Below are positions 1 through 49,929 of a stretch of DNA of 49,929 nucleotides, one piece after another (positions within the stretch are counted from its first letter, which is position 1; every line of letters begins with the position of its first letter). Below the pieces are notes generated by a model. It saw nothing but the letters and a program-made list of their open reading frames with translations. It searched no databases and was not told the origin of the DNA. A program made the translations under genes and the position numbers. This DNA comes from an uncultured Pelagibacteraceae bacterium (GTDB lineage: Bacteria; Pseudomonadota; Alphaproteobacteria; Pelagibacterales; Pelagibacteraceae): assembly GCA_902519695.1 (NCBI GenBank), contig CABYKN010000004.1:1-49929 (forward strand). The letters run 5' to 3'.

Positions 1-1548
1 TTCATCGTTTATCAATTTTGAGTCGAAAGAGTAATTTTGCTCCTTGTATAAATTTATTGAATAATTTATTAGATCTCTTAATTTTATTTTTTTTTGATTT
101 TCAATTATTAACCTTAATAAACTAATTGCCATTCTTCTTAAGGCATAAGGATCTTTTGAACTAGTTGGTTTGAGATTAATTCCAAAAAATCCAACTAAAG
201 AGTCTATTTTGTCACTTAACGATAATGCTATACTGTATGGTTTTTTTGGAACTTTACTATCAATGCCATTTGGTAAGTAATGCTCTGAAATAGCTAAACT
301 TATTTCTTCGTCAAAACCTTGCTCTCTTGCAAAGTATCCACCCATCACGCCTTGTAATTCAGGAAACTCTCCAACTAAATCCGACATCAAATCTACTTTG
401 CAGATTGAGGAGGCAATTTCTATCTTTTCTTTACTTATTAAAAATTCATCTGATATTATTCCGCTAAGTTTTCTTACTCTTTGTATTTTTTCAAAATAAC
501 TTCCCAATCCTTTAAAATAATTAATTTGCTTCAATCTAGATACCTGTTTAACTAAATTTTGAGACTTATTTCTATTCCAAAAAAATTCTGCATCTGCCAA
601 CCTTGCATCTACAACATTTTGATTTCCTAATTTAACTAATCCTTTTTTGTCCTTGCAATCTGCTACAACTATAAAATTATTTGTTATTTTGTTTTTGCTA
701 TCAAAAGTAGGAAAATATCTTTGGTGATGCTGCATTGTTATAATAAGTATTTCTTGTGGAATTTCTAAAAATTTCTTATTAAACTCACATACTAAAATTT
801 TTGGTTTTTCAACAATATTTATTATTTCGTCTATAAGTTTTTCATTCACGTTTATATGAATTTTTTTTTGATTAGTTGCCTTATTTATTTCTTTAATTAT
901 AAATTCTTTCCTTTTATTTTGGTCAATTGTTACTCCTTTTTGTTTAAAAAATTTTATATAAGATTTAAAATCATCAAAACTTTTTACTTCATCTTCTAGA
1001 TCTTTATCTGTAAAAGTGTTATTTGAACTTTGTAAATGGTTTAATTTGAATTCAATAATTTTTTTATCAAATAAAGCTAATATTGATTTTAACGGTCTTC
1101 CCCAATATAAATCATGATTGCCCCATTTCATTGATTTTTTCCATGAAATTTTTAAAAGTAAACTTGCAATATTTTCTTTTAATAAATCGTATGTTTTTAT
1201 TTTTTGTGATGGTTTGTTGTAGAAGTAGAATATGCCTTTTTCAGTTTTTTTTTTGAAAACTTTTTCTTTACTTATTTTATTGGATTTTAAAAATCCTTTT
1301 AAAGCCTTTTCTGGAGCATTTATATTAGGACCTCTAATTTCCTCTGCTTTTTTTATTACATCTTTAGATATCTTATTTATATGAACAATGAGCCTATTTG
1401 GAGTTGAATAAGTATTAATTTTATCTTTAACTATAATTTCATTATCATCAAAAAATTTTTTAAAAATTTGTGTTAATTCATTTCTAGCATTGATTTGCAA
1501 TCTGGAAGGTATTTCTTCACTAAATAATTCAAGGAAAAATTCAGACAT
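1..1548 (-). CDS. glyS: Glycine--tRNA ligase beta subunit (partial, 3' end off window)
   Basis: This is the beta subunit of the bacterial alpha2beta2 glycyl-tRNA synthetase, which charges tRNA-Gly in the cytoplasm together with the GlyQ subunit encoded just upstream. The frame is open from the ATG at 1548 to base 1 (516 codons); the family is about 690 residues long, so roughly a quarter is missing beyond the window. The start MSEFFLELFSEEIPS is the typical GlyS N-terminus, and MQHHQRYFP and the later LADAEFFW segments are family hallmarks. The ATG lies 1 nt after the glyQ stop, so the two subunits are surely co-transcribed. Identity is secure; the C-terminal anticodon-binding part cannot be judged. 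Confidence 0.95.
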   Translation of the reverse strand, partial: MSEFFLELFSEEIPSRLQINARNELTQIFKKFFDDNEIIVKDKINTYSTPNRLIVHINKISKDVIKKAEEIRGPNINAPEKALKGFLKSNKISKEKVFKKKTEKGIFYFYNKPSQKIKTYDLLKENIASLLLKISWKKSMKWGNHDLYWGRPLKSILALFDKKIIEFKLNHLQSSNNTFTDKDLEDEVKSFDDFKSYIKFFKQKGVTIDQNKRKEFIIKEINKATNQKKIHINVNEKLIDEIINIVEKPKILVCEFNKKFLEIPQEILIITMQHHQRYFPTFDSKNKITNNFIVVADCKDKKGLVKLGNQNVVDARLADAEFFWNRNKSQNLVKQVSRLKQINYFKGLGSYFEKIQRVRKLSGIISDEFLISKEKIEIASSICKVDLMSDLVGEFPELQGVMGGYFAREQGFDEEISLAISEHYLPNGIDSKVPKKPYSIALSLSDKIDSLVGFFGINLKPTSSKDPYALRRMAISLLRLIIENQKKIKLRDLINYSINLYKEQNYSFDSKLINDE

Positions 1549-1549
1549 T

Positions 1550-2434
1550 TTAATTTTGTGTTTCTACCCAAATTTTTCCAATTTCTCTTGTTAGATCTCT
1601 TATCCTTGCAATATATTCTGCTCTTTGAGCAACACTTATAACTCCTCTAGCATCTAAAATATTGAACACATGACTTGATTTTAAACATTGATCATACGCT
1701 GGAAGAGAAATTTTCTTTTCAATTAATGATTTTGCTTCTTCTTCGAGCATATCAAAAATTTTAAATAATTTATCTGTGTTTGCATACTCAAAATTATAGG
1801 CTGAAAATTCTTTTTCTGCTTGATGAAAAACATCTTTGTATAAAACTCCCTCATCATTCCAAATTAAATCAAAAACATTTTTTTTACCTTGAATAAACAT
1901 ACATAATCTCTCTAAACCATAAGTAATTTCAACAGATATTGGATTGCATTCCATCCCTGCCATTTGTTGAAAATAAGTAAATTGAGTAACTTCCATACCA
2001 TCACACCACACTTCCCATCCAAGACCAGCAGCACCTAAGGTTGGACTTTCCCAATCATCCTCTACAAATCTGATATCGTGCTCTTCGTATTTAATACCTA
2101 CTGATAAAAGGCTATTAAGATACATTTTTTTAATATCTTTTGGTGAAGGTTTTATTAAAACTTGAAATTGATAGTAATGTTGCAAACGATTAGGATTTTC
2201 TCCATACCTTCCATCTGTTGGTCTTCTTGATGGTTGAACGTAAGCTGTTTTCCATGATTTAGAACCTAATGATCTTAGAGTTGTTGCTGGGTGAAATGTT
2301 CCTGCTCCAACTTCTAAATCATAAGGTTGTAAAATAACGCAACCTTTTTTTGACCAGTACTTTTGAAGATTTAAAATTGTATCCTGAAAAGAAATAAATG
2401 ATTTTGGATTATTTGTTTTTTTCTTAGAAACCAT
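1550..2434 (-). CDS. glyQ: Glycine--tRNA ligase alpha subunit
   Basis: This is the catalytic alpha subunit of heterotetrameric glycyl-tRNA synthetase. The 294-residue length matches the family. Visible hallmarks are the N-terminal [15 protein letters not shown], then GAGTFHPAT and [16 protein letters not shown], the class II aminoacylation core around the ATP and glycine site. The ATG at 2434 falls inside the last codons of the upstream peptidase gene (11-nt overlap), and glyS follows after 1 nt, giving a peptidase-glyQ-glyS transcript. No separate promoter is visible, so expression probably starts at the divergent promoter region at 3269-3296. Nothing unusual is seen in the protein. Confidence 0.97.
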
Positions 2435-3230
2435 ATTTTTGCCAAATAGATCTTTCTTCTAAAACACTTATCAATTTATCCGCATGGACTTCTGAAGACG
2501 AAAGTTTTTTGGCAAGCCATCCTTTAGACTTTTCAAATTTTTTAATTTCAACATCTTCACCAAATTTTTGTCTCAATATCTGTTCTGCATTCCCTATTCC
2601 ATCTATCAAACCAAGTTTTAAGGATGTTTTGCCAGACCAAAATTCTCCAGAAAAAAGTTCAACATCATTTTTGTTTAATTTTGTTGATCTACTTTCCTCT
2701 ACAACATTAATAAATTCTTGGTGAAGTTCCAGTTGAATATTTTTTAATCTTTGAATGTCCTCTTCTTTCTCGTCTAAAAAAGGATCTAGAGTACTTTTAT
2801 TTTTTCCGGCTGTATAAACCCTTCTTTGAACCCCAATTTTTTGAATTAAATCTTTAAAACCAAAAGAAGAATAAATAACTCCTATTGATCCGATTATAGA
2901 ACTTGCATTAGCATAGATCTCATCACCTGCACATGCAATCAGATAGCCTCCAGATGCAGCAACATCTTCAGCAAAAACAATTACTTTTTTTTTGTTTTTC
3001 TTAGACTGTTCTCTAATAAATTTATATATTAGATGTGATTGAACAGGTGAACCACCTGGTGAATTAATTGAAATTGCAACAGCCTCTGCTTTTTTTAATG
3101 AAAAAGCTTTTTTTATCATTTCTTCTTGAGAGGAATATTCTATTCCTTGTTTAAACTTTCCAACATTTCCAATGACGCCGGTAAGTCTTAAATGACTAAC
3201 AATTTTTTTTTTTTTAAAAAATGAAAACAT
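2424..3230 (-). CDS. S49 family serine peptidase (short SppA / signal peptide peptidase-like)
   Basis: This is a ClpP-fold S49 peptidase of the short SppA type, which in bacteria degrades cleaved signal peptides and other membrane-associated peptides. The protein has 268 residues. The motif INSPGG sits near residues 55-60, the likely nucleophile Ser93 is in AASGGY, and a candidate general-base lysine lies at 143-145 in TAGKNKS, in line with the Ser/Lys dyad of Bacillus SppA. The N-terminus is short and lysine-rich (MFSFFKKKK) with no clear transmembrane helix, so the protein may be cytoplasmic or peripheral. It is first in a run with glyQ and glyS, overlapping glyQ by 11 nt, and is transcribed away from ispB. 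Family assignment is strong; the substrate is unknown. Confidence 0.88.
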
Positions 3231-3268
3231 ACAAATGATTATAAAAATTTTACTTAATTATAAAGCTA

Positions 3269-3296
3269 CTTATAGTTGAAGAAATAGGTGCGTCAA
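3269..3296 (-). promoter_or_regulatory. Predicted sigma70-type promoter for the S49-glyQ-glyS run
   Basis: On the minus strand a -35 TTGACG (3296-3291) is followed after 16 bp by a -10 TATAAG (3274-3269). This would start transcription near 3262, about 30 nt upstream of the peptidase ATG. The -35 abuts the -35 of the divergent ispB promoter. This is a motif match only. Confidence 0.45.
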
Positions 3297-3324
3297 TTGA
3301 TAAGTATATTAATAAACTTAATGT
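3297..3324 (+). promoter_or_regulatory. Predicted sigma70-type promoter for ispB
   Basis: A -35 TTGATA (3297-3302) lies 16 bp from a -10 TAATGT (3319-3324), which predicts a start near 3331 and a leader of only about 8 nt before the ATG at 3339. It stands back to back with the promoter on the other strand. The -10 is weak, so confidence is low. Confidence 0.33.
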
Positions 3325-3338
3325 AATATTTTGAATTT

Positions 3339-4352
3339 ATGGGTTCAGTAGTTCAATTAAAAAAGCAAATAACTAATGCATATACAGATTTAGTAAATTC
3401 TGTTGATGAAAAACTAAGTTTAGTTGAAGACAAAATTTCCTATAAATTAGATAGTAAAGTTGAGCTTGTTAAAGAAATGACAGCTTACCACATGACCAGT
3501 GGGGGTAAAAGATTAAGAGCATTGCTTACTTTGGAGTGTGCTAAATTGTGTGGATATACAAAAGGTAGTAGAGATGTGAACCTAGCTGCATGTGTTGAGC
3601 TTATACACGCAGCAACTCTTATGCATGATGATGTAATTGACAGCGCAGATTTAAGAAGAGGCAAAAAAACTACAAACAAAATTTGGGGGAATCAGTCGTC
3701 AATTCTTGTCGGGGACTATTTATTAAGTAGATGTTTTGAAATGATGGTTGAGGATGGAAGCATTGAAGTATTAAAACTTTTATCTTCTACATCGTCAACT
3801 ATTGCTCAAGGAGAAGTTTTGCAGTTACAACATAAAGGTGACTCTGAAATGTTAGAAGAAACATATTTGAATATTATTTCTTCTAAAACCGCAGCTTTAT
3901 TTTCAGCATCTTCAAAAGTTGGGTCGATAATTACTGATAAAGACAATAAATTTAAAGATGCACTAGAATTCTATGGAAAAAACCTTGGATTAACATTTCA
4001 GATTGCAGATGACACTCTTGACTATAACTCGGAGTTAAAAATGTTTGGTAAAGAGATAGGGAAAGATTTCTTTGAGGGCAAAGTAACTCTCCCGATTATT
4101 TTATTAAATCAAAAATTATCTTCAGATGAAAAATTAGTTTTAAAAAAAATATTTGACCAAAATATCAGATCTAAAGAACAATTTGAATATGTGCTTAAGC
4201 TGGTGCAAAAATATAATATAATTAGTGATTGTTACAAAAAAGCTGAACACTATATAAGTTTAGCATCAAATTCGTTAAGTATTTTTAAAGATTGTGAGGA
4301 AAAAACTATACTTAAAAATCTAACTTCGTTTAGTATTAATAGAAAATTTTAA
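3339..4352 (+). CDS. ispB: Long-chain polyprenyl diphosphate synthase (octaprenyl type)
   Basis: This is a trans-prenyltransferase that extends farnesyl diphosphate with IPP to make the long ubiquinone side chain. The 337-residue protein has both aspartate-rich motifs: DDVID at 97-101, followed by LRRGKK, and DDTLD at 224-228. GGKRLRALL at 55-63 is the substrate-binding segment. DDxxD spacing and length fit the IspB group rather than the short FPP synthase group, which is represented separately by the gene at 7998-8867. The product chain length (C40 to C50) cannot be read from the sequence. Its stop overlaps the pdxH stop tail to tail by 4 nt (4349-4352). Confidence 0.9.
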   Translation: MGSVVQLKKQITNAYTDLVNSVDEKLSLVEDKISYKLDSKVELVKEMTAYHMTSGGKRLRALLTLECAKLCGYTKGSRDVNLAACVELIHAATLMHDDVIDSADLRRGKKTTNKIWGNQSSILVGDYLLSRCFEMMVEDGSIEVLKLLSSTSSTIAQGEVLQLQHKGDSEMLEETYLNIISSKTAALFSASSKVGSIITDKDNKFKDALEFYGKNLGLTFQIADDTLDYNSELKMFGKEIGKDFFEGKVTLPIILLNQKLSSDEKLVLKKIFDQNIRSKEQFEYVLKLVQKYNIISDCYKKAEHYISLASNSLSIFKDCEEKTILKNLTSFSINRKF

Positions 4353-4972
4353 GGTGATAAGAGAATTTTTTTCCAAGTATTATTTTCTTTAATATATTTT
4401 AATCTTTCGTGGATTCTATTTTCACCATCTAACCAAAACTCAATTTCATGGTGTTTTAACCTCCAACCTGACCAATGATCAGGTCTTGGAACTTTATTTT
4501 CATCTTTATAGAGTTCTTTAAATTTTTTTATTGATTGGTTTAGTTCTTCTCTATCTTTTAAAATTGAGCTTTGATTTGAGGCCCAAGCACCAATTCTACT
4601 TCCATAACTTCTGGAATTATAATAATTATCAGCTTCATCATCTGAAACTTTTTCAGCAGTTCCAACTATACGGATTTGTCTAAGTAGACTTTTCCAATGA
4701 AAGCACATTGAAATATTTGGATTCTGCTTAATAGAGTTGCCTTTATTGCTATTAAAGTTAGTGTAAAAAACAAATCCATCTTCTCCATAGTCTTTGAGTA
4801 ATACCATTCTTACATTCGGATAACCTTTTTCGTCAATAGTACCTAGGGCTAATGCATTTGGATCATTAATTTCAGTTTTCTTTGCCTCTTTATACCATTC
4901 AGTGAATAATAATATTGGATTATCGAGTTCTAGAAAGCACTTATTTAACCCTAAAGAATTTTTTTCATTCAT
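4349..4972 (-). CDS. pdxH: Pyridoxine/pyridoxamine 5'-phosphate oxidase
   Basis: This FMN-dependent enzyme oxidises PNP or PMP to pyridoxal 5'-phosphate, the last step of vitamin B6 synthesis and salvage. The 207-residue length is typical. Recognisable parts are the N-terminal PILLFTEWYKEA, the FMN-binding stretch with VRMVLLKDYGEDGFVFYTN, SRIGAWASNQSS, and the C-terminal WSGWRLKHHEIEFW and HERLKY motifs that hold substrate and FMN. It is transcribed divergently from aroC with only 32 bp between the two ATG codons. That spacer has TATAAT at 4993-4998 on the plus strand, which could serve aroC, but I see no good -35. Confidence 0.94.
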   Translation of the reverse strand: MNEKNSLGLNKCFLELDNPILLFTEWYKEAKKTEINDPNALALGTIDEKGYPNVRMVLLKDYGEDGFVFYTNFNSNKGNSIKQNPNISMCFHWKSLLRQIRIVGTAEKVSDDEADNYYNSRSYGSRIGAWASNQSSILKDREELNQSIKKFKELYKDENKVPRPDHWSGWRLKHHEIEFWLDGENRIHERLKYIKENNTWKKILLSP

Positions 4973-5004
4973 AATTTAACCAAAATAACTTATATAATAA
5001 TATA

Positions 5005-6090
5005 ATGTCTTTTAATACATTTGGAAAATTTTTTCGATTTACAACATGGGGTGAGTCTCATGGTCCAGCAATTGGATGTGTTGTTGATGGATGTCCTCCA
5101 AATATCAAGCTTAATATCAAAGACATTCAGTTAGAATTAAATAAAAGGAAGCCTGGTCAGTCTAAATTCACAACCCAAAGAAAAGAGGATGATAAAGTGG
5201 AAATTTTATCAGGAATATTTGATGGCAAAACAACTGGTACACCCATCTCAATGATCATATTCAATAAAGATATGCGTTCGAAAGATTATAAAAATATTAA
5301 AGATAAATTTAGACCTGGTCATGCTGATTACACATATTTTAAAAAATATGGAATTAGAGATTATAGAGGTGGAGGCAGACAGTCAGCAAGAGAGACTGCA
5401 TCAAGAGTGGCAGCAGGGGCTATAGCAAAACAAGTTTTAGAAAAAATTATTGGAAAAAAATACGGTGTAATTGGAGCAGTAACACAATTAGGAATACTAG
5501 GATGTGATATAGAAAAATGGAATGACAAGTTTATTACAAAAAATCCTTTATTTTGTCCTGATAAAACAGTTTTAAAATTATGGGAAAAATATTTACTTGG
5601 AATAAGAAAAGCTGGCTCATCATGCGGAGCTATTATTGAAGTAAGAGCAAGAGGTGTGCCTGTCGGATTGGGAGCTCCAATTTATTCTAAATTAGATATG
5701 GATTTGGCATCAGCTATGATGAGTATTAACGCTGTAAAAGGTGTAAACATAGGATCAGGAATGAACTCTGCTCAACTTTCTGGTGAACAAAATTCTGATG
5801 AAATGTCTCAAACAGGAAAGAAAACAAAATTTAAATCAAATAATGCAGGAGGAATTCTTGGAGGAATTTCTAGTGGTCAAGAAATAATGGTTTCATTTGC
5901 AGTAAAACCGACTTCATCAATTCTTTCTCAAAGAAAAACAATTAATAAATTTGGAAAAAATACTTCAATTTCAGTCACGGGCAGACATGATCCATGTGTA
6001 GGTATTAGAGCAGTGCCTATAGGTGAAGCAATGATGCATTGTGTAATCCTTGATCACTACTTAATGAATAAAGCTCAATGTGGTAATTAA
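5005..6090 (+). CDS. aroC: Chorismate synthase
   Basis: Chorismate synthase converts 5-enolpyruvylshikimate 3-phosphate to chorismate with reduced FMN, the last step of the shikimate pathway. The 361-residue protein shows the three family signatures: [17 protein letters not shown] at residues 16-32, [21 protein letters not shown] in the middle, and [18 protein letters not shown] near the C-terminus. Length and motifs are intact. It stands alone on its strand between divergent pdxH and convergent dxs, overlapping the dxs stop by 4 nt. Confidence 0.97.
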
Positions 6091-7997
6091 TTTGTCTTTT
6101 TAATTACAACTTTAGAATTTAAAGTTTCCAAAACTTTCACTTCAATTGATTTAGCATCTAAACCAGCCTCTTTATACATCTCTTCTGGTTTATCTTGGTC
6201 TAAAAATTTATCAGGCAAAATCATTGATCTAAATTTTAAATTATTATCCAATAAATTCTTTTCATTTAAAAAATGATTTACATGGGCTCCAAAACCTCCG
6301 ATAGAACCTTCCTCTAATGTAATTAGTACTTCATGATTAGTTGCAACTTGCCACATGAGATTTTCGTCCAGAGGTTTTGCAAATCTAGCATCTACAATTG
6401 TGGGATTAATTCCCATTTTTTTTAAACTTTCTTCAGCCACTAAACATTCTTTTAATCTGTTTCCAAAACTTACTAAGGCAACTTTCTTTCCTTCTCTTAT
6501 AACTCTACCTTTTCCAATATTAATTTTTTCGTTGATATCAGGTATTTCTAAACCTACTCCATTTCCCCTTGGATATCTAAATGCGCATGGTTGATTATTA
6601 ATATCCACTGAAGTGTTAACCATTCTTACTAATTCTGCTTCATCACTTGCTGCCATGACAATAAAATTTGGTAAGGTTGATAAATATGTAATATCAAAAG
6701 AACCCGCATGAGTAGCTCCATCGGCTCCAACTAAACCAGCTCTATCAATTGCAAATCTTACCGGTAAACTTTGAATTGCAACATCATGAACTACCTGGTC
6801 ATAAGCTCTTTGTAAAAATGTTGAATAAATTGCTGCATAAGGCTTATAACCTTCTGTGGCTAAACCTGCAGCAAAAGTGACAGCATGTTGCTCAGCGATT
6901 CCAACATCAAAAGTTCTATCTGGGAAAGCTTTGCTAAATGCGTCCATTCCTGTACCAGATGGCATAGCAGCAGTTATACCTACAATTTTACTGTCTTTTT
7001 TTGCATGTTCTATTAATGTATTTGCAAATATCTTTGTAAAAGCAGGAGATATAGTTGTTGATTTTTGTTGAACTCCAGTTTGAACATCAAATTTTGTAAC
7101 TCCGTGATATTTATCATCAGATTTCTCAGCAAAACTATATCCTTTCCCTTTTTGAGTTTTTATATGAATTAGTATTGGACCATTATGATTACTTTCTTTT
7201 GCGTTCTTTAAAATTGGCAATAGAACATCTAAATCATGACCATCAATTGGACCAACATAATAAAAACCTAATGAATTAAATAATGTACCACCTGTTACAG
7301 CCGATCTCAAAAAATCCTCAGCCTTTCCAGCCTTTTTGCTAAATCTTTTTGAAAAGGACGAAATAATCATCTTAACTGTTTCTCGGAAGCTAAAATAAAT
7401 TTTACCTGAAAAAATTTTTGCGAGATAAGATTTCATTGCGCCAACTGGTTTTGCAATTGACATATCATTGTCATTCAAAATTACGATCATTTTTGTTTTT
7501 GAGTCTCCAGCATTATTCATAGCTTCATATGCCATTCCTGCACTCATAGCACCGTCACCAATAACTGCTATAACCTGATCTGATTTATTTGATAATTTAT
7601 TTGCTGTTGCAATACCAAGTCCAGCAGAAATAGAAGTAGAACTATGAGCTGCACCAAAAGGATCAAATTCACTTTCTGATCGCTTTGTAAAACCAGATAA
7701 TCCACTTCCTTGTCTTAAAGTTCGTATTTTATCTTTTCTTCCGGTTAAAATTTTATGAGGATATGATTGATGACCAACATCCCATATCAATTTGTCCTTA
7801 GGGGTGTCAAAAACATGATGAAGTGCTACTGTTAATTCTACAACACCCAAACCTGCGCCTAGATGACCACCTGTTTTTGAAACAGCATCAATCATTTCAC
7901 TTCTTACTTCATCTGATAGAACTTTTAATTCTTCATTATTCAGTTTTTTTATATCTGAAGGAAAATTAATATTATTTAAATATCTATATTTCTGCAT
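6087..7997 (-). CDS. dxs: 1-deoxy-D-xylulose-5-phosphate synthase
   Basis: This thiamine-diphosphate enzyme joins pyruvate and glyceraldehyde 3-phosphate to make DXP, the entry step of the MEP isoprenoid pathway. The 636 residues match the family. The TPP motif runs from GDGA (147-150) to NDND (175-178). The N-terminal GHLGAGLG and [15 protein letters not shown], and the [15 protein letters not shown] segment of the second domain, are diagnostic. The ATG at 7997 directly abuts the ispA stop, so the gene is the last member of an xseB-ispA-dxs operon, the same order as in E. coli. No lesion is seen. Confidence 0.97.
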
Positions 7998-8867
7998 TTA
8001 TTTATTTCTACTTAATATAAATTCAATTGTCTCTTTTAAATCACTAGCATTATTTCCATAGCTAACCAAACTATTAAATATTTCTTTTTTTAATTTTGAT
8101 GCATATTTAATAGCATTTTTATAACCTAGTAAACTTATTAATGTTGCTTTTCCTCTTTTAGAATCTTTATTTGTTTTTTTTCCTGCAGTTTTTGATGTAC
8201 TGCTATAATCAATTAGATCATCTGCAATTTGAAAAAGTAAACCAATTTTTTCACCAATAAGTGAGAACTTTTTTATTTGATCCTTTTTATTTGTCAAAAT
8301 AACTGGAGACAAACAACTGAATGAAAATAATTTTCCAGTCTTTTTAATCTCCATATCTATTACTTTTTGTTTAGAAACTTTTTTTCTTTCATAATTTAAA
8401 TCCAAAAATTGACCTCCAGCTATTCCTTGGTGTCCTGATGATTGAGACAGTAGATTTATTAAAGTTATTTTTTTGTTGTTTTTTATGTTGAACTTTGGAT
8501 CAGATAAAATTTCGAAAGCTAATGTCAAAAGAGAGTTTCCAGCTAAAATGGCTGTTGATTCTCCAAATTTTTTATGTGTAGTTGGTTTGCCTCTTCTAAT
8601 GTCATCATCATCCATACAAGGTAAATCATCATGTATAAGTGAATAAGCGTGTATACATTCAACGGCTGAACTTAAATATAAAAGATATTTTTTTTCTATA
8701 TTAAAAATTTTTCCAACATCTAAAATAAGCTTAGATCTTATTTTTTTTCCTCCAGGAAATAAACTATACTTAATAGGTATAATTAGATCTGTTTTTTTTT
8801 GTTTTGCTAAGTAATTTTTTAAAAATTTATTTACATCATTGACAGTTTTCACTAATTTTTTTTTCAT
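7998..8867 (-). CDS. ispA: Short-chain polyprenyl synthetase (farnesyl/geranylgeranyl diphosphate synthase)
   Basis: This enzyme condenses DMAPP or GPP with IPP to give farnesyl (possibly geranylgeranyl) diphosphate, the precursor of quinone tails and undecaprenyl lipids. The 289-residue protein has the IspA-type first aspartate motif with two inserted residues, DDLPCMDDDD, followed by IRRGKPTTHKKFGE, and a second motif DDLIDYS. FPGGKKIRSKL is the IPP-binding segment. It overlaps xseB by 4 nt (ATGA) and abuts dxs, so it sits in the middle of the operon. It is lysine-rich even for this genome, but complete. Confidence 0.93.
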   Translation of the reverse strand: MKKKLVKTVNDVNKFLKNYLAKQKKTDLIIPIKYSLFPGGKKIRSKLILDVGKIFNIEKKYLLYLSSAVECIHAYSLIHDDLPCMDDDDIRRGKPTTHKKFGESTAILAGNSLLTLAFEILSDPKFNIKNNKKITLINLLSQSSGHQGIAGGQFLDLNYERKKVSKQKVIDMEIKKTGKLFSFSCLSPVILTNKKDQIKKFSLIGEKIGLLFQIADDLIDYSSTSKTAGKKTNKDSKRGKATLISLLGYKNAIKYASKLKKEIFNSLVSYGNNASDLKETIEFILSRNK

Positions 8868-9100
8868 TTTTTTTTTGTTAATTCTTTGATTTTTAGCTTA
8901 GTACTTTCAGATATATTTTTTGAATCTTTTTGAAATTTTTTCTCTATTAAATTATTTAACCTTATTAAATATTGATAACTTTCTATGGATTCTTCCAAAT
9001 TTTTTTTATTTTCCAATTTTTGAATTAAACGATCCACTATATCTGTGAGTTCACTCAAAGATTTTGATTCAATATCATCTGGCAAAATTTTTTCATTCAT
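8864..9100 (-). CDS. xseB: Exodeoxyribonuclease VII small subunit
   Basis: This is the small subunit of exonuclease VII, which acts with XseA on single-stranded DNA. The 78-residue, mostly helical protein fits the family: SLSELTDIVDRLIQKLENKKNLEESIESYQ carries the usual pattern of leucine and glutamate positions. xseA is not in the window. The gene is first in xseB-ispA-dxs and is separated from the divergent Sua5 gene by only 20 bp, so its promoter must overlap the start of that gene. Confidence 0.85.
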   Translation of the reverse strand: MNEKILPDDIESKSLSELTDIVDRLIQKLENKKNLEESIESYQYLIRLNNLIEKKFQKDSKNISESTKLKIKELTKKK

Positions 9101-9120
9101 ATAATAGTTTGTAATATTAT

Positions 9121-10056
9121 ATGAAAATTAATGATTCAAATATTAAAAAAGCAGTAAAATATTTAAATAATAATGAATGTATTGGAATACCTACGGAAAC
9201 TGTCTATGGGTTAGCTGCTAATGCCTATTCTGATAAAGCTACCAAAAGAATATTTAAATTAAAAGGAAGACCTGCCGACAACCCTTTAATAGTTCATTAT
9301 TATAATATTAAAGATTTAGGTAAAGATTGTGAGACTAATACTTTATTTTATAAACTTTATGATTCATTATGCCCTGGGCCAATTACATTCATATTAAAAC
9401 TAAAAAATGAAAGTGAAATTTCAAAAAACGTTACTAATAACAAAAAAACGCTAGGTGTAAGATTTCCGAGCCACCGAACGACTAGAAAATTATTAAAATA
9501 TTTAAAATATCCTTTGGCAGCTCCAAGCGCAAATATCTCTGAAGGAATAAGCCCAGTAACAAAAGATGATGTATATGATGAATTTGGCAAAAAAATTAAA
9601 TTTATTTTAGAAGGAGGAAGATCAAAAGTTGGGGTTGAATCTACGATAATAAGTTTAGTAAAAAAACCCCAAATTTTAAGATTGGGTGGTTTAGATATTT
9701 CTATATTAAGTAAAAAATTAAAAACAAATTTAAAAACTAAATTATATGCTAGAAGCAATATAAATTCTCCAGGAAGAGGAAGAATTCATTATTCACCAGG
9801 TATACCAATTAGATTAAATGCAGTTAAAATAAAAAAAGATGAGGCTTTTATTCTAATTAAAAAGAGAAAAGAAAATAATAAGAATTATTTTTACTTAAGT
9901 CAGACAAATAATCTTATGGAGAGTGTTAAAAATTTATATAAAACATTAAGAAAAATTAAGAAGTTAGGTTACAAAAAAATAGCTGTGCAAAGGATTCCAA
10001 ACCGAAACTTTGGATTAGTAATTAACGATAGACTTCTTAGAGCATCAAAAAAATGA
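9121..10056 (+). CDS. tsaC: L-threonylcarbamoyladenylate synthase (Sua5/TsaC family, two-domain form)
   Basis: This enzyme makes threonylcarbamoyl-AMP from threonine, bicarbonate and ATP for the t6A modification at position 37 of ANN-decoding tRNAs. The N-terminal YrdC domain (about 1-190) shows GIPTETVYGLAANA, KGRPADNPLIVH, LGVRFPSH and APSANISEG. GVESTIISL closes the domain. A C-terminal part of about 110 residues, entered through the conserved SPG-x4-HYSPG linker, makes this the long Sua5 form rather than the short TsaC form. The downstream ABC ATPase starts within its last codons (4-nt overlap), so they are co-transcribed, although no functional link is obvious. Confidence 0.9.
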   Translation: MKINDSNIKKAVKYLNNNECIGIPTETVYGLAANAYSDKATKRIFKLKGRPADNPLIVHYYNIKDLGKDCETNTLFYKLYDSLCPGPITFILKLKNESEISKNVTNNKKTLGVRFPSHRTTRKLLKYLKYPLAAPSANISEGISPVTKDDVYDEFGKKIKFILEGGRSKVGVESTIISLVKKPQILRLGGLDISILSKKLKTNLKTKLYARSNINSPGRGRIHYSPGIPIRLNAVKIKKDEAFILIKKRKENNKNYFYLSQTNNLMESVKNLYKTLRKIKKLGYKKIAVQRIPNRNFGLVINDRLLRASKK

Positions 10057-10790
10057 AAAATTTAGTAGAAGTTAAAAATATAAAAAAAAACTATGGAAAA
10101 AATGAGGCTGTCAAAGGTATAAGCTTTGGAATAAAAGAAGACGAAATTTTAGGCCTATTAGGTCCAAATGGTTCAGGCAAAACGACTACTATTGGCATGT
10201 TGTTGGGACTTCTAAAACCAACTAGTGGAGAAATTTTTATAAATGGTCAAAAATTGGAGGGGAATAAAATTGAAATCTTAGAACAGATTAACTTCATATC
10301 TCCATATATTGAATTACCAAAAAAACTTACTGTTAAACAAAATCTTACTGTTTACGGAAAATTATACAAAATAAATAATATTGATGAGAGGATAGAATTT
10401 TTATCAGAAAGATTAAGATTAGCAGGATTGCTTAATAGTATTACAGGGGAATTGTCATCTGGACAAAAAAATAGAGTAAGTCTTGCAAAAGCATTAATCA
10501 ACGAACCAAAAGTATTACTACTAGATGAACCGACCGCATCTTTGGATCCAGAAGTGGGTGATTTTGTTAGGTCCTTTTTGGAAGATTATAAAAAAGAAAA
10601 AAAAATATCTATACTTCTTGCTTCTCATAATATGAATGAAGTCACTAGGCTTTGTAAATCAATTCTAATGATGAAAGACGGAGTTATAATCGATAAAGGG
10701 AATCCTGAAGAATTAATCAATAAACATGGTAGAAAAAACCTTGAGGAAGTATTTTTAAAATTATCTAGGAGTAAAAATGAGTTTAACTAG
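10053..10790 (+). CDS. ABC-2 type exporter, ATP-binding protein
   Basis: This is the ATPase subunit of an ABC exporter. The 245-residue protein has Walker A GPNGSGKTT (37-45), signature LSSGQ (134-138), Walker B with VLLLDEP (154-160), a D-loop SLDP and a switch histidine in ASHNMNE. The domain type is CcmA/NodI-like, the group that pairs with ABC-2 permeases. The permease gene starts inside its 3' end (14-nt overlap), giving a two-gene exporter. The substrate is unknown; neighbours (Sua5, tRNA) give no hint. Confidence 0.9.
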   Translation: MKNLVEVKNIKKNYGKNEAVKGISFGIKEDEILGLLGPNGSGKTTTIGMLLGLLKPTSGEIFINGQKLEGNKIEILEQINFISPYIELPKKLTVKQNLTVYGKLYKINNIDERIEFLSERLRLAGLLNSITGELSSGQKNRVSLAKALINEPKVLLLDEPTASLDPEVGDFVRSFLEDYKKEKKISILLASHNMNEVTRLCKSILMMKDGVIIDKGNPEELINKHGRKNLEEVFLKLSRSKNEFN

Positions 10791-11568
10791 AATGTATGGA
10801 CTTTTTTTAAGACATTTTTATTTAATTACAAGATCTTTCCCAAGAGTTTTAGATCTTGTTTATTGGCCGACTATTCAAATTACTTTATGGGGGTTTATCT
10901 CAAATTTTTTTGCTACACATACAACATATTATAATAATGCGGTAGGAGTTATATTAACATGTGCAATTCTTTATGATTTTCTTTTTAGAACCAGTATTGG
11001 ATTTAATATGCTCTTTCTTGAAGAAATTTGGAGTAGGAACTTTACAAATTTATTTATTGCGCCAATGAAAATTAGTGAAATATTAACTTCACTTGTTGCT
11101 ACAGCTTTAATAAGAGCTCTAATAGGTTTAATTCCAGCAGTGCTTTTAACTTCTCCATTGTTCGGTATTTCTATTTTAGACTTAGGAATATTTTTACTCT
11201 TTTTGTTTTTGAGCCTATATTTATTTGGAATAACACTTGGCATCCTAGTATCGGCTGGTCTTTTGAGATATGGGCCTTCTTTTGAAAATATAGCATGGTC
11301 TACGATGTTTTTATTAGCTCCATTTGGATGCATCTATTATCCAATTGAAATATTGCCAGAGGTGTTCCAGAAGATAGCTTATCTACTACCATTAGTATAT
11401 ATATTTGAAGAGGCCAGAAATATTTTGATTAATCAAACTGTAGATATTCAAAATATCTATTATGCTTTCATATGGAATGGAGTTTACTTTGTATTATCAA
11501 TTGCATTATTCTATTATTCTTTCAATGTCGCAAAAAATAAAGGAACGCTTATTAATATGGGTGAGTAG
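10777..11568 (+). CDS. ABC-2 type exporter, permease protein
   Basis: This is the membrane subunit of the exporter whose ATPase is encoded directly upstream. The 263-residue protein has about six hydrophobic helices and a conserved ABC-2 permease stretch at the C-terminal side (APFGCIYYPIEILPEVFQ), typical of NodJ-like and multidrug or polysaccharide ABC-2 permeases. The TAG stop ends at 11568. The very next base is the last A of the CCA end of a tRNA gene on the opposite strand, so the two genes touch without sharing a base. The substrate cannot be inferred. Confidence 0.88.
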   Translation: MSLTRMYGLFLRHFYLITRSFPRVLDLVYWPTIQITLWGFISNFFATHTTYYNNAVGVILTCAILYDFLFRTSIGFNMLFLEEIWSRNFTNLFIAPMKISEILTSLVATALIRALIGLIPAVLLTSPLFGISILDLGIFLLFLFLSLYLFGITLGILVSAGLLRYGPSFENIAWSTMFLLAPFGCIYYPIEILPEVFQKIAYLLPLVYIFEEARNILINQTVDIQNIYYAFIWNGVYFVLSIALFYYSFNVAKNKGTLINMGE

Positions 11569-11645
11569 TGGTGCGCCCGCAAGGAGTCGAACCCTGAACC
11601 TCCAGAGCCGAAATCTGGCGCTCTATCCAGTTGAGCTACGAACGC
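11569..11645 (-). tRNA. tRNA-Arg (anticodon TCG)
   Basis: The minus strand folds as a full cloverleaf. The acceptor GCGTTCG pairs with CGGGCGC through two G-U pairs. The anticodon stem CCAGA/TCTGG encloses the loop TTTCGGC with anticodon TCG, and the T arm carries GTTCGACTC. A 3' CCA is encoded (11571-11569). The UCG anticodon reads CGA and possibly other CGN codons. The gene lies tail to tail against the ABC permease and head to head with rluD, only 23 bp from the rluD ATG. Confidence 0.95.
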
Positions 11646-11655
11646 ATAATAATTT

Positions 11656-11685
11656 ATTATAATAATTTATGAAAAATATCATCAA
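11656..11685 (-). promoter_or_regulatory. Predicted promoter of tRNA-Arg, overlapping the rluD start
   Basis: On the minus strand a -35 TTGATG (11685-11680) and a perfect -10 TATAAT (11661-11656) are 18 bp apart. The -10 ends 10 bp before the tRNA 5' end, giving a very short leader. The -35 lies within the first codons of rluD (ATG at 11669), so polymerase bound here would cover the rluD start region. Motif evidence only. Confidence 0.55.
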
Positions 11686-12649
11686 TTTTATTATTAAAGA
11701 AGATGATAATAACAAGAGAGTAGACACGGTATTAGCAAATCATGATAAAAGTTTAAGCAGAACTAGAGTAAAAAATTTAATATTAGATAGTAAATTAAAA
11801 ATTAACGAGAAAATTATACAAGACCCTTCAATTAAAACTAAATTAAATGACAAAATTGAGCTTGAAATTGTTGAACCTAAGAAACAAAGTCTAAAACCTT
11901 ATAAATTTAAATTAAATATAATTTATGAAGATGAAGATTTAATAGTAATTGACAAACCTTCGGGAATTTCAATGCATCCTGGTGCTGGTAATTACGATAA
12001 TACAATAGTTAACGCATTAATGAATTATGATAGTAAAAATTTATCTGATACTGGAGATGAACTTAGACCTGGTATAGTTCATAGAATTGATAAAGATACA
12101 TCAGGATTAATTGTAATTGCAAAAAATAATTTAACCCACGAAAAATTATCACTTCAATTCTCTAAACATTCTATAACTAGAGTTTATCAAACTTTAATAT
12201 GGGGAAAATTAAGACCTCAAAAAGGAAAAATTGAAACCTTCATAACTAGAAGTTCAAAAAACAGACAAATGATGGAAGTGTCATCTAGCAAAGGTAAAAA
12301 AGCAATTACACATTATGAAACATTAGAAGTTTTTGAGAATGATAAAGTTCCAACTTTTAGTTTTGTACAATGTAAATTAGAAACTGGGAGAACACACCAA
12401 ATAAGAGTTCACATGTCATACAAAGGTAATAATATTCTTGGAGATAAAAAATATAAAAAGAAATTTAAAAAATTTAAAAATATTGATGAAGATCTTAATA
12501 ATAAAATTTTAAATCTAGATAGACAATTTTTACACGCAAAACAGTTAGGTTTTGACCATCCTAGGACAGATGAAAGATTAGAATTTTTATCAAATATCCC
12601 AAAAGAGTTGATTGATATACTAAAAAAACTAAGAAAATTAAGTAAATAA
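11669..12649 (+). CDS. rluD: RluA-family 23S rRNA pseudouridine synthase (RluD-type)
   Basis: This enzyme isomerises uridines to pseudouridine in large-subunit rRNA. The 326-residue protein has an N-terminal S4 RNA-binding domain (about 15-75, with RVDTVLANH and SRTRVKNLI) and a catalytic domain with HRIDKDTSGLIVIAKN, in which Asp141 is the likely catalytic residue. GRTHQIRVH and the terminal LHAKQLGFDHP are further family marks. The RluD subtype (positions 1911, 1915 and 1917) is inferred from the S4 domain and from its place directly upstream of rpoH, a common alphaproteobacterial arrangement; RluC cannot be excluded. Confidence 0.86.
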   Translation: MKNIINFIIKEDDNNKRVDTVLANHDKSLSRTRVKNLILDSKLKINEKIIQDPSIKTKLNDKIELEIVEPKKQSLKPYKFKLNIIYEDEDLIVIDKPSGISMHPGAGNYDNTIVNALMNYDSKNLSDTGDELRPGIVHRIDKDTSGLIVIAKNNLTHEKLSLQFSKHSITRVYQTLIWGKLRPQKGKIETFITRSSKNRQMMEVSSSKGKKAITHYETLEVFENDKVPTFSFVQCKLETGRTHQIRVHMSYKGNNILGDKKYKKKFKKFKNIDEDLNNKILNLDRQFLHAKQLGFDHPRTDERLEFLSNIPKELIDILKKLRKLSK

Positions 12650-12692
12650 AACGATTGTAAAAAAAAATTTCTCTATTAGATAAATACTTCCG

Positions 12693-13583
12693 ATGAGTAA
12701 TAATACATACAATTTACCAACTCTCTCAAATGAAGGTGGCTTAGCAGCTTATCTAGCTCAGATAAAAAAATTTCCTATGCTAGATGCTGAGGAAGAATAC
12801 ATGCTTGCTAAAAATTGGCAAACTACAGGAAATGTTAAATCAGCTGAAAAACTTGTAACAAGTCATTTAAGATTAGTTGCTAAAATAGCGATGGGTTACA
12901 AAGGCTATGGTTTGCCTCTTAATGAAATGATTTCAGAAGGTAACGTAGGTTTAATGCAAGCTGTTAAGAAATTTGAACCAGAGAAAGGTTTTAGACTTGC
13001 AACTTATGCAATGTGGTGGATTAAAGCTTCTATTCAAGAATATATTCTAAGATCATGGAGCTTAGTAAAAATTGGAACTACAACAGCTCAGAAAAAACTT
13101 TTTTTCAACTTGAAGAAGTTAAAAAATCAAATTGCACCTAGAACAGAGGGTGACTTACGTGATGAACACGTAAAGGATATAGCAAACAGATTAAAAGTTA
13201 GTGAACAAGAAGTAGTATCTATGAATAGAAGGCTTTCAGGAAAAGAGCAATCTTTAAATGCACCTATTGGAGAAGATGGTGATGAATGGCAAGATTGGGT
13301 TGTGGACAATGAAATGGATCAAGAACTTAAATTTGCACAAAATGAAGAAATGGAACAACGAAAAGATCTTCTTCAAGATTCTATTAAAATTTTAAATGAA
13401 AGAGAAAAAGAAATACTTTATTCAAGAAGATTGACAGATGATCCAATAACTTTGGAGGATTTAAGTAAGAAATTCAAAATAAGCAGAGAAAGAATAAGAC
13501 AAATTGAAAATAAAGCATTTGAAAAACTTCAAAAACATATGTTGAACTCTGCTAAATCAAAAAATCTATTACCGGCTAACTAA
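12693..13583 (+). CDS. rpoH: RNA polymerase sigma-32 factor
   Basis: This is the heat-shock sigma factor. The 296-residue protein has sigma region 2 (about 50-120, with HLRLVAKIAMGY and the -10-binding YAMWWIKASIQEYILRSW). The RpoH box QKKLFFNLK at 133-141, which separates RpoH from RpoD and RpoS, follows. Region 4 (about 225-290) contains LEDLSKKFKISRERIRQIENKAF. It lies 43 bp downstream of rluD and ends 5 bp from the convergent autotransporter gene. Whether it has its own promoter is unclear: the spacer is A/T-rich with no convincing -35/-10 pair. Confidence 0.96.
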   Translation: MSNNTYNLPTLSNEGGLAAYLAQIKKFPMLDAEEEYMLAKNWQTTGNVKSAEKLVTSHLRLVAKIAMGYKGYGLPLNEMISEGNVGLMQAVKKFEPEKGFRLATYAMWWIKASIQEYILRSWSLVKIGTTTAQKKLFFNLKKLKNQIAPRTEGDLRDEHVKDIANRLKVSEQEVVSMNRRLSGKEQSLNAPIGEDGDEWQDWVVDNEMDQELKFAQNEEMEQRKDLLQDSIKILNEREKEILYSRRLTDDPITLEDLSKKFKISRERIRQIENKAFEKLQKHMLNSAKSKNLLPAN

Positions 13584-13588
13584 GCTCA

Positions 13589-15394
13589 TTAAAATTCTTT
13601 TCTAATATTTACGTTTAAACTATTATTAAATGTTTCGTTATCATTCCTATAATGATCAACCATGAAACTTATGTTTAAACCATCTATCAGAGCAGCCCCT
13701 ATTCCAAGGGTAAGTTTTACATGTGATGTATTTTGATCGGATATTGCATTAGCATAAATAGTTGAAGAATCATTTACATAATAAGCTTCTGATAATGAAT
13801 TTATTGTTTTGTTTTTACCAATTTCAAATTGTATTAAAGGAGTAATAAATCCTTGATCTATCTCTATTATATTTGAAAAATTAAACCCAACGGACAATGA
13901 TGAACTTTTTATATTTTGATCATTATAATTTATTGAATCACCATCACCACTTTCAATATAATTATCTAATATTGTGTAACCCAAATCTAACCTAGAATAG
14001 TAATTTAAGTTTTTATTTTCTTTTTGTTCTAATGGTTCGTACAAGTAAGTGAAGCTTCCAAATAATTGTTTTCCATCTCTGAGGCCTTTATTATTTCCTC
14101 CAGATACTTTTCTATTGATATCGATTTCTGTTTGTCCAAATCCAATGGCAGCCTCGAAATATCGATTTTTAAAAAATTGGTTGCTTCCATAGATTAATAA
14201 AGATTTTGCTGTTGCGTCCATATGTGCATCATTACTTCCAATTTGAGTTTCTTGCTCAGATTGATTTAAAGCTAAACCTATAGTTTTTAGATCTGTAATT
14301 TTTTTATCAAATCCTACAGTAAAACCTTTGGTGCTAAGATCTTGACCTAAGTCTTTATCTTTGTTGTTTATTCTACCGAAAGAAAGATTGCCTTCACTCC
14401 AAAAAGCAAATTTTCTCTGTTTTTTTTCGTATTTTATTAAGTTGGCGGTTAAAGCATCAACTAATTTGTTTGTATACGGGTCGTTAAAATTTAATGCTAT
14501 TTTATTTTTTGAAGTGTTGCTATTTTGAATTGGTCTTATAAAATTTAAACGACTATTTACTCTATTTAATGATTGTGTCATTGATTGAATTGAAGCTAAT
14601 GTTTGATTTTTTACTAAAGTTTTTACTGTATCGTTAAAAATTTGTCCTTTTGCAGTAGTAAAATTTAAAGTTGTTGTGTTTGAAATACCAGCATAAGAGT
14701 TTCCAACTGCATCATCGAATGCTGTTGAGTCTATTTTTACGTGATAGGATGTGTCATTTTCTAAGTTAGATGAGGGATTAATAGTAATTTCAGTTGTTCC
14801 ACTTCCAGATAACAAAGCTCCAGTTACATCAATTTCTATAGCTTCACCTGTAGATGTATTTACAACATCAATATTTCCACTCTCTGCATCCACAGCTTCA
14901 TTAAATGTGAGGACTATATTTGATGATACGCTTACATCAGAAGCATCATCAGATGGTGAAGAAGATGTTAAAGTAGGATTATTATTATCAACTGTTTTAA
15001 AATTTAATTCTGTTTTACTTGAAATACCATCAAAATTATTAAATGCTGCACTATCTACTAGGATATAATATTCAGTATCCTCTTCTAAATTTGATGATAA
15101 AACAAATGTAGCTGTAACTGTTGCTGGAGCCGACAAACTCATAGCTAAAAACATTCCATTAGTTGAAAATGTTTCAACAGTACTGTCATCTGATGTTTTT
15201 TTTAAAATTACATTTCCGTTATTTGCTGATACAGACCCTGATGCTAGCCACACGAGATCTATTCCAGTATTCACCGCAATCTGTGTTGCATTATCTGCAG
15301 GAGTAGTTGATGATAAATCAACAGCGTATACATGCTTAGGATTGATTAAAATGACAAAAAAAATAATAAATATGTGAATATATTTATTGATCAT
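13589..15394 (-). CDS. Autotransporter-like outer-membrane protein with SbsA-type Ig-like repeats
   Basis: The 601-residue protein starts with a Sec signal peptide (hydrophobic 6-18, predicted cleavage after HVYA at 24). Two Ig-like domains of the SbsA/Big_5 kind follow, at about 26-132 and 136-246. Each opens with a P-x-D-[ND]-A motif (TTPADNAT, SSPSDDAS) and ends in a LNFKT/LNFTT strand. A linker leads into a region of about 280 residues of alternating amphipathic strands that ends in Phe (NIRKEF), as expected for an autotransporter beta-barrel. The Ig part would thus be the passenger shown at the cell surface. The ligand is unknown. It is the last gene of the long minus-strand run, 48 bp after purA, and ends 5 bp from rpoH. 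Confidence 0.8.
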   Translation of the reverse strand: MINKYIHIFIIFFVILINPKHVYAVDLSSTTPADNATQIAVNTGIDLVWLASGSVSANNGNVILKKTSDDSTVETFSTNGMFLAMSLSAPATVTATFVLSSNLEEDTEYYILVDSAAFNNFDGISSKTELNFKTVDNNNPTLTSSSPSDDASDVSVSSNIVLTFNEAVDAESGNIDVVNTSTGEAIEIDVTGALLSGSGTTEITINPSSNLENDTSYHVKIDSTAFDDAVGNSYAGISNTTTLNFTTAKGQIFNDTVKTLVKNQTLASIQSMTQSLNRVNSRLNFIRPIQNSNTSKNKIALNFNDPYTNKLVDALTANLIKYEKKQRKFAFWSEGNLSFGRINNKDKDLGQDLSTKGFTVGFDKKITDLKTIGLALNQSEQETQIGSNDAHMDATAKSLLIYGSNQFFKNRYFEAAIGFGQTEIDINRKVSGGNNKGLRDGKQLFGSFTYLYEPLEQKENKNLNYYSRLDLGYTILDNYIESGDGDSINYNDQNIKSSSLSVGFNFSNIIEIDQGFITPLIQFEIGKNKTINSLSEAYYVNDSSTIYANAISDQNTSHVKLTLGIGAALIDGLNISFMVDHYRNDNETFNNSLNVNIRKEF

Positions 15395-15442
15395 ATTAGT
15401 AGTATATGATGGATTTTATAATTAATTAAATTAATTCTAATA

Positions 15443-16733
15443 TTAATTAAATGGATCTATTAAGAGAATGGTATCTTCCCTCTCTGGACTTGTTGAAATA
15501 CTAGATATTTTTGTCTCAATGAAATCTTCAACAGCTTTTACATAAATCTTTGCATTATTAGGTAAATCTTCAAATTTTCTTATTCCTTGAGTTTTAGATT
15601 TCCAACCTTTGAATGTTTTGTATACTGGTTTGACATTTAATTGATCTTCTACGGCAGCAGGAAAATAATCTATTGTTTTTCCATTTAATTCATAAGCGAT
15701 GCATAAATTTATATCATCAAGTTCATCCAATACATCCAATTTTGTTAATGCTATTCCATCAATACCTGAAATTTTTATTGTCTGTCTTACCAAAACTCCA
15801 TCGAACCATCCGCATCTTCTTTTTCTACTAGTTACTGTTCCAAATTCATGTCCTTTTTTCTCCTAAATGATTGCCAATATCATCTGTGAGTTCTGTTGGG
15901 AAAGGTCCTTCACCTACCCTGGTTGTGTATGCTTTTGTAATTCCTAATACATAGTTTATTGAATTTGGACCACATCCAGATCCTGTTGCTGCTGAAGCTG
16001 CTACTGTATTTGATGAAGTTACATATGGATATGTTCCGTGATCGACATCCAGTAATATACCTTGAGCTCCCTCAAATAATATTTTTTTATTTTCTGATTT
16101 ATATTGATCGATTTTTTTCCAGACAGGTGCTGAATATTTTAAAATATTTGGGGCTATTTTTAATAAATCCTCAACTAGTTTATCTTTTTCATATATTGGC
16201 TTACCCAATCCCTTTCGGATTGCATTGTGATGCTTAAGTACTAGTGATAATCGATTTTCAAGATTTTGTTTTGATGCAAGATCCATTACTCTTATTGATC
16301 TTCTTCCTACTTTATCTTCATAAGCTGGACCAATTCCTCTTCTTGTAGTCCCAATTTTTGATTTACCAGCAGAGTCTTCCCTTATTTCATCCATCTCTCT
16401 ATGAAATGGTAAAATTAGTGTGGCACCCTCTGACAATATAAGATTATTTTCATTAATTTCTACACCTTTAGATTTAGCTTCTTCAATTTCATCTAAAAGC
16501 GCCCAAGGATCTACAACAACTCCATTTCCTATAATAGAAATTTTATTTTTTCTAACAATCCCAGACGGTAACAATCTCAGTTTATAAGTAACACTATCTA
16601 TGACTAAGGTATGACCAGCATTATGTCCTCCTTGGAATCTTACAACTACGTCTGCTTCACTGGATAACCAATCAACTATCTTGCCTTTTCCTTCATCTCC
16701 CCACTGCGATCCAACTACAACAACATTGTTCAT
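15443..16733 (-). pseudogene. purA: Adenylosuccinate synthetase, frame broken by one base (could be a sequence error)
   Basis: PurA makes adenylosuccinate from IMP, aspartate and GTP, the first committed step to AMP. The first frame (16733 to 15846, 295 codons) holds the N-terminal [21 protein letters not shown] and GIGPAYEDK. It runs into TGA just after an A6 tract. From 15853 down to 15443 the next frame carries the rest: [18 protein letters not shown], then ALTKLDVLD, which holds the guanine-binding TKLD. Removing one A from the tract gives 429 residues, the normal family length (E. coli 432), with every motif in place. The gene is therefore whole apart from one base. A homopolymer error in the sequence, a recent mutation and slippage are all possible. 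thiD overlaps its start by 4 nt. Confidence 0.9.
15854..15859 (-). other. Frameshift site in purA (A6 tract on the coding strand)
   Basis: The coding strand reads GGA GAA AAA AGG ACA TGA across this tract. Dropping one A gives GGA GAA AAA GGA CAT GAA, which restores the family motif GHEFG. The frame change needed is +1, which does not fit the usual -1 slippery heptamer phase. Confidence 0.85.
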
Positions 16734-17542
16734 CTAAATTTCTTTTCTATTATAAAACTATTTAAATGGTTAATTGGTCCATTTCCTTTTCCAAAATTCG
16801 GCCTTGTCCTAATTGCATTGTTTACATATCTAATACCTAACTCACAAGATTTCTTTAGAGTTTTTCCACACCCATAATATGTTGCAATTGCACTTGATAA
16901 TGTACATCCAGTTCCATGGGTATTTTTTGTTTTAATTTTTTTATTTGTAAATATTACAGCTTCTTTTTTATTTACAAAAATATCTTTCAAAGTTTTAGAA
17001 CTTAAATGACCACCTTTAATTAAAACATTCTTAGCACCTAAATCTAATAATATTTTAGCAGCATTTTTCATATCCGTTATAGATTTAATTTTTATTTTAC
17101 TTAGTATTTCTGCTTCAGGAATATTTGGTGTTATTAAATCAACTTTTTTTATTAGTTTTTTTTTCAAAACTAAAATTGCTTTACTGTCTATAAGCTTGGT
17201 TCCACCCTTAGCCACCATAACAGGATCTAAAATTATTTTTTTTAATTTTGAATTTTTTATTGATTTTAATACTGAATTTATAACTTCAGTAGAATGTAGC
17301 ATTCCTATCTTTACTGAGTCTGGTCTAATATCTTTTGAAGAAAATTCAATTTGATTAGAAATTTCTTTGCTATGAATTGGTATTATAGACATAACGCCTG
17401 TAGTATTCTGAGCTGTAACCGCCGTTATTGCTGTCATTGCGTAAGAGCCAAGTGAAGTAACTGATTTAATATCTGCTTGAATGCCTGCTCCTCCAGAGGA
17501 ATCTGATCCGGCTATTATTAATATTTTAGATTTGATTTTCAA
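16730..17542 (-). CDS. thiD: Hydroxymethylpyrimidine/phosphomethylpyrimidine kinase
   Basis: ThiD phosphorylates HMP to HMP-P and then HMP-PP for thiamine synthesis. The 270-residue protein shows the ribokinase-fold signatures: [13 protein letters not shown] at 12-24, then [21 protein letters not shown] in the middle, and the anion-hole motif [14 protein letters not shown] near the C-terminus. The start overlaps nothing upstream (1 nt from glmM), while the 3' end overlaps purA by 4 nt. With thiE at 36572 this window holds two of the steps that join HMP to the thiazole. I see no TPP riboswitch leader. Confidence 0.94.
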
Positions 17543-17543
17543 T

Positions 17544-18875
17544 TTACTGAATAGAATTTTTTATAATATTAACACACAATTTATTTAAACTTGAGTCTTC
17601 AGACTCGCTCATAATTCTTATTTTTGGCTCAGTGCCAGATTTTCTAACCAATATTCTACCTTTATATTTCATAATTTTGTTTGCTTCAGAAATAGCTTTT
17701 TTACAATTAGGTGTATTAATAATTGATTTATCTTTAACTTCTACATTTTCTAATATTTGAGGTGTGGGTTTGAACTTATTAAAAAGTTCACTTGCTTTCT
17801 TTCTTTTTCTTAAAGAAAAAAGGATTTCCAATGCTACTAGCAATCCATCACCAGTTGTTGCAAACTTTCCAAGAATTATATGACCTGATTGTTCTCCACC
17901 TAAATTAAATTTATTTTTTTTCATTTTTTCTTTTACATATCTATCTCCTACGTCCGATCTTAAAAACTTAATTTTATTTTTTTTAAAAAAATTTTCTAAT
18001 CCGTAATTTGACATTAATGTACCAACAACACCACCTTTTAAAATCTTTTTTCTTTTCCATCTCTCTCCTAACATGGCAAGAATTTTATCTCCATCAATAA
18101 TTCTACCATTTTCATCACAGATAATTATTCTGTCCGCATCGCCGTCTAAAGAAATACCTATGTGAGCTTTATTTTTTTTTGTCATTTTGCAAATTTTACT
18201 TGGATAAGTAGATCCAGATTTTAAATTTATATTTAATCCATCTGGAGAAGTGCCTGTTTTGAACACTTTAGCACCTAAAGATTTAAATAATTTAGGGCCT
18301 GCTTTATAACCAGCACCATTAGCACAGTCTAAAGCAATTTTAATACCTTTTAGAGTAAATGATGATGGGAAATTTTGTTTTAAAATTTTTATATAATTAT
18401 CGTTAGCATCCTCTAGTCTTTTAACTCTACCAAGTTCGATAGGTTTAGACAGATTTTTTGTAATTTTTGAATCAATTAACTTTTCAATTTTTTTTTCAAT
18501 TTTATCAGATAGTTTAAGTCCGTCAGGTCCAAAGAGCTTTAAACCATTATCATAGTATGGATTATGTGATGCTGTAATCATTATACCCATATTTGCTCTC
18601 ATTTTTTTCGTCAGCATCGCTAAACCATTTGTAGGTAGCGGTCCCAAAGTATAAATATGCATTCCAGCTGATGCCAATCCAGACACTAGCGCAGGTTCAA
18701 GCGTATAGCCTGATAATCTTGTGTCTTTTGCAATAATAGCAGTTTGTTTACTTTTTTTAAGATTTTTAAAATATATTCCAGCTGCTAAACCAAATTTAAA
18801 AAACATTTCACCATTTACTTTAGGGCCGTTGACTTTTCCTCTAATTCCATCTGTTCCAAAATATTTTTTAATCAT
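17544..18875 (-). CDS. glmM: Phosphoglucosamine mutase
   Basis: GlmM interconverts glucosamine 6-phosphate and glucosamine 1-phosphate, feeding UDP-GlcNAc for peptidoglycan and LPS. The 443-residue protein has the N-terminal FGTDGIRG, the phosphoserine loop TASHNP (Ser103 is the likely phospho-acceptor), the metal loop DGDADR, the sugar-binding GGEQSGH and the phosphate-binding RKSGTEPKIR at the C-terminus. It follows folP by 2 nt and precedes thiD by 1 nt, in the ftsH-folP-glmM order that is common in alphaproteobacteria. Confidence 0.96.
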   Translation of the reverse strand: MIKKYFGTDGIRGKVNGPKVNGEMFFKFGLAAGIYFKNLKKSKQTAIIAKDTRLSGYTLEPALVSGLASAGMHIYTLGPLPTNGLAMLTKKMRANMGIMITASHNPYYDNGLKLFGPDGLKLSDKIEKKIEKLIDSKITKNLSKPIELGRVKRLEDANDNYIKILKQNFPSSFTLKGIKIALDCANGAGYKAGPKLFKSLGAKVFKTGTSPDGLNINLKSGSTYPSKICKMTKKNKAHIGISLDGDADRIIICDENGRIIDGDKILAMLGERWKRKKILKGGVVGTLMSNYGLENFFKKNKIKFLRSDVGDRYVKEKMKKNKFNLGGEQSGHIILGKFATTGDGLLVALEILFSLRKRKKASELFNKFKPTPQILENVEVKDKSIINTPNCKKAISEANKIMKYKGRILVRKSGTEPKIRIMSESEDSSLNKLCVNIIKNSIQ

Positions 18876-18877
18876 TT

Positions 18878-19927
18878 TTAGTTTTGTAATTCTTTAAATA
18901 CTTTAAATGCTTGATTGATTTCTTTAACATCATGGACTCTTAGGATTTGAACTCCTTGTAAGTATGCTTGGATACAAGAGGATATGGTTCCACCAATTCT
19001 ATCTTTAGTATCATTCTCTTTTGAAATATCTTTAATAAATCTCTTTCTAGATAAACCCAACATTACAGGAAGGCCCAATGAATGAAAAATAGAAATATTC
19101 TTTATAAGGGTAATATTATGTTTCAAATTTTTTCCAAACCCAATACCTGGGTCTAATATTATATTATTATGTTTAATACCTATTTTTCTCAGATATTTTA
19201 ATTTTGTTTCAAAGAAGTCATAAATATCAAGCAGCACATTTTTATATGTTGGTTTAATTTGCATATTCTTTGGTGTTCCTTTCATATGATGAATTACAAA
19301 AGGTTTTTTTGTTTTTTTTAAAAAATTTATAGTTTTAGGATCATAACTTAGTCCAGATACATCATTAATAAGATCTATTTTTATTTTGGAAGCTTTCTTC
19401 ATCACAAAGCTTTTTCTAGTATCTAGTGAAATAAAACTTTTTTTATTTTTTAAAATTTTTAAAATAAATTTAATTCTATCCCATTCTTTCGCTGGGTGAA
19501 TATCACTTGCACCTGGCCTTGTAGATTCTCCACCAACATCAATTATTTTTGCACCATTTGATAATAACCTTCTCACACGTTTTTTTGCTAAATTTTTTTT
19601 ATTATATTTACCGCCGTCAGAAAAACTATCTGGAGTTAAATTAATTATACCCATTAAAATTGGTTTGTTGGATAAATTTAATTTTTTAAACTTTCTCTTT
19701 TTTTTTATATTTTTTAAATCTCTATTAACTTTATTTTTTAGTTTGATAGGAAGTTTACTAATATCATTAAGATTAATAATTTTAGTTTTTTTTCTGTGAA
19801 TGATTTCTATTTTATCAAAAGAAATAGAGTTAATTCCATTAAGAGGAATAGCATTTTTATTTTTGATATTTGTTTTAGAAGTCTTTCCATAATAAAAATT
19901 ACACGCTCGAGTGTAATATTTATTCAT
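18878..19927 (-). CDS. folP: Dihydropteroate synthase with N-terminal extension
   Basis: FolP condenses p-aminobenzoate with hydroxymethyl-dihydropterin diphosphate in folate synthesis. The catalytic TIM-barrel begins at about residue 88 with ILMGIINLTPDSFSDGG. DVGGESTRPGA, LINDVSGL, IHHMKGTP, ILDPGIGFGKN and the C-terminal RVHDV follow, all pterin- or sulfonamide-site segments. About 88 lysine-rich residues precede the barrel, longer than in E. coli FolP (about 280 residues in total). The extension has no motif I can name. The ATG at 19927 lies 6 nt after ftsH, so the extended start fits the operon layout. Confidence 0.93.
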   Translation of the reverse strand: MNKYYTRACNFYYGKTSKTNIKNKNAIPLNGINSISFDKIEIIHRKKTKIINLNDISKLPIKLKNKVNRDLKNIKKKRKFKKLNLSNKPILMGIINLTPDSFSDGGKYNKKNLAKKRVRRLLSNGAKIIDVGGESTRPGASDIHPAKEWDRIKFILKILKNKKSFISLDTRKSFVMKKASKIKIDLINDVSGLSYDPKTINFLKKTKKPFVIHHMKGTPKNMQIKPTYKNVLLDIYDFFETKLKYLRKIGIKHNNIILDPGIGFGKNLKHNITLIKNISIFHSLGLPVMLGLSRKRFIKDISKENDTKDRIGGTISSCIQAYLQGVQILRVHDVKEINQAFKVFKELQN

Positions 19928-19933
19928 TAGTGC

Positions 19934-21826
19934 TTAGTGCACTATCTTTGGTTTTAAACCCATTGAACCAAGTGCTGAGTTTTGATCATCTTCTTCAACT
20001 TTAAGATCTTCTTTGTTTTTTGGATATATATTTTTATTTATCAAATCCTCAATTTCTGCACCTGTTAAAGTTTCATAGGTAAGTAAAGCTTTAGCTAATT
20101 TGTGAAGATCATCAATCTTTTCTGTTAATACTTTTCTAGCCCTCTCGTAACCCATATCAACAAACTTTCGAATTTCGATATCAACTTTTCTAGCAGTTTC
20201 TTCTGACATATTTTGTTGTCTAGCCACTGATCTTCCTAAAAAGACTTCTTCTTCATTTTCTCCGTATGCAACTGGTCCCATTTCTTTGCTTAAACCAGCT
20301 CTCATAACCATTGCTCTTGCTCTTTTAGTTGCCTGTTCAATGTCACTGGATGCACCTGTTGTTACTTTATCATCTCCAAAAATTAATTCTTCAGCGACTC
20401 TACCTCCCATAGCAATAGCCATCTGAGCGTGAAGTTGCTCTCTAGTTTGTGAAACCTCATCTCTTTCAGGTAATTGCATTACCATACCCAAAGCTCTTCC
20501 TCTTGGTATAATTGTTGCTTTGTGTATTGGGTAAGCAGCTTTCTCATTTATTGTTACAATTGCATGTCCAGCTTCATGATAAGCAGTTAATTTTTTCTCT
20601 TCTTCAGACATTACCATCGATCTTCTTTCGGAACCCATCATCACTTTATCTTTCGCTTCCTCAAATTCTTGATATGTTACAATTCTTTTATTTTTTCTAG
20701 CAGCAAGTAATGCTGCTTCATTTACAAGATTTGCTAAATCTGCTCCTGAAAAACCTGGTGTGCCTCTTGCTACTGTTCTTAAATTTACATCAGGTGCCAT
20801 TGATATTTTTTTAGAATGCACTTTTAAAATTTTTTCTCTTCCAATTAGATCTGGATTTGAAACAACAACTTGTCTGTCAAATCTTCCTGGCCTTAAAAGA
20901 GCTGGGTCCAAGACATCAGGTCTATTAGTTGCAGCAATAATAATCACACCTTCGTTTGTGTCAAAACCATCCATTTCGACTAACAACTGATTAAGTGTCT
21001 GCTCTCTTTCATCGTTTCCACCACCAAGACCTGCTCCTCTACTTCTTCCAACAGCATCAATTTCATCTATAAAAATTATACATGGAGAATGTTTTTTTCC
21101 TTGTTCAAACATATCTCTAACTCTAGAAGCTCCTACACCAACAAACATTTCAACAAAGTCAGATCCAGAAATTGTGAAAAATGGAACACCCGCTTCACCA
21201 GCTATTGCTCTAGCTAATAATGTTTTTCCCGTTCCTGGAGGACCTACTAATAAACAACCTCTTGGAATTTTACCACCTAATCTACTAAATTTTCTTGGAT
21301 CTTTTAAAAACTCAACAACTTCTTCTACTTCTTCTTTTGCCTCCTCTACTCCAGCAACGTCATTAAAGGTTACTTTACCTTTCACTTCATTCATCATTTT
21401 AGCTTTTGATCGACCAAATCCCATGGCTCCACCTTTTCCACCTTGCATTTGTCTCATAAAAAAGATCCAAACAGCAATTAGCAAAAGCATTGGGAACCAT
21501 GAAAGAAGTATTCCTAATAATGAAGGCATTTTTTCCTCTAACGGACTAGCAGAAATGCTAACACCTTTGTCACTTAGCTTTTGGATTAAATTTGGGTCTT
21601 CAGGAGCATAGGTAGTAAATTGGTTCCCATTTGATAAAACGCCTTTGATATTTTTTCCTTGGATCTCTACTTTAACAACTCTTCCATTGTCTACTTCAGT
21701 TAAGAATTCTGAAAATATAATTTTATTTTTTGGAGAAATCGAACCTTGTGGATTTTTAAACATATTATATAACCCAATCGTTAAAATAACGATTATTCCC
21801 CACATAGCTAAGTTTTTAAAATTCAT
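19934..21826 (-). CDS. ftsH: ATP-dependent zinc metalloprotease FtsH
   Basis: FtsH is the membrane-anchored AAA+ protease that degrades misfolded membrane proteins and regulators such as RpoH and LpxC. The 630-residue protein has a first helix at about 7-22, a periplasmic loop to about 100, a second helix at about 104-124, Walker A GPPGTGKT (195-202), Walker [10 protein letters not shown], the SRH region [20 protein letters not shown], and the zinc site HEAGH (417-421). All are intact. It sits between tilS and folP, as in many alphaproteobacteria. rpoH, a classical FtsH substrate, is also in the window but about 6 kb away. Confidence 0.97.
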
Positions 21827-21890
21827 AGATACTAAATTAAGAATTATTCATAAATTAACAAGTGTCATTTTGATCATTTAATAAAAAAAA

Positions 21891-22976
21891 TTATCGTTTT
21901 TCTTTGTAAATCATCACTGAATCACTTATTTTTTCAATAATGCATCCAGAGAGTGTCAATTTTACATTTTCGCTTGAAAACTTTAAAGAATCCAACAAAC
22001 CTATTGCTTTTTTGCCTCGTATGTAGTTTTTTTTATTACTTATAGATTGAATAACTTCTGTAAAGCTTCTTAACACAATTTCGTCTGGATTGTTGAAAAA
22101 AGATTTATTTAAGATCACTTTTTTTGGTCTATTAAAAATTTTTGAATTTTCGGAAATATTTTTTTCAACAAAGAATTGAATAACATGATCACTTTTTGAT
22201 AAGTTTTTTACAGTTAAAAAGAATTTTTCAAAATTTAGACCCTCATCATTTAGGTGTTTTAACATTTTTCTAACTCTAGTCCTCAAAAATTTATCATTAC
22301 TATTGCTCGGATCTTCAACAAAAAAGCTAAAAGTTTTTTTATTTACAATGCTTAATTCTTTTTTTGAGATATGTAAAAATGGTCTGATGATTTTTATACC
22401 ATTATATTGACTTGGATTTTTAAAAAAAGAAACTAGTCCTTTTAAACCTGAGCCTCTTAAAAATCTTATAAAAAAATTTTCAATCAAATCGTCTCTATGA
22501 TGACCTAATAAAACGTGACCTATTTTCTGTTTATTGCACTCTTTAAAAAATAAATCATATCTTAAATTTCTAGCGTGAGATTGAATATTCTTAACTATTT
22601 TAGTCCTTTTTTTTGAAAGAATTTTACAATCAATATCAAAATTTTTCTTAAGTATATTCTTTAATTTTTTTGCCTCATTTGTAGATTCTTTCCTCATTTT
22701 ATGATCTATTATGACTGGATAAAGTTTAGCCTTATTTTTTAATGAATAACACTTGGCAAAAAAAAGTAGGGATAGGCTGTCAGAACCACCTGAAACTCCG
22801 ACCATGATCTTCTTATTTTTATTATCTAAGTTTATAAGATTATTTGAAAAATCTTTATATAATCTTTGTATATGAGGATCCTTTAATTTTGTTAAATAAA
22901 AATTAAGAGTTTTCTTTGTTGCACTCAAACTTTTTCTCTTCATATTTAGCTTTTTGAAGAACTGATTGAGTGGCAT
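21891..22976 (-). CDS. tilS: tRNA(Ile)-lysidine synthase
   Basis: TilS adds lysine to C34 of tRNA-Ile(CAU), so that it reads AUA, a codon used heavily in this A/T-rich genome. The PP-loop ATPase motif SGGSDS is at 62-67, and LLGHHRDDLIENFFIRFLRGSGLKGL holds the conserved N-type ATPase segment. The C-terminal region is short. The 22976 start makes the gene overlap cpoB by 74 nt; Met12 (22943) or the TTG at residue 17 are more economical starts and lose no conserved sequence. The true start is therefore uncertain. Confidence 0.9.
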   Translation of the reverse strand: MPLNQFFKKLNMKRKSLSATKKTLNFYLTKLKDPHIQRLYKDFSNNLINLDNKNKKIMVGVSGGSDSLSLLFFAKCYSLKNKAKLYPVIIDHKMRKESTNEAKKLKNILKKNFDIDCKILSKKRTKIVKNIQSHARNLRYDLFFKECNKQKIGHVLLGHHRDDLIENFFIRFLRGSGLKGLVSFFKNPSQYNGIKIIRPFLHISKKELSIVNKKTFSFFVEDPSNSNDKFLRTRVRKMLKHLNDEGLNFEKFFLTVKNLSKSDHVIQFFVEKNISENSKIFNRPKKVILNKSFFNNPDEIVLRSFTEVIQSISNKKNYIRGKKAIGLLDSLKFSSENVKLTLSGCIIEKISDSVMIYKEKR

Positions 22977-23907
22977 TTGGATACTGCTTTTTTACACCAG
23001 CAATCATTAAGCAACCCTGATCTTTCTCCCCTATTTGAACTAAAGATACTCCAAGCTTCAAAAGGTTAATAGGCGCTTTTTCACTCTTGGGATATTTTTG
23101 GTAACCTTCTAAATAAGCAGATGCAGCATCTGTGTAGAGCTGTCTAATTCTAAAAGTTTCTGCATACCAATATTGTGCATTTCCAGAAAGATCATTTTCA
23201 GGGTTGGTATCCACAAATTCTCTAAAAGCTCTCTCTGCCATATTATAATCTCCTACCTTCAAGAAACTAGTTGCAAATTCATATTGCTCCAAGGGAGATG
23301 CGTCAGGTAAAATTTTTTCTTCATTAATAAAATTTTCTGTTAAAATGGTCTTCGTTGTTTCAACAGATTGTATTGATTGCTTCTCATTTGTATCTGTCAT
23401 ATCTTTATATGAAATCGTCCCTAAATCTTGAGGCTGAGATGTGCCTGGCATAATTTTTTTGCTAGCTAGGTCTTTCACTGAATTTTCATTTGTGGTCAAA
23501 TTCTGTTGATTGTTTTCGCTCTTTTGTAAAACGCTAGAATTATTCTCTAAATCCTGAAATCTTAATTGATTATCTGCTTGTGTCTTTGATAATCTTGATG
23601 ATAATTTATCAATTTTAAAATTAATTTCTTCATATTTGTTAGTTAGGTTTTGAAATTGCTTTTCAATTTCAGATAACTTCAATAAATGTCTTGTCAAAAC
23701 ATCTTCGGTTTCTTTATCTGTTAAAGAAGTTTCTCCTGCTGATTTTTTTTGAAATGACTCTGAGTAAACTGCTCTCTCTAATGTTCTAAGATCTTTCTGA
23801 ATAATTTCCAAGACTTCTCTCATATTCAGCTCTTCAGAATATGCATTAAATGACACAAAAAGAAAAGAGATTACGTAAGTAAAAATTCTATTGTACATTT
23901 TAAACAT
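22903..23907 (-). CDS. cpoB: Tol-Pal-associated periplasmic protein CpoB (YbgF)
   Basis: CpoB is a periplasmic protein that links Tol-Pal function to septal peptidoglycan synthesis. The 334-residue protein has a signal peptide (about 1-24, ending NAYS), a coiled-coil region at about 75-120 that probably trimerises, a Ser/Thr/Gln-rich linker, and TPR repeats in the last 130 residues (EQYEFATSFLKVGDYNMAERAFREF, then NAQYWYAETFRIRQLYTDAASAYLEGYQKYP). It follows pal, but a strong terminator and a TATAAT box lie between them, so it may be expressed apart from tol-pal. Met4 (23898) is an alternative start. Confidence 0.9.
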   Translation of the reverse strand: MFKMYNRIFTYVISFLFVSFNAYSEELNMREVLEIIQKDLRTLERAVYSESFQKKSAGETSLTDKETEDVLTRHLLKLSEIEKQFQNLTNKYEEINFKIDKLSSRLSKTQADNQLRFQDLENNSSVLQKSENNQQNLTTNENSVKDLASKKIMPGTSQPQDLGTISYKDMTDTNEKQSIQSVETTKTILTENFINEEKILPDASPLEQYEFATSFLKVGDYNMAERAFREFVDTNPENDLSGNAQYWYAETFRIRQLYTDAASAYLEGYQKYPKSEKAPINLLKLGVSLVQIGEKDQGCLMIAGVKKQYPNATQSVLQKAKYEEKKFECNKENS

Positions 23908-23921
23908 TGATTTATTTTTTA

Positions 23922-23927
23922 ATTATA
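23922..23927 (-). promoter_or_regulatory. Possible -10 box for cpoB-tilS-ftsH
   Basis: A perfect TATAAT on the minus strand (23927-23922) sits 15 nt upstream of the cpoB ATG and just past the T-tract of the pal terminator. No good -35 is present at 16 to 18 bp, where the sequence is part of the terminator stem. It may be a weak or activator-dependent promoter. Confidence 0.35.
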
Positions 23928-23935
23928 ATGATGGC

Positions 23936-23979
23936 AAAAAAAAGACCCTAAAATTATTATTAATAATTGTAGGGTCTTT
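23936..23979 (-). terminator. Rho-independent terminator after pal
   Basis: On the minus strand the arm AAAGACCCTA (23979-23970) pairs perfectly with TAGGGTCTTT (23950-23941). A further 7-bp A/T stem inside the loop makes a 17-bp hairpin with one mismatch and a 3-nt loop. Eight T residues on the coding strand follow the core (23943-23936). It starts 19 nt after the pal stop. This is the clearest terminator in the window. Confidence 0.88.
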
Positions 23980-23997
23980 AAAATATTTCAAATAGAT

Positions 23998-24486
23998 TTA
24001 ATTAGCTTTTACAGTAACAGATCTTCTATTTTTTGACCAAGAAAGTGGGTTAGATCCTGAATCAACTGGTCTCTCTTTTCCATAACTTATTACTGAAATT
24101 CGGTCAGCAGATATTCCATATGTAATTAGGTAATCTTTAGCGGCGTTTGCTCTTCTCTCACCTAATGCTAAGTTATATTCTCTTGTGCCTCTTTCATCGG
24201 CATGGCCTTCAACTACAACATTGATATTAGAATTTTCTCTTAACCAATTAGCCTGTTTTCTTAAAGTGTCTCTTGATTTTGTTGTTAAAATAGATTCATT
24301 TGTCGCAAAAAATACTCTATCTGGAACACCGTCAGCTAAATATTTAACAGTATCAGTGCCTGTATAAACATCACCTTGCATTTGACCTTCAACTTTTGTC
24401 GTTGTTGTTTTTGTTGCACAAGCTGATACGATTAAACTCAATAATATAACTAGAAAAGTATTTCTAAACGATTTGCTAAAATTCAT
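23998..24486 (-). CDS. pal: Peptidoglycan-associated lipoprotein Pal
   Basis: Pal tethers the outer membrane to peptidoglycan and partners TolB. The 162-residue precursor has a lipoprotein signal with lipobox VSAC (Cys23). An OmpA-like domain from about residue 55 carries FFATNES, the peptidoglycan-binding motif VEGHADERGTREYNLALGERRA, and NRRSVTV at the end. The strong AAGGAG Shine-Dalgarno sequence lies 5 nt from the chosen ATG. An out-of-frame ATG 4 nt upstream opens only a four-codon frame and is ignored. tolB lies 99 nt upstream, enough for a separate promoter. Confidence 0.96.
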   Translation of the reverse strand: MNFSKSFRNTFLVILLSLIVSACATKTTTTKVEGQMQGDVYTGTDTVKYLADGVPDRVFFATNESILTTKSRDTLRKQANWLRENSNINVVVEGHADERGTREYNLALGERRANAAKDYLITYGISADRISVISYGKERPVDSGSNPLSWSKNRRSVTVKAN

Positions 24487-24524
24487 TCATGCTCCTTAAT
24501 AATTTATTAGAACTTTTTCACAAC

Positions 24525-24553
24525 TAATTAAATGTTTCAAGCATAAAAATCAA
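24525..24553 (-). promoter_or_regulatory. Predicted promoter upstream of pal
   Basis: In the 99-bp tolB-pal spacer, the minus strand has a -35 TTGATT (24553-24548) and a -10 TAATTA (24530-24525) with the ideal 17-bp spacing. It would allow extra Pal expression beyond read-through from tolB. Both boxes match consensus only in part. Confidence 0.35.
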
Positions 24554-24585
24554 CTTAATTTATATTAAAAGTCTATAAAAAAGCC

Positions 24586-25932
24586 CTAATTACTTAATAA
24601 AGACGACCAGGATGGGTCAGAGGCGTCAGTCTCTGTTTGTACCTGCCTTTCATTATATCCGGTAAGATCTATAGACCAAAGTTTTGCGCTAAATCCCTCT
24701 CCTTTATCATTAGATTTAGTCTCTCTATAGAAAATCAATACCCTTCCATTAGGAGACCAAGAAGGAGCCTCTTGATAGTAATTTTCAGTTAACAATCTTT
24801 CTCCCGAACCATCTATTCGCATAACACCAATATAAAATTTACCCTTATGTAATTTTGTAAATGCAATTAAATCACCTCTCGGAGACCAAACAGGTGTCCC
24901 ATACAAACCCTTGCCGAATGAAATTCTTTTTACATTTGAACCATCTGATTTCATTACATAAATTTGTTGAAATCCACTCCTGTCAGAATTAAAAGTTATA
25001 TACTTACTATCAGGCGAGTAAGATGGTGATGTATCAATTGACGGATGATTTGTTATCCTCTCGACAATTCTATTTTCTAAATCCATAGTATAAATATCTG
25101 AGTTACCATCTTTGGCAAAACTCATAATAATTTTCTTTCCATCAGGTGAAAATCTTGGGGCGAATGTCATTCCTGGAAAATCACCAACCACTTCCTGCGT
25201 GCCAGTTTCAATATCTAATAGATAGACTCTTGGAAGATTTTTAAAATATGATAGGTACGTTACCATTTGACTTGTTGGATTAAATCTAGGAGTTAAAACT
25301 AATTCATTTCCTAAAGTTAAATATTTTGTATTAAAACCATCTTGATCCATTATAGCTAATTTTTTAACTCTCGCTGTTTTTGGTCCCTCCTCAGAAACAT
25401 AAATAACTCGAGTATCAAAGTATCCTTTTTCTCCGGTTAACCTCTCATAAACTTTATCTGAAATTATATGACCTACTCTCCTCCAATTACTTGGAACTGT
25501 CGTAAATGCTAAAGCCATCATTTCTCTTCCTGCTAAAATGTCCCAAAGTCTAAATTCAACTTTTAATTTCTTGTTTTCAATTGTTACTTTTCCAGTAATT
25601 AATGCTTGTGCTTTAATGAGTGCCCAATCCTCAAATCTTGGTTTTAAATGGGCTATATCTGGCTTTTGCAAAAATGCATCTTTGCTAAGTGGATTGAATA
25701 GACCTGAGGTTTTTAGGTTGTTTTCTACAACAGAAGAAATCTCAGAACCAATATTTTCAATTTTAAGTTCACTAATAGAATTTTTATTTGAAATTTCATC
25801 TTGAAAAAGTGGTGAAACAGCTATCGGTAGAGGATCCAAATTACCTCTAGTAATATCAATTTCTATTAAGGAATTAGCTTTGGTTATTGAAAAAAAAATT
25901 ACAAAAAGAGTTAAATTAAATATTTTAATCAT
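24586..25932 (-). CDS. tolB: Tol-Pal system beta-propeller protein TolB
   Basis: TolB is the periplasmic hub that binds Pal and is displaced by TolA. The 448-residue precursor has a signal peptide (about 1-21), an N-terminal D1/D2 domain to about residue 170, and a C-terminal six-bladed propeller with repeated [32 protein letters not shown] and [13 protein letters not shown] blades. The ATG shares its first base with the tolA stop (TAATG), which implies translational coupling. It is intact and of normal length. Confidence 0.97.
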
Positions 25933-26900
25933 TATCCCCCAAGCATATCACGAGCATCGAAATTTAAAATCATATTTTTCCATCTTTCATATCCACTGGT
26001 TGGAACTTTCAAAGGATTACAAAGCTGAATAGCTCTCCTTACACTATCTGCTAAAGTTCTGAATTTTTCTTTACCAGGTGTATTCATTTTTACATGATCA
26101 AGCATTTCAAGTTTTTCAATTGTGCCGTCAGGTTTCAATTGTAGCTTAACTCTCACTAATAAATCCTCACTGAAAGGTAACCCAATCGGGACGCTCCAAC
26201 ATGTAAATATTTGGGCTTTTAACGCATCCTCCTCGCTTAAAGTTAATTTTGAGTAGTCCATAGTCTCGTCATTAGATTGTGAAATTTTATCTTGTTCTTT
26301 TTTTGTTTCTGCTAAATTTTCTTTTTTTTTATCAATTAAAGCAGCAATTTCATTCAAATCTAATTTTTCTTTTTTTTCAAATTCTGAGACTTGTTTAACT
26401 TTTTTTTCATCTAAAATAGGTTTTTTAGTTTCAACTATTTTTTTTATGTTCTCGTCATTAATTTCTTTTGACGGTTTTTGTTTTTTTTCTTCTTTAGGTT
26501 GAATTTTTTGTTTCTCTTTTTCTGGCAAAGGTACTGCATTTAACTTATCTTTATTTAATTTTTCTTTTTTATTTTCACTGGTTGGGGTTTTTTTTGATGC
26601 AACTTTTGAAATTTCATTTTTTTTCTTATCCGTCTGAATTTCTTTTTTTTTATCTTTCTTCACTTTTTTAGGAGGCGCCTGCTCAGACAAAAGTTTTTCA
26701 CTCTCTTTTTTTGCCTTCTCAATTATTTTAGACGCTTTTGGTGCGTAAGGAATGTTAGTTTTTTCTGCTATTTGTATTAATTCAACTGATATTAGAGGCG
26801 GTATATCTATAGGTTTTTTTGCAACAAAAGGTAGCGCTAAAATACTCATCATTACAACTCCAACATGGAAGCCCGATGAGATAATGAGACCTCGGTACAT
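25932..26900 (-). CDS. tolA: Tol-Pal system inner-membrane protein TolA
   Basis: TolA transduces the proton-motive force from TolQR to the outer membrane. The 322-residue protein has one N-terminal transmembrane helix (about 8-26), a long Lys/Glu-rich helical domain (about 55-220), and a compact C-terminal domain ending with [35 protein letters not shown] holds the usual C-terminal TolA/TonB-like core. Low complexity in the middle makes similarity there uninformative. It lies 5 nt after tolR and is coupled to tolB. Confidence 0.9.
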
Positions 26901-26905
26901 AATCT

Positions 26906-27322
26906 TTATCTCTCTTTATTTGGTTCCGATATCAAGGCAACTTTTGTAAAGCCTGATCCTGAAAGCATTCCCATAATTTCAAGAACCCTTCCATAGTTGA
27001 TAGCTTTGTCACCCCTAACATATATTCTTGTATCGGTTCTATTATTTGACACTGCTAATATTTTGACAATTAAATTGTTAAATTCAACTTTTGTTTCCTG
27101 AATAAAAATTTCACCTTTGGAATTAATTGTTAAAGTTAATGGTTCATTTTCTTCTGGAAGTGTATCAGCAGAAGTTTCGGGCAAATCTACCTGGACTCCA
27201 ACAGTAAGTAATGGTGCTGTTACCATAAATATAATTAGCAAAACCAACATAACATCCACAAAAGGAGTTACATTAATTTCACTCATTGGATCATTTCTTG
27301 AATTTTTTACCTTAAATGCCAT
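26906..27322 (-). CDS. tolR: Tol-Pal system protein TolR (ExbD family)
   Basis: TolR forms the proton channel with TolQ. The 138-residue protein shows the start NDPMSEINVTPFVDVMLVLLIIFMVTAPL, in which the Asp of FVDVMLVLLIIF in the single transmembrane helix is the conserved protonatable residue of the family. A periplasmic domain ends in GFTKVALISEP. The ATG directly follows the tolQ stop and tolA begins 5 nt later. Gene order and length separate it from a stand-alone ExbD. Confidence 0.96.
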   Translation of the reverse strand: MAFKVKNSRNDPMSEINVTPFVDVMLVLLIIFMVTAPLLTVGVQVDLPETSADTLPEENEPLTLTINSKGEIFIQETKVEFNNLIVKILAVSNNRTDTRIYVRGDKAINYGRVLEIMGMLSGSGFTKVALISEPNKER

Positions 27323-27997
27323 TTAGATTATCGATAAAAATCTTTTTGAAAAATTTTCTAATTTTTGGGCGTATTTTCTAGAGTCTGAATTAAATTTATT
27401 ATATGCAATTACTGCAGGTATTGCAGCAAGTAATCCAAGCGCAGTTGCGAATAAAGCTTCTGCGATACCTGGAGCAACTATTGCTAGACTTGTATTTCTT
27501 GAAATTGCAATTGATTGAAATGAATTCATAATTCCCCATACAGTTCCAAACAATCCTATAAATGGAGCTGTCGATCCAACAGTTGCCAAAAAACTATTAT
27601 ACTTTTCAACTGCCACCATTTGTTTTTCAATATTTACATCTAAAACACTAGATAGTCTCTCAGATAAATTTGATTTTGATCTAGTTTTCATAACTGTTTG
27701 CATAGAACTTTTAAATAATTTTGCCATAGGGTCCTCAATGTTTGAAGGCAGGCTGTTATAAAATGTTTCAGCAGACTTTGACTTCCAGAATTTCTCTTCA
27801 AATTCCTCTGAACTTTTATTAATTTTTCTAAACATTCTTATTTTTTCAAATATTATTGCCCATGAATAAATAGAACTTAGAATTAATATTATGATTACTG
27901 ACTTAACAATTATATCCGCGCGTAAAAATAAACTAATTAAAGAAAAATCTGTGTTACTTGCTAAACCTAAGCTTTGTGTTGCAATATCTGCTTCCAT
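27323..27997 (-). CDS. tolQ: Tol-Pal system protein TolQ (MotA/TolQ/ExbB proton channel)
   Basis: TolQ is the inner-membrane proton-channel subunit of Tol-Pal, needed for outer-membrane constriction at division. The 224-residue protein has an N-terminal helix (about 26-48), a cytoplasmic loop, and two C-terminal helices with the family block VGSTAPFIGLFGTVWGIMNSF and EALFATALGLLAAIPAVIAYN. It heads tolQRAB. The ruvC stop is 56 bp upstream; ruvA, ruvB and ybgC, which often lie between ruvC and tolQ, are absent here. Confidence 0.96.
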   Translation of the reverse strand: MEADIATQSLGLASNTDFSLISLFLRADIIVKSVIIILILSSIYSWAIIFEKIRMFRKINKSSEEFEEKFWKSKSAETFYNSLPSNIEDPMAKLFKSSMQTVMKTRSKSNLSERLSSVLDVNIEKQMVAVEKYNSFLATVGSTAPFIGLFGTVWGIMNSFQSIAISRNTSLAIVAPGIAEALFATALGLLAAIPAVIAYNKFNSDSRKYAQKLENFSKRFLSII

Positions 27998-28053
27998 TCA
28001 ATCGTTTCCCATTAAAATATGTCATTAATTTGACTTCAAAAAACTCTAATAGT

Positions 28054-28551
28054 CTAGTTATTGTTGTTTTCCCTTGTATTTTCAAAATATTGAGCAATTA
28101 AAATAGCATCTGCTTTATTATTATCTTTCTTTCTTGATAACTTATTAGAAATTCTAGGAAACATCTCTATTACTTTAGTTCTGCTTGCATCTTTTTCAGA
28201 ATTAATCAAATTAAAATGTTTTTTCCATTTTGCTGGTCTAACATAAAAAATTGGAAGCTCCATTGCAGAACATATGCCTTTAATAACTCCAAATGATTGT
28301 CCGAAATTAAACATACTTGTTACACCTTGTCCTGGCATAGCAGATACTTGTTCAACTATTACGCTCATTTTATCATTTATAAATCTATTTTTTATTAGCA
28401 TAATTTCATTATAAATTTGCCTACCATTAACTTGTTTTTTATTTTTTTTTCCTTCAGCCATTGTAGGCATATCGATTACATCAATAACTTTTCCATCAGA
28501 AAAAAAACAAATGGCACCTGCTATTCCTGGATCAATTCCAACAATTATCAT
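28054..28551 (-). CDS. ruvC: Holliday junction resolvase RuvC
   Basis: RuvC cuts Holliday junctions during recombinational repair. The 165-residue protein opens with IIVGIDPGIAG (Asp7 is the first catalytic acid). The conserved glutamate in IVEQVSAMPGQGV and the C-terminal KADAILIAQY complete the acidic site. The ATG abuts the yebC stop, the usual yebC-ruvC pairing. The RuvAB partners are not in the window. Confidence 0.92.
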   Translation of the reverse strand: MIIVGIDPGIAGAICFFSDGKVIDVIDMPTMAEGKKNKKQVNGRQIYNEIMLIKNRFINDKMSVIVEQVSAMPGQGVTSMFNFGQSFGVIKGICSAMELPIFYVRPAKWKKHFNLINSEKDASRTKVIEMFPRISNKLSRKKDNNKADAILIAQYFENTRENNNN

Positions 28552-29274
28552 TTAATCGTCAAAGTTAACATTTGTATAAACATTTTGTACATCATCCTCA
28601 TCGTCAAGAGTTTCTAAAAATTTTACCATATTTTGATTTTCTTCACCTTTAAGAGATACCTTATTTATGGGTAGCCACTCGATTTCAGTAGAAAGGAAAT
28701 TTGCAATAACTTTTTCAAATTTTTTTTTTACCTCATATATTTCATCGATATCCGTGTGCACTTCATGAAATTCATCACGAGAAATACAATCATTTGCGCC
28801 CGACTCGATAGCTAATTCAAAAATTTTATCTTGTTCAATTTCATTTTTATCTATTTTAATTACGCCCAATCTTTGAAAATTATGTGATGCCGAGCCCTGG
28901 GTTCCTAGAGAACCGTTATTTTTCGAAAATATTGTTCTAATATTGGAAGCAGTTCTATTTTTATTATCAGTCAATGCTTCAACTATTACAGCAGATTTGC
29001 TAGGTCCAAAACCTTCATACCTAATATTTTCAAAATTTGATTGATCATTGTTAGAAGACTTTTCAATTGCTCTCTCAATATTTTCTTTTGGCATGTTAGC
29101 TGATCTGGCAGCTTGTATTGCTGATCTTAATCTCGAGTTCATATCGGGATTCTTATCTCCTAGTTTTGCAGCTACAGTAATTTCTCTCGAGAGTTTAGAA
29201 AAAATTTTTGATCTCTGTTTATCAGCTTTGCCTTTTTTATGTTTAATACCCGCCCAATGTGAGTGTCCAGCCAT
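28552..29274 (-). CDS. yebC: YebC/PmpR family regulatory protein
   Basis: Proteins of this family have been described as DNA-binding regulators and, more recently, as factors that help ribosomes through difficult peptide stretches; the role here is not known. The 240-residue length and the start MAGHSHWAGIKHKKGKADKQRSKIF, shared by nearly all members, fix the family. RYEGFGPSKSAVIVEALTDNKNRTASNIR is a second conserved block. It is followed without a gap by ruvC, a widely conserved pairing. Confidence 0.95.
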   Translation of the reverse strand: MAGHSHWAGIKHKKGKADKQRSKIFSKLSREITVAAKLGDKNPDMNSRLRSAIQAARSANMPKENIERAIEKSSNNDQSNFENIRYEGFGPSKSAVIVEALTDNKNRTASNIRTIFSKNNGSLGTQGSASHNFQRLGVIKIDKNEIEQDKIFELAIESGANDCISRDEFHEVHTDIDEIYEVKKKFEKVIANFLSTEIEWLPINKVSLKGEENQNMVKFLETLDDEDDVQNVYTNVNFDD

Positions 29275-29276
29275 AA

Positions 29277-30083
29277 TTAATTTACGTTATTTAAACTCCC
29301 ACCAAAAATGAAACTTTCTATATTTTTTGCTAATCCATTTCTTACATTGCAATCTACAACTACTCCACTCAGGGATGCTTCTCCATTGGCAGGAAAATGT
29401 TTTACAGCTTCTTTTTTTAGAAATCTGTTAATTGAATTTTGTGTATTCATACCAATTACCGAGTCATAGTCGCCACACATTCCAGCATCAGTAATATAGC
29501 TAGTTCCATTTTTTAGGACTCTTGCATCATTTGTTGGCACGTGCGTATGGGTACCTACAACTAAAGTTGCATATCCATCAAATAGATTGCCTATAGCCAT
29601 TTTTTCACTTGTTATTTCTCCATGAAAATCCACTATTAAAAAATCATAATCTTTTGATTTTTTTTTTTCTGCAATAAATGCAGTAGCAATTTTAAAAACA
29701 TCATCACACTTTTTCATAAAAACGTTACCCATAAGATTTAGTACACCAACTTTTAGATTTTTTTTTGAATTGAATATGGAAAAACCTTTACCAGGTAAAT
29801 TTCCACTCATATTTATTGGTCTTAATAATTTTTTTTCAGTTTTTATATATTCATAAATTTCTTTTTGATCCCAAACATGATTGCCTGTTGTAATTACATC
29901 TACACCTACATTAAAAAGTTCATTAGCAATATTTTCAGTTAGACCCACACCTTCACTGGCAGCATTTTCGGCGTTAACACAAACAAAATCTATACCTTTT
30001 TTTGAGACTATATTTGGCAAGTTTTTTTTTACTGATTTAAAGCCTGCGTCTCCAACTATATCACCTAAAAATAAAATCTTCAT
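29277..30083 (-). CDS. YmdB-type metallophosphoesterase (TIGR00282 family)
   Basis: This is a calcineurin-like phosphoesterase of the YmdB group, whose Bacillus member hydrolyses cyclic nucleotides in vitro. The 268-residue protein starts MKILFLGDIVGDAG, followed by VNAENAASEGVG, TGNHVWDQKEI, VDFHGEITSEK and GTHTHVPTNDARVL, which supply the Asp, Asn and His ligands of a two-metal site. It lies 2 nt after the cyclo-ligase gene and 2 nt before yebC. The physiological substrate in this organism is unknown. Confidence 0.9.
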   Translation of the reverse strand: MKILFLGDIVGDAGFKSVKKNLPNIVSKKGIDFVCVNAENAASEGVGLTENIANELFNVGVDVITTGNHVWDQKEIYEYIKTEKKLLRPINMSGNLPGKGFSIFNSKKNLKVGVLNLMGNVFMKKCDDVFKIATAFIAEKKKSKDYDFLIVDFHGEITSEKMAIGNLFDGYATLVVGTHTHVPTNDARVLKNGTSYITDAGMCGDYDSVIGMNTQNSINRFLKKEAVKHFPANGEASLSGVVVDCNVRNGLAKNIESFIFGGSLNNVN

Positions 30084-30085
30084 TT

Positions 30086-30625
30086 TTACATAAATTTTTC
30101 TGTCAAAATTAAATCTAATTTTCTATCAAAATTTTTAACATTAATTTTATTAACTTTTTGATGTGAAAAAGCCAGTCCAATTGTTGTACATTTTTTAATT
30201 TGAGAAATTTTTTCTAAATATCTGTCATAAAATCCACCACCATAGCCAATTCTGTTCCTGAATTTGTCAAAGGCAACTATTGGTACAAATATTATATCTG
30301 GGTATACTTTTTTCAATTTTAGTGGCTGAGGAATTCCTAATGAGCTTATTGTTAAAGGATCATTTGGACTCCATTTATAAAAATCCATTTGATGATTTCT
30401 TTTTATAATTGGCAACGAAATACTATAACCGTTAGAATAATACTTTTTTATTATTTGCAAACAATCAAATTCAAAATTTATTGGAAAATAACCTCCAATA
30501 ATTTTATTTTTTGATAGATTAATTTTATTATGAAAACTATTTATAGTATTATTGCCTATTTTGATTTCAAAATATTTTTTTTTTCTTAAGTTAATAATTT
30601 TTTTTCTTAATTTAAATTTTGACAC
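30086..30625 (-). CDS. 5-formyltetrahydrofolate cyclo-ligase
   Basis: This enzyme (YgfA/FAU1 family) converts 5-formyl-THF to 5,10-methenyl-THF with ATP, returning a stored folate form to use. Marks are KLRKKI near the start, GGYFPINFEFD, LPIIKRN, and the C-terminal ATP site GYGGGFYDRYL followed by GLAFSHQ. I chose the GTG at 30625, which lies 7 nt past the zapA stop and puts the family-typical KLRKKI within the first residues. The upstream ATG at 30670 would overlap zapA by 38 nt and add 15 residues of no family character. Pairing with zapA is common in proteobacteria. Confidence 0.87.
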   Translation of the reverse strand: MSKFKLRKKIINLRKKKYFEIKIGNNTINSFHNKINLSKNKIIGGYFPINFEFDCLQIIKKYYSNGYSISLPIIKRNHQMDFYKWSPNDPLTISSLGIPQPLKLKKVYPDIIFVPIVAFDKFRNRIGYGGGFYDRYLEKISQIKKCTTIGLAFSHQKVNKINVKNFDRKLDLILTEKFM

Positions 30626-30632
30626 TGATATT

Positions 30633-31079
30633 TTATGAAACAGAAGTATTTGTGCTATTTTTTTTGACAAAGTCTTCTATTTCTAAAGTTACTTTGTCTA
30701 TTAAATTTTCATAACTTATTTTGTAGTTTTCAATATCATTCTCAAGTTCTTCTTGTGTTGAGCTTAAATTTTTAATTTCATTTTCTTTACTGTCTTTGTA
30801 CTGATAAACTAAAGATTTTAATTCTTTAAATTTTTCTTTTAATTCTTGAAGCTCTTTTTTTTGCGAATCTACTTTTTTTTTGGTTTCATAATACTCATCC
30901 ATGACTTTTATAGAAGATATTAGTAATAATTTATTCTCTCCGATATTTCCAAGATCAAATTTTAGATCATTAAATTTTTTATTTAACCTCAAGGATAATT
31001 CTTCCAAATGTTCCTCTTGACCATCTTCACAAGATAATAAATATTCTTTACCATTAAATTTTATATTTACATTTGCCAT
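30633..31079 (-). CDS. zapA: Cell division protein ZapA
   Basis: ZapA bundles FtsZ filaments at mid-cell. The 148-residue protein has the N-terminal ZapA domain (about 1-95: NVKFNGKEYLLSC-like start, HLEELSLRLNKKFNDL, LLLISSIKVMDEYYE), followed by a coiled coil to the C-terminus that is longer than in E. coli ZapA (109 residues). Its ATG overlaps the upstream coiled-coil gene by 13 nt. Together with that gene and the cyclo-ligase it forms an operon divergent from tkt. Confidence 0.88.
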   Translation of the reverse strand: MANVNIKFNGKEYLLSCEDGQEEHLEELSLRLNKKFNDLKFDLGNIGENKLLLISSIKVMDEYYETKKKVDSQKKELQELKEKFKELKSLVYQYKDSKENEIKNLSSTQEELENDIENYKISYENLIDKVTLEIEDFVKKNSTNTSVS

Positions 31080-31390
31080 TTATCTATTTCTTCCAATAAA
31101 TTATCTGTTTCTTGATTTAATTCATCAATTTTTTCATTAAATTGATTTTCTTTTCTTTTTGAAGTTTCATAATCCTTTTTTAATTCATTTATTTGACGTC
31201 TAAGTTTTAAGTTTTCTTCTTCTAAGCTTTGGAGAGATGTGGCTATCTGTTTTTTTTCAATTTCTAATTGATTTTTTTGATCTCTTAAAATTGCAACTTT
31301 ATCTAATTCTTCATTATGTTGAATGTTTATCTCTCCTAATTTTTTTAAAGTTTCCTTTAATTTTTTTTCTTTTTCATCAATGTTTTTCAT
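31067..31390 (-). CDS. Coiled-coil protein encoded with ZapA (ZauP-like candidate)
   Basis: The 107-residue protein is almost entirely one predicted coiled coil with regular heptads (LKETLKKLGEIN onward) and no other domain. A coiled-coil partner of ZapA, ZauP, is encoded with zapA in Caulobacter and relatives. Position, size and composition here fit that role, but heptad proteins are too degenerate for a firm call. I chose the ATG at 31390; the frame continues to a GTG at 31420, but those ten residues lack heptad character. The divergent tkt start is 52 bp away. Confidence 0.7.
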   Translation of the reverse strand: MKNIDEKEKKLKETLKKLGEINIQHNEELDKVAILRDQKNQLEIEKKQIATSLQSLEEENLKLRRQINELKKDYETSKRKENQFNEKIDELNQETDNLLEEIDKWQM

Positions 31391-31442
31391 ATATATATCT
31401 ATATTAATAAATTGAATCACCTAAGTCTAGATAGGATACTTT

Positions 31443-33398
31443 TTGAAAAATATAGAAAAAAATTTATCAAATGCTATTCGTTTTTTATCAATGGATGCGG
31501 TTCAAAACGCTAATTCTGGTCACCCAGGTATGCCTATGGGTATGGCTGACGTTGCAACAATTTTATTTAAATATTTTCTAAAATTTAATCCAAAAAATCC
31601 AAACTGGCTTAATAGAGATAGATTTATTTTATCAGCTGGACATGGATCAATGTTGCTTTACTCGCTTTTGTACTTAACTGGTTATAAAAGTGTATCACTT
31701 AACGACATCAAGAAATTTAGACAACTAAATTCAATTTGTGCTGGACACCCAGAGTATCACCCAAACTCAGGTATTGAAACAACAACTGGTCCTTTAGGTC
31801 AAGGAATTGCAAATTCTGTGGGTTTTGCAATTGCAGAGGAAATTTTAAAGAAAAAATTAGGAAGTAATTTAATAAATCACAAAACCTATGTCTTGGCTGG
31901 TGATGGGTGCCTTATGGAAGGAATAAGTCATGAAGCTATGAGTCTAGCCGGTCACCTTAGACTTAGTAATCTTATAATGCTTTTTGATAATAATTCTATT
32001 TCAATAGATGGTCCTACTAGTTTAGCAGTCTCAGATGACTATAAAAACAGATTTAAAAGCTATGGATGGAATTATATTTTGATTAATGGGCATAATTACA
32101 GAGAAATTTATAATGCGTTAAAAAAAGCACAAACATCAAAAAAACCGACTGTGATTTCGTGTAAAACAAAAATAGGATTTGGATCTCCAAATAAAAGTGG
32201 AAAGGCCTCTTCTCATGGAAGTCCTCTTGGAATAGATGAAATTAAGTTGGTTAGAAAAAAATTAGATTGGGATTATAAACCATTTAAAATACCTCAAAGA
32301 ATTTTAACTGATTGGAGAAAAATTGGAGAAAAAGGTGTCAAAAAAGAAAAAATATGGAATAAAACTTTTAGCAAACACAAACAAAAATTTAAAAATATTG
32401 TAAAAAATAAATTCTCGAATTCAATTATAAAACAAAAAAAAGATGCAATAAAAAATTTTAAGACTATAGCTACAAGAAAATCCTCAGAAGAGTTTTTATC
32501 AGCTATATTAAAAGAGAGAAATACTTTAATTGGTGGATCTGCTGATTTAGCGGGATCAAACAATACAAAAACTACATTACATAAAATTATTAATTCAAGT
32601 AACTTAGGTGGTAATTATATTCACTATGGAGTTAGGGAGCACGCAATGAGCGGGATAATGAATGGATTAGCTCTTCATAGTAATTTTATTCCTTATGGAG
32701 GTACTTTTTTAATATTTTCAGACTATTGCAAACCTTCAATAAGACTGTCTGCTATAATGAAACAGAAGGTAATTTATATAATGACACATGACTCAATAGG
32801 ACTTGGAGAAGATGGGCCTACGCATCAACCGGTAGAGCAACTTGCTGCTTTAAGATCTATTCCAAACTTAAATGTTTTAAGGCCAGCAGATCAAACTGAA
32901 ACAATTGAATGTTGGGATATTGCTTTAAACAGCAACAAAACACCTAGCATATTAGCTTTAACTAGACAAAACTTAAAACCCATAAGAAAGAATTTTAGCA
33001 AAAAAAATCAATGCTCTATGGGAGCTTACGAAGTTATAAGGACTGGAAAAAACATAAATTTAACTATTTTAGCCTCAGGATCAGAGGTTGATCTTGCAAT
33101 CGATACTAGTCATAAATTGGCCAAACAAAAAGTCTATTCGAAAGTAATATCAATGCCTTGCCAAGAAATTTTTGACAAACAAAGCAAAAGCTATAAAAAT
33201 AAAATTTTAAAAGAAAGCAAATACACTTTTTCAATTGAGGCAGGTTCAAAAATGTCTTGGGAAAAATATATTGAAAAAGGTTTGTCTTTTTCAATAGAAG
33301 ACTTTGGTAAAAGCGCTCCTTATAAAAAAGTCTATGATCATTTTGGTTTAAGTAGTAAAAAAATTAGTAAAAAAATTAAATTTTTTATAAAAAAATGA
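31443..33398 (+). CDS. tkt: Transketolase
   Basis: Transketolase moves two-carbon units between sugar phosphates in the non-oxidative pentose phosphate pathway. The 651-residue protein shows NAIRFLSMDAVQNANSGHPGMPMGMADV at the N-terminus, the TPP motif GDGCLMEG to FDNNSISIDG, and the pyrimidine-domain segment THDSIGLGEDGPTHQPVEQL. The start is a TTG at 31443, the only initiator that gives the family N-terminus; AGGA lies 6 nt upstream. gap begins in its last codons (4-nt overlap). Confidence 0.95.
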   Translation: MKNIEKNLSNAIRFLSMDAVQNANSGHPGMPMGMADVATILFKYFLKFNPKNPNWLNRDRFILSAGHGSMLLYSLLYLTGYKSVSLNDIKKFRQLNSICAGHPEYHPNSGIETTTGPLGQGIANSVGFAIAEEILKKKLGSNLINHKTYVLAGDGCLMEGISHEAMSLAGHLRLSNLIMLFDNNSISIDGPTSLAVSDDYKNRFKSYGWNYILINGHNYREIYNALKKAQTSKKPTVISCKTKIGFGSPNKSGKASSHGSPLGIDEIKLVRKKLDWDYKPFKIPQRILTDWRKIGEKGVKKEKIWNKTFSKHKQKFKNIVKNKFSNSIIKQKKDAIKNFKTIATRKSSEEFLSAILKERNTLIGGSADLAGSNNTKTTLHKIINSSNLGGNYIHYGVREHAMSGIMNGLALHSNFIPYGGTFLIFSDYCKPSIRLSAIMKQKVIYIMTHDSIGLGEDGPTHQPVEQLAALRSIPNLNVLRPADQTETIECWDIALNSNKTPSILALTRQNLKPIRKNFSKKNQCSMGAYEVIRTGKNINLTILASGSEVDLAIDTSHKLAKQKVYSKVISMPCQEIFDKQSKSYKNKILKESKYTFSIEAGSKMSWEKYIEKGLSFSIEDFGKSAPYKKVYDHFGLSSKKISKKIKFFIKK

Positions 33399-34402
33399 CA
33401 ATAAAAGTTGGCATTAACGGTATGGGAAGAATTGGCAGAATGATTGTGAGGTCGATTTATGAAAATCACAAAAGTAAAATAATTATCAAACATATCAATA
33501 ATAGATCCAGCTCTGAAATTTGTGCAAATTTATTAAAATATGATTCAATTCATGGTAATTTTAAATCTCTAGTAAAATCTGGAGAAAATTACATAAAAAT
33601 AAATACAAAAAAAATATCTTATACTCGGCATTCTAAGATTAATGACATAAAGTGGAAAAAATATGGTGTTGATTATGTTTTCGAATGTACAGGCAAGTTT
33701 AATTCTAAAGATCAATTACTGCCACATATAAAAAACGGAGTAAAAAAAGTTATTGTATCAGCCCCATGTAAAATGGCAGATAAAACTATAGTTTTTGGCA
33801 TAAATCATAAAAAGATCAAGAAAAATGATAGAATTATTTCAGCAGCTTCTTGCACAACAAATTGTTTGGCTCCAGTTGCAGACGTAATTAATAAAAATTT
33901 TATAATTCTTAATGGTTTTATGACAACCGTTCATGCTTTTACAAGTGATCAAAGAATATTAGATAATTCGCACAAAGATCTGAGAAGAGCGAGATCTGCA
34001 AGTCAATCAATTGTACCCACATCTACTGGTGCATCAAAAGCTATTGGTGAGATTATACCCTCATTGAAAGGTAAGCTAGAAGGGATAGCAATGAGAGTAC
34101 CAACACCAAATGTTTCATTAATAGAATTTATATTTAATGTAAAAAAAAATATTACCGTAAAAAAATTAAATAACTCTTTAATTTCTGCATCTAAAACTAA
34201 GCTGAAAAATATTCTAAATGTTACAGATGAGAAGCTAGTATCAGTTGATTTTAATCACAATAGTGCATCTGCAATCATTGATTCCTCGCTTACTAATGTA
34301 ATTGGCAATAAAATGGGAAAAATTTCAGCTTGGTATGATAATGAATGGGGTTTTTCGAACAGAATGTGTGATATTGCTGAGTATGTAAGCAAGATCAAAT
34401 AA
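33395..34402 (+). CDS. gap: Type I glyceraldehyde-3-phosphate dehydrogenase
   Basis: This enzyme interconverts glyceraldehyde 3-phosphate and 1,3-bisphosphoglycerate with NAD(P). The 335-residue protein starts with the Rossmann motif GINGMGRIGR, has the catalytic ASCTTNC segment with Cys nucleophile, and ends with WYDNEWGFSNRMCD. The residue after the second beta-strand, which often decides NAD versus NADP use, falls in KHINNRSSSE; an asparagine there rather than aspartate leaves cofactor preference open. It overlaps tkt by 4 nt and pgk by 1 nt (TAATG). Confidence 0.95.
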   Translation: MTIKVGINGMGRIGRMIVRSIYENHKSKIIIKHINNRSSSEICANLLKYDSIHGNFKSLVKSGENYIKINTKKISYTRHSKINDIKWKKYGVDYVFECTGKFNSKDQLLPHIKNGVKKVIVSAPCKMADKTIVFGINHKKIKKNDRIISAASCTTNCLAPVADVINKNFIILNGFMTTVHAFTSDQRILDNSHKDLRRARSASQSIVPTSTGASKAIGEIIPSLKGKLEGIAMRVPTPNVSLIEFIFNVKKNITVKKLNNSLISASKTKLKNILNVTDEKLVSVDFNHNSASAIIDSSLTNVIGNKMGKISAWYDNEWGFSNRMCDIAEYVSKIK

Positions 34403-35574
34403 TGAAATCCATTGAAAATATAGAAAACATTGAAAATAAAAGTGTTATTCTTAGACTTGATTTAAATGTTCCAATTAAAAATGGAAAAATAACCGATTCT
34501 AACCGGATTGATAAGGTTATGCCTACTCTAGATTTTCTATTAAAAAAAAAAGCAAAGATCATAATAATATCTCATGTAGGAAGACCCAAAGGTAAAATAG
34601 TTAAAGAACTTTCTCTTGGATTGGTATCCTCTTATATTAAAAGTAAAATTAAAAAAGAAATATCATTACTTAAAGAAAACATTTTTAATTTAAATAAAGA
34701 AGACATTTTTAAGAATTCAAATGATGGGTTAGTAATACTTGAAAATATTAGGTTTTATCCAGAAGAAGAAGCCAACGATGATAAATTTTCAAAGAAATTA
34801 GCAAGCCTAGGCGAAATATATGTTAATGATGCATTTTCTTGCTCACACAGAGATCATGCCTCTGTATCAAAAATAACAAAGTATATTCCAGCGTATAGCG
34901 GAATTCAAATTAATGCAGAGGTAAATGCTCTTAATAAGATAACTTCTGAAATAAAAAAACCTATAACATGTATAATTGGTGGATCTAAAATATCTTCGAA
35001 AATAAATATAATAAAAAATTTAATACCAAAATTTAATAGCATTGTAATAGTTGGTGCTATGGCGAACAATATATTGAAATACAAAGGTTTAAAAATTGGT
35101 AACTCTGTATATGAAAAAAATATTGATCGCATAATTCAAGAAATTTTCACATATGCTGAAAAAAATAAATGTAAAATATATTTTCCGAAAGATGTTAAAA
35201 TTGGAAAAAAGTTGAACGATAAATCTTTTGAAAAAGATTTCAAAGATATTGAAGACGACGATATGATACTTGATGTAGGATCAAAAACTTTAGTTGAAAT
35301 AAAAAGAATTATTGACGATTCCTCGACAATATTATGGAACGGACCATTAGGTTACTTTGAAAATAAACATTTTTCTGTAGGAAGCTCAGAAATAGCAAAA
35401 CATATTGCAAATAAAGGGAATAAAATTTATTCTGTAGTTGGTGGAGGTGACACAGTGGCAATAATTAATTCACTAAATATGAGCAACAAATTTAATTTTG
35501 TTTCAACTGCAGGTGGAGCATTTTTAGAATATCTTGAAGGCAAAGTTCTCCCTGGTATAAAAGCTTTGAATTAA
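34402..35574 (+). CDS. pgk: Phosphoglycerate kinase
   Basis: Pgk transfers phosphate between 1,3-bisphosphoglycerate and ADP. The 390-residue protein has RLDLNVPIKNGKITD near the N-terminus, SHVGRPKG, ENIRFYPEEEAND, the hinge and nucleotide site in GGSKISSKI, and the C-terminal GGGDTVAII with STAGGAFLEYLEG. It is complete. It shares one base with the gap stop and is followed immediately by fba, so the three lower-glycolysis genes are tightly coupled. Confidence 0.96.
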   Translation: MKSIENIENIENKSVILRLDLNVPIKNGKITDSNRIDKVMPTLDFLLKKKAKIIIISHVGRPKGKIVKELSLGLVSSYIKSKIKKEISLLKENIFNLNKEDIFKNSNDGLVILENIRFYPEEEANDDKFSKKLASLGEIYVNDAFSCSHRDHASVSKITKYIPAYSGIQINAEVNALNKITSEIKKPITCIIGGSKISSKINIIKNLIPKFNSIVIVGAMANNILKYKGLKIGNSVYEKNIDRIIQEIFTYAEKNKCKIYFPKDVKIGKKLNDKSFEKDFKDIEDDDMILDVGSKTLVEIKRIIDDSSTILWNGPLGYFENKHFSVGSSEIAKHIANKGNKIYSVVGGGDTVAIINSLNMSNKFNFVSTAGGAFLEYLEGKVLPGIKALN

Positions 35575-36585
35575 ATGTCCGAATTGAACAAAATTGCTCT
35601 TCAAATATTATCGAATGGAAAAGGTATTCTTGCAGCTGACGAAAGTACTTCCACAATGACAAAAAGATTAGACACAGTGAAAGTGCCTTCCAACGAAAAG
35701 AACAGACTGCTCTTTAGACAAACTCTTTTTTCATCTTCTGCAATGAAAAATTGTATAGGTGGAGTAATATTATATGACGAAACGATAAGACAAAAAACAT
35801 CTTTTGGAAAAAATATACCTGACCTAATAAGCTCTAGTGGATCAATAACTGGAATTAAAGTTGATACAGGAGCTAAAATGTTGGCAGGATCAAATGAAGA
35901 AAAAATTACCGAAGGTTTAGATGGTTTAAGGGAAAGATTAAAAGATTATTATAAACTTGGAGCAAGATTCACGAAATGGAGAGGTGTATATTCGATATCT
36001 GAAAAATATCCAAGCAATTTATCAATTTCAGCAAACGCTAATGCACTAGCCAGATATGCTGCATTGGTTCAAGAGTCCGGAATGGTACCTATAATTGAAC
36101 CAGAAGTTTTAATGGAAGGTGACCACTCAGCTAAAGATTGTTTTAATAAAACTTCTGAAGTAATTAAAAAATGCTATGATGAGTTAGAATTACATAATGT
36201 TGATTTAAAAGGAACAATTTTAAAACCAAACATGATTTTACCTGGAAAAGATTCTAATGAAAAAGTTTCAAATGAAGAAATAGCAGAACTTACTTTAGAA
36301 TGTTTAAAAAAAAATGTCCCCTCTTCAGTGCCAGGTATAGCTTTTCTTTCAGGGGGCCAAACAGAAGTGGAGGCAACAGCAAACCTCAACCAAATAAATA
36401 TTAAAAATGATACAAATTTTATAATGACTTATTCTTATGGAAGAGCTCTACAACAAAGTGCATTAAAGTTTTGGTCAAAAGATATAAATAATATAATTGG
36501 AACACAGGAAATATTTGATCATAGAGCTAAAATGTGTACTTTAGCTTCACAAGGAAAATGGTCAGAAAATCTTGAAAAATCGTAA
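35575..36585 (+). CDS. Class I fructose-bisphosphate aldolase
   Basis: This aldolase cleaves or forms fructose 1,6-bisphosphate through a lysine Schiff base. The 336-residue protein is of the animal/plant-like class I type: GKGILAADESTSTMTKRL, KWRGVYSI, and the active-site lysine in GTILKPNMILPGK, equivalent to Lys229 of rabbit muscle aldolase, with FLSGGQTEVEAT downstream. It starts right after the pgk stop. In a tkt-gap-pgk-fba cluster it probably serves gluconeogenesis as much as glycolysis. Its end overlaps thiE by 14 nt. Confidence 0.95.
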   Translation: MSELNKIALQILSNGKGILAADESTSTMTKRLDTVKVPSNEKNRLLFRQTLFSSSAMKNCIGGVILYDETIRQKTSFGKNIPDLISSSGSITGIKVDTGAKMLAGSNEEKITEGLDGLRERLKDYYKLGARFTKWRGVYSISEKYPSNLSISANANALARYAALVQESGMVPIIEPEVLMEGDHSAKDCFNKTSEVIKKCYDELELHNVDLKGTILKPNMILPGKDSNEKVSNEEIAELTLECLKKNVPSSVPGIAFLSGGQTEVEATANLNQINIKNDTNFIMTYSYGRALQQSALKFWSKDINNIIGTQEIFDHRAKMCTLASQGKWSENLEKS

Positions 36586-37189
36586 TAAGAAATTTATCTA
36601 TTTAATTTCTCCTAGCAAAAATTTAGATAAAATATTCTATAATGATTTAACTCTGGTATTAAAATCAAAAAAAATAAAATTTTTTCAACTCAGGCTTAAA
36701 AAACAAAGTTTTAGCAAGAAAGTAATAATCGCAAGAAAAGTTTTAAAAATTTGTAAAGAGAACAAAGTAAAATTTATTATTAATGATAGTCCTTATCTTG
36801 CTTTGAAAGTTAATGCTGATGGTTGTCATTTAGGTCAAAAGGATATGAGTATAAAAAAAGCAAAAAAAATATTAAAAAAAAAAATTATTGGAGTTACTTG
36901 TCACAATTCAATTAAATTGGCTAAAAAAGCTTTATTAGATGGAGCTGATTATATAGCTTTAGGGGCATTCTATAAATCAAAAACCAAAAAGACCCTTTAC
37001 AAAGCACACATCAAAACTTTGGTAAATATAAAAAAGTCAACTAATTTACCAGTGGTTGCTATTGGTGGAATAAATGCGAAAAATTATAAAAATCTGTTAT
37101 TGAATAAAGCAGATTTTTTAGCTATCTCAGGCTACATTTGGAATAATAAAAAACTTAAACCGCAACAAGCTATTAAAAATTTAACATGA
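36572..37189 (+). CDS. thiE: Thiamine-phosphate synthase (ThiE/TenI family)
   Basis: ThiE joins HMP-PP with hydroxyethylthiazole phosphate to give thiamine phosphate. The 205-residue TIM-barrel has FFQLRLK (diphosphate-binding Gln-Arg-Lys set), IINDSPYLALKVNADGCHLGQKD, GVTCHN, YIALGAFYKSKTK and VVAIGGI, in the ThiE order. TenI-type isomerases are related but usually lack the full QxRxK and ND pair. The start is a TTG inside the end of fba; no ATG gives a complete N-terminus. efp follows with a 4-nt overlap. Confidence 0.85.
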   Translation: MKNRNKKFIYLISPSKNLDKIFYNDLTLVLKSKKIKFFQLRLKKQSFSKKVIIARKVLKICKENKVKFIINDSPYLALKVNADGCHLGQKDMSIKKAKKILKKKIIGVTCHNSIKLAKKALLDGADYIALGAFYKSKTKKTLYKAHIKTLVNIKKSTNLPVVAIGGINAKNYKNLLLNKADFLAISGYIWNNKKLKPQQAIKNLT

Positions 37190-37746
37190 AAATTAATGCG
37201 ACAGAAATAAGGGTTGGAATGATACTAGATCATAAAAATGATCTATGGGAGGTTTTAAAAACTAACCATGTTAAACCTGGGAAAGGTGGAGCATTTGCCC
37301 AGGTTGAAATGAAAAGTTTGAATAAAAATACAAAATTGAATGAAAGATTTAGATCAAGTGAGACTGTAGAAAAAGCCTTATTAGAAGAAGTAAAATATAA
37401 TTTTCTATACAGTGATGATAATGATTTTTATTTTATGAATCCTAGCTCATTTGAACAAATCAATTTAAGTAAAAACATAGTGGGTGATAAAGGTAAAATG
37501 CTAACTGAAAATTTAGAAGTAACAATTAATTTTCATAATGAAAACCCTTTAAGCATTTTGCTACCAAATCAATTAACATTTGTAATAGAAACTACCGATG
37601 CTGCATTAAAAGGTCAAACTGTTTCTTCTTCTTATAAACCAGCTGTTCTTAATAATGGCTTAAATGTTCAGGTCCCCCCATTTATAGAAAGTGGAGATAC
37701 TGTAATAATAGATACAAGAACAATGGAGTATGTAAAAAAAATTTAA
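37186..37746 (+). CDS. efp: Elongation factor P
   Basis: EF-P rescues ribosomes stalled on polyproline stretches. The 186-residue, three-domain beta protein has the modification loop HVKPGKGGAFAQVEMK with Lys33 at the tip, equivalent to the beta-lysylated Lys34 of E. coli. The central EKALLEEVKYNFLYSD and C-terminal VQVPPFIESGDTVIIDTRT blocks are typical. No epmA/epmB-like gene is visible in the window, so whether the lysine is modified is open. suhB starts 1 nt after its stop. Confidence 0.96.
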   Translation: MKINATEIRVGMILDHKNDLWEVLKTNHVKPGKGGAFAQVEMKSLNKNTKLNERFRSSETVEKALLEEVKYNFLYSDDNDFYFMNPSSFEQINLSKNIVGDKGKMLTENLEVTINFHNENPLSILLPNQLTFVIETTDAALKGQTVSSSYKPAVLNNGLNVQVPPFIESGDTVIIDTRTMEYVKKI

Positions 37747-37747
37747 A

Positions 37748-38494
37748 ATGAATTCAATATCTCCAAATTTAAATTTAATGATAAAGGCATGTGAGAAAGC
37801 TTCAAAAGTAATAATAAGAGACTTTGGTGAATTAGAAAATTTACAAGTTTCTAAAAAAGGACCAAAAGATTTTGTTACAAAAACAGATAAACGTGTAGAA
37901 AAAATTCTTATAGAGGAATTATCAAAATCTAAAAAAAACTATTCTTTCATAACTGAAGAGACGGGAAAAATAATAAATAAAAATAAAGATATATTTTGGA
38001 TAATAGATCCAATAGATGGAACAACAAATTTTTTACATGGTGTTCCACACTTCGCCATATCAGTTGCGCTTCAAAAAGATAATGAAATTATTATAGGGTT
38101 AATATTTGATCCCATAAAAAATGAAATTTTTTATGCAGAAAAAAATAATGGGTCTTTTGTAAATAATAATAGAGTCAGGGTTTCAAAAAAAACAAATATA
38201 GATGAATGTTTATTTGCATCTGATAATGATGGGATAAAATCTATTTACCCAAAACTTAATTTAAGAAATACGGGTTGTGCTGCTTTAGATTTAGCGTATG
38301 TTGGATGTGGAAGATTTGATGGATATTTTCACAATAAAATAAATTTATGGGATATAGCAGCAGGTAAGATAATTATTGAAGAGGCTGGAGGGAAAGTTAA
38401 TAATATAAAACATTTTAATATTAATAAAATTGATATTAGGGCAGGAAACCCAAATATATATGAAAAAATGATGAGAAAGTTAGTTAACTTTTAA
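37748..38494 (+). CDS. suhB: Inositol monophosphatase family protein (SuhB-like)
   Basis: This Mg2+-dependent phosphatase family acts on inositol 1-phosphate and related sugar phosphates; SuhB also takes part in rRNA antitermination in E. coli. The 248-residue protein has ETG at 71-73, the metal motif DPIDGTTNFLHG (87-98), and the second motif LWDIAAGKIIIEEAGG. Substrate specificity cannot be read from these motifs. It follows efp with a 1-nt gap and is 36 bp from rpmE. Confidence 0.9.
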   Translation: MNSISPNLNLMIKACEKASKVIIRDFGELENLQVSKKGPKDFVTKTDKRVEKILIEELSKSKKNYSFITEETGKIINKNKDIFWIIDPIDGTTNFLHGVPHFAISVALQKDNEIIIGLIFDPIKNEIFYAEKNNGSFVNNNRVRVSKKTNIDECLFASDNDGIKSIYPKLNLRNTGCAALDLAYVGCGRFDGYFHNKINLWDIAAGKIIIEEAGGKVNNIKHFNINKIDIRAGNPNIYEKMMRKLVNF

Positions 38495-38530
38495 ATTGTT
38501 TTTAAAATAAATTTTGTTATAAGGCAGGCC

Positions 38531-38758
38531 ATGAAAAAAGATATACATCCTAACTACCATAATATAAAAATTGAAATGACTGATGGTAGTCAATTTGAGA
38601 CCAAATCTACTTGGGGAAAAGAAAACGATATTTTAAAACTAGAGATTGACCCAAAATCTCATGCTGCATGGACTGGTGGTAAACAAAAAATTTTGGATAA
38701 AGGAAGAATAAGTAAATTTAATAAAAAATTCCAAAACTTCAGATCTGAGAATAAATAA
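38531..38758 (+). CDS. rpmE: 50S ribosomal protein L31
   Basis: This is ribosomal protein L31, which bridges the subunits. The 75-residue protein starts [10 protein letters not shown] and has [31 protein letters not shown] and KFNKKF. It lacks the zinc-binding CxxC cysteines, so it is the zinc-free form. The 36-bp spacer from suhB has a possible promoter (TTGTTT at 38496 and TATAAG at 38518, 16 bp apart) that would give an almost leaderless transcript; this is weak. The trcR-like gene begins 2 nt after the stop. Confidence 0.93.
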
Positions 38759-38760
38759 CA

Positions 38761-39345
38761 ATGTCCAAAGCTCCATTGATGCCCATGGCAACAGCAGTAT
38801 GGCTAGTAGAAAATACTTCCTTAACCTTTAAACAAATTGCAGACTTCTGCAAAATGCACGAAGTGGAAATACAAGGAATAGCTGATGGTGAGGTTGGAAA
38901 AGGTATTGTTGGTTACAATCCAATAATATCAGGTCAATTAACAAATGAGGAGATAAAACTTTCATCCAAAGATCAAAATAGACCTTTAAATATTATTGAT
39001 GAAGAAGTGAAAATTGAAAGTGATGAAATAAAAGTGAAAAAATATGTTCCTCTATCTAAAAGACAAGACAAACCTGATTCTGTTTTATGGTTAATAAAAA
39101 ATCATTCAATACTAAAAGACTCGCAGATCGCAAAATTAGTAGGAGTAACCAAAAATTCAGTTACTTCAATTCGAAATAAAAGTTACTGGAACTACAATAG
39201 TTTGAACGCTAAAGATCCTGTAGCTATGGATCTTTTTTCACAAAAAGATTTACTAAACGCTTTGGGTAAAGCTGAGAGAAGAATTTTAAGAGAAAAAAAA
39301 GATAAAGAAAAATTCGAAAATTCAAATAAAAATGCAAATTCATAA
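38761..39345 (+). CDS. Cell-cycle transcriptional regulator TrcR family (DUF1013)
   Basis: The 194-residue protein belongs to a family restricted mainly to Alphaproteobacteria. The start MPMATAVWLVENTSLTFKQIADFC and IQGIADGEVGKGIVGYNPI are its hallmarks, and a second helix-turn-helix-like stretch (VLWLIKNHSILKDSQIAKLVGVTKNSVTSIRN) fits DNA binding. In Caulobacter a member has been named TrcR and linked to cell-cycle transcription. Direct linkage to rpmE and a ribosomal and tRNA cluster suggests growth-linked expression. The function in this organism is inferred only. Confidence 0.8.
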   Translation: MSKAPLMPMATAVWLVENTSLTFKQIADFCKMHEVEIQGIADGEVGKGIVGYNPIISGQLTNEEIKLSSKDQNRPLNIIDEEVKIESDEIKVKKYVPLSKRQDKPDSVLWLIKNHSILKDSQIAKLVGVTKNSVTSIRNKSYWNYNSLNAKDPVAMDLFSQKDLLNALGKAERRILREKKDKEKFENSNKNANS

Positions 39346-39388
39346 ATATAGACAAACATTGCTTAAAATGTTAACAAACCCGGTTTTT

Positions 39389-39393
39389 GGAGG
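39389..39393 (+). promoter_or_regulatory. Strong Shine-Dalgarno sequence that decides the rpsU start
   Basis: GGAGG here is one of the few near-perfect ribosome-binding sites in the window. It lies 5 nt from an in-frame ATT (39399) and overlaps the in-frame TTG (39387-39389), so it can serve only the ATT. Confidence 0.65.
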
Positions 39394-39398
39394 TTGTT

Positions 39399-39593
39399 AT
39401 TAAAATAGAAGTTAAAGATAATAATGTAGAACAAGCACTGAGGGTTTTAAAGAGAAAACTCCAAAGGGATGGTTTTTTTAAAATTATTAAATTAAAAAAT
39501 AATTATGAAAAGCCATCTGAAAAAAAAAAACGTATTCTTCAGGAAAATATTAAAAGAGTAAAGAAGCTTAACAAACTTAAAAACAGAATTTAA
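39399..39593 (+). CDS. rpsU: 30S ribosomal protein S21, probable AUU start
   Basis: S21 helps initiate translation on mRNAs with Shine-Dalgarno sites. The body VKDNNVEQALRVLKRKLQRDG, with YEKPSEKKKR after it, is unmistakable. There is no in-frame ATG, GTG or CTG at the 5' end. Starting at the ATT at 39399 places DNNV at residues 7-10, as in other alphaproteobacterial S21 proteins, and 5 nt from a GGAGG. The alternative is a TTG at 39387 (68 residues, MEVVIK...), which lies inside that same site and has no ribosome-binding site of its own. Only 4 nt separate the stop from the initiator tRNA. Identity is firm; the start is inferred. Confidence 0.85.
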   Translation: MKIEVKDNNVEQALRVLKRKLQRDGFFKIIKLKNNYEKPSEKKKRILQENIKRVKKLNKLKNRI

Positions 39594-39597
39594 TTAT

Positions 39598-39674
39598 CGC
39601 GGGGTGGAGCAGCCTGGTAGCTCGCAAGGCTCATAACCTTGAGGTCGGCGGTTCAAATCCGTCCCCCGCAACCA
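39598..39674 (+). tRNA. Initiator tRNA-fMet (anticodon CAT)
   Basis: The cloverleaf has acceptor CGCGGGG/CCCCGCA with the unpaired C1-A72 that marks bacterial initiators, anticodon CAT in loop CTCATAA, T arm with GTTCAAATC, and an encoded CCA (39672-39674). The anticodon stem is CAAGG/CCTTG, so the usual run of three G-C pairs (29-31) is here A-U, G-C, G-C. It lies 4 nt after the rpsU stop on the same strand and 2 nt before the convergent aldolase stop. I see no separate promoter or terminator. Confidence 0.97.
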
Positions 39675-39676
39675 AT

Positions 39677-40369
39677 TTATATTTTAAATTTAGATTTTCT
39701 TGTGTCGATAAGAAAACCTTTAACTGTCTCTTTAGTTAGTTCTTGATAACTTTTTCCAAAATTTTCTATTTTCTCAATTATTGCTGGTGGTGCTGTAATT
39801 ATATGACATCCTAAATCTTTTGCTTGTAAGTAATTATATGGTTCTCTCGTACTGGCCCAAAGAATTTCTACATTCTTAAATTTTTTTGAAATTTTCAAAC
39901 TTTGTTTAAATTGAGGTACTGGATCCTTACCAGAATCTGCCAATCTACCTGCAAAAATAGAGATGATTACTTTTGTTTTATTATTAATTTTTTTTAATAT
40001 CTGTTTGGTTTGTTTGGAAGTATAAACAGCAGTAATATTTAATTTAATTTTGTTTTTATTTAAGATATTTATAACTTTACCCATAAATTTTCCTTTTGAG
40101 TTAGTTATAGGAACTTTTACGTAAACATTTTTTCCCCATTTGCTAATTTTTTTACCTTGTAAAATCATATTTTTAATATCATCAGCAAATACTTCACAGG
40201 ATATAGGTTTTTTTGTGATTTTAATTAAATTTTTAGAGTATTTTGAATAATCATCTGCACCTGCTTTTCTCATCAAAGAAGGATTGGTTGTGAAACCTTT
40301 TACAATATTTTTTTTATTGAATTTTTTAACAAGTTTAATGTCGGCTATATCACAAAAAATTTTGGTCAA
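39677..40369 (-). CDS. Transaldolase-family protein (fructose-6-phosphate aldolase type)
   Basis: This is a short transaldolase/FSA-family enzyme of 230 residues with a lysine Schiff base in YVKVPITN. GFTTNPSLMRKAG at the N-terminus, NITAVYTSKQ, ISIFAGRLADSGKDP and the C-terminal DLGCHIITAPPAIIEKI follow the family pattern. Short members may be transaldolase or fructose-6-phosphate aldolase; a role beside transketolase in pentose phosphate conversion is likely but not shown. It is the last gene after pntB, joined without a gap, and its stop lies 2 nt from the tRNA 3' end. Confidence 0.85.
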   Translation of the reverse strand: MTKIFCDIADIKLVKKFNKKNIVKGFTTNPSLMRKAGADDYSKYSKNLIKITKKPISCEVFADDIKNMILQGKKISKWGKNVYVKVPITNSKGKFMGKVINILNKNKIKLNITAVYTSKQTKQILKKINNKTKVIISIFAGRLADSGKDPVPQFKQSLKISKKFKNVEILWASTREPYNYLQAKDLGCHIITAPPAIIEKIENFGKSYQELTKETVKGFLIDTRKSKFKI

Positions 40370-41764
40370 TTATAAACTCTTAACTATTTCTTCAGTCATT
40401 TTTTTTGCATCTGAAAATAACATCAGTGTATTATCTCTATAAAAAAGATCGTTATCAATACCTGCATAACCAGGTGACAAACTTCTTTTAACGAATAATA
40501 CTGATTTACTTTTTTCAACATCCAAAACAGGCATTCCATATATTGGACTTTGTGGATCAGATTTGGCAACAGGGTTGGTTACATCATTAGCACCAATTAC
40601 ATATGCAACATCACAGTTTGCAAAATCATTGTTTATTTCTTCTAACTCAAAAACTTCATCATAAGGAACGTTAGCTTCAGCCAATAAGACATTCATGTGT
40701 CCGGGCATTCTTCCTGCAACTGGATGTATCGCATAAGAAACTTTTACTCCATTTTTCTTTAATGAGTCTACCATCTCTCTTAATGCGTGTTGTGCTTGAG
40801 CAACTGCCATACCGTATCCTGGAACAATTATTACCGATGAAGCATTTTTCATTAAAAAAGCAGCATCATCTGCATTTCCACTTTTAACGGGCTTTTGTTC
40901 CTCACTGCTTGATTTTAATGTTTGATCAGTAGCACCCCAACCTCCAAGAATTACATTAAAAAATGACCTATTCATACCTTTACACATTATATAAGATAAA
41001 ATCGCTCCAGATGATCCAACTAAAGCTCCAGTAATAATTAGAGCTGAATTCTCTAATGTAAACCCAATACCAGCTGCAGCCCATCCTGAGTAAGAATTTA
41101 ACATTGAGATGACGACTGGCATATCAGCACCACCAATTGGGACTATTAATAAAATACCTAAAATAAAAGATAATAATACGATAGACCAAAATATATTTGA
41201 TGATTGCGTTATGCATAGATAATAAATGAGTAAAATTATTGCTAATCCTAATATCAAATTAATAAAGTGTTGACCTCTAAAGGTAATTGGAGCACCTGAC
41301 ATTATTCCTCTAAGTTTTAAAAAAGCAATAATAGAACCAGAAAACGTAATAGCACCTATTGCGGCTCCAAGAGACATCTCAATTAAACTTGCAAGTTTTA
41401 TATTTCCTGAAACTCCAAGTCCAAATGCTTCGGGCTTTAAAAAGGCTGATATCGCCACGAATACAGCTGCCAAACCTACGAGACTATGAAACCCCGCAAC
41501 TAATTCAGGCATTGCAGTCATAGGAATTTTAAAAGCAATGAATGCACCAACTAATCCACCGACTGTTAGAAAAATTAATACATATATAAAACCTAGACCA
41601 AAATTTCCAAGTGATAAGAAAGTTACTAAAATGGCAATTGCCATTCCTGAAATTCCAAAATAGTTACCCTGTCTTGAAGTTTCAGGGGATGAAAGACCTC
41701 TTAGTGCTAAAATAAACAATATTCCGGAAATTAAATAAAACAGTGCTGAAAGATTTGCAGACAT
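40370..41764 (-). CDS. pntB: NAD(P) transhydrogenase subunit beta
   Basis: PntB carries the membrane domain and NADP-binding domain III of the proton-pumping transhydrogenase, which makes NADPH from NADH. The 464-residue protein has about nine hydrophobic helices, then domain III with [42 protein letters not shown] and [16 protein letters not shown], all close to consensus. It is 2 nt downstream of pntA2 in a split three-gene arrangement typical of alphaproteobacteria. Confidence 0.97.
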
Positions 41765-41766
41765 AG

Positions 41767-42069
41767 TTATTTCTTTTTCTTCTTGTACATTTGCAACATT
41801 CTTTGAGTAACAAGAAAACCACCAAAAATATTTACAGCTGCTAATATTATTGCAAGAAATCCAAAAATATTTGCAGTTTCAAATACTTTTTCAGAAGATC
41901 CGGCTAATGCAGCAATAATTGCTCCCACAATAATTACAGATGAAATAGCATTAGTCACTGACATCAAAGGCGTATGCAGAGACGGAGTAACACTCCAAAC
42001 AACGTAATAGCCGACAAATATTGACAAAATAAATATACTTAGTCTGAATATAAAAGGATCTATTTCCAT
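41767..42069 (-). CDS. pntAB: NAD(P) transhydrogenase subunit alpha part 2 (membrane segment)
   Basis: The 100-residue protein has three to four hydrophobic helices and the family segment [28 protein letters not shown], and ends in a KKKKK tail. It supplies the membrane helices that are fused to the NAD-binding part in E. coli PntA. Its ATG shares one base with the pntA stop, so translation is coupled. Confidence 0.95.
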
Positions 42070-43154
42070 TATTTTATAATTGTTTTTTCAATAATTTCAT
42101 CTTCAAGGTTTATATTAAAACTTTTTTTGTCTTTATCGAATAAATTATTAATGAAATTATAAATATTTTTTGAATAAAGGTTCGAGGCTGACACAGGTAA
42201 TTTGTTAAGAATGTTGGTTTCACCCATAATTTTAACTCCATTTGAGTCCACTATTTCATCAACTTTTGTTAATTCTGAGTTTCCACCTTGTGAAGCAGCC
42301 AAATCATAAATAACAGACCCATTAGGCATTATTTCTATCATTTCTTTTTTTATTATAACAGGAGCTTTTTTTCCAGGAATTAAAGCTGTGCATACCACGA
42401 TATCAATTTTTTTTAGAGTATCTATCAATAACTCCTCTTGTCTTTTTTTGAAATCATCAGAAGTTTCTTTTGCATATCCACCTTCTGTCTCTAAATTTTC
42501 AGATCCCTCAACACTTAAAAATTTTCCCCCTAAACTTTCAACTTGTTCTTTCGAAGCTAATCTGACATCTGTAGCAAATACTATTGCACCCATTCTTTTA
42601 GCTGTTGCAATAGCTTGTAAACCTGCAACACCTGCACCAACAACTAAAACTTTAGCAGCCGAAATAGTGCCAGCAGCTGTCATCATCATTGGTATTGCTT
42701 TTTGAAAATAGGCAAATGAGTCAACAACCGCTTTGTAACCAGCTAAATTTGCTTGGGATGATAATATATCCATTGATTGAGCTCTCGTAATTCTTGGTAA
42801 CATTTCAAGAGCAAAACATTTAATATTTTTAGAAGTTAATTCTTTGAGTTTTGCACTGTTTATAAAAGGATTAAGTACGCCAACTAGTATTTGATTTTTC
42901 TGTAGTTTTTTCAAATTTTCATCATCTAAAATATTCATTTGTAATATTACATTTGATTTAGCTATTACCTCATCACTACTTAATATTTTTGCTCCGTGAT
43001 TCTCAAACTCTTTATCACTAATACCTAAATGGTATGCATAATTTTTTGATAAATTAACTTCCAAGCCTAATAATTTATATTTTTTTATTATATCTGGAGT
43101 TATAGCAACTCTTTTTTCGATATTTGTATTTTCTGAAACTGATCCTATTATCAT
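42069..43154 (-). CDS. pntA: NAD(P) transhydrogenase subunit alpha part 1
   Basis: This is the soluble NAD(H)-binding domain I of proton-translocating transhydrogenase. The 361-residue protein opens with IIGSVSENTNIEKRVAITPD, has EMLPRITRAQSMDILSSQANLAGY, the Rossmann motif VVGAGVAGLQAIATAKRMGA, and YDLAASQGGN. The ATG directly abuts the stop of the 36-codon oxidase-subunit gene. The transhydrogenase may be a major NADPH source here, since no zwf or gnd is seen in the window. Confidence 0.96.
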   Translation of the reverse strand: MIIGSVSENTNIEKRVAITPDIIKKYKLLGLEVNLSKNYAYHLGISDKEFENHGAKILSSDEVIAKSNVILQMNILDDENLKKLQKNQILVGVLNPFINSAKLKELTSKNIKCFALEMLPRITRAQSMDILSSQANLAGYKAVVDSFAYFQKAIPMMMTAAGTISAAKVLVVGAGVAGLQAIATAKRMGAIVFATDVRLASKEQVESLGGKFLSVEGSENLETEGGYAKETSDDFKKRQEELLIDTLKKIDIVVCTALIPGKKAPVIIKKEMIEIMPNGSVIYDLAASQGGNSELTKVDEIVDSNGVKIMGETNILNKLPVSASNLYSKNIYNFINNLFDKDKKSFNINLEDEIIEKTIIK

Positions 43155-43265
43155 TTAAAGAAGAAATATTGCCATCAAAATTAAAACTACAGTAACAGCA
43201 ATTGATCCCCATAGTACAAACTTTGTAAAATTATTCCAAGTATTTTTATGACTATCGTTGTCCAT
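43155..43265 (-). CDS. Small aa3-type cytochrome c oxidase subunit IV-like membrane protein (36 aa)
   Basis: A 36-residue protein is encoded from the ATG at 43265. A polar start MDNDSHKNTWNNFTK is followed by one transmembrane helix (about residues 17-36). The pattern H-x-x-T-W-x-x-F-T-K before a single helix fits the bacterial aa3 oxidase subunit IV family, a tiny accessory subunit. In several alphaproteobacteria it is found just upstream of pntA, exactly as here. Its stop abuts the pntA ATG, and rpmJ ends 3 nt upstream. The main oxidase subunits are not in the window. Confidence 0.7.
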   Translation of the reverse strand: MDNDSHKNTWNNFTKFVLWGSIAVTVVLILMAIFLL

Positions 43266-43268
43266 AAT

Positions 43269-43394
43269 TTATTTTTGTCTAGCTTTAAACTTTGGGTTTT
43301 TTTTGTTTATTATATAAACTCGACCACGTCTTCTAACCAATTTAGAATTTAAATCTCTTTTTTTTAAAGACTTTAAAGAACTAGCTATTTTCAT
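43269..43394 (-). CDS. rpmJ: 50S ribosomal protein L36
   Basis: The 41-residue protein reads [14 protein letters not shown] and then [21 protein letters not shown], a clear L36 of the longer alphaproteobacterial form without zinc cysteines. It starts 2 nt after the stop of the sugar epimerase and is followed after 3 nt by the oxidase-subunit gene. Position between 5S rRNA and pnt genes, rather than in the main ribosomal operon, is noteworthy. Confidence 0.93.
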
Positions 43395-43396
43395 AA

Positions 43397-44284
43397 TTAA
43401 ATTTTTTTCAACTTAATAAACGAACTTATATAATCTTTCAAACTTATTTTTCCAAATTTTTTTTTTACTTTGCTGTTAAAAGATACATTTGTTAAGGCAG
43501 AAGCATGTCTTTCTCCTTTTCTCGGCGGTAATAATTTGATTTTTGATTTAAACATTTTAGCAACCTGCTTAATTGTATAACTATCTTTATGACTTATTGA
43601 GTAATAACGATATTTATCAGATTTCCATGCCTCATAACAAACTTTGATAGTATCAGAAATATGGGTAAATCTTCTTGATTGAGTGCCTGGACGAACAACC
43701 GTAATAGGTTGACCACTTTTGAATTGGTTTTGAAAAATACCAATCACTGTTGCCATTCTACCTTTTTCTATTTGTTTATTTCCATAAACATTATAAAAAT
43801 AAATTATTTTATATTTAAATTTGTACCAATTTTTTAAATTCTCAAGAAATTCTAAATTAATTGCTTTACTAAAAGCATATGGTGATAAATTTTTATCATT
43901 TCCTAAATTACCGAGACTTGCAGATGTCGCGGAATAAATTAATTTAATTTTATTTTCCAAGCAAAAATTAAATACTTCGTAACTTCCTTTTGTATTCGAC
44001 TCTAGACATTGATTAAATTTATCGAAACTCTGAAAGATTCTCGAAAATTCGCCAAAATGAAATAATACCTTTATATTTTTTTTATGTTTAAATAAAACTT
44101 TTTTAATATTTTTTGTATTTGCATTTATATAATTAACTTTTGTAGAAATTACATGATTTTTTTTGAAGCCTGAGGAATAATTATCCAAACTTATTATTTT
44201 ATATTTAGTTTTTTTTAATAAGTATTCGATTAAATTAGAACCTATAAATCCAGCTCCACCAGTAACAACTATTAAATTTTTCAT
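43397..44284 (-). CDS. NAD-dependent epimerase/dehydratase (UDP-glucose 4-epimerase-like)
   Basis: This extended short-chain dehydrogenase probably acts on a nucleotide sugar. The 295-residue protein has the NAD motif GGAGFIGS (9-16), a catalytic SATS/YAFSK set (Tyr136, Lys140), and a GalE-like fold with FYNVYG and RRFTHISD. The sugar is unknown. The ATG cannot lie further downstream because the Rossmann motif begins at residue 5. The coding region therefore starts about 10 nt past the mature 3' end of the 5S rRNA, with rpmJ 2 nt after its stop. Function suggests the polysaccharide island, position the core side of 5S. Confidence 0.88.
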
Positions 44285-44294
44285 CAGGAGTTAA

Positions 44295-44410
44295 GCCTGG
44301 CAATGTCCTACTCTTCCATGTCTTAAGACAAAGTACCATCGGCGCAGAAAGGCTTGACTTCCGAGTTCGGAATGGGATCGGGTATATCACTTTCGCAATA
44401 ATCACCAGGC
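44295..44410 (-). rRNA. rrf: 5S ribosomal RNA (detached from 16S-23S)
   Basis: The minus strand carries a 116-nt 5S rRNA: helix I GCCTGGTGA/TTGCCAGGC, loop region CCCGATCCCATTCCGAACTC, then GGAAGTCAAGC and GCGCCGATGGTACT. No 23S gene lies upstream; instead a divergent epimerase begins 98 bp away, so the gene must have its own promoter or be the end of a rearranged operon. No terminator separates it from the downstream epimerase. End positions are set by the helix I pairing and may be off by 1 to 2 nt. Confidence 0.95.
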
Positions 44411-44416
44411 CATGAC

Positions 44417-44444
44417 CTTATAAATAAAAATTATTAAAAGTAAA
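44417..44444 (-). promoter_or_regulatory. Possible promoter of the 5S rRNA gene
   Basis: On the minus strand TTTACT (44444-44439) and TATAAG (44422-44417) are 16 bp apart, with 6 bp between the -10 and the 5S 5' end. This would give transcription from about the mature end. The region is very A/T-rich, so chance matches are likely. Confidence 0.35.
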
Positions 44445-44508
44445 TAATTATTTTATTTTTTTTTAAAAGATTTAAAAGATTATTAACAAATATAAAGTAA
44501 AGAAAACA

Positions 44509-45558
44509 ATGATATTAGTGACGGGTTCAGCCGGTTTAATTGGAAATTCTGTATCTAGATTTTTTCTAGAAAAAAAAGAGAATGTTTTTGGTATTGATAA
44601 TAATCAAAGAAAAAAATTTTTTGGAATTAATGGAAGTGTACAGAAGAATATTACTTCTTTAAGAAAAATCAGAAAATTTAAACATTTCCAAATTGACATA
44701 TTAAATAAAAAAAAATTAGAAAAATTTTTTAAAAAATATAACTTTGACTTGATAGTCCATGCGGCTGCTCAACCATCCCATGACTGGTCAGCAACAAACC
44801 CTCAATTAGATTTTAATATCAATGCAAACGGGACACTGAATATTTTAGAATGTATTAGAAAATATAACTCTAAATCAATATTTATTTATTTGAGCACTAA
44901 TAAAGTTTATGGTGATAAAGTAAATTATTTTAATTATAAAGAACTTAATAGTAGATATGAAGTTGAAAAAAAATATAAAAATGGTTTTAATGAAAATTTA
45001 AGTATAGATAACTCTAAACATAGTCCATTTGGAGTATCAAAATTATCTGGAGATCTTTTAGTTCAAGAATATGGTAAATATTTCAATATAAAAACAGTTT
45101 GCCTTAGAGCTGGTTGCTTAACTGGAGAAACGCATGCTGGCGTAGAGTTGCATGGTTTTTTGTCTTATCTTTTCAAATGCTCTTTTTATAAAAAAAAATA
45201 TTATATTTATGGCTATAAAGGAAAACAAGTTAGGGACAATCTAAGTTCATATGATGTTGCGTCTATAATTTGGGAATTATACAAAAAACCACCTAAAGCT
45301 GGAGAAGTATTTAATATTGGTGGGGGAAGAAAATCAAATATATCAGTTTCTGAAGCAATAAAAAAATGTGAGTTAATAACTGGTAATAAATTTAATTATA
45401 AATATGTAAATATTGAAAGATCAGGAGATCATAAATTTTGGATTACTGATATGTCAAAATTTAAAAAAAATTATCCTAATTGGAGAATTAAATATATAAT
45501 TGATGATATACTTTATCAGATGAATGATTATGAAAAATTTTCAAAACTTAAAAGATAG
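44509..45558 (+). CDS. NAD-dependent epimerase (CDP-paratose 2-epimerase-like)
   Basis: The 349-residue extended SDR has the NAD motif TGSAGLIG (5-12), AAAQPSHDWSATNP, LSTNKVYGD, and a C-terminal GYKGKQVRDN and FNIGGG, a pattern seen in epimerases annotated as CDP-paratose 2-epimerase-like. The usual catalytic YxxxK is replaced by Phe174 and Lys178 in HSPFGVSK. Either another residue takes the acid/base role or the reaction differs. It is the first gene to the right of 5S rRNA, divergent from it, and overlaps the next gene by 35 nt. The substrate is unknown. Confidence 0.82.
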   Translation: MILVTGSAGLIGNSVSRFFLEKKENVFGIDNNQRKKFFGINGSVQKNITSLRKIRKFKHFQIDILNKKKLEKFFKKYNFDLIVHAAAQPSHDWSATNPQLDFNINANGTLNILECIRKYNSKSIFIYLSTNKVYGDKVNYFNYKELNSRYEVEKKYKNGFNENLSIDNSKHSPFGVSKLSGDLLVQEYGKYFNIKTVCLRAGCLTGETHAGVELHGFLSYLFKCSFYKKKYYIYGYKGKQVRDNLSSYDVASIIWELYKKPPKAGEVFNIGGGRKSNISVSEAIKKCELITGNKFNYKYVNIERSGDHKFWITDMSKFKKNYPNWRIKYIIDDILYQMNDYEKFSKLKR

Positions 45559-46954
45559 TTATTTTTTAGATGAAAGTGTAAAATTTTTTGATGAAAAAGC
45601 TGAAAAAAGATTGAGATTTTTAGAAAGTAAAAATTTTCTTTTTAACGAGATTTCAGAATTTATTAATAATTGTATTCCTTATTCTAAAAAGATAAGTGTT
45701 TTTTGTGCGGGCAATTCTATTATTAGTAAGAAATTACAAACAGATAAAATATTAGTTAAAGAAATATCAAATAAATATAAAATTAATTACAATAATAACT
45801 TAATTTACAAAGATAAAATTGACAAGGAAGATCTCTATGACTCAGATGCTATCCTAATTGCTGATATAGAACATCAATCTAACCCTGCTGGAAATCTTTT
45901 AAATTTATCAAAAAATATGAATGACGATGCTAGATTAATTATTTTATCAAAAAATTTAGTTTGGATGTTTATCTTAAAAATTTTAAAAATTTTTATTACT
46001 TTTTCACCTACCAAAAACAATTTTTTACCAACAAATTATCTCGAAAATTTGTATTCAAGTTGTGAATTAGAAATTGTAAGAAGGGAAAGATTAATAGCTA
46101 TACCTGTGAATATTCCAGTAGTTACAAATCTTTTAAACAAAATTTTTAGGTTACCTGTGCTAAACTTATTATGTGTTTCTAACATCACTATTTTAAAAAG
46201 AATAAAAGTCAAAGAAAATATTTTAAATAAAAAAAAAATATCATTTATAATTCCTTGTAAAAATGAACAAAATAACATCCCGTTAATTAAAAATCAAATT
46301 TTGTTATCAGATCAAAATTATGAATTTATTTTTGGAGATGACAATTCCGATGATAATACTATTAATGAAATAAAAAAAATTTCAGAAGAACTTAATAACT
46401 ATAAAATTAATTACTATAATGGACCAGGAATATGTAAATCTGAAAATGTTTATAAGGGCATAAATATTTCTGAAGGTGAAATAATTGTAATTTATGATGC
46501 TGATTTGACAGTAAGTTTCAATGATATCGAATTTGCTATCAATATTTTAGAAAATACTAATGCTGATTTTATTAATTGTACCAGAATGATTTATCCCCAA
46601 AAAGATAAAGCCATGAAACCTTTAAATTTTTTTGGAAATATTTTTTTTGCGTTCCTTTTCAGTTTACTTTTTAGAAAAAAAATCACTGATACACTATGTG
46701 GTACAAAAATTTTTTACAAAAAAGATTGGGATAAAATCAAAGAGGATAATGGTAAATGGGGTGTTAGAGATTTATGGGGTGATTTTGATTTACTAATAGG
46801 TGCCTACAAAAATAATTTGAAGATAACCGAAGTTCCTATTACTTATCATGAAAGAGTTGAAGGAAAAACAAAAATGACCTCTTTGTTTTCTAATACATCT
46901 AGGATGATTTGGATTGTAATAGCTGCATTTTATAAATTAAGATTGAAAAAATAA
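45524..46954 (+). CDS. Fusion of a degenerate methyltransferase-like domain and a family 2 glycosyltransferase
   Basis: Residues about 1-230 resemble a Rossmann-like SAM methyltransferase in layout (VFCAGNS where the glycine motif would be, then ILIADIEHQ), but the GxGxG signature is not intact, so activity is doubtful. From about 238 a GT-A domain begins with ISFIIPCKNEQNNI, has FGDDNSDDNT, the metal motif DAD (325-327), TDTLCGTKIF and a C-terminal hydrophobic stretch, as in dolichol-phosphate-mannose-synthase-like GT2 enzymes. The ATG at 45524 lies within the preceding epimerase gene; Met3 (45530) is possible. It probably transfers a sugar to a lipid carrier or glycan. Confidence 0.78.
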   Translation: MIMKNFQNLKDSYFLDESVKFFDEKAEKRLRFLESKNFLFNEISEFINNCIPYSKKISVFCAGNSIISKKLQTDKILVKEISNKYKINYNNNLIYKDKIDKEDLYDSDAILIADIEHQSNPAGNLLNLSKNMNDDARLIILSKNLVWMFILKILKIFITFSPTKNNFLPTNYLENLYSSCELEIVRRERLIAIPVNIPVVTNLLNKIFRLPVLNLLCVSNITILKRIKVKENILNKKKISFIIPCKNEQNNIPLIKNQILLSDQNYEFIFGDDNSDDNTINEIKKISEELNNYKINYYNGPGICKSENVYKGINISEGEIIVIYDADLTVSFNDIEFAINILENTNADFINCTRMIYPQKDKAMKPLNFFGNIFFAFLFSLLFRKKITDTLCGTKIFYKKDWDKIKEDNGKWGVRDLWGDFDLLIGAYKNNLKITEVPITYHERVEGKTKMTSLFSNTSRMIWIVIAAFYKLRLKK

Positions 46955-47746
46955 GTGATAGCTAGCATTATAATTACTGGAGATACTAAGGAAAGATATC
47001 TCGAAAAAACTATTAAATCATGTCTAGATCAAAATATTAATGATATTCAAATCATATTAGTCTTTTCAAGATTATCTAATATTTTAAATTTAAAAAAATT
47101 GTTTAAGAACAGGATTATTTTTAAGCAAATTAGAAGAAAATTTAACATTCCTGTAAGAGATCAACTTTACAAAATTAAAACAGCATTAAAAATTGCAAAA
47201 GGAAAATATATTTTTTTACTGGATGGAGATGACTATTTTAAGAAAACTAAACTTAAATCTCTGATAAATTATACAAAAAAGAAAGAATTAGTTATTGATG
47301 ACCATTTAATAGATTTAAACAATGAACTTTTTTACATTAAAGAAAAATTTTATAAAAAAATGTATTTATACAAACTTTTGTTTAATTCATGGCCTGATAA
47401 AGTATGCACTAGCTGCATATCTGGGCATAAAAGTTTATTTGTAAACTTTTATAAAAATATAAATATTAATAAAATTAATTATTTAGCAATAGATATTCTA
47501 ATAGTGTTATTTAATTTCAAAAATTTGAAAAAAATCAATAAAATACTTACTGTAAAAAAAATTGTAAGTGAAGGTGTGGATAAAGGTTATTCGAATTTAC
47601 TAAAATCTATATATTGGAGGAGAAGATTAGAGCAACATTTTTATTTTAGAAAAGTTGTTACAATTCATTTTTCATTAGAATATTATTTTTGTAAATTTAT
47701 TGTACTATTGTTTGATTTTCGTAAATATATTCAAAAGATTTTCTAA
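46955..47746 (+). CDS. Family 2 glycosyltransferase
   Basis: The 263-residue protein starts with IASIIITGDTKERYLEKTIKSCL, a GT-A fold opening, and has the nucleotide-sugar/metal motif LLDGDDYF (90-93). The C-terminal half is basic and aromatic with no clear transmembrane helix. The start is a GTG immediately after the upstream stop. The 3' end overlaps the convergent FkbM gene by 50 nt. Donor and acceptor are unknown; the context points to a surface polysaccharide. Confidence 0.78.
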   Translation: MIASIIITGDTKERYLEKTIKSCLDQNINDIQIILVFSRLSNILNLKKLFKNRIIFKQIRRKFNIPVRDQLYKIKTALKIAKGKYIFLLDGDDYFKKTKLKSLINYTKKKELVIDDHLIDLNNELFYIKEKFYKKMYLYKLLFNSWPDKVCTSCISGHKSLFVNFYKNININKINYLAIDILIVLFNFKNLKKINKILTVKKIVSEGVDKGYSNLLKSIYWRRRLEQHFYFRKVVTIHFSLEYYFCKFIVLLFDFRKYIQKIF

Positions 47747-48422
47747 AAATCATTTTGTATTTTGCTACTTTTTTAAAACCATATAAATTTAAAACATTAT
47801 TAATATCTGAAAATTTATAATTTTTTATAATCATGTCGTCGTAATGATGCTCAAAATATACATATTTAATAATATTATAATTTAACTTTACACCTTTTAA
47901 TACACTTAACTCATAACCCTCAGTATCAATTTTTAATATATCAATTTTCGAGATTTCATTTGAACTTATGAAATGGTCAAGGGTAATTATTTTTATTGGG
48001 GTCTTTTGATAAAAATTTTCATTTGGTTTTATATTTAATATCTTTAATTTTCTTTTAAAATAATTTGATTTTAAGTTTATACTATTAATAGTTGAAGAAG
48101 ATGATTCAATAGTTTCATTTAAAAAGCCTTTTTCATCTTTTTGACCAATTGCTAAATTATAAATATTTACAAAGTTATTAAGTTTAAATTTTTCAATATT
48201 TTTTTCTAATATTTTAAAGTTATTTAAACTTGCTTCAAATGAATAAATTTTATTAATTTTAAAATTTGATCTAAAAAGTTTTACTGTTTCTCCATTATGA
48301 GCCCCAACATCTATTAAAACAATTGGATGTTGAAATTTTTTTTTAAAAAATTTTATTATTTTTTTTTGTTGAAATGAGTCAAAAAAATTAATTAATTTTC
48401 TTATAATTTTTATTGTTACCAT
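47697..48422 (-). CDS. FkbM family methyltransferase
   Basis: This is a SAM-dependent O-methyltransferase of a family often found in polysaccharide clusters, where members methylate sugars. The 241-residue protein has the SAM motif LIDVGAHNGET (36-46), IYSFEASLNNF, and DILKIDTEGYELSVLKG, the FkbM-defining block, with VYFEHH after it. It is transcribed toward the glycosyltransferase gene with a 50-nt tail-to-tail overlap, and begins 4 nt after the large membrane-protein gene on the same strand. Confidence 0.88.
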   Translation of the reverse strand: MVTIKIIRKLINFFDSFQQKKIIKFFKKKFQHPIVLIDVGAHNGETVKLFRSNFKINKIYSFEASLNNFKILEKNIEKFKLNNFVNIYNLAIGQKDEKGFLNETIESSSSTINSINLKSNYFKRKLKILNIKPNENFYQKTPIKIITLDHFISSNEISKIDILKIDTEGYELSVLKGVKLNYNIIKYVYFEHHYDDMIIKNYKFSDINNVLNLYGFKKVAKYKMIFRKSFEYIYENQTIVQ

Positions 48423-48426
48423 TAAA

Positions 48427-49929
<1,503 letters not shown>

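Follow-up and report, generated by a model that had tools for sequence, protein, structure and literature searches.

A predicted mixed rRNA–mRNA operon led by an orphan 5S rRNA gene in Pelagibacteraceae

Introduction

Does a 5S rRNA gene that stands only 10 nt ahead of the start codon of a protein gene share a transcript with it, and if so, how would the message be released? This question is raised by a 49,929-nt stretch of DNA from an uncultured Pelagibacteraceae bacterium (hereafter the window, meaning this whole stretch), in which a 5S gene is followed, on the same strand, by a sugar epimerase gene. The setting is SAR11, among the most abundant bacterial groups of the ocean.

A lone 5S gene is ordinary for SAR11. 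In HTCC1062 the only 23S and the only 5S gene are separated by HVR2, a hypervariable surface-polysaccharide (O-antigen) island of 48 kb, and among 36 5S fragments from the Sargasso Sea, 19 had the same gene beside the 5S (PMC2217521); in a 2025 study the O-chain cluster is delimited by 23S at one end and 5S at the other (PMC11898729). The likeness to our locus lies in this split organisation, with the sole 5S on one side of the island and 16S–23S on the other; in the available parts of both papers the 5S serves as a boundary marker, and neither a promoter of its own nor a unit with rpmJ is described there. The gene order, too, had already been glimpsed: in the available portion of Meyer et al. 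2009 (PMC2704228), rpmJ precedes the 'pntA motif' in HTCC1062, and the commonest annotated gene before that motif in metagenomes is 5S or rmlB. The order was read there as a structured RNA before pntA, with no operon reading in that portion, whereas in our data the motif looks protein coding. We found no earlier description of the conservation of the 5S junction that our sequence comparison indicates, and no transcriptome of this junction in the literature.

Results

The 5S rRNA gene occupies positions 44295–44409 on the minus strand, matches the RF00001 covariance model over its full length (model positions 1–120, 91 bits against a gathering score of 38, E 2.3e-18) and is the sole 5S found in the genome assembly; the initial annotation had recognised a complete gene on this strand, with one end (44410) off by 1 nt. 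After a 10-nt spacer, TTAACTCCTG in minus-strand reading (44285–44294), there follows on the same strand the ATG (44284–44282) of an ORF at 43397–44284, which encodes an NAD-dependent sugar epimerase/dehydratase (PF01370, 114 bits) and for which no NCBIfam equivalog scored above its cut-off. The earlier claim that a Rossmann motif fixes this start was borne out, as both motif and alignment begin at that ATG in 31 loci of the genus, which rules out a misplaced epimerase start codon. Likewise, the gap was rightly described as lacking a ribosome-binding site and a terminator: no SD-like motif is present in 44285–44294, and a scan of 43000–44700 found no terminator-like site.

Neither a 23S nor a 16S gene was found in the window, so that the first reading of a 5S without a 23S stands as an observation; the feature is, however, known for the clade and no peculiarity of this genome. 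In four complete relatives, 23S and 5S lie 46–62 kb apart on the same strand, and the window's 5S is flanked on its opposite side by sugar and glycosyltransferase genes, in keeping with the split rRNA operon of Pelagibacterales. Neither the window's own assembly, which is incomplete, nor six other genomes tried yielded a 23S, which we take as a limit of search or assembly and not as absence.

Downstream of the epimerase, the minus strand carries rpmJ, encoding ribosomal protein L36 of type B (43269–43394; PF00444, 60 bits; NF002021 above its cut-off), which starts 2 nt beyond the epimerase stop; a 36-aa membrane protein of the aa3-type cytochrome c oxidase subunit IV family (COX4_pro_2, PF07835, 43 bits; 43155–43265); and, directly after the stop of the latter with no spacer, the start codon of pntA (42069–43154), encoding the N-terminal part of the NAD(P) transhydrogenase alpha subunit. 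Further pnt genes follow at 41767–42069 and 40370–41764. The order 5S-(epimerase)-rpmJ-COX4-like-pntA is thus tightly spaced, terminator-free and on one strand, and the suggestion that a transcript from the 5S may reach epimerase, rpmJ and pnt is upheld by comparison, all of these genes lying downstream of the 5S promoter described below. The rpmJ at 43269–43394 is the only L36 gene found in this genome, and its type B product is of the zinc-independent kind.

Comparison of the junction with that of other SAR11 genomes, proposed as a check in the initial annotation, was carried out on 155 non-duplicate Pelagibacteraceae 5S loci from 11 genus groups, the window included. A start codon lies 6–38 nt after the 5S in 150 of the 155, across all 11 genus groups (148 assigned by rule and two, L100 and L105, by eye), with a median gap of 11 nt and a 5–95% range of 8–25 nt; at L166 the rule returned 0 nt on account of an upstream alternative start, the true ATG being 11 nt on. 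Recurrence in 150 loci of the family rules out an assembly artefact behind the junction. The first gene after the 5S is rpmJ in about two-thirds of the loci, and in about one-third the epimerase is inserted before it, with rpmJ no more than 45 nt from the epimerase stop in 48 of about 51 such loci, mostly at −4 to +5 nt. An epimerase after the 5S, as first reported, is therefore present and yet not central: it is a facultative cistron, and rpmJ is the recurring neighbour of the 5S.

A pntA tree with 121 labelled loci requires at least 17 switches between the epimerase and rpmJ states (mean of 25 with shuffled labels). These are not to be read as 17 proven independent insertions; the whole junction may travel as one block through homologous recombination at the 5S. 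As read from gene order on this tree, the epimerase insertion is scattered, and the junction is repeatedly remade with a tight gap each time.

In five genomes (L034, L044, L049, L050 and L065) the junction is broken. Three of them have 5S and rpmJ about 860 nt apart, with a converging glycosyltransferase gene in between, and one of these three, L044, carries an epimerase-like gene before the 5S; in another genome a same-strand gmd-like gene lies 66 nt after the 5S, and the last has its 5S in inverted orientation beside rpmJ. The existence of these five genomes indicates that rpmJ can be expressed without an adjoining 5S. At L213 (genome G060) the 5S is inverted relative to rpmJ, possibly through an inversion at the island edge or an assembly error.

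Outside the family the picture is different. In the sister family of the order, none of 20 5S loci shows the start-codon junction, and rpmJ follows another gene there, which rules out an ancestral alphaproteobacterial 5S–rpmJ linkage; such an ancestry is also opposed by our class-wide sample of 142 genomes, in which, outside the order, G494 alone has the linkage. In this alphaproteobacterium, rpmJ lies 72–75 nt behind the 5S in both rrn operons (L180 and L181), in the order 16S-23S-5S-rpmJ-terminator, with a strong intrinsic terminator only after rpmJ in the one copy that was read. A 5S was detected in 63 of the sampled genomes outside the order, and by coordinates G494 is the only such case among them; in the assembly of its near relative G525 neither 5S nor rpmJ was found. 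The G494 arrangement is an independent parallel to the 5S–rpmJ arrangement of Pelagibacteraceae.

Sigma-70 start sites follow a rule of 6–8 nt from the −10 box. In the window, a −35 element TTTACT (44439–44444, minus strand) was found by motif scan at a place where TTTACA, TTTACT or TTGACT occurs family-wide, together with a −10 element TATAAG (44417–44422, minus strand) 7 nt before the first paired C of the 5S. Family-wide, an element of the form TTTACA-16/17-TATAAA/G is present in 94% of 121 anchored loci (114 with a match, at a score of at least 9 of 11) compared to 12% of shuffles, and to 10% of regions further upstream in an earlier version of the scan. In 105 of the 114 loci with a match, 6–7 nt separate the end of the −10 box from the first C of the 5S, and the predicted transcription start consequently coincides with the 5S 5' end. 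By contrast with this family-wide promoter, the 48 nt leading up to the start codon hold fewer promoter-like sites than shuffled sequences do (0.7% of loci vs 2.3%). A separate promoter inside or after the 5S, which the initial annotation had named as the finding that would overturn its reading, thus has no sequence support, and the scans rule out a hidden terminator or promoter in the gap.

Short spacers are normal in this genome, the median same-strand spacer in the window being 2 nt, and across the window together with 360 kb from a complete relative an ORF lies 4–5 nt downstream of two of seven tRNAs. The closeness of 5S and ORF alone may accordingly reflect streamlining, and our argument rests instead on conservation, on promoter position and on the absence of another promoter or a terminator. 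The gaps are 89% A/T family-wide and contain an SD-like motif in only 1 of 148 cases, ruling out a hidden SD before the start codon; SD use is low in general as well (11% of first-ATG ORFs vs 4% at a control position, in the same 360 kb plus window). Folding of 113 junctions showed the AUG region to be equally unpaired with or without the 5S attached (0.67), and an RNase E/G family protein was detected in all seven genomes tested, the window's own among them.

The RF01810 'pntA sRNA' model scores 51.8 bits at 43208–43267 on the minus strand, slightly short of the gathering score of 54, and also matches L185:18788–18849. The match lies in frame over codons 1–20 of the COX4_pro_2 ORF. Among 66 distinct sequences, it is the third codon position that varies most (entropy 0.42, 0.14 and 1.05 bits by position), and pN/pS is 0.15 for the ORF and 0.07 over the RF01810 span, compared to 0.93 and 2.66 in the other frames. 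Rather than a non-coding structured RNA, a candidate we reject given the frame, the low pN/pS and the PF07835 match of the conserved 36-aa ORF, RF01810 is best read from these patterns as the coding start of the small COX4_pro_2 protein, a correction that affects the RNA annotation of many marine genomes.

Discussion

With gene order, shared strand, tight gap, conservation, a promoter before the 5S and the lack of any recognisable terminator or further promoter ahead of the ORF all read directly from the DNA, the best reading of this locus is a mixed rRNA–mRNA operon led by an orphan 5S, with a 5S–rpmJ core conserved in Pelagibacteraceae. Co-transcription of the 5S with the downstream protein genes is, on these features, probable, and we infer one continuous transcript. 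RNA polymerase would start at the dedicated sigma-70-type promoter, with the predicted start at the 5S 5' end, read through the 5S without a terminator into rpmJ, or into the epimerase and then rpmJ, and continue into the gene of the small COX4-like protein and then pntA. The 5S part of the transcript would fold on its own, and an endonuclease, most likely RNase E as in E. coli 5S precursors, would cut the AU-rich single-stranded gap of about 10 nt, giving 5S rRNA and an mRNA that begins with a 5'-monophosphate and has a very short leader without SD (about 10 nt), translated by SD-independent initiation, presumably at the first AUG. In the window, the spacer at 44285–44294 is the proposed site of both the 5S 3' cleavage and the remaining mRNA leader. 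Each transcript would give one 5S and one L36 message.

Operons in which rRNA genes are followed by distal tRNA or protein genes are known. They resemble the arrangement proposed here in that a stable RNA and other genes are freed from one transcript by processing, and differ from it in that the leading gene here is an orphan 5S with a promoter of its own, followed by the mRNA within about 10 nt. RNase cleavage in the 5S–mRNA gap is plausible by analogy with E. coli, where RNase E cuts the 9S precursor of 5S (PMC2948425). The proposed cut is likewise in single-stranded RNA beside helix I of the 5S; the distal piece in E. coli is, however, a terminator or tRNA and not an mRNA with an AUG 10 nt away.

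Passive streamlining, in which 5S and rpmJ are co-transcribed only because deletion removed terminator and spacer, with no functional coupling of 5S and L36 output, is an explanation to which we give considerable, though less than even, weight; it shares the co-transcription step with the mixed operon, and our confidences in the two are not exclusive. The 2-nt median spacer, the tRNA–ORF gaps of 4–5 nt and the five genomes that tolerate disruption of the junction speak for it, whereas the same partner gene conserved across 11 genus groups, the junction kept tight through at least 17 state changes and the parallel in G494, where the terminator of an intact rrn operon is placed after rpmJ, speak against it. 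Conservation, state changes and the G494 parallel argue for constraint, and do not prove coupling. The stronger proposal, that 5S maturation and L36 synthesis are obligately coupled, such that the 5S-releasing cut creates the translatable 5' end of rpmJ or epimerase–rpmJ, with the same logic having separately evolved in G494, is one that we offer tentatively and regard as doubtful.

The 5S must far outnumber the L36 mRNA, a difference for which stability or attenuation could account, and Rho- or other factor-dependent termination after the 5S might let through only a little transcription, acting as an attenuator that sets a low mRNA output from a strong promoter; with no intrinsic terminator found in 43000–44700, we consider this unlikely. 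Still less probable is that the 5S stays uncut as a structured 5' UTR of a translated 5S–mRNA fusion: the AUG region does fold as open with the 5S attached as without, but a 5S in such a fusion would either be unavailable to ribosomes or tether the mRNA to the 50S subunit, and the end of helix I, 10 nt from the AUG, should on general grounds crowd the 30S footprint. That a leaderless mRNA begins at the start codon from a separate promoter in the 5S or the gap, with 5S transcription ending separately, is highly improbable given the under-representation of promoter-like sites there and the lack of a terminator between 5S and ORF, even if leaders of 6–15 nt without an SD resemble those of leaderless genes.

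If the mixed operon is true, the only 5S of SAR11 would be made as the 5' part of an mRNA for a ribosomal protein, which would tie the supply of rRNA directly to that of r-proteins in cells that have few regulators, and a surface-sugar gene would have been repeatedly inserted behind an rRNA promoter. The junction would also offer an easy way to examine how bacteria translate messages that arise through rRNA processing, and under obligate coupling, were that to hold, rRNA processing would gate the synthesis of a ribosomal protein.

Two further observations concern the surroundings of the 5S. In the sister family (L140–L159), a conserved stretch, TACTAAACGTGAAA...TGTCAC, comes after the 5S; GTGA and TCAC in it could pair, and beyond it lie variable polysaccharide or other genes. 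A same-strand epimerase of the family found in the window can also stand immediately ahead of the 5S, as it does in about a fifth of the epimerase loci of named genomes (L044, L222, L225, L228 and others), indicating that both borders of the 5S attract this gene.
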